Positions 1 through 64,000 of a DNA stretch of 64,000 bases are shown piece by piece. The position numbers and the translations under genes were made by a program. The notes under the pieces are model-generated. The model did no database searches. It was not told the DNA's origin and saw only the letters and a list, made by a program, of their open reading frames with translations. Numbering within the stretch: position 1 is the stretch's first letter; every line of letters begins with the position of its first letter. This stretch comes from Rhodopseudomonas infernalis (GTDB lineage Bacteria > Pseudomonadota > Alphaproteobacteria > Rhizobiales > Xanthobacteraceae), in NCBI RefSeq assembly GCF_022271405.1, contig NZ_JAJNAL010000023.1:1-64000 (forward strand), given 5' to 3'.

Positions 1-182
1 GTCGCCCGGTCAAGCCGGGCGATGACGGCGGGGAATGGGGCGGCTGCCACAACTCACGTCCGGCGCTCACAACCTACCGTCATTGCCGGGCTTGACCCGG
101 CAATCCATCCTCTTCGCAAGAGTCCTTCGATGGCACGCTTCGCGCGCGATGGATCCGCGGGTCAAGCCCGCGGATGACGGCC
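1..182. repeat. Palindromic intergenic repeats downstream of coaA
   Basis: There is no gene here. Three short palindromes are built on a C/G-rich core (cccggcttgacccggg-like) flanked by GATGACGG or CGTCATTG. One is at 1-28, one at about 78-110 and one at about 148-182. The last two form an inverted pair, so the transcript could fold into a long hairpin. The same family recurs at 7774-8040, 11840-11867, 31340-31376, 39171-39262 and 47573-47682. Confidence 0.75.
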
Positions 183-193
183 GACGGGTGGAG

Positions 194-1150
194 CTACAGC
201 CGCCGCAGCGCCACGGAGTCGACAACGTGATCGGCGCCCTTCTTCAGAATCAGCGTCGCGCGCGGCCTGGTCGGCAGGATGTTGTCTTCGAGGTTGGCGA
301 GGTTGGTGCGCTCCCAGATCGCGATCGCGGTGGCTGTCGCCTCTTCGTCGGACAGCGGCGCGTAGCGGTGGAAGTAGGAGCGCGGATCGTGGAACGCGGT
401 GTCGCGCAGCGCCAGGAAGCGCCGGATGTACCAGTCGCGCAGCACCGGCTCGTCGGCGTCGATATAGACCGAAAAATCGAAGAAGTCGGACACCACCGGC
501 ACCGCCTGTCCGTCGCGCGGCAAGCGCCCCGTCTGCAGCACGTTGACGCCCTCGACGATCAGGATGTCGGGCCGATCCACTACGGTGAATTTGTTGGGCA
601 CGATGTCGTAGGTGAGATGCGAATAGATCGGTGCCTTGACCTTGCGGCGGCCCGACTTGATGTCGCTGAGGAAGCCGAGCAGGGCGGGCAGATCGTAGCT
701 CTCCGGGAAACCCTTCTTCTGCAGAATGCCGGCGCGCTCCAGGATCGCGTTCGGGTACAGAAAGCCGTCGGTGGTGACGAGATCGACCTTCGGGCGCGGC
801 GACCAGCGCGCCAGCAGCGCCTGCAGCACGCGCGCCGTGGTCGACTTGCCGACCGCCACCGAGCCGGCGACGCCGATGATGTAGGGCATCTTGCGCTCGA
901 CCACGCCGAGGAAGCGGCGCTGCGCGTAGTACAGCTGCTGCATCGACGCGACATGGATCGACAGCAGCCGCGACATCGGCAGATAGATCTCCTCGACCTC
1001 GGTGAGGTCGAGCCGGTCGTGCATCGATTTCAACGCCGCGATCTCGGCGGCGTCGAGCGTCATCGGGGTGTCCTGGCGCAGATTGGCCCACTCCGACCGC
1101 GAGAAGGTGCGGTAGGGGTTGTAGTGGTGCAGTTCCGACCTGGCATCCAT
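194..1150 (-). CDS. coaA: Type I pantothenate kinase
   Basis: The protein phosphorylates pantothenate, the first and usually rate-limiting step of coenzyme A synthesis, in the cytoplasm. The 318-residue product has the usual length for bacterial CoaA. It carries a P-loop, [12 protein letters not shown], at about residues 93-104. It also has the family segments [17 protein letters not shown], and the C-terminal pattern [10 protein letters not shown]. The ATG at 1150 matches the conserved N-terminus. It is the last gene of the minus-strand his cluster, 113 bp after hisE, so it may be co-transcribed with histidine genes. This arrangement recurs in related Rhizobiales, as I recall. Identification is firm. 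Confidence 0.96.
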
Positions 1151-1263
1151 CGCGTCGTCCTCGCCTTGTTTCCGGTAGCGGCTTTTGTTGTTGTTGCGGC
1201 CCTCGGCCGATCGATCGAATGGGCGTCGTTGTTCGGCGAGGCCGCCCGGCCGCGCCGGCTGGG

Positions 1264-1587
1264 TTAATCGCGTTTGCGCGAGGCTTTCTCTTCAAGTCCC
1301 GACATCGCGGTGCGCTGGCCGAGCGTGGCCTCGACTTCGTCCAGCGTAACGCCGCGCGCCTTCAGCAGCACCAGCATGTGGAACAGCACGTCGGCGGCTT
1401 CGGCGATCAGGTTGCTGCGGTTGTTCTCGACCGTGGCGATCACCAGCTCGACCGCCTCTTCGCCGAACTTCTTGGCGCAGTGCTCGGCGCCCTTGTCGAG
1501 CAGCTTCTTGGTGTAGGACGACTCGCCGCCGGAGGCGGCCCGTGCCTCGATGGTGGCTTCGAGATCTTGGAGCGTGAAGCGGGCCAT
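1264..1587 (-). CDS. hisE: Phosphoribosyl-ATP pyrophosphatase
   Basis: HisE hydrolyses phosphoribosyl-ATP to phosphoribosyl-AMP and pyrophosphate, the second step of histidine synthesis. The 107-residue product is a stand-alone HisE rather than a HisIE fusion. The MazG-like all-alpha fold is indicated by [13 protein letters not shown], followed by [13 protein letters not shown], which supply the acidic metal-binding residues. It lies 67 bp downstream of hisF in the same direction. The separate HisI cyclohydrolase is not in this window. The start ATG at 1587 gives a standard-length protein. Confidence 0.95.
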
Positions 1588-1654
1588 ACGCGTACTCTAC
1601 AGTTCTGCCGGTCGGATATTACCGCGCCGGTCAACGTGAAGCCAGAGATCGAGC

Positions 1655-2422
1655 CTAAGGATCGAGCCGCATCGGCAAACCGGCCCGAACCATATGATCC
1701 TTGGCCTGACGAATGGTGTATTCGCCGAAATGGAAAATCGATGCCGCCAGCACCGCGGTGGCGTGGCCCTCGCGAATGCCATCGACCAGATGGTCGAGAT
1801 TGCCGACGCCGCCCGAGGCGATCACCGGCACGCCGATGCTGTCGGCGATCGCGCGGGTCAGCGGCAGGTCGAATCCGACGCGGGTGCCGTCGCGATCCAT
1901 CGAGGTCAGCAGGATCTCGCCGGCGCCGAGCGACACCACTTCCTGGGCGAACTCGATCGCGTCGATGCCGGTGCCCTTGCGGCCGCCATGGGTGAAGATC
2001 TCCCAGCGGTCCCTGTTCGGCACCCGCTTGGCATCGATCGCCACCACGATGCACTGGTCGCCGAACTTCTCGGCCGCTTCCTTGACGAATTCGCGCCGCG
2101 CCACCGCGGCCGAATTGATCGACACCTTGTCGGCGCCACTGCGCAGCAGCGTCTTGATGTCGTCGACGGTGCGCACGCCGCCGCCGACCGTCACCGGCAT
2201 GAAGCAGGCCTCGGCGGTCCGCCGCACCACATCCAGCATGATGCCGCGGTTCTCATGGGTGGCGGTGATGTCGAGGAAGCACAGCTCGTCGGCGCCGGCG
2301 GCGTCATAGGCGATCGCCGCTTCCACCGGATCGCCGGCGTCGCGCAGATCGACGAAGTTGACGCCCTTGACGACGCGGCCGTCCTTGACGTCGAGGCAGG
2401 GAATGACGCGGACCTTGAACAT
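1655..2422 (-). CDS. hisF: Imidazole glycerol phosphate synthase, cyclase subunit
   Basis: HisF pairs with HisH. It uses ammonia delivered by HisH to convert PRFAR into imidazole glycerol phosphate plus AICAR. The 255-residue (beta/alpha)8 barrel shows the two catalytic aspartates, Asp11 in [14 protein letters not shown] and Asp129 in VVAIDAKR. Phosphate-binding glycines appear as VGGGVRT and ASGGVG. It starts 7 bp after the hisA stop, so translation is probably coupled. All family landmarks are intact. Confidence 0.97.
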
Positions 2423-2429
2423 TGTGCCC

Positions 2430-3167
2430 TCAAGCCGCCTTGGCGGCGCCGATCAGCGCCAATGCTTCGGCCGGATCGAGCCGGCCGTCATACAGCGCCC
2501 GCCCGGCGATCGCGCCTTCGAGCTTGTTGGCACGCGGGCTCAGCAGCGTTTTCACATCCTCGATCGAGGCGAGGCCGCCCGAGGCGATCACCGGGATCGA
2601 GATCGCATCCGCCAGCGCAATCGTGGCGTCCCAGTTGATGCCCTTGAGCAGGCCGTCGCGGGCGATGTCGGTGAAGATGATCGCGGCGACGCCGGCGTCC
2701 TCGAAGCGCTGCGCGATGTCCAGCGCGGTGACCTGCGAGCTCTCGGCCCAGCCTTCGACCGCCACATTGCCGTCGCGGGCATCGAGGCCGACCGCGACGC
2801 GGCCGGGGAATTGCTTCGCGGCGTCCTTGACCAGCGCGGGATCGCGCACCGCGGCGGTGCCGATGATGACGCGCGAGATGCCTTTGGTGAGCCAGGCCTC
2901 GATGGTCTTCAGGTCGCGGATGCCGCCGCCGAGCTGCACCGGCATCGACACCACCTTCAGCATCGCTTCCACAGCCTGCGCGTTCATCGGCTTGCCGGCG
3001 AAGGCGCCGTCGAGATCGACGACGTGCAGATACTGGAAGCCCTGCGCCGCAAAGCTTTTCGCCTGCGCGGCCGGATCGAGATTGAACACGGTGGCGCGCG
3101 CCATGTCGCCCTGTTCGAGCCGCACGCACTGGCCGTTCTTGAGATCGATCGCGGGGAAGAGAATCAC
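2430..3167 (-). CDS. hisA: Phosphoribosylformimino-AICAR ribotide isomerase
   Basis: HisA catalyses the Amadori rearrangement of ProFAR to PRFAR in histidine synthesis. I chose the GTG at 3167, giving 245 residues beginning [12 protein letters not shown]. That is the conserved HisA N-terminus, and it makes a GTGA overlap with the hisH stop, a typical translational-coupling arrangement. A GTG nine bases upstream (3176) is possible but adds three non-conserved residues. Asp8 and Asp129 are the expected catalytic pair. The phosphate sites LGGGIRD and ASGGLAS are present. Confidence 0.96.
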
Positions 3168-3814
3168 GGCTTCCACTTCAGAAAATTCGAGATCAGCGCC
3201 AGGCCGAAGCGTTGGCTCTTCTCGGGGTGAAACTGGGTGCCCAGCATGGTGTCGCGGCCGACCACCGCGGTGAGCGGGCCGCCGTAATCGGCGCGCGCCA
3301 GCACGTCGGTTTCGCTTTGCGCAGCGAGGTGGAAGGAGTGCACGAAATAGGCGTGCAGGCCCTTCGGCCCGAGCGGCAGCCTGTCGAGCACCGGATGGTC
3401 GCGCAGCACGTCGAGCGTATTCCAGCCCATATGCGGGATCTTCAGATCCTCCTGCTGGGGCGCGATCTTGACCACGTCGCCGGGAATCCAGCCGAGCCCG
3501 TCGGTGGTGACGTGCTCCTTGCCGCGGGTCGCCATCAGCTGCATGCCGACGCAGATGCCGAAGAACGGCCGCGCCTTGACCCGCACCGTCTCGTTGAGCG
3601 CCTCGACCATGCCGTCGATCGCATCCAGCCCCTTGCGGCAGTCCGCGAAGGCCCCGACGCCGGGCAGCACGACGCGGTCGGCGCGAAACACCTGCTCGGG
3701 ATCGCGGGTGACGATGATCTTTTCGGGATTCTCCAGCCCGCGCGCCGCGCGCTCGAACGCCTTGGCGGCCGAGTGCAGATTGCCCGACCCGTAATCGACG
3801 ATGGCGACGCTCAT
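3164..3814 (-). CDS. hisH: Imidazole glycerol phosphate synthase, glutaminase subunit
   Basis: HisH is the class I glutamine amidotransferase that feeds ammonia through the HisF barrel. The 216-residue protein starts at the ATG at 3814 with [10 protein letters not shown]. It contains the nucleophile Cys88 (FFGICVGMQ) and the His196/Glu198 pair (TQFHPEKS), so the triad is complete. The open frame runs on upstream to 4543, but that extension is only the shadow of the DUF2628 gene and hisB. The start overlaps the DUF2628 stop by 4 bp (ATGA) and the stop overlaps hisA by 4 bp. Confidence 0.97.
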
Positions 3815-4329
3815 CGCAGGCCTCCCGGACGCGGGAACGAGCCGACGATGTCGCCGTGGATCGAGGACGCCGGCAGCGGCATGCTGCGGGTCGGCGGCGG
3901 CGCGCCGCGGTCGATCGGCAGCGAGAAGCTCATGGCGGTGCCCTGCCGGCCGGACCAGCGATCGAAGAAGCGTCGCTCGGCGGCGGGCAGGTCCTCGCCG
4001 ATCACGACGTCGAGCTGGCGCCAGCCGCGGCGGCGCAGCGTCCAGCGCCACAGGCTGCCGGCCTCGAGACCGAGCAGCATGGCGATCAGCAACAGCACCA
4101 GAAAGCGCGGCCCGGACGCGACGCCGAGTGCGCTCAGCGCCACCGCGGCGGCCACCGACACGGCCAGATAGCCCAGCAGTGCCAGCCACAGCCGCCGCGT
4201 CAGCAGCCACAGCGGCCCGAACACGAACGCCCAGACATAGAAACCGTCGCGCACGAACACGAAGCGGTCGGGCGCGGCGCCGCGCTCGTCGCCGTCGGAC
4301 GGGGGCGCATGAACTGTGTAGACCGGCAT
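3811..4329 (-). CDS. DUF2628 family membrane protein
   Basis: A 172-residue protein of unknown function inserted between hisB and hisH. The N-terminus (PVYTVH) and the segment [24 protein letters not shown] fit the DUF2628 family. Two or three hydrophobic helices follow (about residues 35-95). The C-terminal half is soluble and Arg/Pro-rich, with [15 protein letters not shown]. It is 27 bp from hisB and overlaps hisH by 4 bp, so it is translated as part of the his operon. I know no role for it in histidine synthesis. Conservation of position suggests co-expression rather than a proven link. Confidence 0.85.
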
Positions 4330-4356
4330 CAGATATCTCCGCCGCTGGACGGCGCC

Positions 4357-4950
4357 CTAGCCGCCGAGCTGCCCCTTGGTCGACGGCACTTCGCCCGCCG
4401 CCTGCGGATCGATCGCCACCGCGGCGCGCAGCGCCCGCGCCAGACCCTTGAAGCAGGATTCGGCAATGTGGTGGCTGTTCACGCCATATAGGGTTTCGAC
4501 GTGCAGAGTCACACCCGCATTCATGGCGAAGGCCTGGAACCATTCGCGCACCAGCTCGGTGTCGAACTCGCCGATCTTGTCGCGCGGAAACTCCGCCTTG
4601 AACACCAGGAACGGCCGCCCCGAGACGTCGATCACCACCCGCGTCAGCGTTTCGTCCATCGGCATCAGCATGCTGGCATAACGGGTGATGCCCGCCATAT
4701 TGCCGAGCGCCTGCCTGACCGCCTGGCCGAGCGCGATGCCGACGTCCTCGGTGGTGTGGTGGAAGTCGACATGCAGGTCGCCGACCGCCTTGACGGTGAT
4801 GTCGATCCGCGAATGCTTGGCCAGCAGTTCGAGCATATGGTCGAAGAAGCCGATCCCGGTCGCCGAATTGGACACGCCGGTGCCGTCGAGGTTGACGGTC
4901 ACCTCGATGTCGGTCTCGCGGGTCTTGCGCTTGATCGTCGCCGTGCGCAT
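4357..4950 (-). CDS. hisB: Imidazoleglycerol-phosphate dehydratase
   Basis: HisB removes water from imidazole glycerol phosphate to give imidazole acetol phosphate. This 197-residue form is the monofunctional dehydratase, without the phosphatase domain of the enterobacterial HisB. Manganese-binding histidine motifs are seen as [28 protein letters not shown] and [18 protein letters not shown]. It is the first gene of the minus-strand cluster hisB-DUF2628-hisH-hisA-hisF-hisE-coaA. The gap to the divergent hslV (4951-5141) should hold both promoters. Confidence 0.96.
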
Positions 4951-5091
4951 GAAAGCGGCCTCTCCTGGAAAAACGCGGCCCTTTTAACAGGCGGATGACG
5001 GCTTCGCTACTGCACGCGGCGCAACCGCGTCCCGATCTTCGTCCTATGGTGACCGGAATTCGGCCATTCGGGTCATCGGTGGATGGTCGGT

Positions 5092-5119
5092 TTGCAACGG
5101 CGGCCAGTCGTGCCTAGAT
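5092..5119 (+). promoter_or_regulatory. Candidate promoter of hslV
   Basis: A TTGCAA at 5092-5097 and a CTAGAT at 5114-5119 are separated by 16 bp and lie upstream of hslV. They could act as -35 and -10 elements. The hslVU operon is commonly under RpoH control, but I see no clear match to the alphaproteobacterial RpoH consensus. This is a guess from spacing and position only. Confidence 0.3.
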
Positions 5120-5141
5120 CAGCGCTCGCGAAAGGACTGCC

Positions 5142-5711
5142 ATGAACATTCATTCTTCCTCGGGCGAGGCCGCTCCGCAGGTCTGGCACGGCACCACCAT
5201 CCTGACGGTGCGCAAGGGCGGCAAGGTCGTGATCGGCGGCGATGGCCAGGTCTCGATCGGCCAGACTGTGATCAAGGCCAATGCCAAGAAAGTCCGCAAG
5301 CTCGGCAAAGGCGATGTGATCGGCGGCTTTGCCGGCGCCACCGCTGACGCCTTCACGCTGTTCGAACGGCTCGAGGCCAAGCTCGAGCAATATCCGGGGC
5401 AGCTCACGCGCGCGGCGGTCGAGCTCGCCAAGGACTGGCGCACCGACCGCTATCTGCGCCGGCTCGAGGCCATGATGATCGTCGCCGACAAGGACGTCTC
5501 GCTGGTGCTGACCGGCACCGGCGACGTGCTCGAGCCGGAAGCCGGCGTGATGGCGATCGGCTCCGGCGGCAATTATGCGCTGGCGGCCGCGCGCGCGCTG
5601 ATCGACACCGATCAGGACGCCGAGACCATCGTGCGCAAATCGCTCGGCATCGCGGCCGAGATCTGCGTCTACACCAATGGCAACCTCACCATCGAGACGC
5701 TGCCCGCATGA
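5142..5711 (+). CDS. hslV: ATP-dependent protease peptidase subunit HslV
   Basis: HslV is the proteasome-like peptidase of the HslUV (ClpYQ) complex, which degrades misfolded and regulatory proteins in the cytoplasm. The 189-residue protein has a short propeptide. The mature N-terminal threonine probably lies in [12 protein letters not shown], the standard site. The segment GGDGQVSIG and the core [11 protein letters not shown] are typical. The start ATG at 5142 follows GAAAGGA. Its stop overlaps the next gene (DUF2585) by 4 bp, and hslU follows that, so one operon is likely. Confidence 0.97.
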
Positions 5712-6319
5712 GCACTATGCGGGCCGAGCGGCCGGTGGCGTCCGCGGCCGGCCTGCCGGTCCACTGGGCGCTGGCCGTCGTTCTGGCCCTGCTGGCGGTG
5801 CAGGCGGCGGCGCTCTGGATGATGGGGCGGGTGCCGATCTGCACCTGCGGCACCGTGAAGCTCTGGCACGGCGTGGTGCAGAGTTCGGAGAATTCGCAGC
5901 ACCTCACCGACTGGTACACGTTCTCGCACATCATCCACGGCTTCCTGTTCTACGCCGGCACATGGCTGCTGCTGCCGCGATGGTCGTGGGCGGCGCGGCT
6001 GATCGTGGCGGTGCTGATCGAAGGCGCCTGGGAATTGACCGAGAATTCGAGCTTCATCATCGAGCGCTACCGCGCCGGCACGATCTCACTCGATTACTAC
6101 GGCGACAGCATCGTCAATTCGGTCGCCGACACGGTGTCGATGATCGCCGGCTTCCTGCTCGCCCGCTGGCTGCCGGTCGCCGCCACGATCGCGATCGCGC
6201 TGCTGTTCGAGGTGCTGGTCGGCCTGCACATCCGCGACAATCTGACCCTCAACGTCATCATGCTGATTCATCCGTTCGACGCTATCCGGCAGTGGCAGGC
6301 GGGACCGCCGATCATCTGA
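5708..6319 (+). CDS. DUF2585 (UPF0314) membrane protein
   Basis: A 203-residue integral membrane protein placed between hslV and hslU, overlapping hslV by ATGA. It resembles the UPF0314/DUF2585 family. There are about four to five hydrophobic segments (roughly residues 20-40, 78-115, 145-175). Conserved-looking motifs are [40 protein letters not shown] and [10 protein letters not shown]. No enzymatic motif is recognised. Embedding in the protease operon suggests shared regulation. Function is unknown. Confidence 0.85.
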
Positions 6320-6372
6320 CTGCCTGCATCTAGCCGCTTGCTCCGCACTCCGACCGACCCTACGTAGGCCCC

Positions 6373-7677
6373 ATGACCGACTTTTCCCCCCGCGAAATCG
6401 TTTCCGAACTCGACCGCTTCATCGTCGGCCAGGCCGATGCCAAACGCGCGGTCGCCATCGCGCTGCGCAACCGCTGGCGGCGGCTGCAGCTCGAAGGCAG
6501 CTTGCGCGAAGAGGTGCTGCCGAAGAACATCCTGATGATCGGCCCGACCGGCGTCGGCAAGACCGAGATTGCGCGGCGGCTGGCCAAGCTCGCCGGCGCG
6601 CCGTTCCTCAAGGTCGAAGCCACCAAGTTCACCGAGGTCGGCTACGTCGGCCGCGACGTCGAGCAGATCATCCGCGACCTCGTCGAAGTCGCGATCGCGC
6701 AGGTGCGCGAGAAGAAGCGCAAGGACGTCCAGGCGCGCGCCCAGGTCGCCGCCGAGGAGCGCGTGCTCGACGCGCTGGTCGGCCCCGGTTCGAGTGCCGC
6801 GACGCGCGACTCGTTCCGCCGCAAGCTGCGCGCCGGCGAACTCAACGACAAGGAAATCGAGATCGAGACGCAGGGCGGCGGCGGCGGCGCCCCGATGTTC
6901 GAAATCCCCGGCATGCCCGGCGCGCAGATGGGCGCGATTTCGCTCGGCGACATTTTTGGCAAGATGGGCGGACGCACCAAGACGCGTCGGCTTTCGGTCG
7001 TCGACTCGCACGAGATCCTGGTCAATGAGGAGGCCGACAAGCTGCTCGACAGCGATCAGCTGGTGCAGGAAGCGATCAGCGCGGTCGAGAACAACGGCAT
7101 CGTATTCCTCGACGAGATCGACAAGATCTGCGTCCGCGACGGCCGCAGCGGCGGCGAAGTCTCGCGCGAGGGCGTGCAGCGCGACCTGCTGCCGCTGATC
7201 GAAGGCACCACCGTCGCCACCAAGCACGGCGCGGTGAAGACCGAGCACATCCTGTTCATCGCCTCGGGCGCCTTCCACATCGCCAAGCCGTCCGACCTGT
7301 TGCCCGAACTGCAGGGCCGCCTGCCGATCCGCGTCGAACTCAACGCGCTGACGCGCGACGACATGCGCCGCATCCTGACCGAGCCGGAAGCTTCGCTGAT
7401 CAAGCAATACGTCGCCCTGCTGCAGACCGAAGGTGTCACGCTCGAATTCGGCGACGACGCCATCGACGCGCTCGCCGACGTCGCGGTCGGCGTCAATTCC
7501 ACCGTCGAAAACATCGGCGCGCGCCGGCTGCAGACCGTGATGGAGCGCGTCCTCGACGAGATCTCCTTCGTGGCCCCCGACCGCGGCGGCGAAACCATCC
7601 GCATCGACGCCGACTACGTCCAGAAGAACGTCGGCGATCTGGCCAAGAACACCGATCTGAGCCGGTTCATTCTGTAG
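6373..7677 (+). CDS. hslU: ATP-dependent protease ATPase subunit HslU
   Basis: HslU is the AAA+ unfoldase that feeds substrates to HslV. The 434-residue protein has Walker A GPTGVGKT at about 57-64 and a pore-loop GYVGRD. The I-domain insertion spans about residues 110-240. Walker B is seen as [10 protein letters not shown], and the sensor region ends in [14 protein letters not shown]. It finishes in LSRFIL, the conserved C-terminal tail that inserts into HslV to activate it. It lies 53 bp after the DUF2585 gene. Confidence 0.98.
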
Positions 7678-8080
7678 CGGCCGTGTTGTCGGTGGTCATC
7701 TCGTCAGCCATCGCGTTCAGGTGATTGCAGACTCGGGCGGACGACTAAGCGCACGGCGCATCCCCAACCAGAGCCGTCGTGCCCGGGCTTGACCCGGGCA
7801 ATCATCCCGTGCGTAAGCGCGCTGTGTGAGTCTCCGCGAAGACGATGAATTGCCGGGTCAAGCCCGGCAATGACGGGTGTGGGGTCGTGATGCGTTTCGG
7901 CTAACTACCGGCCTCTCCCCGACTCTCCCACGTCATCGCCCGGCTTGTCCGGGCGACCCAGTATCGTAGAGCGTCCGCGGCTCAGTAACAGTCGCCCTGG
8001 AATACTGGATCACCCGCATGCGCGGGTGATGACGACAGGGGATGGGGATGCGTCGGTGGATGAAATCCAGAGCTTGCTAA
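7678..8080. repeat. Gene-free interval with two palindromic repeat pairs
   Basis: No convincing gene lies between hslU and the convergent Smr gene. The interval holds two inverted pairs of the same repeat family. One pair is at about 7774-7876, with arms around cccgggcttgacccggg and gccgggtcaagcccggc. The other is at about 7931-8036, with arms containing CGTCATCGCCCGGC and GGTGATGACGACA and inner arms like CCAGTAT and ATACTGG. Either pair could fold into a long hairpin and end transcription from both sides. Confidence 0.75.
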
Positions 8081-8674
8081 CTAACCGCGCGCCCTTCGCA
8101 CCCGCACATACAGGGCGCCTTCGCCGCCGTGGCCGATCGCGGCTTCGTCGAAGCCGACCACGTAGCTGCGGAACTCCGGAAGGCTGAGCCACTGCGGCAC
8201 CTGGCGGCGGAGCACGCCGCGTTCCGGATCGCCGCCGAGCCGGCTGCCTTTGCCGGTGATCACCAGCACGAACGACAACCCGTCGTGACTGGCGTGCTGC
8301 AGAAATCGTAGTAGCGCGTGATGCGCGCGCGCCTGGGTCATACCGTGCAGGTCGATCCGGGCGTCGATGTCCTTGCGGCCGCGCGACAGATGCGAGCGCT
8401 CGCGGCGGCCGAGGCTGGCCAGCGGCGGCGGGCTCATCGGCGCTGCGAGTTTCACCGGTCGCTTGACCGGGTGCTGCGGCGGCGCAGGGGCGGGCGGCTT
8501 CGCGGCGGGCACCTCCGGCGGCGCTGTGACGACCTCGATCCTGGTCAGCAGCGGCCGGCCGCGGAGCGGCTTGACCTGCTTGGCGACGCTGTCCCACAGC
8601 GCGCGCTCGTCCTCGCTGAGATGGCGCTTGCGGCGCTGCGCCGGTGGATCGAGCGGAGGAATGACGCGCTTCAT
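8081..8674 (-). CDS. Smr/MutS2-type endonuclease domain protein
   Basis: A stand-alone Smr-domain protein. In this family the domain binds or nicks nucleic acids. The proposed start is the ATG at 8674 (197 residues, MKRVIPPLD); an ATG at 8701 inside the mltA end would add nine residues. The N-terminal segment KRHLSEDERALWDSVAKQVKPL is typical of the alphaproteobacterial family, followed by a Pro/Ala-rich linker. The Smr domain spans about 90-195 with DLHGMTQARAHHALLRFL and LVITGKGSR. It follows mltA closely, so the two are probably co-transcribed. Confidence 0.88.
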   Translation of the reverse strand: MKRVIPPLDPPAQRRKRHLSEDERALWDSVAKQVKPLRGRPLLTRIEVVTAPPEVPAAKPPAPAPPQHPVKRPVKLAAPMSPPPLASLGRRERSHLSRGRKDIDARIDLHGMTQARAHHALLRFLQHASHDGLSFVLVITGKGSRLGGDPERGVLRRQVPQWLSLPEFRSYVVGFDEAAIGHGGEGALYVRVRRARG

Positions 8675-8678
8675 GGCA

Positions 8679-10220
8679 TCAATCCGCGCGGCGATCGGCA
8701 TCGCGGTCGTTGCTTCGCGGCTTGCTCTTCGGTGCCGCGGTCGGAGCGGTGTCCGGACGGGCCTGCGGCGTCGGCGTCGCCTGGGTGGTGGCCGATGCCG
8801 GCGCTGGCGCAGCGGCCGGCTCTGGCGGCTTGGTCTCCGTTGACGGCGCGGGCGTGGGCTCCTTGGGCAGCGTTTGCGGGAACAGCTTGGCGATCTTGGC
8901 CGAGGGCCGCGGCTCGGGCAGCGGCATGGTGCGGCCGCGCGACAGCGGATCCAGGCTCCTCGGCATCAGCATCACGAACCGGATCGGATGCCGCATCCGG
9001 CCGGCCACCGCGCCGGCTTCGGCGCCGGCGCCGAAATACAGATCAGCCCGGGCGGGGCCGACGATCGCCGATCCGGTGTCCTGCGCCACCATCAGCCGGC
9101 GGAACGCCGACTTGGCGTTGACGCTCTCGACCGGCAGCTCGCCGGTGATGAAGAACGGCGTGCCGTAGACGTGCAGCGCCTTGTCGACCGCGATCGAGCG
9201 GCCGGCCGTCAGCGGTACGCCCTGCGCGCCGACTGCCTCGTCGTCGTCCTTCAGCTTGACCTCGCGGAAGAACACGTAGGAGCGGTTGGCGCGGCGCAGA
9301 TCCTTGGCGCCGTCCGGATTGGCGTCCATCCACTCGCGGATGCGCTGCATCGACATCTGCTCTTTGGGGATGATGCCGCGATCGATCAGCACGCGGCCGA
9401 CCGGCGTGTAGGGATAGCCGTTGTGAGCATCGTAATTGATCCGCACGACGCTGCCGTCCTCGAGCTTGACGCGCGCCGAGCCCTGGATCTGCGAGAACAA
9501 CAGATCGGTCTGGCTCTTGAGCCAGCAGATCTCCAGCCCGCGGCCGGCGACGGCGCCATCCTCGATCGCGCCGCGGTCGTAATACGGCACCAGCTTGCGC
9601 CGCCCGATCTTGCGATACACCGGCCCGCCATTCGGCAGCGCCGCGTCCTGCTGATAGCCGCGGACGAACAGGTTCGAGGGCCGGCGATACACTGGGACGT
9701 TATAGACGTCGGTCCGCACCCGCGAGCCGTCGACGACCGGCTCGTAATAGCCGGTGACGAAGCCCGCATCCTCGCCGATCCGGGAAATCTCCACCGGCAG
9801 AAAATGCTGTTCGAAGAATCTTCGCGCGGCCGCATTGCTGGTGATATTCGCACCACGCGCCGCCGTACAGGGCTCGACCAGTGAGGCGCCGAGCGGCTTG
9901 CTGTCGGATGTCGACCGGGTCCGGCTGGCCAGGATCGGGCGGCAACTCACCCTGAATGTCTTGAGCGCGGCGAGCTGATCGTCGGCATCCCAGCCGGCGA
10001 CCTGATCCCAAGCGATCGGCGCATATTGGGCGCCGGGAATTTCCACCGGCCACAGCGGCGGACCCTGCCGCTTGGCGACGTGATGATGATGTTTCGACGC
10101 GGAATGCCGGGGCGCAGCGTCCGCCGCAAGCGGCGTCAACAGCAGCACGGCAAGAGCACCGCGCGCCCAGGGGGCGCGCGATACGCCGCGCAGCAGTTCA
10201 CTGGCCCGCGCCGGTCCCAA
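8679..10220 (-). CDS. mltA: Membrane-bound lytic murein transglycosylase A
   Basis: MltA cleaves peptidoglycan between MurNAc and GlcNAc, leaving 1,6-anhydro ends. The frame is open further upstream, but that part overlaps the Tim44-like gene. I propose the TTG at 10220, which gives 513 residues beginning with a signal peptide (APWARGALAVLLLTPLAADA). The MltA domain is recognisable by FVTGYYEPVVDGS, the EDGSVVRINYDAHNGYPY region, and the 3D domain near DTGSAIVGPARADLYFG. The last 90 or so residues are a Pro/Ala/Thr-rich tail. The start overlaps the upstream gene by 23 bp. The start codon is the uncertain part; the identity is firm. Confidence 0.9.
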   Translation of the reverse strand: MGPARASELLRGVSRAPWARGALAVLLLTPLAADAAPRHSASKHHHHVAKRQGPPLWPVEIPGAQYAPIAWDQVAGWDADDQLAALKTFRVSCRPILASRTRSTSDSKPLGASLVEPCTAARGANITSNAAARRFFEQHFLPVEISRIGEDAGFVTGYYEPVVDGSRVRTDVYNVPVYRRPSNLFVRGYQQDAALPNGGPVYRKIGRRKLVPYYDRGAIEDGAVAGRGLEICWLKSQTDLLFSQIQGSARVKLEDGSVVRINYDAHNGYPYTPVGRVLIDRGIIPKEQMSMQRIREWMDANPDGAKDLRRANRSYVFFREVKLKDDDEAVGAQGVPLTAGRSIAVDKALHVYGTPFFITGELPVESVNAKSAFRRLMVAQDTGSAIVGPARADLYFGAGAEAGAVAGRMRHPIRFVMLMPRSLDPLSRGRTMPLPEPRPSAKIAKLFPQTLPKEPTPAPSTETKPPEPAAAPAPASATTQATPTPQARPDTAPTAAPKSKPRSNDRDADRRAD

Positions 10221-10905
10221 CCAGCTTCCAGTTCGGATCACGCGAGCTGATGTCGCGGGCGAAGGTCCAGACGTCGGTGATGTCCGCCACCTTGTCGGGG
10301 CTGCCGTCGACAATCGCGCCAGCCTTGTCACGCGTCACCGAGATCATCTGCGAGACGAACCGCACGGTCAGCTGCGCGGTGTGGTCGCGCACTTCGGCGC
10401 CGGTCAGTTCGGCCTTTTCGATCGCCACGAAGCGGGTCTCGGTCTTGTACTCGTTCTTCTCGCGATCCTTGATGGCGGAATCGAAGCTGTCATAGACCTC
10501 GCTCGACAGCAGATCCTTGAGGGCGCGGCGATCGCCATTGGCGAACGCCATCACGATCATCTCGTAGGCGCTCTTGGCGCCGGTCAGGAAGTGATTCGCG
10601 TCGAACGAGGAGTCCTGCAGCAGCACGGCATTGAGGCCGTGGGCGAGCGGCGACTCCGGCTCGGCGATCCCCTTCCAGCGATCCGATGGCGGCACCACAT
10701 CGGCGCTCGGCGCAGCCGGCGCCTGGTCGATCACCGAACCGGGCATCGGCACCACATTGGTGTCGGGCTTGCCGGGCAGCACGTCCCGTGCCGCGGCGCG
10801 ATCGAACGGCGGACGTTCATTCCCGGTTTTTTGGCCCAGCACATTGCGCAGACGCAGGAAGATGAACACCGCAAGTGCCAGGAAGATGATGGTGTAAATA
10901 TCCAC
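10198..10905 (-). CDS. Tim44-like domain protein (TimA type)
   Basis: A 235-residue protein with one N-terminal membrane helix (YTIIFLALAVFIFLRLRNVLG, about residues 4-25), a variable linker, and a C-terminal Tim44-like domain from about 95 to 230. This domain resembles the membrane-binding part of mitochondrial Tim44. The family segment SAYEMIVMAFANGDRRALKDLLS and the end DPNWKLVGTG are present. In alphaproteobacteria it sits near secB and mltA, as here, and is thought to act at the inner membrane. Exact function is not established. Confidence 0.88.
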   Translation of the reverse strand: MDIYTIIFLALAVFIFLRLRNVLGQKTGNERPPFDRAAARDVLPGKPDTNVVPMPGSVIDQAPAAPSADVVPPSDRWKGIAEPESPLAHGLNAVLLQDSSFDANHFLTGAKSAYEMIVMAFANGDRRALKDLLSSEVYDSFDSAIKDREKNEYKTETRFVAIEKAELTGAEVRDHTAQLTVRFVSQMISVTRDKAGAIVDGSPDKVADITDVWTFARDISSRDPNWKLVGTGAGQ

Positions 10906-11338
10906 GTCGCTTCACTTTCTCATCGGCGCCGGCCCTGACGCGTTGCGCGCTGGCCGGCGGCCCAGATTCACGATGGGCCGGCCCCCACATGTAGGGAGCA
11001 ACTCGGCCCGTCCAATGCCGCGTTTTGGCACAGCCGGGCCGGTTGGCAAGTGCCGTTCCGCCGCGCCCGTGCTCAGATCCAGTCAAATGTAGGCCCTTCG
11101 CAGCAACTGGGAAACCGGATCATTGTAAGAAAGTTCACGGCGCCAGTGATTTAGGCCCGATGGCCCGGCCGTGCGAGCACCGTCCGGGCACCGCCGATCG
11201 GCCGCGTCTACCGCTTCGGTCGACCTTGTGGATGGCGGCGCGGCTATGATAGCCACTCGCCGACGCGTTCACCCGCTTATCCGCGTGGATGCCGCCCCGG
11301 CGGCCACAGCCTCCCGCGCGCTCCAGGAGAGAATTTTG
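10906..11338. other. Divergent gap between the Tim44-like gene and secB
   Basis: The 433 bp hold no convincing gene. Short open frames on both strands lack family features and ribosome-binding signals. The gap must carry the divergent promoters of the Tim44-like gene and secB. A locally AT-richer stretch at about 11116-11150 is the likeliest place for the secB promoter. I see no palindromic repeat of the families found elsewhere. Confidence 0.6.
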
Positions 11339-11809
11339 ATGACCAACGGCAATGGTGCTCCTCCCGAGGGCGCTCCTCCGCAGCTCAACGTGCTGGCGCA
11401 GTACACCAAGGACCTGTCGTTCGAGAACCCGAACGCCCCGGCCTCGCTGGCGCCGCAGCAGAACCAGCCGGCGATCAACATCCAGATCAATGTCGGCGCC
11501 AACAAGCTCGCCGACACCGAATTCGAAGTGACGCTGTCGATCGAGGGCAAGGCCGAATCCGGCAGCAGCGTGCTGTTCAGCTTCGAACTCGCCTATGCGG
11601 GCGTGTTCCGCATCACCAACATCCCGGAAGAGAACCTGCATCCGCTGATCATGATCGAATGCCCGCGGCTGCTGTTCCCGTTCGCCCGCGAGATCATCGC
11701 CACCGCGGTCCGCGACGGCGGCTTCCCGCCGCTGATGCTCGACCCAGTCGATTTCGTCGGCCTGTACCGGCAGAACCTCGAGCGCGCGCAGCAGGGCCAG
11801 CCGAGCTGA
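11339..11809 (+). CDS. secB: Protein-export chaperone SecB
   Basis: SecB holds precursor proteins unfolded and hands them to SecA for export. The 156-residue product starts at the ATG at 11339, nine bases after AGGAG. An upstream in-frame extension to 11171 looks non-coding. The core matches Sec[20 protein letters not shown], then [23 protein letters not shown], and the C-terminal [33 protein letters not shown]. It faces away from the Tim44-like gene. Confidence 0.97.
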
Positions 11810-11839
11810 GCCTTCGGGCCCAGCGCAGATCCAGAATAT

Positions 11840-11867
11840 CGTCATGGCCGGGCTCGTCCCGGCCATT
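11840..11867. repeat. Single palindromic repeat after secB
   Basis: GGCCGGG and CCCGGCC arms around a 5-base loop follow CGTCAT, 30 bp after the secB stop. This is a half-unit of the repeat family seen at 39171-39262. It could act as the secB terminator, though there is no strong T-tract. Confidence 0.6.
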
Positions 11868-11945
11868 TGCGTTTCAGGGTTGAACGCTCGGAATGTGGAC
11901 GCCCCCACAGGGCACGGCATCACAAGGTCGGGGCGTCTCGGCAGC

Positions 11946-12641
11946 TCAGGCGCCGGCCAGATATTCGTTCCAGATCGCCTTCTCGCCCATCAGACCGATG
12001 AACGCCCGGTGGGCTTCGATGTCGCCATCGGTGACGCGCGGCACCAGTGCGATCGGGCGCTGCCGGCGCGGCGTGTCGCCGCCGACGCCGCTGTGATCGG
12101 ACGGGACCTCGGCCAGAATCAGCTGCGACTGCCGCGCTCCGATCAGGTCGATGTAGACTTCGGCCAGCAGTTCGGCGTCGAGCAGCGCGCCGTGCTTGGT
12201 GCGGCGGGAGTTATCGATGGCGTAACGCGAGCACAGATCGTCGAGCCGGTTCGACACGCCGGGATGCTTGCGGCGCGCCAGCAGCAGCGTATCGACCAGC
12301 CGCTCACGCGGGATCGCGATCCGCGACACCCGCGCCAGCTCGGCATTGATGAAGCCGATGTCGAACGAGGCGTTGTGGATCACCAGCGGCGCGTCGCCGA
12401 TGAAGGCGAGGAATTCGTCGGCAACCTGGGCGAACAGCGGCTTGTCGGCGAGAAACTCGGCCGACAGGCCGTGCACCGCAAAGGCCTCGGCCGGCATATC
12501 CCGCTCGGGATTGATGTAGCGGTGATAGGTCTGCCCTGTCGGCATCCGGTTGTAGATCTCGACGCAGCCAATCTCGACCAGCCGATCGCCGCGCAGCGGA
12601 TCGAGGCCGGTGGTTTCGGTATCGAGAACGATTTCACGCAT
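11946..12641 (-). CDS. dnaQ: DNA polymerase III epsilon subunit (3'-5' exonuclease)
   Basis: DnaQ is the proofreading exonuclease of the replicase. The 231-residue protein shows the DEDDh exonuclease motifs. Exo I is VLDTETTGLDP, exo II is HNASFDIGFINAEL, and exo III is HGALLDAELLAEVYIDL. A C-terminal extension of about 50 residues probably carries the polymerase-binding segment. The start ATG at 12641 gives the conserved MREIVLDTETTG. It is followed upstream on the same strand by coaE, maf and PPSR, the arrangement usual beside rhizobial origins. Confidence 0.96.
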   Translation of the reverse strand: MREIVLDTETTGLDPLRGDRLVEIGCVEIYNRMPTGQTYHRYINPERDMPAEAFAVHGLSAEFLADKPLFAQVADEFLAFIGDAPLVIHNASFDIGFINAELARVSRIAIPRERLVDTLLLARRKHPGVSNRLDDLCSRYAIDNSRRTKHGALLDAELLAEVYIDLIGARQSQLILAEVPSDHSGVGGDTPRRQRPIALVPRVTDGDIEAHRAFIGLMGEKAIWNEYLAGA

Positions 12642-12678
12642 GGGATGTCAGCAGTCCGGCAAAACAGAGCTCACCGAA

Positions 12679-13278
12679 TCACGGCCGGCGCCGGGGCATT
12701 TTAGCAGCGGCAGCGAGAATTTCCTGGATTCGGGCCCGCACCGGATCGAGACCGTCCGAGGTATCCACTACGAAATCCGCGCGCTTGCGCTTTTCGGCGT
12801 CCGGCATCTGCCGGGCCAGGATGGCGTCGAGCTTATCGGGTGTCATGTTGTCGCGGGCGAGAATGCGCTCGCGCTGCACGATCGGCGACGTCGTGACCAC
12901 CACCACCGCGTCAACCCGCTTCTCGCCACCGGTTTCAAACAGCAGCGGCACGTCGACCACCGCAACCGCCGCGCCGGACGATTCGGCATCGTCCAGGAAG
13001 GTCTGATGATGCGAGCGCAGCATCGGATGCACGATCTGTTCGAGCCGCTTCATCGCCGCGGCGTCGTGCACGACCTTCGCCGACAACAGCGCGCGGTCGA
13101 CCTTGCCGTTGACCACAGTGCCGGGAAACGCCGCCTCGATGGCCGGCACCGCTTCGCCCTCGTAGATCTTATGCACGGTGGCGTCGGCGTCGTAGACCGG
13201 CACCCCGGCTTCTTCGAACAGCTTGGCGGTGGTCGACTTGCCCATTCCGATCGACCCGGTCAGTCCAAGCACCAGCAT
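12679..13278 (-). CDS. coaE: Dephospho-CoA kinase
   Basis: CoaE phosphorylates the 3'-hydroxyl of dephospho-CoA, the last step of coenzyme A synthesis. The 199-residue product begins [16 protein letters not shown], containing the P-loop. The lid region ([26 protein letters not shown]) and the substrate segment [19 protein letters not shown] are in place. It lies 15 bp after maf, and dnaQ follows after 37 bp. Both coaA and coaE are therefore within 13 kb, at the two ends of this region. Confidence 0.96.
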
Positions 13279-13293
13279 GGCGTCGCCTGCTCC

Positions 13294-13902
13294 CTAAAAC
13301 GTCAGCAATTTCTGGCTACGCAGAAATCCGAGCAGAGGCAACAGCGGCAGGCCGAGGATGGTGAAGTGGTCACCATGAATGCCGTCGAACAGATGCACGC
13401 CGAGGCCTTCGACCTGATAGCCGCCGACGCTCGACGTTGCGGTGTCGCCGGCCTGATCCAGATAGGCGGAGATCTCGTCATCGGTCAGCGGCCGCATCGT
13501 CATCCGGGCGATGGCGACATCGGAGAACAGCACCACACCATTGCGCACCAGCGCGATCGCCGAATGCAATTCATGACGTCGACCGGCGAGCTCGCGCAAC
13601 TGTTTGGCGGCTTCCGTGCGGTCAGCCGGCTTGTTGAAGCCGCGGGCGCCGAGCGCCAGGGTCTGGTCGGCGCCGAGCACCAGGCGGCCGGGACTGCGGT
13701 TCGAGACGAACGCGGCTTTTTCCCGCGCCAGCAGTCCGGCGATCTCGCCGGGCGCCGACAGGCCGGAGGCTTTGGCGATGCCGCGCTCGTCGATGTCGGC
13801 GGGAATCGCGTCGAACGGGATTCCCGCATTGGCCAGCAGCAACTGCCGCGCGCGGCTTTGCGACGCCAGCACCAATGGCTGCAGCCCGAGCCACAGCGTC
13901 AT
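13294..13902 (-). CDS. maf: Maf-family nucleotide pyrophosphatase
   Basis: Maf proteins hydrolyse non-canonical or canonical nucleoside triphosphates to monophosphates. The 202-residue protein has the N-terminal [21 protein letters not shown], a substrate-binding signature, and [12 protein letters not shown] with the catalytic Asp. [30 protein letters not shown] is typical of the C-terminal half. It overlaps the PPSR gene by 4 bp (ATGA). In several rhizobia aroE lies between maf and coaE, by my recollection; here there is no room for it. Confidence 0.93.
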
Positions 13903-14741
13903 TCCGCCATCCTCTGACGCTGCCGATCGGCGAGCAGTTTCATAATCGCCGCAGCGGTTTCTTCGATCGAGCGGCGGGTGACGTCGAGCAGCGACCAGCC
14001 GTATTTAGCGCTGAGCCGGCGCGCCAGCAGCACCTCGTCGGTCACCGCCTGCTTGTCGATGTATGAATCATTGCCGGCTCCGGCGCCGAGGCTGAGCAGA
14101 CGATTCTGCCGCACCTGAATCAGCCGTTCCGGCGTGGCGTGCAGGCTCACCACCAGCGGCTTCTTCAGGGTTTCAAGCTGATGCGGAATCGGAATGCCGG
14201 CGACCAGCGGCACATTCGCGGTGCGGATTCCGCGATTCGCCAGATAGATCGATGTCGGGGTCTTCGACGTGCGCGACACGCCGACCAGGACCACGTCGGC
14301 CTCTTCCAGGCCTTCTACATGCTGGCCGTCGTCATGCATCATCGAATAGTTCAACGCGTCGATGCGCTGGAAATATTCGGCGTTCAGGGTGTGCTGTGCG
14401 CCGACCCGGCCGGTGGTCGATGCGCCCAGATAGGCCTCGAACAACTGCATCACCGGCCCGATGATCGACAGGCTGGGGCTGTTGATCTCCTGGCATTTGG
14501 CCTCGAGCCGGTTGACCAGCTCGCTCTCCAATAGGGTGAACAGCACGATGCCGGGCGATTCCTCGATCTCCTGCAGCACGCGGTCGAGCTGCTTCTGGCT
14601 GCGCACCAGCGGATAGACATGTTCCACGGCGTTGACGTTGGCGTATTGGGCCGCGACCGCACGGGACACCGTAATCAGAGTCTCGCCGGTCGAGTCCGAC
14701 ACCAGGTGAAGGTGAAAATAGCTGCCATCGGTCAGCATCAT
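13899..14741 (-). CDS. Pyruvate, phosphate dikinase / PEP synthase regulatory protein (PPSR, DUF299)
   Basis: The family consists of bifunctional ADP-dependent kinases and phosphorylases that switch pyruvate phosphate dikinase (or PEP synthase) off and on. The 280-residue protein begins [15 protein letters not shown] and has the P-loop-like [18 protein letters not shown] at about 153-170. It ends with the conserved [19 protein letters not shown] infer the dikinase form because that is usual in alphaproteobacteria; the target gene is not here. It heads the run PPSR-maf-coaE-dnaQ and borders the candidate replication origin. Confidence 0.92.
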
Positions 14742-15188
14742 GACCCTGTGTATCCTGTGAACAACGGGGCGAACACCGCCGGATTGCGGCGCCGCGGCCG
14801 GCGCGGGCGGGATAACCCGGCTTTTTCTTCACAGGCCTCGGGGTGAGGAAAGTGTCTCGGGATGAAGCCGAGGTTAACGGGTGTATGTGGATTTGTCTCT
14901 TGATAATGCGACGGCAAAACGGCCCGGACCGCCCACCGCACAGCACTCGGCGCGCTTGGGACAGCGCCGGCCGTAGCCTGTGCAAATGTGAATCGCACGA
15001 GGACAAGCCGGAGCATCTGTTGCGCCGGCACTATCCCCTGTCACTACGACTCAAACCCTAAGAATCTATAAATATTGTTTAGGGAGGTGGAGCTTGCGGA
15101 AAACTCCGTCATCGCGCATTCGATTAACGCGCGGTGAGGAACGTCGGTTCCGATCCTGGACGCGAAAGCCACGCGATGGGCGACCCAC
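14742..15188. other. oriC: Candidate chromosomal replication origin (oriC)
   Basis: A 447-bp gap without a gene between divergent PPSR and hemJ. It holds clustered, imperfect DnaA-box-like 9-mers. TGTGTATCC and TGTGAACAA are adjacent at 14747-14764. TTCTTCACA is at 14825-14833 and TGTGGATTT at 14886-14894. TGTGCAAAT and TGTGAATCG are at 14979-14995. Three GANTC methylation sites lie at 14990, 15048 and 15062, and an AT-rich tract at about 15059-15081. None of the boxes is a perfect TTATCCACA. The setting (dnaQ-coaE-maf-PPSR on one side, rho-mnmE-mnmG-rsmG-parAB with parS on the other) is that of mapped alphaproteobacterial origins. This is inference, not proof. Confidence 0.5.
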
Positions 15189-15629
15189 ATGCTCGACTGG
15201 ACCGATGTCTATCTCTGGGTGAAGGCCCTGCATGTCATCGCGGTGATCTCATGGATGGCCGGCATGCTCTACATGCCCCGGCTGTTCGTCTACCACTGTG
15301 CCGCCGAAGTCGGATCGGTTCAGTCCGAGACGTTCAAGGTGATGGAGCGGCGCCTGTACCGGGCGATTATGAACCCGGCCATGATGGTGGCCTGGGTGGC
15401 GGGCCTGGTGATCGCCTGGCAGCAGGGCTATTTCGCGGTCGGCTGGTTTCACGCCAAGCTCGCTGCGGTTATTTTAATGACCGTGATCCACGTCATGCTG
15501 GGCCGCTACGTGCGCGATTTCGCCGCAGACCGGAATACGCGATCACACAAATTCTATCGTATCATCAATGAGGTACCGACTCTACTGATGGTCGGAGCGG
15601 TAATCTTCGTGGTAGTCAAGCCGTTCTGA
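15189..15629 (+). CDS. hemJ: Protoporphyrinogen IX oxidase HemJ
   Basis: HemJ oxidises protoporphyrinogen IX to protoporphyrin IX in heme (and in phototrophs bacteriochlorophyll) synthesis. The 146-residue membrane protein has four hydrophobic helices. It has the conserved N-terminal WVKALHVIAVISWMAGMLYMPRLFVYH with the functional histidine. It also shows the later MVAWVAGLVIAW, WFHAKLAAVILMTVIHVM and INEVPTLLMVGAVIFVVVKPF. It is the first plus-strand gene right of the candidate origin and is followed by rho. In some relatives hemE precedes it; hemE is absent here. Confidence 0.93.
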   Translation: MLDWTDVYLWVKALHVIAVISWMAGMLYMPRLFVYHCAAEVGSVQSETFKVMERRLYRAIMNPAMMVAWVAGLVIAWQQGYFAVGWFHAKLAAVILMTVIHVMLGRYVRDFAADRNTRSHKFYRIINEVPTLLMVGAVIFVVVKPF

Positions 15630-15897
15630 TGCCGCAAAATCGAGCGGCATCACGATATCGAACGCCTTGCGAAGCTCCGGGCGATTTTCTATAGTCCTTC
15701 CGTCCCACCTAAAGCAGGCGAATGTGGTTGCGACCCGGTTCCGTTTTGCCCGGCCGCCGCATCGGGTTTGAAGCCTCTTCGCACCTTCCTTGCTCAAGAC
15801 GTCGTCGACCTGAAGACCTGCGGACTCCCCGTATTTCCAGGCGCCGCTCTCTTCCGCTGACGAATCCCTTCTGTCGCTTTTCCACAGGACTATCCCA
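15630..15897 (+). other. rho leader region
   Basis: The 268 bp between hemJ and rho have no family-recognisable gene. The stretch includes an AT-richer piece (ATTTTCTATAGTCC at about 15685-15698) that could be a promoter for rho. Long leaders upstream of rho often mediate autoregulation, but I see no specific element here. Confidence 0.4.
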
Positions 15898-17163
<1,266 letters not shown>

Positions 17164-17167
17164 CGAA

Positions 17168-18124
17168 TTAGGCGTGCGCGGCTTCCGGTTGGAAGGCGCG
17201 CACGGCTGATCTCTGGCGGCAGGCGATGGCGATCGCCGCCGACGCCACCATGGCTCCGGCCAGGACGTCGACGAGATAGTGCGCGCCGTCGACCGGCGTG
17301 CTGGCGATCATCATTGTGTTGATCACCAAGCCGACGATCCGCAGCCAGCGGATCCGCCACAGCGCCCAGGTGAATAGAATGCCGTCGGCGGTGTGGAAGC
17401 TCGGAAACGCAAGCAGCCCTTCGAGATCGTCCAGGCGAACCGTCGACATCGTGCCGCTTCGCAGCGCCTCGATGGTGCGGGCGGGCGTGTAGATATCGGC
17501 CGACAAGGCGGACAGTCCATGCGGCGCCAGGTCGACATAGACCACAGCGCCGACCGCCGGAACCAATGTCGCAATCACCGTGGTGGCGAGTAACGCCAGT
17601 CCGAAGGCGAGCACGAATTGGCGCATACGCAATTGCTGGCCGGCGAGCAGCAGGACAAGCGGCACCAGCACGGTCTGCGGTTGGATCGACAAATAGGCGG
17701 CGTTGAAGAGCGCTGAGAGCGCCGGGATCGCGTGGTAGGCGGCCAGATAGCGCTGCCTGTCGAAGCCAAGCCAGACGTCGATCGCCTGCAGTTCGGCGTC
17801 GCGCAGCGGCAGACCGATCGCAATCGCCACGTAGGTCAGCAGCACGCCAAGCACCAGCAGCAGGACCAACTGGCCCATGCTGATCAAGGCTGCGACGATC
17901 GAGGGCTCGGCTCGGAATTTGGCGTAATAGATGGTCACCGCCGTGTAGGCCGCGATGGCGGCCAGCAAGGCGGGATTGCTGGTCAGATCGATCCGGATCC
18001 GCAGCAGCGGAAAGCCTGCCACGACGCCGAACATCATGAGCGCGATCAGCGCCCAGATGTGCAGGCTGGTTTGGCGTCCGGCCATGTGGTCGGGCGCAGA
18101 GTTCAGTTCTATCCGCATTTGCAA
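17168..18124 (-). CDS. PAP2-superfamily membrane phosphatase
   Basis: A 318-residue integral membrane protein with about seven to eight hydrophobic helices. The PAP2 acid-phosphatase motifs sit near the C-terminus: FPSFHTADG with the catalytic-type histidine at about residue 243, and STPVDGAHYLVDVLAGA at about 281-297. This is the PAP2_3 (Aur1-like) arrangement used on lipid phosphates or for inositol-phosphate transfer. Substrate is unknown. It is the only minus-strand gene between hemJ and parB, convergent with rho and divergent from mnmE. Confidence 0.85.
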   Translation of the reverse strand: MQMRIELNSAPDHMAGRQTSLHIWALIALMMFGVVAGFPLLRIRIDLTSNPALLAAIAAYTAVTIYYAKFRAEPSIVAALISMGQLVLLLVLGVLLTYVAIAIGLPLRDAELQAIDVWLGFDRQRYLAAYHAIPALSALFNAAYLSIQPQTVLVPLVLLLAGQQLRMRQFVLAFGLALLATTVIATLVPAVGAVVYVDLAPHGLSALSADIYTPARTIEALRSGTMSTVRLDDLEGLLAFPSFHTADGILFTWALWRIRWLRIVGLVINTMMIASTPVDGAHYLVDVLAGAMVASAAIAIACRQRSAVRAFQPEAAHA

Positions 18125-18294
18125 TCAGGGGCGGTTGATGCTGGTGGCAAATGTACAGGACGGATATGAGCGCTTATTGAGGATCCGGCTCGGCGCGAGC
18201 GCGATGTTGCAGGTGAGTTAATGGTTGGTTTCTGCGGCTTCGCCGTCGACGAACGCCGCGGCCCGGAGCCGGTCTGCTTCCATGGGAGTCTGCA

Positions 18295-19611
18295 GTGAAC
18301 GCGGGCGCACAGACCATCTTCGCGCTGTCTTCGGGGCGTCCGCCGGCGGCGGTTGCGATCGTGCGGATATCTGGTCCGCGTGCTGCGGCTGCCGTGCAGA
18401 TGTTGGCGGGCAGGGTGCCGACGGCCCGCATGGCGACGCGGGCGACTCTGCGGGACCATAATGGCGGGCCGCTCGACGATGGACTGGTGCTGTGGTTTCC
18501 AGCGCCGGCCAGTGCCACCGGCGAGGACGTCGCCGAGTTCCATATTCACGGCGGGCGCGCCGTATTGGCCGCGCTGACGGCGGTGCTGTCCTCGTTCGAA
18601 GGGGTGCGGCCGGCCGAGCCGGGCGAATTCACCCGGCGCGCATTCGAGAACGGCAAGCTCGATCTCACCGAGGCGGAGGGGCTCGACGATCTGATCCACG
18701 CCGACACCGAGATTCAGCGCCGCCAGGCGATGCGGCAGCTCGGCGGCCTGCTCGGCGATAGGGCCCGGCAATGGCGGGCGCAGATCATCGAGGCGGCCGC
18801 ACTGATCGAAGCGGGGATCGATTTTTCCGACGAAGGCGACGTGCAGGGCGACTTGATGGCGCCGGCGCTGCGCACAATCGCCGGGCTGCATGGCGAGATC
18901 ACCGAGGTTCTGGCGGCGGAAGGTCGGGGCGAGCGGCTGCGCGATGGACTGGTGGTGGCGATCGCCGGGCCGCCGAACGTCGGCAAGTCGACGCTGATCA
19001 ACAAGCTGGCCCGGCGCGACGTCGCGATCGTGTCGCCCTACGCCGGAACCACGCGGGACGTCATCGAGGTGCAGCTTGATCTCGGCGGCTATCCGGTGAC
19101 GGTGATCGACACGGCCGGCATTCGGCAAAGCGATGACCCGATCGAGCAGGAGGGCATTCGCCGCGCGCAGGCCCGGGCGGCGGAAGCCGATCTGGTGTTG
19201 TGGTTGAGCGATGGCGACGGGACAGAGCACCCGTGGTTCGGGTCGGTAGCGCTCTGGAGCGTTCGGACCAAGGCTGATCTGGCGGAGGAGGTGGCCGAGC
19301 CAGGTGGTTCGTCGTTCGTCATTTCGGCTGAAAGCGGCCTCGGCGTGGTGGAGCTTATTGCTGCGGTGCAGCAATTTGCGGAACAGTATTTTGCCGTTGG
19401 AGAAACTAGCCTGATTTCGAGAGTGCGCCACCGGACATTGCTGCAAAAAGCCGCCCTTATGCTGCATTGCAGCATGAAACCCGATCTTGAGCCGGAATTC
19501 GTTGCCGAGGAACTTCGGCTGGCCTCTGTTGCGTTGGGGCGGCTGTTGGGCCGCGTCGACGTCGAAGACGTGCTCGGCGAAATCTTTGGCCGCTTCTGCA
19601 TCGGGAAATGA
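18295..19611 (+). CDS. mnmE: tRNA uridine-5-carboxymethylaminomethyl modification GTPase MnmE
   Basis: MnmE (TrmE) works with MnmG to modify the wobble uridine of several tRNAs. The 438-residue protein starts at a GTG (18295), six bases after GGGAG. It has the N-terminal folate-binding domain ([44 protein letters not shown]). The embedded GTPase has G1 [10 protein letters not shown]3 DTAG and a TKAD-type G4. The essential C-terminal FCIGK is present, so the gene is intact. A parS site follows 33 bp after the stop. Confidence 0.97.
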
Positions 19612-19644
19612 TTGAAGCCTGTTCGGCTGGCGCGCCCACAGCGA

Positions 19645-19660
19645 TGTTTCACGTGAAACA
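19645..19660. promoter_or_regulatory. parS: parS site 1 (ParB-binding)
   Basis: TGTTTCACGTGAAACA is a perfect 16-bp palindrome identical to the well-known parS consensus. It lies between mnmE and mnmG, about 4 kb from parAB. ParB loads here to organise and segregate the origin region. Confidence 0.96.
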
Positions 19661-19725
19661 GGGGCCAGCTCACGGGCCGGCAATACCGCTTCAAAGCCAG
19701 GACAGAGTGCGCTAGAAGCCGGCGG

Positions 19726-21594
19726 ATGTGGACAACTTTCGACGTCATCGTCATCGGCGGCGGCCATGCCGGCTGCGAGGCTGCGGCCGCATCAGCACGG
19801 CTCGGCGCGCGCACGGCGCTGGTCACGCATCGCTTCGCGACGGTCGGCGCCATGTCGTGCAATCCGGCGATCGGTGGACTCGGCAAGGGCCACCTGGTCC
19901 GGGAGGTCGATGCGCTGGACGGGCTGATGGGCCGCGTCGCCGACGCCGGCGGCATCCAGTTTCGCATGCTCAATCGGCGCAAGGGTCCGGCGGTGCGCGG
20001 GCCCCGAACCCAGGCGGATCGAAAGCTCTATGCCGGCGCCATGCAGGCGGCGATCCGCGCCACACCGAACCTCGAGGTGATTGAAGGCGAGGCCGACGCC
20101 CTGCGGTGGGACCAAGGCCGGATCACCGGACTTCGGCTTGCGGACGGTCGCGAACTGGTGGCCGGCTCGGTGGTCGTCACGACTGGGACCTTCCTGCGCG
20201 GCCTGATTCATCTCGGCGAACAGAGCTGGCCGGCCGGCCGGATCGATGAAGCGCCGGCGCTGGGTCTGTCGGCCTCGTTCGAGGCGATAGGTTTCACGCT
20301 GGGCCGGCTCAAGACCGGCACCCCACCGCGGCTCGACGGCCGCACGATCGACTGGGGCGCAGTCGAGATGCAGCCGGGCGACGATCCGCCCGAGCCGTTC
20401 TCGGTGCTGACCGCTGCGATCAACACACCGCAGATCGAATGCGGCATCACCCGGACGACGCCGGCGACCCACGAGGTGATCCGCGCCAACGTGCATCGCT
20501 CGCCGATGTATTCCGGCCAGATCCAGTCGACCGGGCCGCGCTATTGCCCGTCGATCGAGGACAAGATCGTCAAATTCGGCGACCGCGACGGCCACCAGAT
20601 CTTTCTGGAGCCCGAGGGGCTCGACGATCCGACCGTCTATCCCAACGGGATCTCGACCTCGCTGCCCGAAGAGGTGCAGCGGGTGATCCTGAAGACGATC
20701 CCCGGCCTCGAACGGACCGACATGATCCGGCCGGGCTATGCGATCGAATACGACCATGTCGATCCGCGCGAACTGGAGCCGACGCTGCAGACCAAGCGGC
20801 TGCGCGGGCTGTTCCTGGCCGGGCAGATCAACGGCACCACCGGCTATGAAGAAGCAGCCGCCCAGGGGCTGGTCGCCGGTCTGAATGCCGCACTGCTCGC
20901 GGGCGGCGGCGAACTCGCGGTGTTCGACCGCGCCGATGGCTATCTCGGGGTGATGATCGACGATCTGGTGACCCGCGGCATCACCGAGCCGTATCGGATG
21001 TTCACCTCCCGGGCCGAATATCGTCTGACGCTGCGTGCCGACAATGCCGATCAGCGCCTGACCGACCGTGGTCTTGCGCTTGGCTGTGTCGGCAACGAGC
21101 GGGCGGCGTTTCACCAGACCAAGATGGCGGCGCTTGCCGATGCGAAAGCGCTGGCTCGGTCGGTGTCGATCACGCCGAACGAAGCCGCCCGGCACGGTCT
21201 CGCGCTCAATCGCGACGGGCAGCGCCGCTCGGCATTCGATCTGCTGTCGTATCCGGAGATCGGGTGGGAGCAGGTGAGGGCGATCTGGCCCGAACTGGGC
21301 GCCGTTTCGCCCGTGATCGCCACCCATGTGGAGATCGATGCCAAATACGACGTCTATCTGGAGCGGCAGAAGGCGGACGTCGAAGCGTTTCGGCGGGATG
21401 AAAGCCTGTCTCTGGTCGAGATCGACTATGCACAGGTGCCTGGTCTGTCGAATGAAGCCCGAACCCGGCTGGAACGGCATCGCCCGCACACCGTCGGGCA
21501 AGCCGGCCGCCTCGATGGCATCACGCCGGCCGCGCTCGGGATTCTGGCGGCCTATATCCGGCGAGAAGCGCGGAAACGGCCCGCTGTCGGTTAG
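19726..21594 (+). CDS. mnmG: tRNA uridine 5-carboxymethylaminomethyl modification enzyme MnmG
   Basis: MnmG (GidA) is the FAD-dependent partner of MnmE in wobble uridine modification. The 622-residue protein begins with the dinucleotide-binding motif [21 protein letters not shown]. It continues with FDVIVIG-type family blocks: [36 protein letters not shown] with a region of catalytic importance, and [19 protein letters not shown]. The C-terminal helical domain binds MnmE and tRNA (about residues 540-620). It is full length and sits between two parS sites. Confidence 0.97.
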
Positions 21595-21960
21595 TCTTGA
21601 GGCTGGCTCTTGGGACGAACTGTTTCACGTGAAACATCCGCGGGTTTTAGAAGGGGACGAGCGCCCGTTCAGTGCTCGCGTCGCCCTCACCCCAACCCTC
21701 TCCCGCAGGCGGGAGAGGGAGTAGGCCTTGCTCGTGAAGCGTCTGTGCTAGAATCAGTAAGGTACGGCTCGCGAACGGCTGAAATCCACATCTCCCATGA
21801 CGCCTAGGCATCTCCCCGAGCACAGCGGGCTCCCTCTCCCGCTTGCGGGAGAGGGTTGGGGTGAGGGCGCCTCAGGCAATGCACTGCGTGTAGATCTAGA
21901 AGTAGCCGGAAGCGCACCGGCACCTTATGTGTAGATCCGTAGAGACGGAGTTCCGGGCAG
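21595..21960. repeat. Gap with parS site and an inverted 'ccctctcccgc' repeat pair
   Basis: No gene is seen in these 366 bp. After parS site 2, two arms of a widespread repeat are arranged in inverted orientation. CCTCACCCCAACCCTCTCCC is at about 21686-21705, and its complement GGGAGAGGGTTGGGGTGAGG at about 21847-21866. Each arm also carries its own small palindrome (tcccgcaggcggga and tcccgcttgcggga). The whole could fold into a very long hairpin. The intervening 120 bp show nothing recognisable. Confidence 0.75.
21621..21636. promoter_or_regulatory. parS: parS site 2 (ParB-binding)
   Basis: A second perfect TGTTTCACGTGAAACA, 26 bp after the mnmG stop codon and about 2 kb from parB. It is identical to site 1 over all 16 positions. 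Confidence 0.96.
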
Positions 21961-22671
21961 ATGCCCACACGCAGCCAATCCTCGATGATGTCCTCCACGC
22001 CGGATCATACAGACAAGGCCGCCGCCTTGGCGCTCACGCCTGTTTCACGTGAAACAGAGCAGAGGCTCGACGCCTATCTGGATCTGCTGCGGCAATGGCA
22101 GGCGAAGACCAATCTGGTCGCGCCGTCCACGCTGCCCCACCTGTGGACCCGGCACGTCGCCGACTCGCTCCAGCTCCTCGCTCTGGCGCCGGATGCCCGC
22201 CGCTGGCTCGACTTCGGCAGCGGCGGCGGCTTTCCCGGCATCGTGCTGGCCTGCGCCATGGCCGAGGTCGGCGGCCACGTCACGTTGGTCGAGCGCATCG
22301 CCAAGAAAGCTGCCTTTTTGCGTGAAGCGCTGCGCGTGACCGGCGCGCCCGGCACTGTGGTGCTCGGGGACATTGGGGATAACGTGGATAGGTTTCCCCA
22401 GCGGCTCGATTGCATCACCGCGCGCGCCGTCGCTCCGCTACACCAGCTCATCGGTTTCGCCGAACCTCTGATGGCTCCTGGCACACACGTGCTGTTCCTC
22501 AAGGGCCAAGATGTAGAGGCTGAATTGACGGAAGCCACCAAATATTGGAATATCGAGCCGCGTTTGCATGCCAGCTTGACCGGGGGTCAGGGCTGGGTCG
22601 TCGAACTCGACCGGATCGACCGCCAGGCCCCGACCGCCGCCAGCAAAGAAGCCGCGCATGACCGTCATTGA
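21961..22671 (+). CDS. rsmG: 16S rRNA (guanine(527)-N7)-methyltransferase
   Basis: RsmG (GidB) methylates G527 of 16S rRNA in the 530 loop; loss gives low-level streptomycin resistance in many bacteria. The 236-residue protein has the SAM-binding LDFGSGGGFPGIVLA at about residues 82-96 and DLLRQWQAKTNLVAPS near the N-terminus. The ATG at 21961 follows CGGAG by 10 bases; ATGs at 21985/21988 are alternatives. A parS site lies inside the coding sequence and encodes PVSRETE. Its end overlaps the proposed parA start by 14 bp. Confidence 0.94.
   Translation: MPTRSQSSMMSSTPDHTDKAAALALTPVSRETEQRLDAYLDLLRQWQAKTNLVAPSTLPHLWTRHVADSLQLLALAPDARRWLDFGSGGGFPGIVLACAMAEVGGHVTLVERIAKKAAFLREALRVTGAPGTVVLGDIGDNVDRFPQRLDCITARAVAPLHQLIGFAEPLMAPGTHVLFLKGQDVEAELTEATKYWNIEPRLHASLTGGQGWVVELDRIDRQAPTAASKEAAHDRH
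22041..22056. promoter_or_regulatory. parS: parS site 3, inside rsmG
   Basis: A third perfect TGTTTCACGTGAAACA, within the coding region of rsmG near its 5' end. The protein tolerates it as V-S-R-E-T in a variable N-terminal segment. It is about 600 bp upstream of parA, the closest of the three sites. Confidence 0.95.
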
Positions 22672-23512
22672 TGAGATATATCAAGAGGATAAGGGCATGA
22701 CCGAGCCCTTGCGCCCGCGCATCATCGCGCTCGCCAATCAAAAAGGCGGGGTCGGGAAAACCACCACCGCGATCAATCTCGGCACTGCGCTGGCCGCCAT
22801 CGGCGAGCGCGTGCTGATCGTCGATCTCGATCCGCAGGGCAACGCCTCGACCGGCCTCGGAATCGACCGCCGCGACCGCAACTGTTCGACCTACGACGTG
22901 CTGGCCGGCGAAGCGCCGCTGCGCGACGCCGTGGTGGCGACCGCTGTGCCGCGGCTGCATATCGCCGCCTCGACCATGGATCTGTCGGGTCTCGAGCTCG
23001 AACTCGGCCACAGCCGCGACCGCGCCTTTCGGCTGCGCGACGCCATCGGGCTGCTCAACAAGGACATCGATCCGCCGCTCGACTACACCTATGTGCTGAT
23101 CGACTGCCCGCCGTCGCTGAACCTTCTGACCGTCAACGCGATGGCGGCCGCGGATGCGATCCTGGTGCCGCTGCAGTGCGAGTTCTTCGCCCTCGAAGGT
23201 CTGTCGCAGCTGCTGCAGACCGTCGAGCAGGTGCGCTCGACGCTGAACCCCGACCTCACCATCCACGGCATCGTGCTGACGATGTTCGACAGCCGCAACA
23301 ACCTGTCGAGCCAGGTCGTCGCCGACGTCCGCCAGTTCATGGGCAAGAAGGTCTACGACACCATGATCCCGCGCAACGTCCGGATCTCGGAAGCGCCGAG
23401 CCACGGCAAGCCGGTGCTGGTCTATGATCTGAAATGCGTCGGCAGCGAAGCTTACTTGAAGCTCGCGACCGAAGTGATCCAGCGCGAGCGCGAACTACGC
23501 ACGGCGCATTGA
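22658..23512 (+). CDS. parA: Chromosome partitioning ATPase ParA
   Basis: ParA is the Walker-type ATPase whose gradient moves ParB-parS complexes. The 284-residue protein has the deviant Walker A KGGVGKTTTAINLG at about residues 30-43 with the signature lysine. It also has LIVDLDPQGNASTGLG and the Walker B region YVLIDCPPSLNLLTVNAM. It ends with the usual EVIQRERE. I use the ATG at 22658, which overlaps rsmG by 14 bp. The ATG at 22697 (MTEPLRPR) is an alternative with its own purine-rich upstream sequence. Lack of a helix-turn-helix extension fits a chromosomal rather than plasmid ParA. Confidence 0.96.
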   Translation: MTVIDEIYQEDKGMTEPLRPRIIALANQKGGVGKTTTAINLGTALAAIGERVLIVDLDPQGNASTGLGIDRRDRNCSTYDVLAGEAPLRDAVVATAVPRLHIAASTMDLSGLELELGHSRDRAFRLRDAIGLLNKDIDPPLDYTYVLIDCPPSLNLLTVNAMAAADAILVPLQCEFFALEGLSQLLQTVEQVRSTLNPDLTIHGIVLTMFDSRNNLSSQVVADVRQFMGKKVYDTMIPRNVRISEAPSHGKPVLVYDLKCVGSEAYLKLATEVIQRERELRTAH

Positions 23513-23519
23513 GGCGACG

Positions 23520-23604
23520 CCCCGTAGGGTGGGCAAAGCGAAGCGTGCCCACCGCGGCTGCGATAAGACTGATGGCGGAACGATCAGCGCGTGGGCACGG
23601 CGCA
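23520..23604. repeat. Inverted repeat between parA and parB
   Basis: CCGTAGGGTGGGCAAAGCGA is followed by AGCGTGCCCACC, and then a second inverted piece CGTGGGCACGG at about 23591. The inner arms GGTGGGCA and TGCCCACC are complementary. It belongs to a repeat type scattered in proteobacterial intergenic DNA and separates parA from parB. Confidence 0.6.
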
Positions 23605-23705
23605 TCTCGGACCGACCAGATGCGAACTAACAACTCGGCGTCATCGGCGGATGACGAAGCACCAACGTAACGCGGAGTATCGATGTGAATCCAAGGGAGC
23701 TGGCG

Positions 23706-24596
23706 ATGGCCGATGAACACCGGTCGCGGTTGGGGCGGGGGCTGGCGAGCCTGATCGGAGATGTCGGCGGCGAGGCCGCGCATGTCGAGCGGCCGCGCGG
23801 TCAGCGCAAGGTGCCGATCGAATTCATCAAGGCCAATCCGCGCAACCCGCGGCGCAACTTCACCGATGCCGAACTCAGCGAATTGTCGGACTCGATCAAG
23901 CAGCACGGCGTGATCCAGCCGATCGTGGTGCGGCCCGTGAAGGGCGCGCAGGATCGCTTCGAGATCATCGCCGGCGAGCGGCGCTGGCGCGCGGCGCAGC
24001 GCGCCGGCCTGCACGAAGTGCCGATCGTGCCGGTCGACGTCTCGGACGCGCTCGCGCTCGAAATCGCCATCGTCGAGAACGTGCAGCGCGAGGACCTCAA
24101 TCCGCTCGAAGAGGCGCTCGGCTATCACGCGCTCGCGAACGAGTTCAAGCGCAGTCAGGACGAGATCGCCAAGATCGTCGGCAAGAGCCGCAGCCACGTC
24201 GCCAATATGATGCGGCTGACCAGGCTGCCCGAGGATGTTCAAGGCCTGATCGCCGCGGGCGATCTCAGCATGGGCCATGCCCGCGCGCTGATCGGCGTGC
24301 CCGATGCGTCCGCGGTCGCCAAGCGCATCATCGCCGAAGGTCTCAATGTGCGGCAGACCGAGGCGCTGGCGCATGACGAGGGCGTGCCCGAACGCAAGCC
24401 GCAGAAGCCGCGCGCGGCCGCGAGCACGAAGCCGGCCAAGGACACCGATACGCTGGCGCTGGAAAAGCGCATCAGCGACGCGCTCGGCATGAAGGTCACG
24501 ATCGACGATCAGGACGGCGCCGGCGCCGTGCAGATCTGCTACGCCGATCTCGATCAGCTCGACGACATCATCCGCCGGCTCGAGGCCGGCGGTTAG
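23706..24596 (+). CDS. parB: Chromosome partitioning protein ParB
   Basis: ParB binds parS, spreads as a CTP-dependent clamp and stimulates ParA. I choose the ATG at 23706, preceded by AAGGGAG, giving 296 residues starting MADEHRSRLGRGLASLIGD, the usual N-terminus. A GTG at 23685 would add seven residues. The CTP-binding N-domain has NPRNPRRNF and the box GERRWRAAQRAG. The helix-turn-helix follows (QDEIAKIVGKSRSHVANMMRL, about 150-170). The C-terminal dimerisation domain is present, so the protein is complete. Confidence 0.96.
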   Translation: MADEHRSRLGRGLASLIGDVGGEAAHVERPRGQRKVPIEFIKANPRNPRRNFTDAELSELSDSIKQHGVIQPIVVRPVKGAQDRFEIIAGERRWRAAQRAGLHEVPIVPVDVSDALALEIAIVENVQREDLNPLEEALGYHALANEFKRSQDEIAKIVGKSRSHVANMMRLTRLPEDVQGLIAAGDLSMGHARALIGVPDASAVAKRIIAEGLNVRQTEALAHDEGVPERKPQKPRAAASTKPAKDTDTLALEKRISDALGMKVTIDDQDGAGAVQICYADLDQLDDIIRRLEAGG

Positions 24597-24757
24597 TTCG
24601 TCTTTCGTCGCCCGGGCTTGGTCTGGGAACAGCCGGCGCTTGCTGCGCCGGGGCCGAACATGATAGGCCGGCGCGCCTTTCGGGGTGCCGGCGATCGCCC
24701 GGCCGAACCGCGCCCTCCGCGGATTTTCCCTTCTCTCGTCGCCACGGACAGATCTCG

Positions 24758-25759
24758 ATGACCCCAGCCAAATACGACGTCCTCGCCATCGGCAACGCGC
24801 TGTTCGACGTGCTGGTGCGCACCAAGGACGACTTCCTGGTCCGGCACGGCATGGCGAAGGGCAGCATGGCGCTGATCGATCAGGCACAGGCGGCGGCGAT
24901 CTATGCCGACATGGGAACGGCGACGGAAATTTCCGGAGGCTCGGCCGCCAACACGATCGTCGGGCTGGCCTCGTTCGGTGCCCGCACCGCGTATGTCGGC
25001 AAGATCAAGGACGACCAGATCGGCAAGCTGTACGCGCACGACATCCGCGCCGCCGGCGTCGCCTTCGACACCAAGCCGGCATCCGAGGGGCCGGCGACCG
25101 GCTGCTCCTACATCCTGGTGACGCCCGATGGCGAGCGCACCATGAACACGTATTTGGGAGCCGCGCAGGATCTGGTGCCGGCCGATATCGACGAGGCGCA
25201 GATCGCCGCCGCGTCGATCGTGTATCTCGAAGGCTATCTGTGGGATCCGCCGCAGGCCAAGGAGGCCTTCCTCAAGGCCTCGAAGATCGCCCATGGCGCC
25301 GGCCGCAAGGTCGCGCTGACGCTATCGGACTCGTTCTGCGTCGATCGCTACCGCGCCGAATTTCTCGACCTGATGCGCAGCAAGACCGTCGACCTGATCT
25401 TCGCCAACGAGTCGGAGCTGCACGCGCTGTATCAGACCTCCGACTTCGACACCGCCCTGAAGGCGCTCGGCCAGGACGTCGCGCTCGGCGTCGTGACGCG
25501 GAGCGAGAAGGGCTGCGCAGTGGTCGAAGGTGATAGCATCACGCTGGTGCCCGCCGCGTCGATCGAGCAACTCGTCGACACCACCGGCGCCGGCGACCTG
25601 TTTGCCGCCGGCTTCCTGTTCGGCCTCGTCCGCAATGCCGGCTACGAGAACGCCGGCCGCCTCGCCGCCCTCGCGGCCGCCGAAGTCATCCAGCACATCG
25701 GCGCCCGCCCGCAGGTGTCGCTTAAAGAGTTGGCGCAGCAGCACGGGCTGCCGGTGTAA
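24758..25759 (+). CDS. PfkB-family carbohydrate/nucleoside kinase (adenosine-kinase-like)
   Basis: A 333-residue ribokinase-fold kinase. It has the N-terminal substrate site LAIGNALFDVLV and GGSAANTIVGLASFG, and the C-terminal PfkB signature DTTGAGDLFAAGFLFGL with the catalytic base Asp at about residue 276. Overall it resembles the group often annotated as adenosine kinase in alphaproteobacteria, but substrate cannot be fixed from sequence alone. It lies 161 bp after parB in the same direction and may have its own promoter. Confidence 0.88.
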   Translation: MTPAKYDVLAIGNALFDVLVRTKDDFLVRHGMAKGSMALIDQAQAAAIYADMGTATEISGGSAANTIVGLASFGARTAYVGKIKDDQIGKLYAHDIRAAGVAFDTKPASEGPATGCSYILVTPDGERTMNTYLGAAQDLVPADIDEAQIAAASIVYLEGYLWDPPQAKEAFLKASKIAHGAGRKVALTLSDSFCVDRYRAEFLDLMRSKTVDLIFANESELHALYQTSDFDTALKALGQDVALGVVTRSEKGCAVVEGDSITLVPAASIEQLVDTTGAGDLFAAGFLFGLVRNAGYENAGRLAALAAAEVIQHIGARPQVSLKELAQQHGLPV

Positions 25760-25771
25760 ACCTCTCCCCAA

Positions 25772-25891
25772 GTCATTCCGGGGCGCGGACGAAGTTCGCG
25801 AACCCGGAATCTCCTGCTTGTCGCACTGCCGTCTCGCAGAACATGTCGGGATTCCGGGTCTGCGCGCTGTCGCGCGCATCCCGGAATGACG
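25772..25891. repeat. Palindromic repeat of the GTCATTCCGGGG type
   Basis: Inverted arms GTCATTCCGGGGCGCG and a reverse copy ending CATCCCGGAATGACG enclose an internal pair (cccggaatc and gattccggg). It lies between the convergent PfkB and acyl-CoA synthetase genes. The same family forms the core of the 229-bp tandem array at 53.1-53.8 kb. Confidence 0.75.
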
Positions 25892-25920
25892 TCGCTCTTG
25901 TTGCTACTTGCAACGACGCC

Positions 25921-27660
25921 TCACGCCGTCTTCGCCGCCTTCAGCCCCAGCTTCTCTTCCACCTTCTCGCGCATCACGAATTTCTGGATCTTGCCGGTGA
26001 CGGTCATCGGGAAGTCGTCGACGAATTCGACGTAGCGCGGGATCTTGTTGTGGGCGATCTGGCCCTGGCAGAAGGCGCGGATGTCGTCGGCGGTGAGCGT
26101 CTCGCCGGGGCGGACGCGGACCCAGGCGCACAGCTCCTCGCCGTAGCGTTCGTCGGCGACGCCGAAAATCTGAACGTCCTGGATCTTGGGGTGGCGATAC
26201 AGGAATTCCTCGATCTCGCGCGGATACAGGTTCTCGCCGCCGCGGATCACCATGTCCTTGATGCGGCCGACGATATTGCAGAAGCCTTCGTCGTCGATCA
26301 CCGCCAGATCGCCGGTGTGCATCCAGCCGGCAGCGTCGAGTACGTCGGCGGTCTTCTCCGCTTCGTCCCAATAGCCCAGCATGATGCTGTAGCCGCGGGT
26401 GCAGAGCTCGCCGCGCGTGCCACGTGGCACGATACGGCCTTCGAGATCGATGACTTTGACCTCGACATGCGGATGGATGCGTCCGACCGTCGAGACCCGG
26501 CGCTCCTCCGGATCGTCGACCGCGCTTTGGAAACTGACCGGGCTGGTCTCGGTCATGCCATAGGCGATCGTGACTTCGCGCATGTTCATCGCATCGTTGA
26601 CGCGGCGCATCACTTCGACCGGGCACGGCGCGCCGGCCATGATGCCGGTGCGCAGCGCCGACAGATCGAAACTCGCGAACTGCGGGTGGTCGAGCTCGGC
26701 GATGAACATCGTCGGCACGCCGTACAGCGCGGTGCATTTCTCCGATGATGCGGTCTCCAGCGTCGCCAGCGGATCGAATCCTTCGCCCGGATACACCATG
26801 GTGGCGCCGGAAGTAACGGACGCTAGGTTTCCCATCACCATGCCGAAGCAGTGATACAGCGGAACGGGAATGCAGATGCGGTCCTGCTCGGTCAGCTTCA
26901 TGGCGCGGCCGACGAAGTAACCGTTGTTGAGGATGTTGTGATGCGTCAGCGTCACGCCCTTGGGCGAGCCGGTGGTGCCGCTGGTGAACTGGATGTTGAC
27001 CGCATCGTCGAACTGCAATTCGCCGGCAAGCCGCGCGACCATCTCGCGATGCCGATCGCCGCCCAGCGTGGCGATCTCGTCGAACGCGATGGTGCCGGCA
27101 GATTTCGGGCCGCCGATCTGAATCACCGCGCGTAGCTGGGGTAGCTTCGCCGATTTCAGCGCGCCCGGTTGCGACTGCCTCAGCTCGGGGATCAGCGTAT
27201 TTAGCATCTCCATATAGGCGGAGGTCTTGAAGGCGGTGGCGGTGACCAGCGCGGCACAGCCGACCTTGGCGAGCGCGAATTCCAGTTCGCTGAGCCGATA
27301 GGCCGGATTGATAGTAACCAGGACAAGGCCCGCTTTGGCGGCGGCGAATTGCGTCAGCGTCCATTCGGGTCGGTTCATTGACCACACGCCGATGCGTTCG
27401 CCGCGCTGCAGGCCGAGCGCGAGGAAGCCCGCGGCAAGCGCATCGACGCGCTGCGCGAATGCGCGCCAGCTCCAGCGAACATCATGACTCGGTGATACCA
27501 AAGCCTCGCGTTCGGGCCAGCGCTGCGCGGTGCGGTCGAGCGCCTGGCCGATGGTGATGCCGAGCAGCGGCGCGTCGGAGACGCCGCACACGTAGCTGGG
27601 AGACACGAAGCTGGGAGACTTGTAGCTGGGAGACTTGCCGCCTGAAGCCTGATCGGTCAC
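25921..27660 (-). CDS. Acyl-CoA synthetase (AMP-binding, FadD-like)
   Basis: The enzyme would activate a carboxylic acid through an acyl-adenylate and join it to CoA. I choose the GTG at 27660, eight bases after GGAGGAA; this gives 579 residues. AMP-binding landmarks are [46 protein letters not shown] and the C-terminal TGKIQKF lysine motif. The N-terminus has a repetitive [15 protein letters not shown] segment coded by a 15-bp tandem repeat. A medium- or long-chain fatty acid is a likely substrate. The esterase-like gene upstream (112 bp) may belong to the same unit. Confidence 0.9.
27590..27638. repeat. 15-bp tandem repeat in the synthetase 5' end
   Basis: AGCTGGGAGAC appears three times with exact 15-base spacing (starting at about 27594, 27609 and 27624). 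On the coding strand it gives the repeated peptide S-P-S-x-x near the N-terminus of the acyl-CoA synthetase. Confidence 0.85.
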
Positions 27661-27771
27661 GTGCTGGGTTCCTCCGTGCGGGCTGATTTGAATCGGCGCC
27701 GGTCTTGATTGGAAGAGGGTCGTGCCTGCGGCGGAGCTTGTCGAGCCCCGCCGCAGTGCTTGTGGCAAACT

Positions 27772-28956
27772 TCAGGCAGCCTTTTGGCCAGTGCCGAGGC
27801 CCGCATAGACGCCCCGTTCGAACGCCGCGAAGGTATCGAGGCACTTGGCGTCGCCGAACGGCAGCACCTGCATCAGGATCACGCCGCAGATGTCGCGGGT
27901 CGGATCGATCCAGTAGTACGTGTTGGCAAGGCCGGCCCAGGCGAGGCTGCCGGGGCTGCGGCCTTCGGGCGTCGTCTCGGTGTTGATCAGGAAGCTGAGG
28001 CCCCACTTCTTGTCCATGCCGGGATAGAGATCGACGTCGTTGGTCGCGAAGGCGATCGCCGAGTTCAGCCGGGTGACGTTGAGATCGCCGATGTGATTCT
28101 GACCCATCAGCGCGACGGTCTCGGGCTTCAGCACCTGCTGGCCGTTACCACGGCCCTTGTTGAGGATCATCCGGGCGAACTTCAAGTAATCGGCCGCGGT
28201 GCCGTAAAGGCCGCCGCCGCCCATGGGGAATTCGGGCTCCTGCGCGACCTCGAACGGAATCGGCGTCAGCGAACCGTCCTCGCCGCGGGCATGCACGGCG
28301 ACCAGCCGTTCGCGCTGCGTATCACCGATCTTGAAGCCGGTGTCGGTCATGCCGAGCGGCGCGAAGATGTGGTCACGCAAATACGCGTCGAGCTTGAGGC
28401 CGCTGGCCGCTTCCACCGCCTTGCCGGCGAAGTCGATATTGATGCCGTATTCCCAGCGCGTGCCGGGATCGGACGCCAGCGGCGTCTTCAGCGCGGCCTC
28501 CTGGCAGCCGATGATGCCGGGCACGCCGTGGTGCTCCATGTACTTCACCATGTCGGCGTTCCACATGTCGTAGCAGAAGCCGGCGGTGTGGGTGAGCAGC
28601 TGGCGCAGCGTGATCGGCGTCCTGGCTGGCCGCGTCTTCGGCGTGCCGTCGGCCGCGAAGCCGTCGAGCACCAGCGGCGCGGCAAGATCGGGCAGCACCT
28701 TGCCGATCGGCTCGTCGAGCGACAGCTTGCCCTGTTCGACCAGCTGCATCGCCGCCGCGGCGGTGATGGCCTTGGTCATCGAGGCGATCCAGAACACGCT
28801 GTCGAGCGTCATCGGCTGCGGCTTCGACAGATCGCGCTGGCCGAACGCGCCCTGATACACGGTGTCGCCGGCGCTGCCGGCCATCGCGACGACGCCTGGA
28901 ATGTCGCCGCGCTCGCAGAAGCGTTGCAGCGATTGGTCGATCTCTGCGCTGTGCAT
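27772..28956 (-). CDS. Serine hydrolase, class C beta-lactamase-like (EstB-type esterase)
   Basis: A 394-residue member of the penicillin-binding-protein-like serine hydrolases. The S-x-x-K motif is in WIASMTKAITAAAAMQL at about residue 54. A Y-x-N-type motif may be in WEYGINIDF. There is no signal peptide, so it is probably a cytoplasmic esterase rather than a resistance enzyme. The ATG at 28956 follows GGGAGGA. It lies upstream of the acyl-CoA synthetase, which would fit ester cleavage followed by CoA activation. That coupling is inference. Confidence 0.87.
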   Translation of the reverse strand: MHSAEIDQSLQRFCERGDIPGVVAMAGSAGDTVYQGAFGQRDLSKPQPMTLDSVFWIASMTKAITAAAAMQLVEQGKLSLDEPIGKVLPDLAAPLVLDGFAADGTPKTRPARTPITLRQLLTHTAGFCYDMWNADMVKYMEHHGVPGIIGCQEAALKTPLASDPGTRWEYGINIDFAGKAVEAASGLKLDAYLRDHIFAPLGMTDTGFKIGDTQRERLVAVHARGEDGSLTPIPFEVAQEPEFPMGGGGLYGTAADYLKFARMILNKGRGNGQQVLKPETVALMGQNHIGDLNVTRLNSAIAFATNDVDLYPGMDKKWGLSFLINTETTPEGRSPGSLAWAGLANTYYWIDPTRDICGVILMQVLPFGDAKCLDTFAAFERGVYAGLGTGQKAA

Positions 28957-29223
28957 GTGGTCATCCTCCCTGATGGTTTTTGTACTGGGGCATTGTTCCG
29001 CTGCGGAACGACCGGCGCAAGACGGGAGATCGGTGCAGTGGCCGGACAGCGGGACGCGCCGAGAAGCCGCCTGTCGCCATCCAGGTTAAGGAGCCCGCAA
29101 CCAAAGTGACTTGCGTCACGACGCCACCGGAACGAAGGACGCCGCCCGCGGTTCACAATGCGGCCGCAGTCGCGACGAGATTCGCTCAACCGGGTGCGCC
29201 GACTCACCTGGCGGAGCACATCA

Positions 29224-29547
29224 ATGACCCCATCCTGGAGCGGCTGGAAACACTACCCGCAGGGCGGTCTCGGCAATATCGACGCGCCGATCGGACCCGG
29301 CATCTATGAAGTTCGCCGCGCCACCGATGGCGGAATGTTCGCGTTCGACGTGGTCGAAAACCTCGCGATGGCGCTGGCCAAGCTGCAGACCCGCCCGAAG
29401 CGGCTCGGCTGGTTCGGCCGTCGCGGTGGGGTTGCGTTGCCGGAGCTGGAATACCGCTATTTCCCGACGCGGAGCTGGGAACATGCCCGGCTTGCCGCTG
29501 ATCATATGCTCAGCCGCCGCGAATCCTGGTTCAACCGCGCCGCCTGA
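29224..29547 (+). CDS. Conserved hypothetical small protein
   Basis: A 107-residue protein of unknown function. The ATG at 29224 is preceded by GGAG. It is predicted soluble and basic, with aromatic-rich stretches (SWSGWKHYP, YRYFPTRSWEHARLAADHML). It includes DAPIGPGIYEVRRATDG and DVVENLAMALAKLQ. No known domain is recognised. Codon usage looks like its neighbours. It is divergent from the esterase gene and 139 bp upstream of the semialdehyde dehydrogenase. Confidence 0.65.
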   Translation: MTPSWSGWKHYPQGGLGNIDAPIGPGIYEVRRATDGGMFAFDVVENLAMALAKLQTRPKRLGWFGRRGGVALPELEYRYFPTRSWEHARLAADHMLSRRESWFNRAA

Positions 29548-29686
29548 TCGCCGCGCCGCAGCATCGGCGGTCACAGCCGTTTGACGATGCGGCGTCGGTG
29601 CGCCGGCGCCGCGATGCGCCTATACTTCCTGCAGATATCGTCGGTGCGATGAGCCGCGCCGATGCCAACCTGGAGGATGTGATCCG

Positions 29687-31177
29687 ATGGCCCAGACCGC
29701 TGCCGCCCGCAAGTCAGATACCGCAGCCCTGCGTGACCGCCTGAAGGATCCGTCGCTGCTGCGCGAGCAGTGTTATGTCGACGGCGCCTGGACCGGCAGC
29801 GGGTCGATCGTCGTCACCAATCCGGCGACCGGCGGCGAAATCGGCCGGGTGCCCAGTCTCGGCGCCGCCGACGCAACCGCCGCGGTCGAAGCCGCGCAGC
29901 GCGCGTTTCCGGCCTGGGCCAAGCTGACCGCCAAGCAGCGTTCCAACATCCTGCGCAAGTGGTTCGAGCTGATCGTCGCCCATCGCGAGGATTTGGCGCT
30001 GATTCTCACCACCGAACAAGGCAAGCCGCTCGCCGAGGCGCTCGGCGAGGTCGACATCGGCGCCGCCTATATCGAGTTCTTCGCCGAGGAAGCGCGGCGG
30101 GTTTACGGCGAGACCATCCCGACCCAGCGCGCCGACGCGCGGCTGATCGCCATCAAGCAGCCGATCGGCGTGTGCGCCGCGATCACGCCGTGGAACTTCC
30201 CGAACTCGATGATCACCCGCAAGGTGTCGCCGGCCCTGGCGGCAGGCTGCACCGTGGTGCTGAAGCCGGCCGAAGAGACGCCGTTCTCGGCGCTGGCGCT
30301 GGCGGTGCTGGCCGAGAAGGCCGGCCTGCCGAAGGGTGTGTTCAACATCGTCACCGGTGATGCGCCGCCGATCGGCAAGGTGTTCTGCGAGCATCCAGCA
30401 GTGCGCTTCGTCGGCTTCACCGGCTCCACCGAAGTCGGCAAAATCCTGTATCGGCAATCCGCCGGCACGGTGAAGAAGCTCGGCCTCGAACTCGGCGGCA
30501 ACGCGCCGTTCATCGTGTTCGACGATGCCGACATCGACGCCGCGGTCGAAGGCGCCATGGTGTCGAAATATCGCAACATGGGCCAGACCTGCGTGTGCGC
30601 CAATCGCCTGTATGTGCAGGACGGCGTCTACGACGCGTTCGTCGAAAAGCTCGCCGCCAAGGTCAAGGCGATGAAAATTGGCGACGGCACCGAGCAGGGC
30701 GTGACGCAGGGCCCGCTGATCAACGAGGCCGCGGTCGAGAAGACCGAGCGGCACATCGCCGACGCGGTCGCGCACGGCGCCAAGGTGATCACCGGTGGTA
30801 AGCGCTCGGAGCTTGGCGGCACGTTCTTCGAGCCGACCGTGCTGGCCGACGTGCGCACCGACGCGCTGGTGGCGCATGAGGAGACGTTCGGCCCGCTGGC
30901 GCCGGTGTTCCGCTTCAAGGACGAAGCCGAAGTGATCCGGCTCGCCAACAACTCGCCGTTCGGCCTCGCCAGCTACTTCTACGCCCGCGACATCGGCCGC
31001 GTCTGGCGCGTTGCCGAGGCGCTGGAGAGCGGCATGGTCGGCGTCAACTCCGGCCTGATCACCACCGAAGTCGCGCCGTTCGGCGGCGTCAAGGAATCCG
31101 GCCTCGGCCGCGAAGGCTCGCATCACGGCATGGAAGAGTATGTCGAGATCAAGTACGTGATGATGGCGGGGATCTGA
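29687..31177 (+). CDS. gabD: Succinate-semialdehyde dehydrogenase (NAD(P)+)
   Basis: An aldehyde dehydrogenase that most resembles GabD, which oxidises succinic semialdehyde to succinate in GABA breakdown. The 496-residue protein has PWNFPNSMITRKVSPALAAGCTVVLKPAEETPFSAL, VGFTGSTEVGK and LELGGNAPFIVFDDAD with the general-base Glu. The nucleophilic Cys is in NMGQTCVCANR. It ends GLGREGSHHGMEEYVEIKYV, typical of GabD. GGAGG lies about ten bases before the ATG. No transaminase partner is adjacent, so substrate assignment rests on sequence resemblance. Confidence 0.88.
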   Translation: MAQTAAARKSDTAALRDRLKDPSLLREQCYVDGAWTGSGSIVVTNPATGGEIGRVPSLGAADATAAVEAAQRAFPAWAKLTAKQRSNILRKWFELIVAHREDLALILTTEQGKPLAEALGEVDIGAAYIEFFAEEARRVYGETIPTQRADARLIAIKQPIGVCAAITPWNFPNSMITRKVSPALAAGCTVVLKPAEETPFSALALAVLAEKAGLPKGVFNIVTGDAPPIGKVFCEHPAVRFVGFTGSTEVGKILYRQSAGTVKKLGLELGGNAPFIVFDDADIDAAVEGAMVSKYRNMGQTCVCANRLYVQDGVYDAFVEKLAAKVKAMKIGDGTEQGVTQGPLINEAAVEKTERHIADAVAHGAKVITGGKRSELGGTFFEPTVLADVRTDALVAHEETFGPLAPVFRFKDEAEVIRLANNSPFGLASYFYARDIGRVWRVAEALESGMVGVNSGLITTEVAPFGGVKESGLGREGSHHGMEEYVEIKYVMMAGI

Positions 31178-31450
31178 ACTAAGCATTTCGGTCGCCGCGG
31201 CGACACAGCGAAGACGCTCCGCGTCATTGCAAGCGAAGCGAAGCAATCCAGGAAGCCGTGAACGACTGAGCCCCTGGATTGCTTCGTCGCTTAGCTCCTC
31301 CCAATGACGGCGAGGCGCCGGAAGGAAACCTGAGTTCTGCAGTACTGGATCGCCCGCCTGGGCGGGCGATGACGGCAAGCGGTGGGGTTCGCTCGTCGTG
31401 CCATAGCGCTCGAGACGATATGTCGATCAGCCGGGATTGATCAGCCGCTT
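31178..31450. repeat. Intergenic palindromic repeats (two families)
   Basis: At about 31222-31310 an inverted pair of the GCGTCATTGCAAGCGAAGCG type is present. Its arms contain AAGCAATCCAGG and CCTGGATTGCTT. At about 31340-31376 a half-unit of the other family is present (CAGTACTGGATCGCCCGCC then GGGCGGGCGATGACGG). It lies between convergent genes and could terminate both. Confidence 0.75.
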
Positions 31451-32146
31451 TTACTGCCGCAGCATGATCAGCGGGTCGGCGGTATCTGGGCTTCTGCGCC
31501 ATTGCGCGTTGTCGTCGGCTTCGAAACGCCAGGTCTCGCCCGATGGTGCGATCAGGAGGAGGGCGCCGCGTTCCAGTCGCCACATCGTCGGCGCGAAGGA
31601 GGCGACCGGCTGTTCGCAGCGCGGCTTCAGATAGGCTTCGAAATTGTCCGGCGTCGGCGCTTCGTTGTTGGTCAGCGTCAGGCCGCAGATGGCCCGGCCG
31701 TTGCCGCGGACCATCGACCAGTCGCCGATCATCTGGTCCATCGATTTGGCGAGCGAGCGCGCCGCCACCAGGTTCTGCAGGATGTAGACGCCCTCGTTGG
31801 CGCGCAGTCCTTCGAAGATGCCGCTCTCGACTTCGGTCAGGTCGATCACCGCGTCGCCTGCTGCGGTCTCCAGCCGGACGATGTCGAGGCCCTTCACGGT
31901 CCAGGCGACGACGTCCTTGGTGAACGGCAGCGCCGTCGCGCAGCCGGGCTCGAGTTCGAGCTTCATGCCTTGCGCCACGCCCGGCGCCGCATCGGCCTTC
32001 AGCGTCACCACGCAGGTCTTGCTGCGCTCGGTGGTGGACAGCTCCCACTGCCCGATCATGTTGTTCTTCAGCGTCCCGGCGTCCTGCGCCAGTGCCGATC
32101 CCGCCGCGAGCAGCAAACCCAATGCCACACCGAGACGCGCCAACAT
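31451..32146 (-). CDS. Secreted protein with two Inh-like (AprI metalloprotease inhibitor) domains
   Basis: A 231-residue protein with a clear signal peptide (residues 1-20, cleavage after ALA). Two similar halves follow. One starts MIGQWELS at about 30 with cysteines 45 and 69. The second starts MIGDWSMV at about 139 with cysteines 154 and 177. The W near the start and the paired cysteines 23-24 residues apart resemble AprI/Inh protease inhibitors, small beta-barrels of the periplasm. A duplicated form is unusual to me. It begins one base after the stop of the hydroxyacid dehydrogenase gene, so it should be co-translated with that operon. Confidence 0.7.
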   Translation of the reverse strand: MLARLGVALGLLLAAGSALAQDAGTLKNNMIGQWELSTTERSKTCVVTLKADAAPGVAQGMKLELEPGCATALPFTKDVVAWTVKGLDIVRLETAAGDAVIDLTEVESGIFEGLRANEGVYILQNLVAARSLAKSMDQMIGDWSMVRGNGRAICGLTLTNNEAPTPDNFEAYLKPRCEQPVASFAPTMWRLERGALLLIAPSGETWRFEADDNAQWRRSPDTADPLIMLRQ

Positions 32147-32147
32147 G

Positions 32148-33137
32148 TCAGCGGTCCTTGACCGGCGTCTCGGCGATCGGCGTCAGCGGCGGCTTGCCGT
32201 CGAACCATGCCCTGAGGTTGTCGACCACCATCTGATCCATCGCGTTGCGGGTCACCACCGAGGCCGACCCGATATGCGGCAGCAACACCACATTGCCGAG
32301 CGCGCGCAGCTCCTCCGGCACGTTCGGCTCGTCGGCGAATACGTCGAGCCCGGCCGCCAGGATGGTACCGGATTTCAGCGCGGCGATCAGTGCAGTTTCG
32401 TCCACCACCGATCCGCGGGCGACGTTGATCAGCACGCCGCGCGGGCCGAGCGCCTTCAGCACGTCGGCGCTGATCAGCTTGTTGGTGGCGGCGCCGCCGG
32501 GGGTGATCACCACCAGCGTGTCGACCTCCTTGGCCATCGCGATCAGGTCCGGATAGTGCTTGTAGGCGACGCCGGCGGCCGGATTGCGCGAGTGATACAC
32601 CACCGGCACCAGCGAGGCGTCGAGCCGCCGCGCGATCGCCTGGCCGATCCGGCCCATGCCGACGATGCCGACCTTGCGGTCGCGCAGCGAGCCGACGCTG
32701 AGCGGATAGGGCTGGGTCTGCCACAGCCCGGCACGGACGTATTTGTCGGCGCGAATGAATTCGCGCAGCGTCGCGATCAACAGGCCGAGCGCGGTGTCGG
32801 CGACTTCCTCGGTGAGCACGTCGGGCGTGTTGGTGACGACGACGTCGTGCTGCGCCGCCCAGGCGGCGTCGATGTGATCGTAGCCGACGCCGAACGAGGC
32901 GACGATTTCCAGCCTGGGAAAACTCGACAGCACGGCGGCGCTGGTCGGCACCAGGCCGGTGACGGCGACGCCGCGAATTCGCGCGCGCACGTCGTCGGAC
33001 AGGCTGTCGAGATCGGTCTGCTGCTCGCAGCGATGCAGCGCGTAGCCGCTGGGGAAGCCGTCGTCGACCACCGGTTTGCGCGGTCCGTAAATCAACACAT
33101 CGATCGCGTCCGCCGACCCAGTCGTCTCGGCCATCAT
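32148..33137 (-). CDS. D-2-hydroxyacid dehydrogenase (NAD(P)-dependent)
   Basis: The enzyme would interconvert a 2-oxoacid and a D-2-hydroxyacid. The proposed start is the ATG at 33137 behind AAGGGAG, giving 329 residues; a second ATG follows directly at 33134. The Rossmann motif is VGIVGMGRIGQAIARRL at about 150-166. Substrate-binding Arg is in NVARGSVVDETAL and the catalytic His in LLPHIGSASV. It resembles glyoxylate/hydroxypyruvate reductases of the GhrB group. It is 8 bp from the ABC permease upstream and 1 bp from the Inh-like gene downstream. Confidence 0.92.
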   Translation of the reverse strand: MMAETTGSADAIDVLIYGPRKPVVDDGFPSGYALHRCEQQTDLDSLSDDVRARIRGVAVTGLVPTSAAVLSSFPRLEIVASFGVGYDHIDAAWAAQHDVVVTNTPDVLTEEVADTALGLLIATLREFIRADKYVRAGLWQTQPYPLSVGSLRDRKVGIVGMGRIGQAIARRLDASLVPVVYHSRNPAAGVAYKHYPDLIAMAKEVDTLVVITPGGAATNKLISADVLKALGPRGVLINVARGSVVDETALIAALKSGTILAAGLDVFADEPNVPEELRALGNVVLLPHIGSASVVTRNAMDQMVVDNLRAWFDGKPPLTPIAETPVKDR

Positions 33138-33145
33138 GGCTCCCT

Positions 33146-33961
33146 TCACGGTTCCCGTCCCAATGCGCTTTCGTGCCATCGCCGCAACAGCAGATGCGAC
33201 ACCAGCGCGAGCGCTCCGTAAATCACAATGCCCGCCAGCGACAGCAACAGCAAGGCGGCGAACATGCGGGGAATGTTGAGCCGATATCCGGATTCCGCAA
33301 TCCGGTAGGCCAGGCCCGAACCGGCGCCTGCGGAGCCTGCGGCGATCTCCGCCACCACCGCGCCGATCAGCGACAGCCCGCCGGCGATGCGTAGTCCGCC
33401 AAGCATGTAGGGCATCGCCGCAGGCAGCTTCAGCCGGACCAGCGTCTGCAGCTTCGAGGCGCCGTACAGCCGGAACAGCCCCGCAAGATTGCGGTCGACC
33501 GAGTTCAGCCCGAGCGTGGTGTTGGCCAGCACCGGAAAGAACGCCACGATCCAGGCGCACACCACCACGGCGGTCTCCTGCGGCAGATAGATCAGCAGCA
33601 GCGGCGCGATGGCGATCACCGGCGTCACCTGCAACACCACCGCGTAGGGAAACAGCGCGTACTCCACCCAGCGCGACAGGTTGAACAGCAGCGCCAGCGC
33701 GATGCCGCCGATCGCGGCGGCGAGAAAGCCCAGCAGCGTGGTCCACAGCGTCGCCAGCAGCGATTGAAACAACACCGTCCAGTCGGCCCACAGGGTCGAC
33801 ACCACCAGTCCCGGCCCGGGCAGGATGTAGGGCGGAATCTGATTGACCCGAACGACGAGGTCCCAGCCGCCGACCACCGCGGCCAGCACGCCGAGCGGCA
33901 GCAGCACGCGGACCAGCCGCGCCGTGCTCAGCCGCTGAGGTCGCGCTGCGCGGTTGCTCAT
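33146..33961 (-). CDS. ABC transporter permease (SsuC/ThiX-like)
   Basis: A 271-residue inner-membrane permease with about six helices. The EAA-loop-like segment is FRLYGASKLQTLVRLKLPAAMPYMLGGLRI at about 165-195. It belongs to the BPD_transp_1 group used for sulfonates, nitrate, taurine or thiamine-pyrimidine precursors. The start overlaps the ATPase stop by 4 bp (ATGA). With the ATPase and binding protein it forms a complete importer. Confidence 0.92.
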   Translation of the reverse strand: MSNRAARPQRLSTARLVRVLLPLGVLAAVVGGWDLVVRVNQIPPYILPGPGLVVSTLWADWTVLFQSLLATLWTTLLGFLAAAIGGIALALLFNLSRWVEYALFPYAVVLQVTPVIAIAPLLLIYLPQETAVVVCAWIVAFFPVLANTTLGLNSVDRNLAGLFRLYGASKLQTLVRLKLPAAMPYMLGGLRIAGGLSLIGAVVAEIAAGSAGAGSGLAYRIAESGYRLNIPRMFAALLLLSLAGIVIYGALALVSHLLLRRWHESALGREP

Positions 33962-34764
33962 CCGAGCCCCCGTGTGCCGCCGGTCGCGGCCAGCGCGGCC
34001 GAGACGTCACGGCATTGTGCCGCGTAGTCCGCAGAGGTGCGGAACGCCTCGCCGCGCGGCTCCGGCGCATCGATGACGAACTCCGCCGCGATCCGGCCCG
34101 GCCGCGGCGACATCACCACCACGCGCTGCGACAGATACACCGACTCGAACACCGAATGCGTCACGAACAGCACGGTCTTGCCGAGGTCGCGCCACAGCGC
34201 CAACAGATCGTCATTGAGGCGGAAGCGGGTGATCTCGTCGAGCGCCGCGAACGGCTCGTCCATCAGCAGGATGTCCGGATCGGTGACGAGCGCGCGGGCG
34301 AGCGACACCCGCATCTTCATGCCGCCGGAGAGTTCGCGCGGATAGGCGAGGGCGAACTCGGATAGTTCGACCCGCGCCAGCGCCGCCGCGACGCGCTGGG
34401 CGGTTTCGTCGGCCGGCGTGTGCGCAAGCTCGAGCGGCAGCGCCACATTGGCGGCGACGCTGGCCCACGGCATCAGCGTCGGCTCCTGGAACACGAAGCC
34501 GATGGCGGGACCGCCGCGCGGCGGCTTCACCTGGCCGGCGACCTCGATGCTGCCGGAGGAGGGCGTCGCCAGCCCGGCGATCAGCCGCAGCGCCGTCGAC
34601 TTGCCGCAGCCGGACGGCCCCAGCAGCGATACGAATTCGCCGCGGCCGACCGAAAGGTCGATCGGACCGAGCGCCAGCACGCCGCTGTCATACGTCTTGG
34701 TAATCGCGCTCAGCCGGATCGCCGCATCGGCGTCCGTTGGTGCGCGAGGCTGCGGCGCCGCCAC
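33958..34764 (-). CDS. ABC transporter ATP-binding protein
   Basis: The 268-residue ATPase of the importer has Walker A GPSGCGKST at about 53-61, the Q-loop FQEPTLMPW, the signature LSGGMKMRVSLARAL, Walker B DILLMDEPFAALDE and the switch His in VTHSVFESVYLSQR. It resembles SsuB/TauB/NrtD ATPases. The start is a GTG at 34764, four bases after the stop of the binding-protein gene. The Q-loop and H-loop are intact. Confidence 0.93.
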   Translation of the reverse strand: MAAPQPRAPTDADAAIRLSAITKTYDSGVLALGPIDLSVGRGEFVSLLGPSGCGKSTALRLIAGLATPSSGSIEVAGQVKPPRGGPAIGFVFQEPTLMPWASVAANVALPLELAHTPADETAQRVAAALARVELSEFALAYPRELSGGMKMRVSLARALVTDPDILLMDEPFAALDEITRFRLNDDLLALWRDLGKTVLFVTHSVFESVYLSQRVVVMSPRPGRIAAEFVIDAPEPRGEAFRTSADYAAQCRDVSAALAATGGTRGLG

Positions 34765-34768
34765 GGTG

Positions 34769-35893
34769 CTACTTCTTCGGCCGCAGATCGACGCCGACGC
34801 CCTTGTTGGCGAATTGCAGCGTGTAGGCGCGGCGGAAATCGAGGTCGCGCGGCACCACGCCGGCGCGGGTCATCTTGTCGAAGAAGCTGGCGTAGCGCGC
34901 GTCGCTCATGGCGCCGATGCCACCCGTCACCGCGTCGCCGGAATCGACGATGCCGTACTGCTTCATCTTCTCGACCGAATAGGCCAGCATCTCGTCGGTC
35001 ATTTCCGGATTGAGCGATTTGATCATCGCGTTGCCGGCCGAATTGTCGCCGTACAGATAGGTGTACCAGCCGATCATTGAAGCATCGACGAAGCGCTGGA
35101 TCATGTCGGGGTTCTTGTCGATGAGGTCGCGCCGCGTCTCGATCAGCGTCGAGTAGCCGTTGAGACCGTAATCGGCGAGCAGCAGCACGTTCGGCTTGAA
35201 CTTGGCCCGCTGCTCGATCACGAACGGCTCGGAGGTGACGTAGCCCTGCATCGCCGAGTTGCGGTCGATGAGGAACGGCTGCGGGTTCGAGGTGTAGGGC
35301 TTCACCTTGGCTTCGTCGAAGCCGTATTCGGATTTCAGCCACTGGAAGTAGCTGGTGATGCCCTCTTTGGAGACGAACAGCGTCAGCCGCTTCAGATCGT
35401 CGAGCTTCTCGACCTTGGCTTCCGGATGCGTCACGAACACCTGCGGGTCCTTCTGGAACACCGCCGCGATCGCCACCACCGGGACATTGTTGGCGACCGC
35501 GTCGAACGATTGCAGCGTGTTGGCGGTCATGAAGAAATCGAGCTTGCCGGCGAGCAGCAGCGCGCGGTTGTTGACGTTCGGTCCGCCCGGCACGATCGTC
35601 ACGTCGAGCCCGTAGGCCTTGTAGGTGCCGTCCGCCGCCGCCTGGAAGAAACCGCCGTGCTCGCCCTCGGCGACCCAGTTGGTGCCGAACGAGACCTTGT
35701 CGAAACCGCCTTCCGGCACTTTGCGGGACGGCTGCGCCACCGGCGGCGGAGGTTTCTTCGGGGGAGGGGGCGGCGCAGCGGGTTTCTCGGGGGGCTTTTC
35801 GGGCGCCGGCGGCGGGGAGGCGAGCGCCGGCAGCACCAGCGAGGCCGCCACGAGGGCCCCGGTTAACGCTCGCAGCAGGAAGGCGGCCGTCAT
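34769..35893 (-). CDS. ABC transporter substrate-binding protein (NMT1/SsuA-like)
   Basis: A 374-residue secreted binding protein; the ATG at 35893 lies seven bases after CGGAG. The signal peptide is residues 1-26 (VLPALAS). A very proline/lysine-rich linker at about 27-56 may span or anchor near the membrane. The NMT1-like domain follows (VSFGTNWVAEGEHGGFFQAAADGTYKAYGLDV). The ligand is unknown; relatives bind pyrimidine precursors, sulfonates or nitrate. It is the first gene of the five-gene minus-strand unit. Confidence 0.9.
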   Translation of the reverse strand: MTAAFLLRALTGALVAASLVLPALASPPPAPEKPPEKPAAPPPPPKKPPPPVAQPSRKVPEGGFDKVSFGTNWVAEGEHGGFFQAAADGTYKAYGLDVTIVPGGPNVNNRALLLAGKLDFFMTANTLQSFDAVANNVPVVAIAAVFQKDPQVFVTHPEAKVEKLDDLKRLTLFVSKEGITSYFQWLKSEYGFDEAKVKPYTSNPQPFLIDRNSAMQGYVTSEPFVIEQRAKFKPNVLLLADYGLNGYSTLIETRRDLIDKNPDMIQRFVDASMIGWYTYLYGDNSAGNAMIKSLNPEMTDEMLAYSVEKMKQYGIVDSGDAVTGGIGAMSDARYASFFDKMTRAGVVPRDLDFRRAYTLQFANKGVGVDLRPKK

Positions 35894-36021
35894 GGTTGGA
35901 CTCCGTCGTTCGTTTTGCCCCATGATGCAGCGACGAGGCGGCGCGGTTAGGTCCGGTCGAGGATTGATAGCGAAACAATGCGGGCATTTGAACCATTGAT
36001 GCGGACAGCCGCCGCGCGCCG

Positions 36022-36834
36022 ATGACCAGACAGCCGCCGCACGATTGGACCGCGATTGCCTGGCCCGAGATCGAAGCCGCCGACCCGGCGCGCTGGATCG
36101 CGGTGCTGCCGCTCGCCGCCACCGAACAGCACGGCCCGCATTTGCCGCTCGGCACCGATGTGACCATCGCCGAGGCCTATCTGGCGCGTGTCCGCGCGCT
36201 GCTGCCGGCGGAGCTGCCGGTGACCTTCCTGCCGCTGCAGCCGGTCGGGCTGTCGCTGGAGCATCTGGCGTTTCCCGGCACGCTGACGCTCGCCTCCGAC
36301 ACCGTGCTCAAACTATGGACCGAGATCGGCGACAGCGTGGCGCGCGCCGGCGTCCGCAAGCTGGTGATGGTGACCAGCCACGGCGGCAACAGCGCCGCGA
36401 TGGGGCTGGTGGCGCAGGAGCTGCGGGTGCGGCACGGCATGCTGGCGGTGACCACAGGCTGGGCGCGGTTCGGCACGCCCGCCGGCCTTTTCGAAGACGA
36501 CGAGCTGCGCCACGGCATCCATGGCGGCGCGATCGAGACCTCGATCATGCTGGCACACGCGCCGGATCTGGTGCGGACCGAACGCATCGCCGATTTCGTG
36601 CCGACCACGCGCGCGATCGAGCAGGATTTTCGCGTGTTGTCGGCGCAGCGGCCGGCGCCGTTCGCCTGGGCCGCGCAGGACCTGCATCCGAGCGGCGCGA
36701 TCGGCGATGCCGGCGCCGCCTCCGCCGACAAGGGCCGGCAGCTGCTCGACCACGGCGCCCGCGCGTTCTGCGACCTGCTGGCCGACGTCGACCGCTTCGA
36801 TCTCGCAGCGCTCGGCACCACGCCGCGCGCCTGA
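36022..36834 (+). CDS. Creatininase-family amidohydrolase
   Basis: A 270-residue member of the creatininase family, metal-dependent hydrolases that open cyclic amides or cleave peptide-like bonds. Metal-binding motifs are ATEQHGPHLPLGTD at about 36-49, TSHGGNSAA at about 118-126 and HGIHGGAIETS at about 160-170. The start ATG at 36022 is 128 bp from the divergent ABC transporter start. Divergence suggests shared regulation, so the transported compound may be its substrate. That link is inference. Confidence 0.9.
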   Translation: MTRQPPHDWTAIAWPEIEAADPARWIAVLPLAATEQHGPHLPLGTDVTIAEAYLARVRALLPAELPVTFLPLQPVGLSLEHLAFPGTLTLASDTVLKLWTEIGDSVARAGVRKLVMVTSHGGNSAAMGLVAQELRVRHGMLAVTTGWARFGTPAGLFEDDELRHGIHGGAIETSIMLAHAPDLVRTERIADFVPTTRAIEQDFRVLSAQRPAPFAWAAQDLHPSGAIGDAGAASADKGRQLLDHGARAFCDLLADVDRFDLAALGTTPRA

Positions 36835-37123
36835 AGTCGCCCGCACGGTGTCGCGGCTCGTGGCCGCAATGACACGCCCGGCGACGAGCTGCACAGCCCT
36901 TACTACATCAGGGCGCCGCGTGCTTGTGCGGCCGAACTATTCCAGAGTACTGGATCGCGGCGCATGGAGCTCAGCTTCCGGCCGCTGGCCGGGTTGCTGT
37001 GCTCCCATGTCAAATCAGTGACAACGACCTCGACTATCGTCAGCTTGCGAGCCTCTTGCACGTACAACTAATCGATGCATCGGCCCGGTGTCGCTCGTCG
37101 TACTCTACAAGTCAGGTCATTCG
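36835..37123 (+). other. Gap upstream of the porin gene
   Basis: No gene is seen. The stretch contains a degenerate piece of the palindromic family (AGAGTACTGGATCGCGGC at about 36945) without its partner arm. The region 37045-37123 is presumably the porin promoter and leader. No strong ribosome-binding sequence is visible before the chosen start. Confidence 0.4.
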
Positions 37124-39145
37124 ATGGTCTTCCGCCGCCCAGTATCATCCGCTCGAAAATTCCCGCCCGCCGATCGGCCCGCCCCGCGCGGTGTCGCCTG
37201 GCTGTTCGCCGGTGCGGCGCTCGGAGCGGTGGCGCTGCCGCACGCCGCTGCGGCGGCCGACGCGCTGAAGGCGTTGCCGGCGCCGGCCTATGACTGGAGC
37301 GGCTTCTATGTCGGCGCTCACGCCGGCTACCTGCGGGGCCATTCCGACGCAACGCTGCGCGACCCGGCTTTCGTCGCCCAGGCCTCGAACGGCTCCGGCG
37401 GCGTCACCGCCGGCGCGCAGGCCGGCTACAACTGGCTGACGCGGTCCGGCGTGCTGGTCGGGCTCGAGGCCGACATCTCGTTTCCGAGCTACCTGCCGGC
37501 CAACGCGGTGCTGTCGGAATTCAGCGGCACGCCGGCGCAGCTGCAGCATCTCGATTTCTACGGCGGCGTGCGGGGCCGGCTCGGCGTCGCGACCGGACCA
37601 TGGCTGGCTTACGTCACCGGCGGTCTCGCTTACGCGCATGAGCGCTATCTGACCGATCCGGAATCCGACAAGGCGCTCAACGGCCGGTTCGGCTGGGTGG
37701 CGGGCGCCGGCCTCGAATACGGGTTCACGCCGCATTGGAGCGCGCGGATCGAGTATCTGTACAGCGACTATCAGCACGCCTCGGTGGCGCTGCCCGGCGG
37801 CGGCCGCTTCGAGTCGGCGCTGAATCTGCAGACCATCCGGGTCGGGCTCAATCGCCGGCTCGACTGGCTCGGCACCGGCGATGCGACACCGTTCGCCGCA
37901 GTCGCCGATCCGGAATCGGATCGCTGGGAAATCCACGGCCAGACCACCGTGGTGGGCCAGGGCTATCCGTCGTTCCGCGCGCCCTATAGCGGCACCAACA
38001 GTCTGGCGCCGAATAGCCAGTTCAAGGCCACCTGGAGCAGCGGCCTGTTCGCCAATGTCCGGCTGTGGGACGGCGGCGAATTGTATCTCGGCCCGGAATT
38101 CCTGCAGGGCTACGGGCTCAGCGACACCGTCGGCGTCGCTGGCTTCCCCAATGGCGAAGGCCAGAAATCCGGCTTCGCCTACCCGCATATCAGCCCGTCG
38201 CGGTTCTATCTGCGTCAGACCTTCGGGCTCGGCGGCGAACAGGAGCAGCTCGCCTCCAGCGCCTCGCAGCTGTCCGGCAAGGCCGACATCTCGCGGCTGA
38301 CGCTGCAGGTCGGCCGCTTCAGCGTCGTCGATCTATTCGACGGCAACAGCTACGCACACGATCCGCGACGCGACTTCATGAACTGGTCGATCTGGGCGTC
38401 CGGTGCGTTCGACTACGCCGCCGACAAGCTCGGGCTGACCTACGGCGCGACCGCCGAGCTGAACCAGAAGCAATGGGCGATCCGCGCCGGCTACTTCCTG
38501 ATGGACGCCGAATCGAACTCCAACAATTTCGACATGCGACTGTTCAGGCGCGGCCAATACGTCGCCGAGCTGGAGACGCGCTACACGCTGTTCGGCCAGC
38601 CCGGCAAGCTGCGCACGCTTGGTTTCATCAACAGCGTGTTCGCCGGCAGCTATCGCGAGACGCTCGACAATCCGCAGTACGGCGTCGACATCAGCCAGAC
38701 CCGCAAGGGACGAATCAAATACGGCTATGCGTTCAATCTCGAACAGGCCATCACCGACGATCTCGGCCTGTTCGGCCGCTGGAGCTGGAACGACGGCAAG
38801 AACGAGATCATGGCGTTCACCGATATCGATGACAGCCTATCCGGCGGCATCTCGATTCGCGGCGCGCGCTGGGGCCGGCCCGACGACGTCATCGGCATCG
38901 CCGGCGCCAGCAACGGCCTGTCGCGCGACCACCGCGATTTCCTCGCCGCCGGCGGCCTCGGCCCGCTGATCGGCGACGGCGCGTTGAATTATCGCCGCGA
39001 GCGCGTGCTGGAAACCTACTACGCCTACGCCGTCACCCCCGCCTGGACCGCAACGGCCGACTACCAATACATCGTCAACCCGGCGTTCAACGCCGACCGC
39101 GGCCCGGTCTCGGTGTTCTCGGGACGGCTGCACGGGGAGTTTTGA
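37124..39145 (+). CDS. Two-barrel outer-membrane porin (Omp25-like domain + OprB-like porin)
   Basis: A 673-residue exported protein. The signal peptide is at about residues 22-46 (WLFAGAALGAVALPHAAAAA). An 8-stranded small barrel of the Omp25/opacity type follows at about 57-247 (YDWSGFYVGAHAGY, LVGLEADISF, LEYGFTPHWSARIEYLYSDY). From about 265 to the end it resembles the carbohydrate-selective porin OprB (WEIHGQTTVVGQGYPSF, RLTLQVGRFSVVDLFDGNSY, YVVNP-like YQYIVNPAFNADRGPV). It ends in phenylalanine, as outer-membrane barrels do. A GTG at 37088 is an alternative start. Sugar uptake is likely but not proven. Confidence 0.88.
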   Translation: MVFRRPVSSARKFPPADRPAPRGVAWLFAGAALGAVALPHAAAAADALKALPAPAYDWSGFYVGAHAGYLRGHSDATLRDPAFVAQASNGSGGVTAGAQAGYNWLTRSGVLVGLEADISFPSYLPANAVLSEFSGTPAQLQHLDFYGGVRGRLGVATGPWLAYVTGGLAYAHERYLTDPESDKALNGRFGWVAGAGLEYGFTPHWSARIEYLYSDYQHASVALPGGGRFESALNLQTIRVGLNRRLDWLGTGDATPFAAVADPESDRWEIHGQTTVVGQGYPSFRAPYSGTNSLAPNSQFKATWSSGLFANVRLWDGGELYLGPEFLQGYGLSDTVGVAGFPNGEGQKSGFAYPHISPSRFYLRQTFGLGGEQEQLASSASQLSGKADISRLTLQVGRFSVVDLFDGNSYAHDPRRDFMNWSIWASGAFDYAADKLGLTYGATAELNQKQWAIRAGYFLMDAESNSNNFDMRLFRRGQYVAELETRYTLFGQPGKLRTLGFINSVFAGSYRETLDNPQYGVDISQTRKGRIKYGYAFNLEQAITDDLGLFGRWSWNDGKNEIMAFTDIDDSLSGGISIRGARWGRPDDVIGIAGASNGLSRDHRDFLAAGGLGPLIGDGALNYRRERVLETYYAYAVTPAWTATADYQYIVNPAFNADRGPVSVFSGRLHGEF

Positions 39146-39170
39146 TCGTCGTTACGACGCGGCCCTCCTT

Positions 39171-39262
39171 CGTCATGGCCGGGCTTGTCCCGGCCATCTA
39201 CGCCTTTGCTCCGTCGAGAGGCTTGAAGGCGTGGATGCCCGGGACAAGCCCGGGCATGACGG
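39171..39262. repeat. Inverted palindromic repeat pair after the porin gene
   Basis: Arms CGTCATGGCCGGGCTTGTCC and a reverse arm GGACAAGCCCGGGCATGACG face each other about 50 bp apart, with inner complementary pieces (CTACGCCTT and AAGGCGTGG). It sits between the convergent porin and glutamate-synthase-like genes and may end both transcripts. Confidence 0.8.
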
Positions 39263-39299
39263 TGCGTGAATTCAGCTCCGCGTTGCTGATTGCGGGCCT

Positions 39300-40931
39300 T
39301 TACGCCACCGGCGCAAAGCTCTCCGCGCGGGCCATCGCCCAGGCCTGTTTGAAGCGCGCATCCTCGGTGCCTTGTAGCAACTCGCCCTCGCGCAGCGCCG
39401 GGTAGAGCTGCGCGAACGACACCACCTCGGACGGCGAGACGCGCTGCGAGAAGTGATAGGGCCGGATCTCCTGCGGATGATCGAGCCCCGCCGCGGCGAT
39501 CAGTTCGGCCAGCGCGTGCAGCGTGGCGCGGTGATAGTTGGCGACGCGCTCGATCTTGTCCGGCACCACCAAGGCGCGATACCGGGTCGGCTCCTGGGTG
39601 GTGACGCCGGTCGGGCAGCGGTCGGTGTGGCAGCTCAGCGACTGGATGCAGCCGAGCGCGAACATGAAGCCGCGCCCCGAATTGCACCAGTCGGCGCCGA
39701 GCGCCATCGCGCGCGCCATGTCGAAAGCGGTGGCGATCTTGCCGGACGCGCCGAGCTTGATCCTGTGGCGCAGTCCGGCGCCGATCAGCGCGTTGTGCAC
39801 CAGATTGATGCCGTCGCGCATCGGCATGCCGAGATGGTCCATGAATTCCAGCGGCGCCGCGCCGGTGCCGCCTTCCTTGCCGTCGACCACGATGAAGTCC
39901 GGCGTGATGCCGGTCGCCAGCATCGCCTTGCAGATCGCCAGAAACTCCCACGGATGGCCGATGCACAGTTTGAAGCCGGTCGGCTTGCCGCCCGACAGCC
40001 GCCGCATCTCGGCGATGAAGCGCATCATCTCGATCGGGGTCGAGAACGCCTTGTGATAGGCGGGCGACACGCAATCCTCGTCCATCGCCACGCCGCGGAT
40101 GCGCGAGATCTCCTCCGACACCTTGGCGGCCGGCAGCACGCCGCCATGGCCTGGCTTGGCGCCCTGGCTGATCTTCAGCTCGACCATCTTGATCTGATCT
40201 TCGGAGGCGACGCGCGCGAAGGCTCCCGGATCGAACCGGCCGTCGCGGGTGCGGCAGCCGAAGTAACCGGAGCCGATCTCCCAGATCAGGTCGCCGCCAT
40301 TCTCGCTGTGATACGGGCTGACACCGCCTTCGCCGGTGTCGTGCGCGAAGCCGCCTTTCTTCGCGCCGGCGTTGAGCGCCCGGATGGCGTTCGGACTGAG
40401 CGCGCCGAAACTCATCGCCGAAATGTTGAACACCGAGGCGGAGTAAGGCTTGGCGCAGTCCGGACCGCCGATGCTGATGCGAAAATCCTCCTCGGCATGC
40501 GGGCGCGGCGCCACCGAGTGATGCATCCACTCGTAGCCGTCGCCGTAAACATCCTCCTGGGTGCCGAACGGCCGTTTGTCGAGCACCATCTTGGCGCGCT
40601 GATAGATCAGCGCCCGCGTGTCGCGGCTGAACGGCTTGCCGTCCTTCTCGCTCTCGAAGAAGTACTGCCGCATCTCGGGCCGGATCTCCTCGAGCAGGAA
40701 CCGCAGATGCGCCGAGATCGGATAGTTGCGCAGCACCGCGTGGTTCTTCTGCACCAGGTCCCACAGTCCGAGCAGCATCAGCGCCGCAAACAGCAGCGCC
40801 AGCGTCAGCACCAGGCCGAACAGATCGCTGTCGACATCCGACAGCGCCACGGCCGCGAACAGCGCGGTCAGCACGGTGCAGATCGTCAGCGCGATGTAGC
40901 GCGGCGAAAACGGAAGCAGGATGGTGTCCAT
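39300..40931 (-). CDS. Membrane-anchored glutamate synthase-like FMN protein
   Basis: A 543-residue protein; the ATG at 40931 is preceded by GGAGA. Two N-terminal hydrophobic helices at about 10-30 and 37-60 are followed by a domain like the FMN/[3Fe-4S] synthase domain of GltB. Its segments include FNISAMSFGALSPNAIRALNAGAKKGGFAHDTGEGGVSPYH, KISQGAKPGHGGVLP, VDGKEGGTGAAPLEFMDH and a Cys-rich GCIQSLSCHTDRCPTGV. It lacks the amidotransferase domain, so it is not a complete glutamate synthase. Related stand-alone proteins have no settled function that I know. It diverges from the ATP-grasp/Mur-ligase pair. Confidence 0.88.
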   Translation of the reverse strand: MDTILLPFSPRYIALTICTVLTALFAAVALSDVDSDLFGLVLTLALLFAALMLLGLWDLVQKNHAVLRNYPISAHLRFLLEEIRPEMRQYFFESEKDGKPFSRDTRALIYQRAKMVLDKRPFGTQEDVYGDGYEWMHHSVAPRPHAEEDFRISIGGPDCAKPYSASVFNISAMSFGALSPNAIRALNAGAKKGGFAHDTGEGGVSPYHSENGGDLIWEIGSGYFGCRTRDGRFDPGAFARVASEDQIKMVELKISQGAKPGHGGVLPAAKVSEEISRIRGVAMDEDCVSPAYHKAFSTPIEMMRFIAEMRRLSGGKPTGFKLCIGHPWEFLAICKAMLATGITPDFIVVDGKEGGTGAAPLEFMDHLGMPMRDGINLVHNALIGAGLRHRIKLGASGKIATAFDMARAMALGADWCNSGRGFMFALGCIQSLSCHTDRCPTGVTTQEPTRYRALVVPDKIERVANYHRATLHALAELIAAAGLDHPQEIRPYHFSQRVSPSEVVSFAQLYPALREGELLQGTEDARFKQAWAMARAESFAPVA

Positions 40932-41078
40932 GAAATCTCCGCAGGCCGGATCGCGAGGCACCGGCCGAGTTGTCGTCCGTGGCGGCGGACCGCGGCCGCG
41001 CTTTTAGCACGCCGATCGCGACACGATAACGGCAGCAGGTCGCTGGATCACGCCTCGTTGATCCGCTAGGTTGCGGCC

Positions 41079-42107
41079 ATGCAAGTCGTCCGGGCGCGGA
41101 CCGCGGTGGGCCGGAGTGTGATGCCGAAGCTTCAGGACTATCGCGCCGGAAAGCCGGGATATTATCCCGATCAGGCGATCTATGCGGCCTATGCGTGTGC
41201 ACGGCTCGGCCTGTCCTTTCAGGATCTCGACGGCGGCAGTGGATTGCTGTTCAGCGTGGCCTCAAACGCCACGGAAGTGTGCTTCGGCGGCGGGCGCTGT
41301 TCGTATTATCCGCAGAACAATGCCACGGCGGCCACACTCGCCACCGACAAGGCGCTCGCCAATGCGCTACTCGAACGCGCCGGTGTGGCGACGCTGGGCG
41401 GGAACTACTTCTTTCTGCACGATCGCCACCAGGCCCTGCGTCCCGCCGGACACAACCGCGGCGACGCGGCCGCGTATCTCGCCGGCCTCGGCGGCCGCGC
41501 CTTCGCCAAGCCGCTGACCGGGTCGCGCGGCGACTTCGCGCAGATCATCGAGGGGCCCGCGGCGCTGGCCGCGTATCTGGGCGAGGTCGGGCGCACCTAC
41601 GATTCGGTGCTGATCCAGCCGGTCGCCTCGGGGGACGAGTACCGGGTGTTCGTGATCGACGGCAATGTTCTCTACAGCGCCCGAAAGCTGCCGCCTTACG
41701 TGATCGGCGATGGCACGCGCACGCTGCGCACGCTCGTCGCCGAGCACGATCGCGCATTGCGGGCGCACGGGCTGTCGGAGAGCGCGACGGACGATGCGGC
41801 GTTCGATCGCGTGCCCGCGGCGGGCGAGCGCTGCGACATTGCCGGGCGGATGAATCTCAGCGCCGGCGGCGTGATGAGCATGGCGGACGCCGGCGCGGCG
41901 GCGGTTGCCGCTGCGACGACGGCGGTGAAAGCGCTCGGGCTGCGGCTCGGCGCGGTCGATCTGTTCGTCGATCCGGACGATGCCGCGTCGGTTCGAGTCA
42001 TCGAGGTCAACGCCAACCCGGCGATCCGCTTTCTGGAAAGCTGCGGCCGCGCCGATCTGATAGTTGCGATCTGGCGTCACACCTTCACCACCATGGGACT
42101 GCTGTAA
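41079..42107 (+). CDS. ATP-grasp ligase related to cyanophycin synthetase
   Basis: A 342-residue ATP-grasp protein. The N-lobe and central lobe contain TLATDKALANALLERAGVATLGG (about 87-108), RAFAKPLTGSRGDF (about 140-153), DSVLIQPVASGDEYRVFVID (about 175-194) and KLPPYVIGDGTRTLRTLV (about 203-220). The Mg-binding end is GAVDLFVDP plus VIEVNANPAIRFLE, with Asp294, Glu309 and Asn311. The YR-V and PPYVIGDG blocks match the ATP-grasp half of cyanophycin synthetase. The fused Mur-ligase half is missing, but a separate Mur-ligase gene starts at the very next base. An ATG at 41121 behind GGAG is an alternative start. Confidence 0.82.
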   Translation: MQVVRARTAVGRSVMPKLQDYRAGKPGYYPDQAIYAAYACARLGLSFQDLDGGSGLLFSVASNATEVCFGGGRCSYYPQNNATAATLATDKALANALLERAGVATLGGNYFFLHDRHQALRPAGHNRGDAAAYLAGLGGRAFAKPLTGSRGDFAQIIEGPAALAAYLGEVGRTYDSVLIQPVASGDEYRVFVIDGNVLYSARKLPPYVIGDGTRTLRTLVAEHDRALRAHGLSESATDDAAFDRVPAAGERCDIAGRMNLSAGGVMSMADAGAAAVAAATTAVKALGLRLGAVDLFVDPDDAASVRVIEVNANPAIRFLESCGRADLIVAIWRHTFTTMGLL

Positions 42108-43424
42108 ATGTTCGACCTGCCGAAATACGGCGAAGGCCTGTGCCTGGCGCGGCTCGGCGCCCTGCTGGGCAGGCTCGGCGTCGACCGGGAGCGGCTGCGG
42201 CGTAGTGCTGTCGCGGTGTGCGGCTCCAACGGCAAGGGCTCGACCGCCGCCTTCACGGCCAGCATCGGGCGTGCCTTCGGGCTGCGCACCGGGCTGTTCA
42301 CCTCGCCGCATCTCACCCGCTTCAACGAGCGCTTCCGCCTCGACGGCGAGCCGATCGCCGACGAGCTGCTGAACCCGCTGCTGGCGCGCGTCACGGATGC
42401 GCTCGCCGACGTCGCGCGCGAGCGCGGCGAGAAGTTCGGCGCGTTCGAGGCGCAGTTCGCGCTGGCCTGCGTGTACTTCCAGCAGAGCGCGTGTGATCTG
42501 GCGGTGTTCGAAGCCGGCATCGGCGGCCGCTACGATCCGGTGCGGCTGCTCGGCGCGCCGGTCAGCTGTGTCGCCTCTGTCGACCTCGAACACACCGCGC
42601 TGCTCGGCGATTCGCTGGAACTGATCGTCTCCGACAAGAGCGACGCCTGCGCGGCCGGCGGCACCATCGTGTATGGCGAGAACTGCCGGCCGCTGCGCGA
42701 TCACCTCACCGAGTACAATCGCAGTCGCAACGTCGAGGCGCTGTTTGTCGGCGACGCTATCGGCATCGCCAATGCCACGATCGTCGAGGCGCGGCAGCGC
42801 TTCGATCTGCGGATCGGCGATCGCACCTATCAGGGACTGGAGACCTCGCTGCTCGGCGCCTTCCAGCTCAATAACGCGGCGGTCGCCGCCGCGCTGGTGT
42901 CGCTATGGGTACGGCGGGCGCGTCCCGATCACGATCCGGCGCGCGTCGAGACTGCGATCCGCAACGGCCTGTGCGACGCGCGCTGGCCGGGACGCCTGGA
43001 GACGATCAGCACCGAGCCGCTCACCGTGATCGATGTCGGCCACACGCCGGACGGCATCCGGCAGGCGCTCGCCGGGCTTTCAGCGGCGCATGGCCCGCAG
43101 GGCTGGCTGCTGGTGCTCGGCGTGTCGCGCGACAAGGCCGCGGCCGAGATCGTGAATGCGCTGGCGCCGTCGTTCGACACCATCGTGTGCAGCTCGGCGC
43201 ATCACAAGGGCGCGCCGGCCGACGTCATCGCCGAAGCTGCGCGCGCGGCCAATCCGCGCGCCGAGGTGTACGTCGCCGCGACGGTTGCGGACGCGGTGCA
43301 TGACGCGCGCGCGTTGGCCGAGCGGCTCGGCGCGCGGATCTACGTGGCGGGCGGGCTGTTCCTGGCGATCGAATTCGCCACCGTGCTGCGCGGCGGCCGC
43401 GCCGAGGATCTGCGCTTCTTCTGA
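42108..43424 (+). CDS. FolC-like Mur ligase family protein
   Basis: A 438-residue Mur ligase with ATP-binding CGSNGKGSTAAF at about 38-49, the FolC-type TSPHL at 65-69, and DLAVFEAGIGGRYDPVR. The C-terminal ligase domain has RWPGRLETISTEPLTVIDVGHTPDGIRQAL. It resembles dihydrofolate/folylpolyglutamate synthase. Its ATG directly follows the ATP-grasp stop with no gap, so the two proteins are probably made together. Cyanophycin synthetase joins these same two enzyme classes in one chain. This may therefore be a second, non-folate ligase. A separate folC elsewhere in the genome would support that. Confidence 0.82.
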   Translation: MFDLPKYGEGLCLARLGALLGRLGVDRERLRRSAVAVCGSNGKGSTAAFTASIGRAFGLRTGLFTSPHLTRFNERFRLDGEPIADELLNPLLARVTDALADVARERGEKFGAFEAQFALACVYFQQSACDLAVFEAGIGGRYDPVRLLGAPVSCVASVDLEHTALLGDSLELIVSDKSDACAAGGTIVYGENCRPLRDHLTEYNRSRNVEALFVGDAIGIANATIVEARQRFDLRIGDRTYQGLETSLLGAFQLNNAAVAAALVSLWVRRARPDHDPARVETAIRNGLCDARWPGRLETISTEPLTVIDVGHTPDGIRQALAGLSAAHGPQGWLLVLGVSRDKAAAEIVNALAPSFDTIVCSSAHHKGAPADVIAEAARAANPRAEVYVAATVADAVHDARALAERLGARIYVAGGLFLAIEFATVLRGGRAEDLRFF

Positions 43425-43507
43425 TCGCGGCCATTTGAAAGTTGCGCATCGGCGCAGCGCCGATTAGCGTCCGCGCCCGATACAAAACAATCGCCAAGGG
43501 AGAACGC

Positions 43508-44506
43508 ATGACCGCCGTCAATCGCCAGGTGCTGCTGATCGAGAAGCCGAAAGAGAAGCTCGGGACCGAGCATTTTCGGATGGCGGACGCCGCGATGCCG
43601 GAGCCGAAGGACGGCGAGGCGCTGGTCAAGGTACGCTACATCTCGCTCGACGCCGCCAACCGCGCCTGGATGCAGGGCGCGACCTATCGGGCCGCGGTCG
43701 AGACCGACAGCGTGATGCCGGGCGGCGGCATTGCCGAAGTGGTGAGTTCGAAGGCGCCCGGGCTCGCAGCCGGCGACATCGTATTCGCCGACACCGGCTG
43801 GCAGGACTACGCGGCGCTGCCCGCCAAGCATCTCACCAAGCTGCCGAAGGTCGAGCCGCTGACGCATCTACTCAGCGTCTACGGCATCGCCGGCCTGACC
43901 GCGTACTTTGGCCTGCTCGACATCGGCCAGCCGAAAGCCGGCGAGACCGTCGTGGTGTCGGCCGCGGCTGGTTCGGTGGGGTCGATCGTCGGCCAGATCG
44001 CCAAACTCAAGGGCTGCCGCGTCGTCGGCATCGCGGGCGGCAAGGCCAAGTGCGACTGGCTGGTGAACGAACTCGGCTTCGACGCCGCCGTCGACTACAA
44101 GGACGGCGCTCTGTTCAAGGCGCTGCGCGCCGCGGCGCCGAACGGCATCGACGTGTATTTCGACAATGTCGGCGGCGACATTCTCGAGGCCTGCCTGGCC
44201 CAGATGAACCTCAAGGGCCGCATCGCCTGTTGCGGCGCCGTCTCGCAATACGACCGCACCCCCTCGGCCACCGGCCCGCGTGGCGTGCCCGGACTGATCG
44301 TGGTGAAGCGCCTGATCATGCAGGGCTTCATCGTGATGGACTACATGGACCGCCGCGACGAGGCCGTGGCCGAGCTGCAGGGCTGGGTCGAAAGCGGCAA
44401 GCTCAAGGTGCAGGAAGACGTCATCGACGGCCTCGAGAACACCCCGCAGGCGCTGATCGGACTCTTGGCGGGCGAGAACCGCGGCAAGCGGATGGTGAAG
44501 GTCTAA
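43508..44506 (+). CDS. NADP-dependent oxidoreductase, MDR superfamily
   Basis: A 332-residue zinc-independent medium-chain dehydrogenase/reductase. The ATG at 43508 follows AAGGGAG. It resembles the leukotriene B4 12-hydroxydehydrogenase/prostaglandin reductase group (CurA-like). Landmarks are YISLDAANRAWM, the nucleotide-binding VVSAAAGSVGSIVGQIAKLKGCRVVGIAGGKAKCDWL at about 148-184, YFDNVGGDILEACL, and the C-terminal EDVIDGLENTPQALIGLLAGENRGKRMVKV. It typically reduces enones. It follows the Mur ligase by 83 bp and may or may not share its promoter. Confidence 0.91.
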   Translation: MTAVNRQVLLIEKPKEKLGTEHFRMADAAMPEPKDGEALVKVRYISLDAANRAWMQGATYRAAVETDSVMPGGGIAEVVSSKAPGLAAGDIVFADTGWQDYAALPAKHLTKLPKVEPLTHLLSVYGIAGLTAYFGLLDIGQPKAGETVVVSAAAGSVGSIVGQIAKLKGCRVVGIAGGKAKCDWLVNELGFDAAVDYKDGALFKALRAAAPNGIDVYFDNVGGDILEACLAQMNLKGRIACCGAVSQYDRTPSATGPRGVPGLIVVKRLIMQGFIVMDYMDRRDEAVAELQGWVESGKLKVQEDVIDGLENTPQALIGLLAGENRGKRMVKV

Positions 44507-44536
44507 GGAGCTTCAACGGAGAGGGGCGGATCGAAC

Positions 44537-45670
44537 TCATCGGACCGCGCTCGGCCGACCCCTCGGTTCAAGTTGGCGCTTGATCGCCCTGAAGCCTTCT
44601 TCGAGGCGCCGGCCGATCTCTGGCGTCGGGATCGCCCAGAATTTGAAGGGGGGCGCGGTCTGCGCGACACCCGCGAGGACGTGATAATAGCTCTCCGCAA
44701 GCACGCCGGGGCGTCGCGCCACCACCTCGGCGCCCTCGGCGAGTTCGTTTCCCGATTCTGGAGCACCGCATACCAGCTCTCGGACAGCGTCACGCCACGC
44801 GTCGCGCGTATTGGCGCCGACGATGCGCCGCGGCAAATCGCTGTCGATGAAAGGCAAAGCGGGCGAATAGGCTCCAGCGACCCGACTGGAGTCGTACTGC
44901 GCAATCTTGATATCGGATTTGCAGTCGGCGAATCTCTGTAAGGGCGGCGGCAATTGCTGGCTCAGCGGCGCGACGGCGATGAGGTTCTCGTCGGCAAGCA
45001 GCCGCAGATAGGCCGCCGGCTCCAGCCAGTCGATGCGGCGGCCGGCGCCGAGGCACCACTGCATTCGCGTCGGAAATCGGCCGATCAGCAGAACCTCTAG
45101 GCCCTCCAGCCGTGCGGCGTCGCCGATGCCGGCGCAGACATCCTCGATATCCGGAGCCAGCATCGGCTCCGCGCTCGAGGTCCATATGATCGCCCCGCAG
45201 GAGCCCGCCTTTCGGGGCGGTGCTCGATCCTGACCCGGATTCGGCAGAAACCTCGCCTTCGCGCTGATCGCTCCGCCGACGATGCGATCGAGTTCGTCGA
45301 GCAGGCGGCGGGACGGCGACGTCACCGCTGCCGCATGGCACAGGCACCATCGGATCGACTTCTGCTGCTGCGCGCGGCGGCGGCCTGCCGGTTCGGCGCA
45401 ACTATCGTCGTCCGAAAGGATGAGATCGTCGATGTCGTAGACGAAAGGCAGATCGTGGTCACGCAGCCACCGCGTTTGCCGCTGGCTCAAATTGCGATGC
45501 GCAATTAAGACATCGTATCTGTCCGAGACGTTGCCGCTGAGCCGCATGTTGCGATCGACGAATGCGAGGCGCACCCGGCCGGACAGGCAGAGCGGGACCA
45601 GCAAAGGAATAATTCTGATATCTGCGGTCAGCCTGTCCGAAATAAAGAACAGGACCCGAAGCGGCGGCAT
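44537..45670 (-). CDS. GT-B-like glycosyltransferase or related protein
   Basis: I place the start at the ATG at 45670 (377 residues, MPPLRVLFFISDRL). The frame is open up to 45931 but runs into the divergent gene. The protein shows a Rossmann-like pattern: N-terminal VLFFISD, then RYDVLIAHRNLSQRQTRWLRDHDLPFVYDIDDLI, a middle AAVTSPSRRLLDELDRIVGG typical of glycosyltransferases, and GAIIWTSSAEPM starting the second half. No metal-binding DXD is diagnostic. The acceptor is unknown. It is convergent with the MDR gene. Confidence 0.55.
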   Translation of the reverse strand: MPPLRVLFFISDRLTADIRIIPLLVPLCLSGRVRLAFVDRNMRLSGNVSDRYDVLIAHRNLSQRQTRWLRDHDLPFVYDIDDLILSDDDSCAEPAGRRRAQQQKSIRWCLCHAAAVTSPSRRLLDELDRIVGGAISAKARFLPNPGQDRAPPRKAGSCGAIIWTSSAEPMLAPDIEDVCAGIGDAARLEGLEVLLIGRFPTRMQWCLGAGRRIDWLEPAAYLRLLADENLIAVAPLSQQLPPPLQRFADCKSDIKIAQYDSSRVAGAYSPALPFIDSDLPRRIVGANTRDAWRDAVRELVCGAPESGNELAEGAEVVARRPGVLAESYYHVLAGVAQTAPPFKFWAIPTPEIGRRLEEGFRAIKRQLEPRGRPSAVR

Positions 45671-45839
45671 TGCGGCCTGCGAAAATAATAGAGAAAAAAA
45701 TAATACTGGCTGGCACGATAAGTAAGATGTCGTCGGGCGTGAATACGTCATCAGTCGAATGCATGCCGACTCGATTATGATGCTACCCGCCACGACTAAT
45801 CCGAGTTGGACTACTTTCGACTGATCCCGCGAGCGCCGC
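45671..45839. promoter_or_regulatory. AT-rich divergent promoter region
   Basis: The 169 bp between the two divergent glycosyltransferase-like genes are markedly AT-richer than the rest of the window, with GAAAATAATAGAG, AAAAAAATAATA and GATTATGATG. I assume it holds both promoters. No operator motif is recognised. Confidence 0.5.
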
Positions 45840-47330
45840 ATGACAAACGAGACCGCTGAGAGTGCATTGCCGCAGAAGAAATCGGCCTCGATGTCGGTCG
45901 CCATCACGGTCGCGATCATCTGCCTGATCAACGTGGCGCTCGTCGCCTGGCAGGCTCACATCGACCAGATCAACAACGACGGTATCCTGTACGTACGCGC
46001 GGCGCGATTGTTCGCGTCGGGAGACTGGGACGGCGCGCGGCAATTGTTCTTCTGGTTCGCCTATCCGTTGCTGGTCGGCAGCACGATGGCCGCGACTAGC
46101 GTGGACGCATGGCCGCTCGCGCTCTTCCTGAATGGCGCCGCCTCGACCCTGACGGTGCTGCTGATCTTGCGTTGCGCCTGGATCGTTCGGCCGCAGCGCG
46201 CGACGCTGATCGCGGCCGCGCTGCTGCTGTTCGGCAATCTCTGGTTCAACGACCTGCGCGCCACCATCGTGCGTGAGCATTTCTATTTCTTGTTCATGAT
46301 CGCAGGCTTCTATTGCGCCCTTCGCGATCTGCAATCCCCGCGCATGGCCTACAAATTCGGCTTCGCAGGCCTGACCCTCGTCGCCGCGGCGTTTCGCATC
46401 GAGGCGCTCGGATTTCTCGTCCTGGTCCCGACGCTGAGGATCGTCTTCGAATCGACGTCGCGCCCGATGAGATGGGCCGCCATCGCCCTCCTCATCCTGG
46501 CGCCGCTCGCGGCCCTGGCCGCGATTGCTGGCTGGAGCAACTCCGGCAGTCTGCAAAACCTGCTCGCAGCGCCGGCGGCCCGCATCGAGATCCTGCGTTC
46601 CGAGGTGCTGTTTCCGTTCGAGTCGCGCAAAGCGTCCTACGCGTATGTGGCGATGGTCGGCGGCTTGCTGCTCTACGGCCTCGTGACCGCCATCGGAGTT
46701 GCCACCATCCTGCTGGTCGGATTCGCTGCGCGCGCGGACGGCACGGTGCGGCGCTCATCCGGGCTCCGTCTGGCGGGTGTGTACTTGCTGTCGGGCATCG
46801 TCATCTACGCCACGCAGGTCTATTTCAATCTCGTCTTCGATCCGCGCCACGGCCTGATTCTTTCGCTGATCTTCACTCCTTTCGCGGCGGTCGGCCTGGC
46901 TGACCTTTATCGCGCGACGAAGTCGCAGCGGAGGATTTGGACGAGGGTGCTCGCAGGCCTCATCGCCGCGTTGTTGTTGGCGGGATTCGCCGTTGGCATG
47001 CGCAAGTCGGACTCGCAGAGCTATCGGATGACGGCCGGTGCCTGGCTGGCGAGCCATCTTCCAAAAACCGCGCGGATCGCCAGCAACAGCAATCAGATCC
47101 TGTTCTATGGCGGCTTCGCCAATACGACGCCCGATCTCGTCGTCGGCTTGGGCCCGCAACGACCAAATCCCGCCATCTTCGACCGCTGGTCGGACTATGA
47201 CGCCGTGGTGCTGGAGCTGCGGCAGAGCCAGACGGGCCTGGCGCAAGAGCTGCAATCGCGCTTCGGCCAGTCGCCGGTCGAGACATTGACCAACAGCCGC
47301 GGCGACGAGATCCTGATTTATCGACGATGA
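45840..47330 (+). CDS. Membrane glycosyltransferase, GT39/ArnT-like
   Basis: A 496-residue membrane protein with about ten to eleven helices. The first periplasmic loop carries HIDQINNDGILYVRAARLFASGDW, with the acidic residue typical of GT-C enzymes that use polyprenyl-linked sugars. The C-terminal soluble part (about 400-496) is FRMTAGAW-like and ends in EILIYRR. It could add sugars to lipid or cell-surface polymers. It diverges from the GT-B-like gene and is followed by tRNA-Arg. The GT39 assignment is moderate. Confidence 0.65.
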   Translation: MTNETAESALPQKKSASMSVAITVAIICLINVALVAWQAHIDQINNDGILYVRAARLFASGDWDGARQLFFWFAYPLLVGSTMAATSVDAWPLALFLNGAASTLTVLLILRCAWIVRPQRATLIAAALLLFGNLWFNDLRATIVREHFYFLFMIAGFYCALRDLQSPRMAYKFGFAGLTLVAAAFRIEALGFLVLVPTLRIVFESTSRPMRWAAIALLILAPLAALAAIAGWSNSGSLQNLLAAPAARIEILRSEVLFPFESRKASYAYVAMVGGLLLYGLVTAIGVATILLVGFAARADGTVRRSSGLRLAGVYLLSGIVIYATQVYFNLVFDPRHGLILSLIFTPFAAVGLADLYRATKSQRRIWTRVLAGLIAALLLAGFAVGMRKSDSQSYRMTAGAWLASHLPKTARIASNSNQILFYGGFANTTPDLVVGLGPQRPNPAIFDRWSDYDAVVLELRQSQTGLAQELQSRFGQSPVETLTNSRGDEILIYRR

Positions 47331-47364
47331 AGATCAACTGGCGGGAGCAGGTCCCGATCACTCG

Positions 47365-47383
47365 CGCTTGCTTGGAGCAAGCG
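47365..47383. terminator. Hairpin between the glycosyltransferase and tRNA genes
   Basis: CGCTTGCT and AGCAAGCG form a perfect 8-bp stem with a TGG loop. It lies 34 bp after the plus-strand gene and 5 bp beyond the 3' end of the minus-strand tRNA. No T-tract follows on either strand, so an intrinsic terminator is only possible. Confidence 0.35.
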
Positions 47384-47388
47384 AGAAT

Positions 47389-47465
<77 letters not shown>

Positions 47466-47900
47466 GGCCGGCCGCGGCGTGCCGCGGGCCTGGCAAAACC
47501 AAATAGCAGAGGGCCCCGCGAATCGCCACCCCCGGAATGAGCGATCGGGCTCAGCCCATACCCCGCGGCCACGGGTCATCGCCCGCAAAAGCGGGCGATC
47601 CAGTATCCCAGAGTGCCGACGATGATCACCAGCGGCGCTCTGGGATACTGGGCCCTCCGCTTTCGCGGAGGGTGACGGTTGGGGGTGGGGCGGGCGCAGT
47701 GCTCTCGATACGCCCGTCACGGTCTCGTCACACATCCGGTTAGTCCGATCCGCACCGTCCCTGCCTTGCTGCCGCCCCGGGGCGTTCCTATCTCTGGCCG
47801 GCCGTGAACGAAGCGGCGCGGTTTGCGTTGCTGTCGGCTTGTTGCCGCCGGTTCATGTTGGGCCGGTAGACTGATTGCACAGGGTCACAGGGAGGCCACG
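47466..47900. repeat. Gene-free interval with palindromic repeat
   Basis: No gene is recognised in these 435 bp. At about 47573-47682 a long inverted repeat has arms CATCGCCCGCAAAAGCGGGC and GCTTTCGCGGAGGGTGACG, with an inner pair CCAGTATCCCAGAG and CTCTGGGATACTGG. It belongs to the family at 7931-8036 and 31340-31376. The remainder (47690-47900) precedes the DUF937 gene and probably has its promoter. Confidence 0.7.
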
Positions 47901-48485
47901 ATGGGTTTGCTCGACATTCTGAACGGCATGCAGAACGGTCCGCGCGGCCCGGCCGATCCGAACGACAAGAGCGGCGGGATGTCCAAGTTCACCATGGCGA
48001 TCCTCGCGCTGCTTGCCTACAAGGCCTACAAGCACGTCACCGCCGACAATCATCCGCAGGTGCCAGACGGAAGCGGACGGCCGCCCTCGGTGCCGAATTC
48101 GCCGCCGCCCAACACGATCAACGCCGGCATGCCCGGCGGCGGGCTGAGCGATATGCTGAAGGGCGGGCTCGGCGGTCTGCTGGCCGGCGGCGCCGCGGGC
48201 AGCATCCTGTCGGGCGGGCTTGGTGATCTTCTGCGGCAATTCCAGACCAGCGGGCTTGGCGACGCCGCCAACTCCTGGGTCGGCCGCGGCGAGAACCAGT
48301 CGATCGGCCCGAACGATCTCGCCAACGCGCTCGGCGCCGATCAGCTCGAGATGCTGCAGCACCAGACCGGGATGTCGCGCGAGGAGCTGCTCGACGGCCT
48401 CAGCCACCAGCTGCCGCAATTCATCGACCAGATGACCCCCGAGGGCCGTCTGCCGAACGAAGACGAAGCCTCGCGCTGGATCTGA
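47901..48485 (+). CDS. YidB-like DUF937 protein
   Basis: A 194-residue protein of the DUF937/YidB group; the ATG at 47901 follows GGGAGG. It begins GLLDILNGMQ and contains a hydrophobic helix (MSKFTMAILALLAYKAYKHV, about 27-46). A Gly-rich middle follows (GGGLSDMLKGGLGGLLAGGAAGSILSGGL). The C-terminal domain is predicted helical: DAANSWVGRGENQSIGPNDLANALG and QTGMSREELLDGLSHQLPQFIDQMTPEGRLP. Function is unknown. Confidence 0.85.
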   Translation: MGLLDILNGMQNGPRGPADPNDKSGGMSKFTMAILALLAYKAYKHVTADNHPQVPDGSGRPPSVPNSPPPNTINAGMPGGGLSDMLKGGLGGLLAGGAAGSILSGGLGDLLRQFQTSGLGDAANSWVGRGENQSIGPNDLANALGADQLEMLQHQTGMSREELLDGLSHQLPQFIDQMTPEGRLPNEDEASRWI

Positions 48486-48597
48486 ACCTCGGCGCACGCA
48501 GCCGAGACGGAACCTTTGGCCGGCCATCCTCATTGAGCGGAACGGCCGTGCGTTCCGCCGGCCGCGTAGCAGCAACCAACATCTGAAGGAACGGGCG

Positions 48598-48858
48598 ATG
48601 GGCGGGATACTCTGGATCATCTTGGTCGGCTTCGTCGCCGGCATCATTGCCAGGCTGCTGACGCCCGGTCCGAACAATCCGCAGGGCTTCCTGCTGACGA
48701 CGGTGCTCGGCATCGTCGGCGCCTTCGTGGCCACCGCGATCGGCCAGGCGATCGGGCATTACGGCCCCAACCAGGGCGCCGGCTTCATCACCGCAACGAT
48801 CGGCGCGGTGTTGGTGCTGTTTGTCTGGAACAGGTTTACAGCCCGACGATCGATGTAG
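48598..48858 (+). CDS. GlsB/YeaQ/YmgE-family stress membrane protein
   Basis: An 86-residue, very hydrophobic inner-membrane protein with three helices. It starts GGILWIILVGFVAGIIARLL and includes TPGPNNPQGFLLTTVLGIVGAFVATAIGQ and AGFITATIGAVLVLFVWNRF. This pattern defines the transglycosylase-associated (GlsB/YeaQ) family, often induced by stress. It lies 112 bp after the DUF937 gene in the same direction. GAAGGA precedes the ATG. Confidence 0.88.
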   Translation: MGGILWIILVGFVAGIIARLLTPGPNNPQGFLLTTVLGIVGAFVATAIGQAIGHYGPNQGAGFITATIGAVLVLFVWNRFTARRSM

Positions 48859-48878
48859 GCGGGGCAGCACCGACACGT

Positions 48879-48965
48879 CGTCATTGCAAGCTTGAGCGAG
48901 CAATCCAGCCCGTGCACCGGGCTGGATTGCTTCGTCGGCTACGCTTCCTCGCTAGGACGGCTTCG
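48879..48965. repeat. Palindromic repeat of the CGTCATTGCAAGC type
   Basis: Arms AGCAATCCAGCCCG and CGGGCTGGATTGCT face each other around a short loop, flanked by CGTCATTG. It lies between the YeaQ gene and the convergent SDR gene and belongs to the family at 31222-31310 and 55360-55444. Confidence 0.75.
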
Positions 48966-48969
48966 CTTG

Positions 48970-49779
48970 TTACTGCTTGCGCGTCACGGCCTTGAACTCG
49001 CCGAGATGCATGCCGGCATCCATGCGGACCAGCTCGCCCGTCATGCTGCTCGACCGCGGCGTGGCGAGGAAGCACACCAGTTCGGCGATGTCCTCCGGTG
49101 ACGAGGCGATCTGCAGCGGCACCAGCGACGTCACCGCATCGCGTACCTGCTTGGCGGCCTCGGCGCCGCGGCCCTTGGTGAACCACGGCGTGTCGATATA
49201 GCCCGGGCAGATGGCGTTGACCCGGATCGCCGGCGCCAGCGCGCGCGCCAGAGACATCGTCATCACGTTGAGCGCGCCCTTGCTGGCCGCATAGGCGATC
49301 GACGAGCCGACGCCGCTGATGCCCGCCACCGACGACACGTTCACCACCGCGCTGGCGCGGCCGGATGCCTTGGCGCCGGCTTCCAGCAGCGCGCGCGCCG
49401 CGCGAACCATCTGATACGGACCGATCGTGTTGATGGCGTAGAGCCGCTGGAAATCCTCGGCCGACAATTCGTCGAGCAGATGATGGGCGACATGCTTGGT
49501 GGTGCCGGCGTTGTTGATCAGCGCGTCGAGCACGCCCCAATGCGCCACGGCTGCGACGATCTTCCTGCAGTCCTCGTCCTTGGAGACGTCGCCCTGAGCC
49601 ACCACCACTTCGGCGGCGCCGAGCTTGCGGCATTCCTCGGCGACGGCGTGCGCGTCGGTCTCGCTCGACGCGTAGTTGATCAGCAGCCGGGCGCCGTCCT
49701 GTGCCAGAATCCTGGCTGTCGCCGCGCCGAGACCGGACGCCGATCCGGTCACGATCACATTCAGTCCACCCTTCGCCAT
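48970..49779 (-). CDS. Short-chain dehydrogenase/reductase
   Basis: A 269-residue SDR; the ATG at 49779 lies five bases after GGAG, with an ATG at 49794 as alternative. NAD(P) binding is by VTGSASGLGAATARIL at about 10-25, and NNAG is present. The catalytic Ser/Tyr/Lys are in NVSSVAGISGVGSSIAYAASKGAL. The C-terminus includes ELVCFLATPRSSSMTGELVRMDAG. It is similar to 3-oxoacyl-ACP reductase-like enzymes. Substrate is not defined. It diverges from the acyl-CoA dehydrogenase pair and may act on the same pathway. Confidence 0.9.
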   Translation of the reverse strand: MAKGGLNVIVTGSASGLGAATARILAQDGARLLINYASSETDAHAVAEECRKLGAAEVVVAQGDVSKDEDCRKIVAAVAHWGVLDALINNAGTTKHVAHHLLDELSAEDFQRLYAINTIGPYQMVRAARALLEAGAKASGRASAVVNVSSVAGISGVGSSIAYAASKGALNVMTMSLARALAPAIRVNAICPGYIDTPWFTKGRGAEAAKQVRDAVTSLVPLQIASSPEDIAELVCFLATPRSSSMTGELVRMDAGMHLGEFKAVTRKQ

Positions 49780-50034
49780 CTTTGCTCCGTTCATCCGTTC
49801 ACGCCCGCAGCGCGTGCGCCACCATATCGGCTGCGAGGCGCTCGGCAAGCGTGAGACTCTCAAGGTCAGTCCCACCGGGCGGAATAACACCATGCCGCCG
49901 TTGCAGGCGGCTGCGCGCGGGCCGCCGCTTGTCATCGCTGGCGGTTTTCCGCATCATGCTGCGCAACAACAAGGCTGCAGCTCCCTGTCCGCGTCGCGCG
50001 GACTGCGACGAGATTGCGCGAACCGGGGAACGCT

Positions 50035-51099
50035 GTGACGGAGACCGACAACATCGTCGTCGAGACCGCGGAGAAGATCTTCGCCGACCTCGCCGACGCG
50101 CAGACCATCAACGCCGACAAATCCGGAAGCTGGAAAGCGCCGCTGTGGCAGGCGCTCGGCGAATCCGGCCTGCCGCTGTCCTGGGTGTCGGACGAGTTCG
50201 GCGGGTCCGGCGCCAGCCTGGCGGAAGGTTTTGGCGTGCTCAACGCCGCCGGCCGCGCCGGCCTGCCGGTGCCGCTCGCCGAAACGATGCTGGCCGGCTG
50301 GCTGCTGGCGCAGGGCGGGATCACTTCGCCCGAAGGCGCGATGACGATCGCGCCGGCGCATCCGAAGGATCGTATCACGCTGGCGGCCGACGGCACCCTG
50401 ACGGGCCGCGCCCGCGGCGTGCCGTTCGCCCAGGACGCGCAGCATATCGCGGTGCTGGCGCAGGGCCCCAACGGCGCGTCGATCGCGCTGGTCGAGGCCT
50501 CCGCCTGCCGGATCGAGAAGGGACTGGGCCTCGGCAACGATGCGTCCGACGTGGTGTCGTTCGACAAGACCACACCTCTGCAGCTGGCCTCCGCATCCGA
50601 GGACTTCGGCGCCACCGCGCTGCTGCTGATGGGCTCGGTCGCGCGCAGCCTGCAGATCGCCGGTGCGCTCGAGACGCTGCTGGAGATCAGCGTGGCCTAC
50701 GCCAACGACCGCGTCGCGTTCGAAAAGAAGATCAGCAAATTCCAGGCGGTGCAGCACAATCTCGCGAAGCTCGCCGGCGAGACGTCCGCCGCACTGGCCG
50801 CCGCGACCTCAGCGGCCGATGCGATCAGCACCGCGGCGGCGTTCGACGATGCGGTGTTTCTCGAAGCCGCGGCCGCCAAGATCCGCTGCGCCGAAGCGGC
50901 CGAAAAGGGCGCGGCGATCGCCCATCAGGTGCATGGCGCGATCGGCTTCACGTCCGAGCACATCCTGCATCGCTACTCGCTGCGCGCGCTCGCCTGGCGC
51001 GACGATTTCGGCAACGAGAGCCATTGGGCGGTCGAGCTCGGCCGCATGGTGGCCAAGCGCGGCGCCGACGATCTGTGGCCGCTGGTCGCCTCGCGCTGA
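50035..51099 (+). CDS. Acyl-CoA dehydrogenase family protein (subunit 1)
   Basis: A 354-residue acyl-CoA dehydrogenase-like protein that starts at the GTG at 50035. It has an N-terminal helical domain (ALGESGLPLSWVSDEFGGSGASLAEGF) and a C-terminal segment HQVHGAIGFTSEHILHRYSLRALAWRDDFGNE. The middle beta-domain is short. Proteins like this commonly pair with a second dehydrogenase chain to make a heterotetramer. The next gene is such a partner, 24 bp downstream. Confidence 0.88.
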   Translation: MTETDNIVVETAEKIFADLADAQTINADKSGSWKAPLWQALGESGLPLSWVSDEFGGSGASLAEGFGVLNAAGRAGLPVPLAETMLAGWLLAQGGITSPEGAMTIAPAHPKDRITLAADGTLTGRARGVPFAQDAQHIAVLAQGPNGASIALVEASACRIEKGLGLGNDASDVVSFDKTTPLQLASASEDFGATALLLMGSVARSLQIAGALETLLEISVAYANDRVAFEKKISKFQAVQHNLAKLAGETSAALAAATSAADAISTAAAFDDAVFLEAAAAKIRCAEAAEKGAAIAHQVHGAIGFTSEHILHRYSLRALAWRDDFGNESHWAVELGRMVAKRGADDLWPLVASR

Positions 51100-51123
51100 C
51101 CGCATCAAACGAGTAGCAACACC

Positions 51124-52284
51124 ATGACCGCCGCCCTCCGTTTCGATCCGATCCGTCTGCCGCCCGTCTGCGAAGAGCTGCGCAAGGAAGTCCGCGCATT
51201 TCTCGCCGAGGAGATCGCCGCCGGCACCTTCGATCCGCACAAGCCGCAGCGTGAGGACACCGACGCACCGGAATTTTCGCGCCGGGTCGGCGAGCGCGGC
51301 TGGCTCGGCATGACCTGGCCGAAGCAATATGGCGGCCACGAGCGCAGCTTCCTGGAGCGCTACGTCGTCACCGAGGAGATGCGCGTCGCCAATGCGCCGA
51401 CCCGGCGGTTCTTCGTCGCCGACCGGCAGAGCGGGCCGGTGCTGCTGAAATACGCGCCCGAGCACATCAAGATGGACATCCTGCCGCGGATCTGCCGCGG
51501 CGAGCTGTGCTTTGCGATCGGCATGAGCGAGCCGAATTCCGGGTCGGATCTGTTCGCCGCCAAGACCAAGGCGACCAAGACCGATGGCGGCTGGCTGATC
51601 AACGGCTCGAAGATCTGGACCACCTCGGCGCATATCGCCGACTACATGATCGCGATCTTCCGCACCTCGCCGTCCACCAAGGAGAACCGTCGCCACGGCC
51701 TGACGCAGTTCCTGGTGAACATGAAGACGCCGGGCATCAAGGTGAACCCGATCGCGCAGATCACCGGCCAGCACGAATTCAACGAGGTGGTGTTCACCGA
51801 CGCCTTCGTGCCGGACGATCACGTACTCGGCGAGATCGACGGCGCCTGGAAACAGGCGACCTCCGAGCTCGCCTATGAGCGCTCCGGGCCGGAGCGCTTC
51901 CTCGAGACTTACTACGTGCTGACCGAACTGGTGCGCGCGCTCGGGCCCGAGCCGGATACGCGCGGCGCAGAGGGCATCGGCCGGCTGGTGGCGCAGCTGC
52001 ATACGATGCGGCGGATGTCGGTGTCGGTCGCCGGCATGCTGCAAGCCGGCAAGGAGCCGGTGGTCGAAGCCTCGATCGTCAAGGACATCGGCACGGTGTG
52101 GGAGCAGCAGCTGCCGCACCGCGTGCGCGAACTGTCCGCCTTCGTCGACGCGGAGAACTCGAACCACGCCACGCTGGGCGAACTCACCGCGTTCGCCACC
52201 CAGCTGGCGCCGAAACTCACCATCCAGGGCGGCACCACCGAGGTGCTGCGCGGCATCATCGCGCGCGGCCTCGGCCTGCGCTGA
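51124..52284 (+). CDS. Acyl-CoA dehydrogenase family protein (subunit 2)
   Basis: A 386-residue acyl-CoA dehydrogenase. The segment FAIGMSEPNSGSDLFAAKTKATK matches the FAD-binding central domain, followed by GWLINGSKIWTTSAHIADY. The C-terminus is PKLTIQGGTTEVLRGIIARGLGLR. It is likely to form a complex with the preceding gene product and oxidise a fatty, cyclic or side-chain acyl-CoA. An enoyl-CoA hydratase gene follows, consistent with beta-oxidation steps. Confidence 0.91.
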   Translation: MTAALRFDPIRLPPVCEELRKEVRAFLAEEIAAGTFDPHKPQREDTDAPEFSRRVGERGWLGMTWPKQYGGHERSFLERYVVTEEMRVANAPTRRFFVADRQSGPVLLKYAPEHIKMDILPRICRGELCFAIGMSEPNSGSDLFAAKTKATKTDGGWLINGSKIWTTSAHIADYMIAIFRTSPSTKENRRHGLTQFLVNMKTPGIKVNPIAQITGQHEFNEVVFTDAFVPDDHVLGEIDGAWKQATSELAYERSGPERFLETYYVLTELVRALGPEPDTRGAEGIGRLVAQLHTMRRMSVSVAGMLQAGKEPVVEASIVKDIGTVWEQQLPHRVRELSAFVDAENSNHATLGELTAFATQLAPKLTIQGGTTEVLRGIIARGLGLR

Positions 52285-52319
52285 ACGCGGCGCGCCTCTC
52301 GAACTCTGAAGGACTTACC

Positions 52320-53126
52320 ATGAGCAAATTCACCGACATCGCGGTCGAAATCACCGGCCACGTCGCTTTGATCGAGATCCAGCGTCCGCCGCTGAATTTC
52401 TTCGACATCTCGCTGATCCAGCAGATCGCCAACGCGCTCGACGAGATCGACGCCAATCCGGAGGTCCGCGCCACAGTGCTGGCCGCGCAGGGCAAGGCGT
52501 TCTGCGCTGGCGCCAATTTCGGCGATCCGGCGCGCAAGGAAATCGACGAAAAGGCCGCACAGGGCGATCCGGCCGACAGCCTCGGCCAGATCGGGCATCT
52601 GTACATGGAAGCAGTGCGAATCTTCCGCGCCAAGAAGCCGATCGTCGCCGCGATCCATGGCGCCGCGATCGGCGGCGGGCTCGGGCTCGCGGTGTCGGCC
52701 GATTTCCGCATCACCTGCCCGGAAGCGCGGTTCTCCGCCAACTTCACCAAGCTCGGCTTCCATCCCGGCTTCGGCCTGACGGTGACGCTGCCCGAGCTGA
52801 TCGGCCAGAACAACGCCGAGCTGATGTTCTACACCTCGCGTCGCATCACCGGCGAGGATGCCGTGAAGATGGGCCTTGCCAACGAGCTGGTGCCGCTCAA
52901 CGAAGTGCGCAGCGCCGCCCTGAAGCTCGCCCGCGAGATCGCCGAATGCTCGCCGCTCGGCCTGCTCTCGACCCGCGCGACGATGCGCGCCAATCTGGCC
53001 GACCGGGTGATGGAAGCCACCAAGCACGAACTCGCCGAACAAACGCGGCTGCGCGCCACCGAGGACTTCAAGGAAGGCGTCAAAGCCACCGAAGAACGCC
53101 GCGCCGCGCATTTCAAGGGGCGCTGA
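52320..53126 (+). CDS. Enoyl-CoA hydratase/isomerase family protein
   Basis: A 268-residue crotonase-fold protein; the ATG at 52320 follows GAAGGA. It has the oxyanion-hole blocks FCAGANFGDP and AAIHGAAIGGGLGLAVSADFRI. The typical catalytic glutamate of true hydratases in the next segment (FSANFTKLGFHPGFGLTVTLPELIG) is not clear, so the exact reaction could differ. It lies 35 bp after the acyl-CoA dehydrogenase and probably acts after it. Confidence 0.9.
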   Translation: MSKFTDIAVEITGHVALIEIQRPPLNFFDISLIQQIANALDEIDANPEVRATVLAAQGKAFCAGANFGDPARKEIDEKAAQGDPADSLGQIGHLYMEAVRIFRAKKPIVAAIHGAAIGGGLGLAVSADFRITCPEARFSANFTKLGFHPGFGLTVTLPELIGQNNAELMFYTSRRITGEDAVKMGLANELVPLNEVRSAALKLAREIAECSPLGLLSTRATMRANLADRVMEATKHELAEQTRLRATEDFKEGVKATEERRAAHFKGR

Positions 53127-53140
53127 CGGCGTAGCAACGG

Positions 53141-53775
53141 CTCGTCAGCCCCGAGTCGTCGCCAGCCCCAGTCCGTCATTCCAGGGCACGCGCAGAGCGC
53201 GTGAACCCGGAATCCCGACGTGTTCTGCGGCTCAATCGTTTCCACAACTGCGAGATTCCGGGTTCGCTCCGCTGCGCGGAGCGCCCCGGAATGACTCGGG
53301 GTCAGGTGGTTAGCTTGTAGTCGACGCTCGGCGAACACGGCGAGCGTCAGGGACAGTGAGGCCCAGCTACGCGTCAGCCCCGGCTCGTCGCCAGCCCCAG
53401 TCCGTCATTCCGGGGCACGCGCAGAGCGCGTGAACCCGGAATCCCGAAATGTTCTGCGGCTCAATCGTTTCCACAACTTCGAGATTCCTGGTTCGCTCCG
53501 CTTCGCGGAGCGCCCCGGAATGACTCGGGGTTAGGTGGTTAGCTTGTAGTCGACGCTCGGCGAACACGGCGAGCGTCAGGGACAGTGAGGCCCAGCTACG
53601 CGTCAGCCCCGGCTCGTCGTCAGCCCCAGGCGGTCATTCCGGGGCACGCGCGTAGCGCGTGAACCCGGAATCCCGACGTGTTCTGCGACTCAATCATTTC
53701 CACAACTTCGAGATTCCGGGTTCGCTCCGCTGCGCGGAGCGCCCCGGAATGACTCGTGGTTAGGTGGTTAGCTTG
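53141..53775. repeat. 229-bp tandem repeat array, three units
   Basis: Three near-identical units lie head to tail with exact 229-bp spacing. GTCATTCC begins at 53175, 53404 and 53633. The TTA/TCA at 53302, 53531 and 53760 also repeats at that spacing; the last is the stop of the VOC gene. Each unit has a GTCATTCCGGGG-type palindrome of about 120 bp followed by GGTGGTTAGCTTG. On the minus strand the latter reads as the VOC gene's C-terminal codons (K-L-T-T-stop). No gene is in the array. Confidence 0.9.
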
Positions 53776-54524
53776 AACTCGACGCCGGCGAGGTTGAAGC
53801 CGTCGTCAGTGGAAGTAACACCCTGCGCCTTTGCGGCGTCGCGCACCTTGGCTACGTCCGCGACTTCTAACGTGAGCGCGGTCATCGCTTCGCTGACGCC
53901 TTGCACAAACCGGAACGTCGCGTTCGGCAGCTTCAATTCCGGCGCATCGTCGGCACCTGTGCTCACCGGCAGGTCGAGAATCCGTCCCCAATGCGCGGCG
54001 AGATCCGCCGGGTCGGGGCTCTGCATTTCGACTGCGGTCAACGCCTGCGTCGTGTCGGTGCGGATCGCCTTGTCCCAATCGGCACCGGCGGGCGGGTAAG
54101 GCCCGCGGATGTTGTCGCTGCCTTCGGTGTGGTTGAGTTCGATGAAGGCGGCGCGGCAGTCGCGCGGGTGCAGTTGCACGCCGTGATAGGGCGCATGGTC
54201 GATGACGTTGGCGGTGCGCACGCCGAGGCTGGCGGCGTGGCGGCCGCGCGCGTCCGGATCGTCGCAGCAGAAGATCGCCATGTAGCCGCCGCGGCCCCCC
54301 GTCTTGTCCAGGAAGCGGCCGGCCGCGGTGCCGGGCTGCGTCGGCGCGACGATTTCCAGCAGCGTGGTGTCGACCGGCAGCAGCACATTTTCGAGGCCGT
54401 ATTTGCCGACATGCGGATCGCGGTAGCAGATATTCAGCCCCAGGATCGCGGCGAGCTGCGACGCGGCGGGTTCGATCGGCTCGGTGACGAGGCAGATCTG
54501 GCGCAGGCGGAGGAACGGCGCCAT
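53760..54524 (-). CDS. VOC-family (glyoxalase-like) protein
   Basis: A 254-residue protein with two weakly similar halves of the vicinal-oxygen-chelate fold. The first is LRQICLVTEPIEPAASQLAAILGLNICYRDPHVGKYGLENVLLPV at about 6-50. The second starts at about ALTAVEMQSPDPADLAAHWGRILDLPV at 160. It may bind a metal through His/Glu residues, but the ligands are not certain. It begins two bases after the enoyl-CoA hydratase stop (minus strand), so the two are co-translated. Its 3' end is copied in the tandem array. Confidence 0.83.
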   Translation of the reverse strand: MAPFLRLRQICLVTEPIEPAASQLAAILGLNICYRDPHVGKYGLENVLLPVDTTLLEIVAPTQPGTAAGRFLDKTGGRGGYMAIFCCDDPDARGRHAASLGVRTANVIDHAPYHGVQLHPRDCRAAFIELNHTEGSDNIRGPYPPAGADWDKAIRTDTTQALTAVEMQSPDPADLAAHWGRILDLPVSTGADDAPELKLPNATFRFVQGVSEAMTALTLEVADVAKVRDAAKAQGVTSTDDGFNLAGVEFKLTT

Positions 54525-54526
54525 CG

Positions 54527-55315
54527 TCAGCGGCCCTGGAACGACGGCTTGCGCTTCTCGACGAAGGCGGCGGCCGCTTCCTTGTGGTCGGCGGTCTCGG
54601 CGCAGCGCGAGTGATGCAGCGCCTCGGCGTCGAAGCAGGCTTCGAGCGACAGGCTCTCGGCATTGTTGATGTTGGTCTTGATGTAGCCGAGCGTCACGGT
54701 CGGGCCCTGTGCCAGCGAAAGCGCCAGCTCATGCGTCGCCTGCTCGACCTCGGCATCCGGCACCACCTTGGTGACGATGCCGAGCGCCAGCGCGTCCTGC
54801 GCGGTGAGCACCGGCGAGGTCAGGTACAGCTCGCGCGCCTTGGCGGCGCCGATCAGCTGCGTCAGGAAATAGGTGCCGCCGAAATCGCCCGACAGCCCGA
54901 CCTTGGCGAACGCGGTGGTGATCTTGGCCGAGCTACCAGCGACCCGCAGATCGCACGACAGCGCCATCGACAGGCCCGCGCCGGCGGCCGCGCCGTCGAT
55001 CTGCGCGACGACGGGCTTGGGCATCAGATGAAGGATGCGCGAGACTTCCATGCCGCGGCGCAGATTCGCCACCTTCTGCTCGAGCGGCGGCGGGGCGCCG
55101 GCCGCTGCCATCGACTTGACGTCGCCGCCGACGCAGAACGTGCCGCCGGCGCCCTTCAGCAGCACCGCACGCACCTCCGGATCGTCCTTGGCGCGATGCG
55201 CCGCCTCGACCAGGCCGCGGATCATCTCCTGATTGAGCGCATTGCGCCGCTCGGGGCGGTTCATCGTGATGGTGAGCAGGCCGCGGTCGAGCTGTTGCAG
55301 GACGATGTCGGTCAT
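54527..55315 (-). CDS. Enoyl-CoA hydratase/isomerase family protein
   Basis: A 262-residue crotonase-fold enzyme with MNRPERRNALNQEMI, GGTFCVGGDVKSMAAAG and VAQIDGAAAGAGLSMALSCDLRVA. It ends in the common EAAAAFVEKRKPSFQGR. Probably it hydrates or isomerises an unsaturated acyl-CoA. It heads a two-gene unit with the VOC gene on the minus strand, convergent with the acyl-CoA dehydrogenase genes. Confidence 0.92.
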   Translation of the reverse strand: MTDIVLQQLDRGLLTITMNRPERRNALNQEMIRGLVEAAHRAKDDPEVRAVLLKGAGGTFCVGGDVKSMAAAGAPPPLEQKVANLRRGMEVSRILHLMPKPVVAQIDGAAAGAGLSMALSCDLRVAGSSAKITTAFAKVGLSGDFGGTYFLTQLIGAAKARELYLTSPVLTAQDALALGIVTKVVPDAEVEQATHELALSLAQGPTVTLGYIKTNINNAESLSLEACFDAEALHHSRCAETADHKEAAAAFVEKRKPSFQGR

Positions 55316-55359
55316 GGTGGTCCTTGTTGTTGGGCCGTTTTGCGGCCGGGTATCTCACT

Positions 55360-55444
55360 TTCGTCATTGCGAGCCGAAGGCGAAGCAATCCAGGGCTCAG
55401 TGCCCGGGGCTGGATTGCTTCGTCGCTCCGCTCCTCGCAATAAC
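55360..55444. repeat. Palindromic repeat of the CGTCATTGCGAGC type
   Basis: Inverted arms CGTCATTGCGAGCCGAAGGC and GCTCCTCGCAATAACG, with inner AAGCAATCCAGGGC and CTGGATTGCTT, lie between the hydratase and the binding-protein gene. It belongs to the same family as 31222-31310 and 48879-48965. Confidence 0.75.
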
Positions 55445-55458
55445 GACCGTTGATTGTG

Positions 55459-56667
55459 TTACTTCTTCACCAGCGGGCAGCGTGATTGTTCGAGCGGCTG
55501 GAACGCCTGGTCGCCCGGGATCGTCGCGACCAGCTTGTAGTAGTCCCAGCGCGCCTTGGAGTCGGCCGGTTTCTTGACCTCGAACAGGTACATGTCGTGC
55601 ACCATCCGGCCGTCGGCGCGGACCTTGCCGTTGCGGGCGAAGAAGTCGTTGACCGGCATTTCCTTCATCTTTGCCATCACGGCCGCCGCATCGGTGGTGC
55701 CGGCGGCCTTCACGGCGTTCAGATAGTGCATCGTCTCGGAGTACAGGCCCGCCTGCGCCGAGGTCGGCACCCGCTTGGTACGCTCCATGAAGCGCTTGGA
55801 GAACGCGCGGGTGTCGTCGTTGAGGTCCCAGTAGAAGGCGTCGGCCAGCAGCAGGCCCTGCGCGGTCTCCAGCCCGATGCTGTCGATGTCGCTGATGAAG
55901 GCGAGCAGCGGCAGGATCTTCTGGCCGCCCTTGCGGGTGACGCCGAATTCTGCCGCCTGCTTGATGGCGTTGATGGTGTCGCCGCCCGCATTGGCGAGCC
56001 CGATCACCTTGGCGTTGGAGCTCTGCGCCTGCAGCAGGAAGGACGAGAAATCCGAGGTGTTGATCGGGTGCTTGACGCCGCCCAGCACCTTGCCGCCCGA
56101 CGCCTTGACGACGTTGGTGGCGTCGCGCTCGAGGTCCTGACCGAACGCGTAGTCGGCTGACAGGAAGAACCAGGTGTCGAGCCCCTGCTTGACGGTGGCG
56201 AGACCGCTGACATTCGCGAGCGCGTAGGTGTCGTAGGCGTAGTGCATGGTGTACGGGCCGCAGGCCTCGTTGGTCAGCCGCACCGAGCCCGGTCCCGAAT
56301 ACATGATGATCTTGCCGCGCGCCTTGGCGATCTCGCCGGCGGCGAGCGCGGTGGCCGAGGCGGCGACGTCGATGATCGCCTCGACGCCCTGATTGTCCAG
56401 CATGTCGCGCGCGATGTTGGCGGCGATGTCCGCCTTGTTCTGATGGTCGGCTGCGATGATCTCGATCTTGCGGCCGAGCACGCTGCCGCCGAAATCCTCC
56501 GCGGCCATCTTGGCGGCGGTCTCGCTGCCGGTGCCGGTGATGTCGGCGTACAGACCGGACATGTCGAGAATTGCGCCGAGCTTCAGCGGTGGCTGGGACT
56601 GCGCCTGTGCCAGCGAAACCGCGGCTAGCGACAGACATGCAAAAACACTCGTTCGGATCATTCTCAC
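55459..56667 (-). CDS. Branched-chain amino acid-type ABC substrate-binding protein
   Basis: A 402-residue periplasmic binding protein (LivK/Peripla_BP_6). The signal peptide is residues 1-22 (FACLSLAAVSLAQA). The start is taken at the GTG at 56667, five bases after GGAGG; the ATG at 56661 is also possible. Family segments are LKLGAILDMSGLYADITGTGSETAAKMAAEDFGG, NKADIAANIARDMLDNQGVEAIID and FFLSADYAFGQDLERDA. No permease or ATPase gene is beside it, so it is an orphan here. In such genomes these often bind aromatic acids. Confidence 0.9.
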   Translation of the reverse strand: MRMIRTSVFACLSLAAVSLAQAQSQPPLKLGAILDMSGLYADITGTGSETAAKMAAEDFGGSVLGRKIEIIAADHQNKADIAANIARDMLDNQGVEAIIDVAASATALAAGEIAKARGKIIMYSGPGSVRLTNEACGPYTMHYAYDTYALANVSGLATVKQGLDTWFFLSADYAFGQDLERDATNVVKASGGKVLGGVKHPINTSDFSSFLLQAQSSNAKVIGLANAGGDTINAIKQAAEFGVTRKGGQKILPLLAFISDIDSIGLETAQGLLLADAFYWDLNDDTRAFSKRFMERTKRVPTSAQAGLYSETMHYLNAVKAAGTTDAAAVMAKMKEMPVNDFFARNGKVRADGRMVHDMYLFEVKKPADSKARWDYYKLVATIPGDQAFQPLEQSRCPLVKK

Positions 56668-56871
56668 AGCGTCCTCCCCCTGACCGGCGCCGACTTCATT
56701 CGCGGCGCTTCTGATCGCGGTGCGATCATGCCGTATCGTTTCCGCAGCGGCAAGCGATCAGGTTTTCCGGCGGATGGAATGCGCTTGCGCGCCGCAGACA
56801 CGATTAGTAAGCGACGAGGCGTGAGTGCGCGGCGCCGTTCGTCTGCGCATCCGCTGGTGCGAGTGTGGCGA

Positions 56872-57657
56872 ATGAGCACGACGACTCGATCAGGACGCGA
56901 GCGGCGCTCGGCGGTGACCGTAGTTGTGCTGCTGATCGCCTGCGGCAGCGCGCAGGCGGGCTGCGCGGATCTTCCTGTCCAGGGCGACGGCGTCGTCGCG
57001 GCGATCGACGATGCGCGCAGCCTGCGGCTCGATGATGGCCGCGAGATCCGGCTCGCCGGCCTGGAAGTCGCCGCCGCACACGCCGCCGCAACCATCGCCG
57101 CGCTGACCACACTGACGCGCGGTCGTCACGTCGCGCTGCACGGCGCTGACGGTACGCCCGACCGCTACGGCCGGCAGCCGGCCTATGTGGTGACCGACGA
57201 CGCGGCGCTGCCGGTTCAGGCGCGCCTGCTGCAGGCCGGGCACGCGATGGTCGGTCTGGGCATTGCGCAGCCGGACTGCCGGGCTGAGCTGCTCGCCGCC
57301 GAAGCGGCCGCCCGCGACGCCCGGCTCGGGTTGTGGGCTGAGCCGGGCGCGCTGCTGCAAGCCGCGGACGGCGATGCGCTGCTGGCGCGTGCCGGTCGGT
57401 TCACGGTGGTGGAAGGCCGGATTGTGTCGGTCCGCGAGGCCGGCAGCATGATCTTCCTGAACTTCGGCCGGCGCTGGACTCGGGACTTTGCGGTGACTAT
57501 TTCAAGGCGCATATTGGGGTCCTTCGAGGCCGCGGGCATCTCGCCCAAGTCCTTGGAATACAAGCGAATCCGAGTCCGCGGCTGGATCGAGCGGCGCACC
57601 GGCCCGCAGATCGGGATTCGCGAGGTGGGACAGATCGAGGTGCCGGGCGCGCGCTAG
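56872..57657 (+). CDS. Secreted thermonuclease-like (SNase) protein
   Basis: A 261-residue protein starting at the ATG at 56872, with a signal peptide about residues 14-30 (TVVVLLIACGSAQAG). The staphylococcal-nuclease-like domain spans about 38-150. It starts GVVAAIDDARSLRLDDGREIRLAGLEV and includes GADGTPDRYGRQPAYVV and LLQAGHAMVG. The catalytic Arg/Glu set of true nuclease is not clearly complete. The C-terminal 100 residues add a beta-rich region. It is followed after 20 bp by an M48 protease gene, so both may be in one unit. Confidence 0.8.
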   Translation: MSTTTRSGRERRSAVTVVVLLIACGSAQAGCADLPVQGDGVVAAIDDARSLRLDDGREIRLAGLEVAAAHAAATIAALTTLTRGRHVALHGADGTPDRYGRQPAYVVTDDAALPVQARLLQAGHAMVGLGIAQPDCRAELLAAEAAARDARLGLWAEPGALLQAADGDALLARAGRFTVVEGRIVSVREAGSMIFLNFGRRWTRDFAVTISRRILGSFEAAGISPKSLEYKRIRVRGWIERRTGPQIGIREVGQIEVPGAR

Positions 57658-57677
57658 CGTCCGCGAAAGAGCCATAC

Positions 57678-59174
57678 GTGAGCGGATCCGAGGGACGGCG
57701 TAACATCTGGACAAGCCGCCGCTGGCTGGTGCTGCCGCTGCTCGGCGCGCTGGCGCTTGGCGGCTGCGGCGATTTCCGCCGGTTCGAGACCGCCTCGATC
57801 CCGTCCAGCACCCCGGCGGCGCCGAAGCCGGCGCGGCCGCCGGCCCAGTCTCCCGCCGCCGAACGGGAGCACGAGCGGATCCTCGCCACCTATGGGGGCG
57901 CCTACGACGATCCCAGGCTCGAGGCGCTGATCACCAGCACGGTGGACCGGCTGGTCGCCGCGTCGGACCGGCCCGACCTCACCTACAAGGTGACGATCCT
58001 GAATTCGGGCGCCATCAACGCCTTCGCGCTGCCGACCGGGCAGCTCTACGTCACCCGCGGACTGGTGGCGCTGGCCAGCGATACGTCCGAATTGTCGTCG
58101 GTGCTGTCGCACGAGATGGCGCATGTGCTCGCCAAGCACGCGGCGATCCGCGAGGACCAGGCGCGGCAGGCTGCACTGGTGACGCGCGTCGTCACCGACA
58201 TGGGCAACGATCCCGAACTCACCGCGCTGGCGCTGGCCAAGACCAAGCTGTCGATGGCGAGCTTCTCGCGGCAGCAGGAGCTGGAGGCCGATGGCATCGG
58301 CGTGGGCATCTCGGCACGTGCGCAGTTCGATCCGTTCGGGGCGGCGCGTTTCCTCACCGCGATGGAGCGCAGCGCCGCGCTGAAGGCCGGCCGCAGCGGC
58401 GATACGAGGTCGCAGGACTTCCTGGCGTCGCATCCGGCGACGCCCGAGCGGGTGCGCAACGCGCAGGCCAACGCGCGGCAATACGCGTCGGCCGAGCAGA
58501 CCGCCAAGGGCGAGCGCGACCGCGAGACCTATCTCAACGCCATCGACAACATCGTCTATGGCGAGGACCCGAGCGAAGGCTTCGTGCGCGGCCGCCGCTT
58601 CCTGCATCCCAAGCTCGGCTTCACCTTCCAGGCGCCCGAGAGCTACACGCTCGACAATACCGCGCAGGCGGTGATCGGCGTGCGCGAGGGCGGCAGCCAG
58701 GCGATGCGCTTCGACGTGGTGCGTGTGCCGGCCGAGCAGTCGCTCGGCGACTACCTCAATTCCGGCTGGATGGAAAACGTCGACAAGAGTTCGACCGAGG
58801 AGCTGAGTATCAACGGCTTCCCGGCCGCCGCGGTGGTGGCGCGCGGCGATCAGTGGCAGTTCAAGGTCTATGCGCTGCGGTTCGGCAGCGACGTCTACCG
58901 CTTCATCTTCGCGACACGGCAGCGCTCGGCCGAGAGCGAGCGCAACGCGCGTGACACGGTGAATTCGTTTCGCCGGCTGACGCTGGACGAGATCCAGGCG
59001 GCGCGGCCGCTGCGCATCAAGGTGATCACCGTGCAACCCGGCGACACCGTCGAGTCGCTGTCGCACCGGATGGCCGGCGTCGACCGCCCGCTCGAGCGCT
59101 TCCGCGTCCTCAACGGCCTCGAAGCCAACGCCACCGTGAAGGCGCGCGACCTGGTGAAGATCGTGGTGGATTGA
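57678..59174 (+). CDS. M48-family lipoprotein metalloprotease with LysM domain
   Basis: A 498-residue protein starting at the GTG at 57678. The lipoprotein signal peptide has lipobox LALGGC with Cys30. The M48 domain has the zinc motif HEMAH (His145, Glu146, His149) and the third ligand Glu in QELEADGIGVG near 203. A middle domain of unknown type spans about 300-430. The C-terminal part (about 450-497) is like LysM (VQPGDTVESLSHRM, FRVLNGLE). It resembles BepA/LoiP-type envelope proteases, which assist outer-membrane protein quality control. Confidence 0.91.
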   Translation: MSGSEGRRNIWTSRRWLVLPLLGALALGGCGDFRRFETASIPSSTPAAPKPARPPAQSPAAEREHERILATYGGAYDDPRLEALITSTVDRLVAASDRPDLTYKVTILNSGAINAFALPTGQLYVTRGLVALASDTSELSSVLSHEMAHVLAKHAAIREDQARQAALVTRVVTDMGNDPELTALALAKTKLSMASFSRQQELEADGIGVGISARAQFDPFGAARFLTAMERSAALKAGRSGDTRSQDFLASHPATPERVRNAQANARQYASAEQTAKGERDRETYLNAIDNIVYGEDPSEGFVRGRRFLHPKLGFTFQAPESYTLDNTAQAVIGVREGGSQAMRFDVVRVPAEQSLGDYLNSGWMENVDKSSTEELSINGFPAAAVVARGDQWQFKVYALRFGSDVYRFIFATRQRSAESERNARDTVNSFRRLTLDEIQAARPLRIKVITVQPGDTVESLSHRMAGVDRPLERFRVLNGLEANATVKARDLVKIVVD

Positions 59175-59194
59175 CGCGCGATGTCGCTGCGAGC

Positions 59195-59809
59195 TCAGCC
59201 GAGCGGCAACCCCGGTTCGGCGATGGCGATGGTCGAGGATGCCTGTGCGATCTGTTCAGGCCCGCCTTTTGGCGGCCACAGCTTGGCGGCGTAGTGATCG
59301 GCCCGCAGCTTCATGCGTTCGTCGACACCCACGAAGCCCCAGATGTGGGTGATGCGCGGTGGACCATCGAGTGCATACATGTTGATGATGAGGTGGGCCG
59401 TGTAGTCGTGCGCCGGCGCAATCGCTGCCTGCCACCCCGCAAGTGTCGCCGGCAACCCGCCGGGCTTCAGCGTGTAGGTTCTGAATTCGTAGAACCCGCC
59501 GCATTGCCGAGGTCGAACCGGCGGCAGAAACGGAAAGCCGGCGTAGCTATCCATGCTCAATGCGCTCGCTGTTCCGACGCAATTGAATGGGTTGGCGCTG
59601 AGCAGGGCACGGTCACGCTCCTTGCGCAGCTCAGCCTCGGCCTCAAAGCCGCGCAGGATGAGCAATTGCCCGAGCGTGCCGATGTCGCTGCGCCAGATCC
59701 CAAGCACTTCGCCCTTCGCGTCCGGATCGTTCATCCAGACGCGGGCGCCTTGCGACAGCCGCGCGAGCTCGAGAAGGGGACCGGACAGCGTGGTCAGCTC
59801 ATACACCAT
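59195..59809 (-). CDS. NIPSNAP-family protein
   Basis: A 204-residue cytoplasmic protein. Its second half matches the NIPSNAP domain (GGFYEFRTYTLKPGGLPATLAGWQ at about 105-128, and HIWGFVGVDERMKLRAD at about 158-174). The N-terminal half (MVYELTTLSGPLL) looks like a degenerate copy, as expected for two-domain members. No enzymatic function is established for the family. It is convergent with the protease gene and follows carD. Confidence 0.85.
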   Translation of the reverse strand: MVYELTTLSGPLLELARLSQGARVWMNDPDAKGEVLGIWRSDIGTLGQLLILRGFEAEAELRKERDRALLSANPFNCVGTASALSMDSYAGFPFLPPVRPRQCGGFYEFRTYTLKPGGLPATLAGWQAAIAPAHDYTAHLIINMYALDGPPRITHIWGFVGVDERMKLRADHYAAKLWPPKGGPEQIAQASSTIAIAEPGLPLG

Positions 59810-59926
59810 GAATGCGTTTCCTTCGTCCGCGAACTCCAGGTCGAGCCCGCAAGATCACGGGTAATACCCTGTAGGGCAGCGCGCGGAACGTGCCGAGCAG
59901 CCCATCCGGCTTTCCTATTGAAGACA

Positions 59927-59956
59927 GCAAAAAGGCCCGGCGTTCCGCCGGGCCTT
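59927..59956 (-). terminator. Intrinsic terminator of carD
   Basis: AAGGCCCGGC and GCCGGGCCTT form a perfect 10-bp stem with a 5-base loop at 59932-59956. On the minus strand it is followed by TTTTT. It lies 43 bp after the carD stop. This is the clearest factor-independent terminator in the window. Confidence 0.9.
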
Positions 59957-59998
59957 GAAGTCTCGCGGGCCCGTGACCCTCAAAGCTGATCGCAAGCC

Positions 59999-61078
59999 TT
60001 ACGCGGCTTCATCGGTCACGGTGTCGTCGCTGTCGCCGTCGGCATCACCGTCCGCGTCGGCTTCACCTTCGGCGTCCGCCTTGGCGCCGCGGCGCGGGCT
60101 CTTGGCGAGCTGGCCTTCGACTTCCTTAATGGCTTCGGTCTCGGTCACCTGCTGCACCACGGCGATTTCGCGGGACAGACGGTCGAGCGCCGCTTCATAG
60201 AGCTGGCGCTCGCTGTAGGACTGCTCGGGCTGCGAGTCCGAGCGATACAGATCCCGCACCACTTCGGCGATCGCCACGATGTCGCCGGAGTTGATCTTCG
60301 CTTCGTATTCCTGGGCGCGGCGCGACCACATCGTGCGCTTGACGCGGGCGCGGCCCTTCAGGGTCTCCAGCGCCTTCTTCACCAGCGCCGGGTCCGACAG
60401 CTTGCGCATGCCGACATTGGCGACCTTGGCGGTCGGCACCCGCAACGTCATCTTGTCCTTGATGAAGTTGATGACGAACAGTTCGAGCTTGGCGCCCGCG
60501 ATTTCCTGCTCCTCGATCGCCAGGATCTGGCCGACGCCATGCGCCGGATAGACCACGAACTCGTTGGCCTTGAAGCCCTGGCGCTGGGTCACGGCCTTTT
60601 TCGGCTCCTCGACCTTCGGGGCCGCTGCCGGTTTGGCAGCCACCGGCTTCACCTCCGGCTTCGCAGCAGCCTTCGGCGCGGCAGCGACCGGAGCCTTGGC
60701 GGCGGGCTTAGCGGCAGGTTTGGCGGAGGCAGCCTTGGAGACGGTCGCCGCAACGTCGGGTTTCGCAGTCTTGGATGGCATTGCACTTCTTTTGGTTTTC
60801 GAGGACTTGAGGGACGTTACCGAAGAGGCCGAAGCCTTTCCGGCGGAACCCTTAGCGGTTGCGACCTTGGCGGCGCTCGCTTTTGCGCTCGGCGCCTTGG
60901 CGGCCAGTGACTTCGAAACCGAAGTCTTCGATTGTGAGGGCTTCGACACCGAAGCCTTTGAAATCGTCGATTTGGAGCCCGCGGTCTTGGTGGTCCGGGC
61001 GTCCTTTGATGCACGGGATCGGCTATTGGTTGCGCTGCGGCTGCCAGCGTGCTTGGCACCCTTCGAGGAAGCACTCAT
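59999..61078 (-). CDS. carD: CarD-family transcription regulator with histone-H1-like tail
   Basis: A 359-residue protein; the ATG at 61078 is favoured because upstream codons lack conservation. Residues 1-165 are a low-complexity Lys/Ala/Ser/Pro tail with repeated S-K-x-S, like eukaryotic histone H1. Residues about 166-325 are a CarD/CdnL domain (ANEFVVYPAHGVGQILAIEEQEI, FIKDKMTLRVPTAKVANVGMRKL, VKRTMWSRRAQEYEAKINSGD), which binds the RNA polymerase beta subunit and stabilises open promoters. Residues 333-359 are an acidic Asp/Glu tail. It is a single gene with its own terminator. Confidence 0.93.
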   Translation of the reverse strand: MSASSKGAKHAGSRSATNSRSRASKDARTTKTAGSKSTISKASVSKPSQSKTSVSKSLAAKAPSAKASAAKVATAKGSAGKASASSVTSLKSSKTKRSAMPSKTAKPDVAATVSKAASAKPAAKPAAKAPVAAAPKAAAKPEVKPVAAKPAAAPKVEEPKKAVTQRQGFKANEFVVYPAHGVGQILAIEEQEIAGAKLELFVINFIKDKMTLRVPTAKVANVGMRKLSDPALVKKALETLKGRARVKRTMWSRRAQEYEAKINSGDIVAIAEVVRDLYRSDSQPEQSYSERQLYEAALDRLSREIAVVQQVTETEAIKEVEGQLAKSPRRGAKADAEGEADADGDADGDSDDTVTDEAA

Positions 61079-61186
61079 TTTACGCGTTTTCTGTGACACA
61101 GCCTGCGCGTGGAACCGCCACGCCCCTGTTGGTTGTTCTTGACGGGATCCCTTCCCGGCCGCAAAAACGGCATGCCGAGTGTGTAG

Positions 61187-61208
61187 AATGTGCCAAATAT
61201 AGCACATT
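61187..61208. promoter_or_regulatory. Inverted repeat upstream of carD
   Basis: AATGTGC and GCACATT form a perfect 7-bp inverted repeat around CAAATATA. It lies about 110 bp upstream of the carD start, in a locally AT-rich stretch. It has the size and symmetry of an operator, and the AT centre may overlap a -10 element. The protein that binds it is unknown. Confidence 0.5.
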
Positions 61209-61339
61209 TCCCGCAAAAATCAATGATTTATGACGAATCGCGCCCGGTGCCGATGCGGCGCCGGGCGGACTGATCATCAACAGGGTTAAGCAGGGTCTGA
61301 GAATCGCGTCCGCGGCGAGCGGGACGAGAGGCGTCAGCC

Positions 61340-61678
61340 TTAGTCGCCGGTACCGGGCTCCTTCGAGAAGAACTTCTCGAGCTTGCCTTCCATGCCGTCG
61401 AACTGCTTGGCTTCGTCGGGCGCGTCTTTCTTCTGGGTCAGGTTCGGCCAGGACTTGGCGTATTCCGAATTCAGCTCGAGCCACTTCTCGAGACCCGGCT
61501 CGGTGTCGGGCTTGATCGCGTCGGCCGGGCACTCGGGCTCGCACACGCCGCAGTCGATGCATTCGTCCGGATGGATGACGAGCATGTTCTCGCCCTCGTA
61601 GAAGCAATCCACGGGGCAGACTTCAACGCAATCGGTGTATTTGCACTTGATGCAGTTTTCAGTGACGACGTAAGTCAT
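61340..61678 (-). CDS. fdxA: 7Fe ferredoxin (FdxA type)
   Basis: A 112-residue electron carrier. The ATG at 61678 follows GGAG by seven bases. It has Cys9, Cys12, Cys17, Cys21 and Cys25 ([19 protein letters not shown]), then Cys40, Cys43, Cys46 and Cys50 ([14 protein letters not shown]), as in [3Fe-4S][4Fe-4S] ferredoxins. A C-terminal extension of about 60 residues is typical of this group in alphaproteobacteria. It is between carD and the S4 gene in the same direction. The partner is unknown. Confidence 0.95.
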
Positions 61679-61752
61679 CCGAAGCTCCGGAACGGTTCTA
61701 ATTTTGAGTGTTTGCGTACCGCAGGTGTCCCACAGCCGCAAGATGAAGATGC

Positions 61753-62022
61753 CTAGTCCCGTGGCACTTCGAGATCGGCATAAAGTCCAGTAACAGAGCC
61801 CGCGTCACCGCGGCGCTCGGCAAATCCAATCACCTTCAGTACGCGCACGCCACGATCCAGCGCAATCGTCACGACGTCTCCGGGCTTGATCGCATGTCCG
61901 GGCGACCGTTCGCGCGCGCCGTTGATCCGGACATGGCCGCTTTCCACCAAGGCGGCCGCTGTGGCGCGGGCTTTCACCACCCGCGCATGCCACAGCCATT
62001 TGTCGAGACGCTGCCGCTCCAC
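61753..62022 (-). CDS. S4-domain RNA-binding protein (Hsp15-like)
   Basis: An 89-residue protein starting at a GTG (62022). The S4 fold is [50 protein letters not shown]. It resembles Hsp15 (HslR), which rescues stalled 50S subunits with attached nascent chains after heat shock, but lacks the longer C-terminus of that protein. It lies 39 bp after the helicase stop, so it is probably co-transcribed with it. Confidence 0.9.
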
Positions 62023-62061
62023 CTGACACCCAAGATCGGCCGCGCGGGCGCGCGGCGAAAC

Positions 62062-64000
62062 TCAGTCCTTGCGGCCGCCGGAGAGCTGCTCCTTGAGCGC
62101 AGCGAGTTTGGCGAACGGTGAGTTCGGATCGATCGGCCGATCGCGCTCGCGCGGCGGCGCGCTGGAATGCACCTGCCGGTGCGATCCGCCGCCCTGATTG
62201 TCGCGACCCTTGCCGCCCTTGTCGGAGAACTTGTCGCGGCCCTTGAAGCGCTCGCGCGGCGGACGGCCTTCGCCCTGCGCCTCACGACGCGGAGCACCCT
62301 CGCCGTCGCGGCGGTCTCGGCGGAAGTCCCCCTTGCCGCGGCGATTGCCCTGATCCGGCCGGTCCTGACGCGCGCCGGCTTCGCCGTCGGCATTCGCCTG
62401 ACCGCCCTGGCCCTGCTGCGAGCGGTTATTCGGACGCTTGTTACGATCGTGACGCGGGCGATGCTCATCCGAGCGGCCGCCCGGACGCCAGACTTCGACC
62501 AGATCCGGCTGCGGCTTGGCAGCTTCGGCGGCAGGTGCCGCTTCGGCGCTGGTCGCCTCAACAGCCGGCGCATCGGCAGTCGCCGTCTCGGTGGGAGCTT
62601 CGGTTGCGACCTCTGCTGCCGAAGACTCGGTCGCAGCGCCCTCGCCAGCCGGCGCCTCGGCTTCGGTCTGCGCCGCAGTCCCGGCCGAGCTGTCCTCGGC
62701 AGGCGCGGCTTCGGTCGGCTCGGCCGCCGCAGTCTCCTGGGCAACCGGCTCGGTCGGCGCTTCGGCCTGATCGGCAGAAGCAGCGTCCAGAGCCGCTTCC
62801 GGCGCCTCGGGGGTCGCCACCGACTCGAACGCGATCGCGCCGGCCAGAATGGCGTGGTCTTCGGCCGACAGCGTGGTGTCGGCGGCGGGTGTGGCCTCGG
62901 CTGCGGAGGCAGCTTCGGCCTGCGACGGCTGCGGCGTGGGAGCCTGCGGCAGCGGCGGCCGCTTTTCCATGCGATAGCCGAGCGCCTTCAGGATGGAGGC
63001 GAAGTCTTCGCCGGCCGAACCGGTCAGCGACGTCATCGCCTGCGTCACCACGAAGCTGCGGCCGTCGAACGCGCCAGCCGGCTTCTCTCCGGGCGCGCCT
63101 TCACGCCAGGCCAAGGCCGGGCGGATCAGGTCGGCCAAGCGCTCGAGAATATCGACGCGCACGGCGCGCTCGCCACACAGCTTGTAGCCGAGCGTCCGAT
63201 AGGCGTCGCGATCCAGCGCCTTGTCGATCGGAAACGAGGTGCGGCCGCTGCTGGCCAGATGCTGCGCGCCAGACAGCGCCGACATATCGACATTGTCGAG
63301 TTTCTGCGCCCAGAGCAGCGACGCCAGCGCGCGCGCCGCCGGCTTCAGCAGCGACGGGATGTAGATGTGATAGGCGCCGAACCGCACGCCGTATTTGCGC
63401 AGCGTGGCGCGCGACGGCTGGTCGAGGTCCTTCATCTCGGACGCGATCTTGCTGCGCTCGATCACGCCCAGCGACTCGATCAATTGAAACGCGATGCCGC
63501 GGCCGATGCCGGTGATGTCCTCGGCCTTGCCGAGTTCGAACAGCGGCCCGAGGATCTTCTCGATGTGGGTCTTGAGCCAGAGATCGAGCCGGGTCTGCAC
63601 GGCTTCGCGCGCCGCGCCGGCCAGACGATCGTCGGCGATGATGCGCAGCCGCGGCCGCAGCACGTCGTCGGAGCCGACCAGCCGCGCCACTGCGTCGCCG
63701 GTCCAGCGCACGAGGCCTTCCGAGGTCAGCACGAACTGCTCGTCGGGCGCGCCCGAAAGCTTCTCGGCGCGGGAGTCGATCTCGCCGGCCAGGGCCTTCT
63801 GCGCGGTCGCCTGCAAGGCCTTCGCATCGGATCCCGCTTCCGCCGCATCAGGGGCGAACGTAAACCCGTCGAGACGACCGATCACATGTCCTTCGACGAT
63901 GACCTCGCCGGTCTTACCAATTTCCGTATTCAACATCGTGTTTTCCCGCAGGCGGCGCATCAATACACTGGTCCGACGATCTACGAAACGTTCCGTAAGC
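62062..64000 (-). CDS. SUV3-like ATP-dependent RNA helicase, C-terminal part (partial)
   Basis: The frame stays open from the stop at 62062 to the right edge, so only the last 646 or so residues are seen and the start is outside. The visible part begins LTERFVDRRTSVLMRRL and then TGEVIVEGHVIGRLDGFTFAPD, as in the region after the helicase core of alphaproteobacterial SUV3-like helicases. Middle parts are FELGKAEDITGIGRGIAFQLIESLGV and KYGVRFGAYHIYIPSLLKPAARAL. From about the last 290 residues it is low complexity, first Ala/Glu/Pro-rich and acidic, then Arg/Gly/Asp-rich. It ends PFAKLAALKEQLSGGRKD. The helicase motifs themselves are not in the window. Confidence 0.82.
   Translation of the reverse strand, partial: LTERFVDRRTSVLMRRLRENTMLNTEIGKTGEVIVEGHVIGRLDGFTFAPDAAEAGSDAKALQATAQKALAGEIDSRAEKLSGAPDEQFVLTSEGLVRWTGDAVARLVGSDDVLRPRLRIIADDRLAGAAREAVQTRLDLWLKTHIEKILGPLFELGKAEDITGIGRGIAFQLIESLGVIERSKIASEMKDLDQPSRATLRKYGVRFGAYHIYIPSLLKPAARALASLLWAQKLDNVDMSALSGAQHLASSGRTSFPIDKALDRDAYRTLGYKLCGERAVRVDILERLADLIRPALAWREGAPGEKPAGAFDGRSFVVTQAMTSLTGSAGEDFASILKALGYRMEKRPPLPQAPTPQPSQAEAASAAEATPAADTTLSAEDHAILAGAIAFESVATPEAPEAALDAASADQAEAPTEPVAQETAAAEPTEAAPAEDSSAGTAAQTEAEAPAGEGAATESSAAEVATEAPTETATADAPAVEATSAEAAPAAEAAKPQPDLVEVWRPGGRSDEHRPRHDRNKRPNNRSQQGQGGQANADGEAGARQDRPDQGNRRGKGDFRRDRRDGEGAPRREAQGEGRPPRERFKGRDKFSDKGGKGRDNQGGGSHRQVHSSAPPRERDRPIDPNSPFAKLAALKEQLSGGRKD

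Follow-up and report, generated by a model that had tools for sequence, protein, structure and literature searches.

A co-inherited ATP-grasp and FolC-like gene pair in Rhodopseudomonas infernalis, a candidate two-enzyme amide-ligase module

Introduction

What does a bacterium make with an ATP-grasp ligase and a FolC-like Mur ligase whose genes abut without a single intervening base? Such a pair lies in the stretch of Rhodopseudomonas infernalis DNA analysed here (the window, 64,000 nucleotides of contig NZ_JAJNAL010000023.1). The original prediction, made from the sequence of the window, read the pair as a split cyanophycin-synthetase-like system making an amide-linked metabolite or polymer, with the FolC-like protein working outside folate metabolism. 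In both enzyme families, ATP activates a carboxylate to an acyl phosphate, which is then attacked by an amine. This acyl-phosphate chemistry is described for CphA in PMC9427784 and for FolC in PMC4790348.

Results

Locus layout

Both open reading frames were found, with the stop codon of the first followed directly by the start codon of the second (Table 1), which bears out the claim of a zero-gap pair whose two enzyme types are separate chains in one translational unit. The predicted neighbours are also present: a divergent flavoprotein gene, whose ATG (40931) is separated from position 41079 by 147 bp, and an MDR reductase gene downstream. Homologue alignments begin at residue 15 of the ATP-grasp frame, so the true start of this gene is probably the ATG at 41121, giving a protein of 328 aa. 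The junction is also tight in relatives; in 59 of the 60 loci described below, the gap is -1 (27 loci), -8 (27), 0 (4) or +8 (1), while in the remaining one (L144, from a MAG) the ATP-grasp match ends early, leaving the gap without a value.

Table 1. Features of the ATP-grasp/FolC-like locus (window coordinates)
Feature	Position	Strand	Remark
FMN-binding glutamate-synthase-domain protein gene, divergent	39300..40961	-	left border of site
CphA/GshF/RimK-type ATP-grasp ligase gene	41079..42107	+	342 aa ORF
TAA/ATG junction, gap zero	42105..42110	+	ATP-grasp stop abuts FolC-like start
FolC-type Mur ligase paralogue gene	42108..43424	+	438 aa ORF
MDR-family NADPH reductase gene	43508..44506 (ATG 43508)	+	right border of site

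Co-occurrence of the two genes

We searched 391 genomes of the family for both proteins, accepting FolC-like matches with E up to 1e-60 and ATP-grasp matches with E up to 1e-40. Each protein was found in 58 genomes, the same 58 for both, and the two genes were adjacent in all of them: 7 Rhodopseudomonas, 26 Bradyrhizobium (g2), 16 Tardiphaga (g4), 7 of genus g159 and 2 of genus g128. An additional pair genome (G500) was missed, its contig stopping inside the ATP-grasp gene. In the Rhodopseudomonas genome G429, the coordinates of the pair match those of the locus named R. pseudopalustris DSM 123. We also scanned species genomes using two peptide patterns, an approach that distant relatives may escape. 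The 60 loci obtained come from Rhodopseudomonas, Bradyrhizobium, Tardiphaga and MAGs (several of them named only to family, order or above), and the FolC-like gene stands directly 3' of the ATP-grasp gene in all 60. Given this adjacency in 58/58 family genomes and 60/60 scan loci, the arrangement is more than chance, and conservation of the pair across relatives, a point raised with the original prediction, turned out to be strict within the family. One of the scan loci is labelled Acetobacteraceae.

The two proteins also vary together. The correlation between their protein distances is 0.92 and falls to 0.74 when the two flanking genes are partialled out (47 of the 60 loci). In the same 47 loci, the pair proteins are 2.2 to 2.7 times more divergent than the flanking proteins, with mean distances of 0.356 and 0.323 vs 0.149 and 0.130. 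An internal stop was flagged within the ATP-grasp match of two pair genomes (G629 and G523), and also in two genomes (G638 and G597) that carry the solitary ATP-grasp described below.

Beyond the family, an order-wide search of 297 genomes gave 26 weaker ATP-grasp loci outside the pair genomes, none of them (0/26) with a FolC-like gene in the 1.5 kb flanks. Seven strong ATP-grasp relatives outside the family came from a class-wide search (347 genomes, E up to 1e-30). A FolC-like gene directly follows three of these, in G716 and in two genomes of one genus (G798 and G901), so that distant pairs are found in two other families; for three more, the 1.5 kb flank contains no FolC-like match, and the last is cut by a contig end. 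The partnerless relatives suggest that an ATP-grasp of this kind can work without a FolC-like partner.

Two of these distant loci have folate genes as neighbours. The order in G798 is accD, canonical folC, ATP-grasp and FolC-like gene, tightly spaced at intervals of about 14 and 15 bp. A lone ATP-grasp relative in G680 has a 4-bp overlap with thyA, and folA is found about 1.5 kb beyond; between the thyA region and folA are a GNAT acetyltransferase-like gene (judged by eye) and an ORF on the opposite strand. No folate-gene neighbours were seen by eye in G716, G743 and G781. The contexts in G798 and G680, two lineages only, would pull towards folate.

One site, two kinds of ATP-grasp

The glutamate-synthase-domain gene borders the pair in 53 of the 60 loci and the MDR gene in 54, many of the remaining loci being short contigs. 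Both genes also border the same site without the pair (14/18 and 12/18, respectively, of the pair-lacking genomes examined), and as they are there in both states they are probably bystanders, outside the system, rather than the pair's partners as first supposed. In Bradyrhizobium and Tardiphaga, a ferredoxin-NADP reductase-like (FNR-like) gene stands between the flavoprotein gene and the pair. A functional link of the flavoprotein was rejected, since it is present without the pair and since the FNR-like gene intervenes in some genera.

In pair-lacking Rhodopseudomonas, the glutamate-synthase-domain and MDR genes enclose one other ATP-grasp gene, of about 316 aa. This solitary ATP-grasp occurs in 88 of the 391 family genomes (E up to 1e-30), and never in a genome that has the pair. 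All 16 sampled Rhodopseudomonas have exactly one of the two (7 the pair, 9 the solitary gene); in Bradyrhizobium, 26 genomes have the pair, 78 the solitary gene and at least three neither. These last have the FNR-like and MDR genes with no ligase in between. The search for such empty sites covered 78 of the 244 genomes having neither pair nor solitary gene, and further ones may exist. Of the 88 solitary loci, 30 were inspected; 28 adjoin a glutamate-synthase or FNR-like gene, and the other two are in the same neighbourhood, though no such flanks were found there.

The pair and solitary ATP-grasps fall into separate clades (100/100 for the pair), with long branches where they meet. From these separate clades, the alternation looks like replacement by a different ATP-grasp subfamily. 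The option that they are diverged orthologues was rejected on the same grounds, although the long branches leave some doubt. In the tree of the FNR-like proteins, the pair label takes four changes and the solitary label four; starred branches force one and two of these, and the bootstrap is unsettled.

We also considered a mobile cassette, and rejected it because the site of the pair is constant across pair genomes. Only one plasmid record matches the window's ATP-grasp, and it is annotated as cphA. The FolC-like protein matches 109 plasmid records, none over 80% of the query, and the best 15 of the 109 are annotated as folP or folylpolyglutamate synthase. With a distant pair ATP-grasp as the query, 28 records were matched, two Rhizobium plasmid proteins best; no annotated FolC was found beside one of these in its (incomplete) gene table. 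PADLOC anti-phage defence models gave no match to two pair proteins and one solitary protein (E 0.01).

The ATP-grasp protein

The best NCBIfam match of the ATP-grasp protein is cyanophycin synthetase (TIGR02068), at 71.6 bits vs a cut-off of 850. This profile covers the protein from position 204 onward only, so there is no CphA N domain. The scores for RimK/MptN alpha-glutamate ligases (TIGR00768, 40.8 vs 143.4; NF040720, 25.1 vs 350) are also below their cut-offs, and a Pfam search matched ATP-grasp families below threshold only. The AlphaFold model is of middling confidence (pLDDT 68.5), and its best fold matches in the PDB are CphA1 and GshF (TM 0.44-0.45).

PMC9427784 gives N394, S396, R323 and R458 as the aspartate-binding positions of TeCphA1 and K220, K261, R309, D431 and E450 as catalytic ones. 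We mapped the protein to this numbering using three CphA rows as comparison. In all 18 pair rows, the ATP/Mg positions (K91, K144, D294, E309) and the acceptor position R189 are kept, and the aspartate-pocket set N259, S261, K203 and R317 is present, with K203 a lysine in place of CphA R323. The same 18 rows have T86 or S86 at the equivalent of E215, a residue that in TeCphA1 contacts the arginine side chain of the cyanophycin primer (PMC9427784), and R150 at that of the P-loop His267.

This pocket is not constant in more distant relatives; at R317 (CphA R458), the two distant pair ATP-grasps tested carry Ala and three other relatives carry G, L or S, and the amino acid used may thus differ among lineages. 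In the solitary proteins, the R317 position is E in 20/20 rows, those of short forms among them, and the S261 position is D or E in 18/20.

The FolC-like protein

The FolC-like protein passes the cut-off for FolC (TIGR01499, 238.1 bits vs 162.65), its best NCBIfam match; murE gives 47.3 bits, TIGR02068 24.1 and pMurC, below cut-off, 13.2. In Pfam, the C-terminal domain is over its cut-off and the Mur middle domain under it (18.8 vs 24), and because of this low score a search of its own genome with the middle domain returned only five other proteins. Its AlphaFold model (pLDDT 81.9) has folylpolyglutamate synthases as top matches (TM about 0.8), with FPGS/FolC structures at ranks 1-16 and MurE from rank 17 on.

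The catalytic core is kept, with the P-loop GSNGKGS, lysine K177 and D309/H312; we take these to be the P-loop, the carbamylated-lysine position and the metal ligands. Several canonical FolC residues differ: T127, T161-N162, D178, N327 and S432 are replaced by G111, V145-R146, E161, T313 and G416. Of these, T127, T161 and N162 are invariant in 32/32 canonical rows. T127 becomes G111, and the motifs DATN and GSLY become DPVR and GGLF, in 16/16 FolC-like rows. Presumably, these three residues and two motifs lie on the substrate/pterin side. R146, G111 and G416 are also found in 3/3 distant FolC-like rows, which retain the T of DATN (T161), carrying T at V145 and also at F117. A fixed signature (S40, G62, G111, R146, E161, D176, D179, C181, E298, V310, G416, F418) is shared by 19/19 rows.

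We compared 31 canonical with 73 FolC-like rows. Of the 123 canonical-invariant columns, 50 (P-loop, metal-ligand and lysine positions included) still show the canonical residue in 90% or more of the FolC-like rows, and 58 show it in fewer than 10%, some of these changes being conservative. In the tree, the FolC-like proteins and three distant pair members form one clade (100/100), apart from 32 canonical FolC. The FolC-like protein has therefore diverged from the folate enzymes, and its changed residues would pull away from ordinary folate chemistry.

The window's genome also has a second FolC (G000:C69), 32% identical to the FolC-like protein. The ORF just upstream is AccD, judged by eye from its translation, and a canonical folC thus exists right where the original prediction had suggested looking, after an accD-like gene. 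Two TIGR01499 matches were found in each of 12/12 pair genomes examined, vs one in each of 8/8 solitary-gene genomes and of 12/12 further genomes of the order. A search for cyanophycinase (TIGR02069), suggested along with that for folC, found none in 20 genomes (0/20); the control search was positive in 3/14 known genomes.

Discussion

We consider it somewhat probable (about 0.6) that the pair is a two-enzyme, ATP-dependent amide-ligase module carrying out two steps on one acceptor. The ATP-grasp would convert a carboxylate on a small acceptor to an acyl phosphate, then couple an amino acid to it, probably an acidic one because the aspartate-holding positions of CphA are kept. The FolC paralogue, with its catalytic core intact and its substrate side apparently changed, would join another amino acid to the same molecule, after or before, by the acyl-phosphate route of FolC. 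The product would probably be a short conjugate rather than a storage polymer, and the paralogue would not be the cell's folate synthase. That two steps take place on a single acceptor, which amino acids are used and which step comes first are inferences. Two such ligases, encoded back to back and co-inherited, most likely work one after the other on the same molecule, as MyfA and MyfB probably do on methylofuran (PMC8141765).

Could the pair instead be a cyanophycin synthetase in two pieces, making cyanophycin or a closely related polymer? CphA is the best family match of the ATP-grasp in both sequence and solved-structure fold, and its aspartate-binding positions are kept. However, the Mur half is of the FolC type (238.1 bits vs 24.1 for TIGR02068), every pair row has T or S where CphA contacts the cyanophycin arginine, the N domain is missing and none of the 20 genomes has a cyanophycinase. 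The split-synthetase part of the original prediction is thus hardly credible. Scarcely better is the idea that the second gene is a spare folylpolyglutamate synthase lying by accident of position beside an unrelated ATP-grasp. Its score above the folC cut-off and its FPGS-like model fit this idea, but the 58 lost canonical columns and the separate clade do not, nor does the fact that, at the thresholds used, the gene is never apart from the ATP-grasp in the 391 family genomes.

The nature of the acceptor is harder to judge. As a single guess, a folate- or pterin-type molecule leads, though only tentatively. One form of it, tail-tailoring, in which the ATP-grasp attaches an amino acid to folylglutamate by an alpha or other non-gamma linkage, the FolC paralogue elongates the product and a modified folate pool results, is possible but rather doubtful. 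The paralogue passes the FolC subfamily cut-off, the NCBIfam matches of the ATP-grasp below cut-off include MptN (an alpha-glutamate ligase that acts on a pterin coenzyme), and the gene order in G798 and the thyA overlap in G680, with folA nearby, both fit. Yet accD-folC is itself an ordinary neighbourhood, so that one of these two lineages may be accidental; T127, T161 and N162 are replaced (though T161 is still T in the distant rows), and the tested borders of the pair in the 60 scan loci are non-folate genes. In favour of tail-tailoring, PMC1971073 mentions reports of alpha linkages in the distal part of the E. coli folate tail. On whether the paralogue works outside folate metabolism, the observations point both ways: the protein has diverged, but the accD-folC-pair and thyA-ATP-grasp contexts keep a folate-type acceptor in play. 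A non-folate secondary metabolite or peptide conjugate, an accessory compound at a hot spot where tailoring ligases are swapped, is a serious contender, if short of even odds. The solitary ATP-grasp that never meets the pair, the separate clades, the rapid divergence relative to the flanks and the Bradyrhizobium genomes with neither ligase all suit it. Against it, no further gene was seen to travel with the pair and the border neighbours vary, while one ligase or the other is present in all 16 Rhodopseudomonas and most Bradyrhizobium examined, which looks conserved rather than accessory.

More speculatively, the CphA-like ATP-grasp and a neofunctionalised FolC might be an undescribed type of folate/pterin tailoring system that caps folate or a related coenzyme with a non-standard amino acid (for example an alpha-linked acidic one), the slot being exchangeable and the versions differing between relatives. 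We regard this as unlikely; if it were true, the reversed pocket charge of the solitary proteins (R317 to E) would mean that the coenzyme of a sister species is chemically different.

Judged by profile, the second gene would be labelled folC and the first cyanophycin synthetase, names that are probably mistaken for both in Bradyrhizobium, Tardiphaga and Rhodopseudomonas. With its co-inheritance, its intact catalytic positions and its changed pockets, the pair marks a product for which we found no description in the literature. The site carries either this pair or another ATP-grasp, which offers a natural comparison for finding that product. Should the acceptor be folate, the two proteins would become candidates for making the non-gamma bonds that have been reported in the folate tails of bacteria.

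Comparison with known systems

This pair may be listed in the 2009 amidoligase survey by Iyer and others. We found no description of such an ATP-grasp/FolC pair in open-licence PMC literature, PMC2922099, PMC1971073, PMC3621897 and PMC4790348 included. The folC2 of PMC1971073 was considered as a counterpart of the FolC-like gene and rejected, as it belongs to a different family (COG1478); a plasmid-borne folC2 is known from PMC3621897.

CphA1 (TIGR02068) likewise combines an ATP-grasp with a Mur-type ligase, and its ATP, Mg and amino-acid positions are conserved in the ATP-grasp half here. However, CphA1 is a single fused chain that also has an N domain and whose M domain is MurE-like, whereas the present system has two chains and a FolC-type Mur half. 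FolC (TIGR01499) shares its fold, P-loop, metal and lysine positions and an above-cut-off score with the second protein, which nevertheless forms a separate clade with a fixed signature in a genome that has a normal folC elsewhere. RimK, MptN and LysX are also ATP-grasp amino-acid ligases, and MptN tailors a pterin coenzyme, but the window's ATP-grasp matches them only partially and below cut-off. The archaeal pseudomurein genes resemble the pair in that the pathway paper (PMC11915815) covers both ATP-grasp and Mur-ligase proteins; they belong to an archaeal cell-wall pathway, and the comparison runs only through the sub-cut-off pMurC match. MyfA and MyfB are two amide ligases that, according to PMC8141765, probably act in turn on one coenzyme, methylofuran. 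Both of those are ATP-grasp enzymes without a Mur-type partner, and the likeness drawn here is to their described function.

Gene neighbourhoods of the ligase pair and its relatives

In some genomes without the ATP-grasp/FolC-type pair, a different, solitary ATP-grasp substitutes for it at the same chromosomal site. Bradyrhizobium has a short form of this protein, whose large loop is shorter by about 50 residues and whose Asn loop is retained. At one locus (L293, genome G921), two different ATP-grasp ligases are encoded by adjoining genes, one of them being of the solitary kind (38% identity). In some Bradyrhizobium, whether they carry the pair or the solitary kind, two transport genes separate the ligase site from the gene for the MDR-family reductase.

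Upstream of the pair in the window, a single ORF combines an OMP_b-brl beta-barrel domain (residues 47-256) with a full OprB carbohydrate porin domain (residues 304-685). Our species-genome scan found a match to this ORF near the pair in 39 of the 60 pair loci.

Among the lone relatives of the ATP-grasp outside the window's family are those of G680 and G781. In G680, the relative overlaps thyA by 4 bp, and both share their strand with folA and a GNAT-like gene (assigned by eye). In G781, the relative adjoins two genes whose products, judged by eye, resemble LysE-type amino-acid exporters.

Features at the compared loci
Feature	Locus	Coordinates	Strand	Remark
Solitary ATP-grasp	L173	452-1399		replaces pair
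Solitary ATP-grasp	L188	553-1479		replaces pair
Amino-acid ABC binding protein, dicarboxylate symporter	L108	12445-14712		between ligase site and MDR gene
Same two genes	L189			between ligase site and MDR gene
thyA, lone ATP-grasp relative, GNAT-like gene, folA	L320 (G680)	5077-8877	all one strand	
Lone ATP-grasp relative, two LysE-like genes (by eye)	L321 (G781)	7092-9596		2-Mb low-GC genome
OMP_b-brl + OprB ORF, 685 aa	window	37088-39145	+	domain matches
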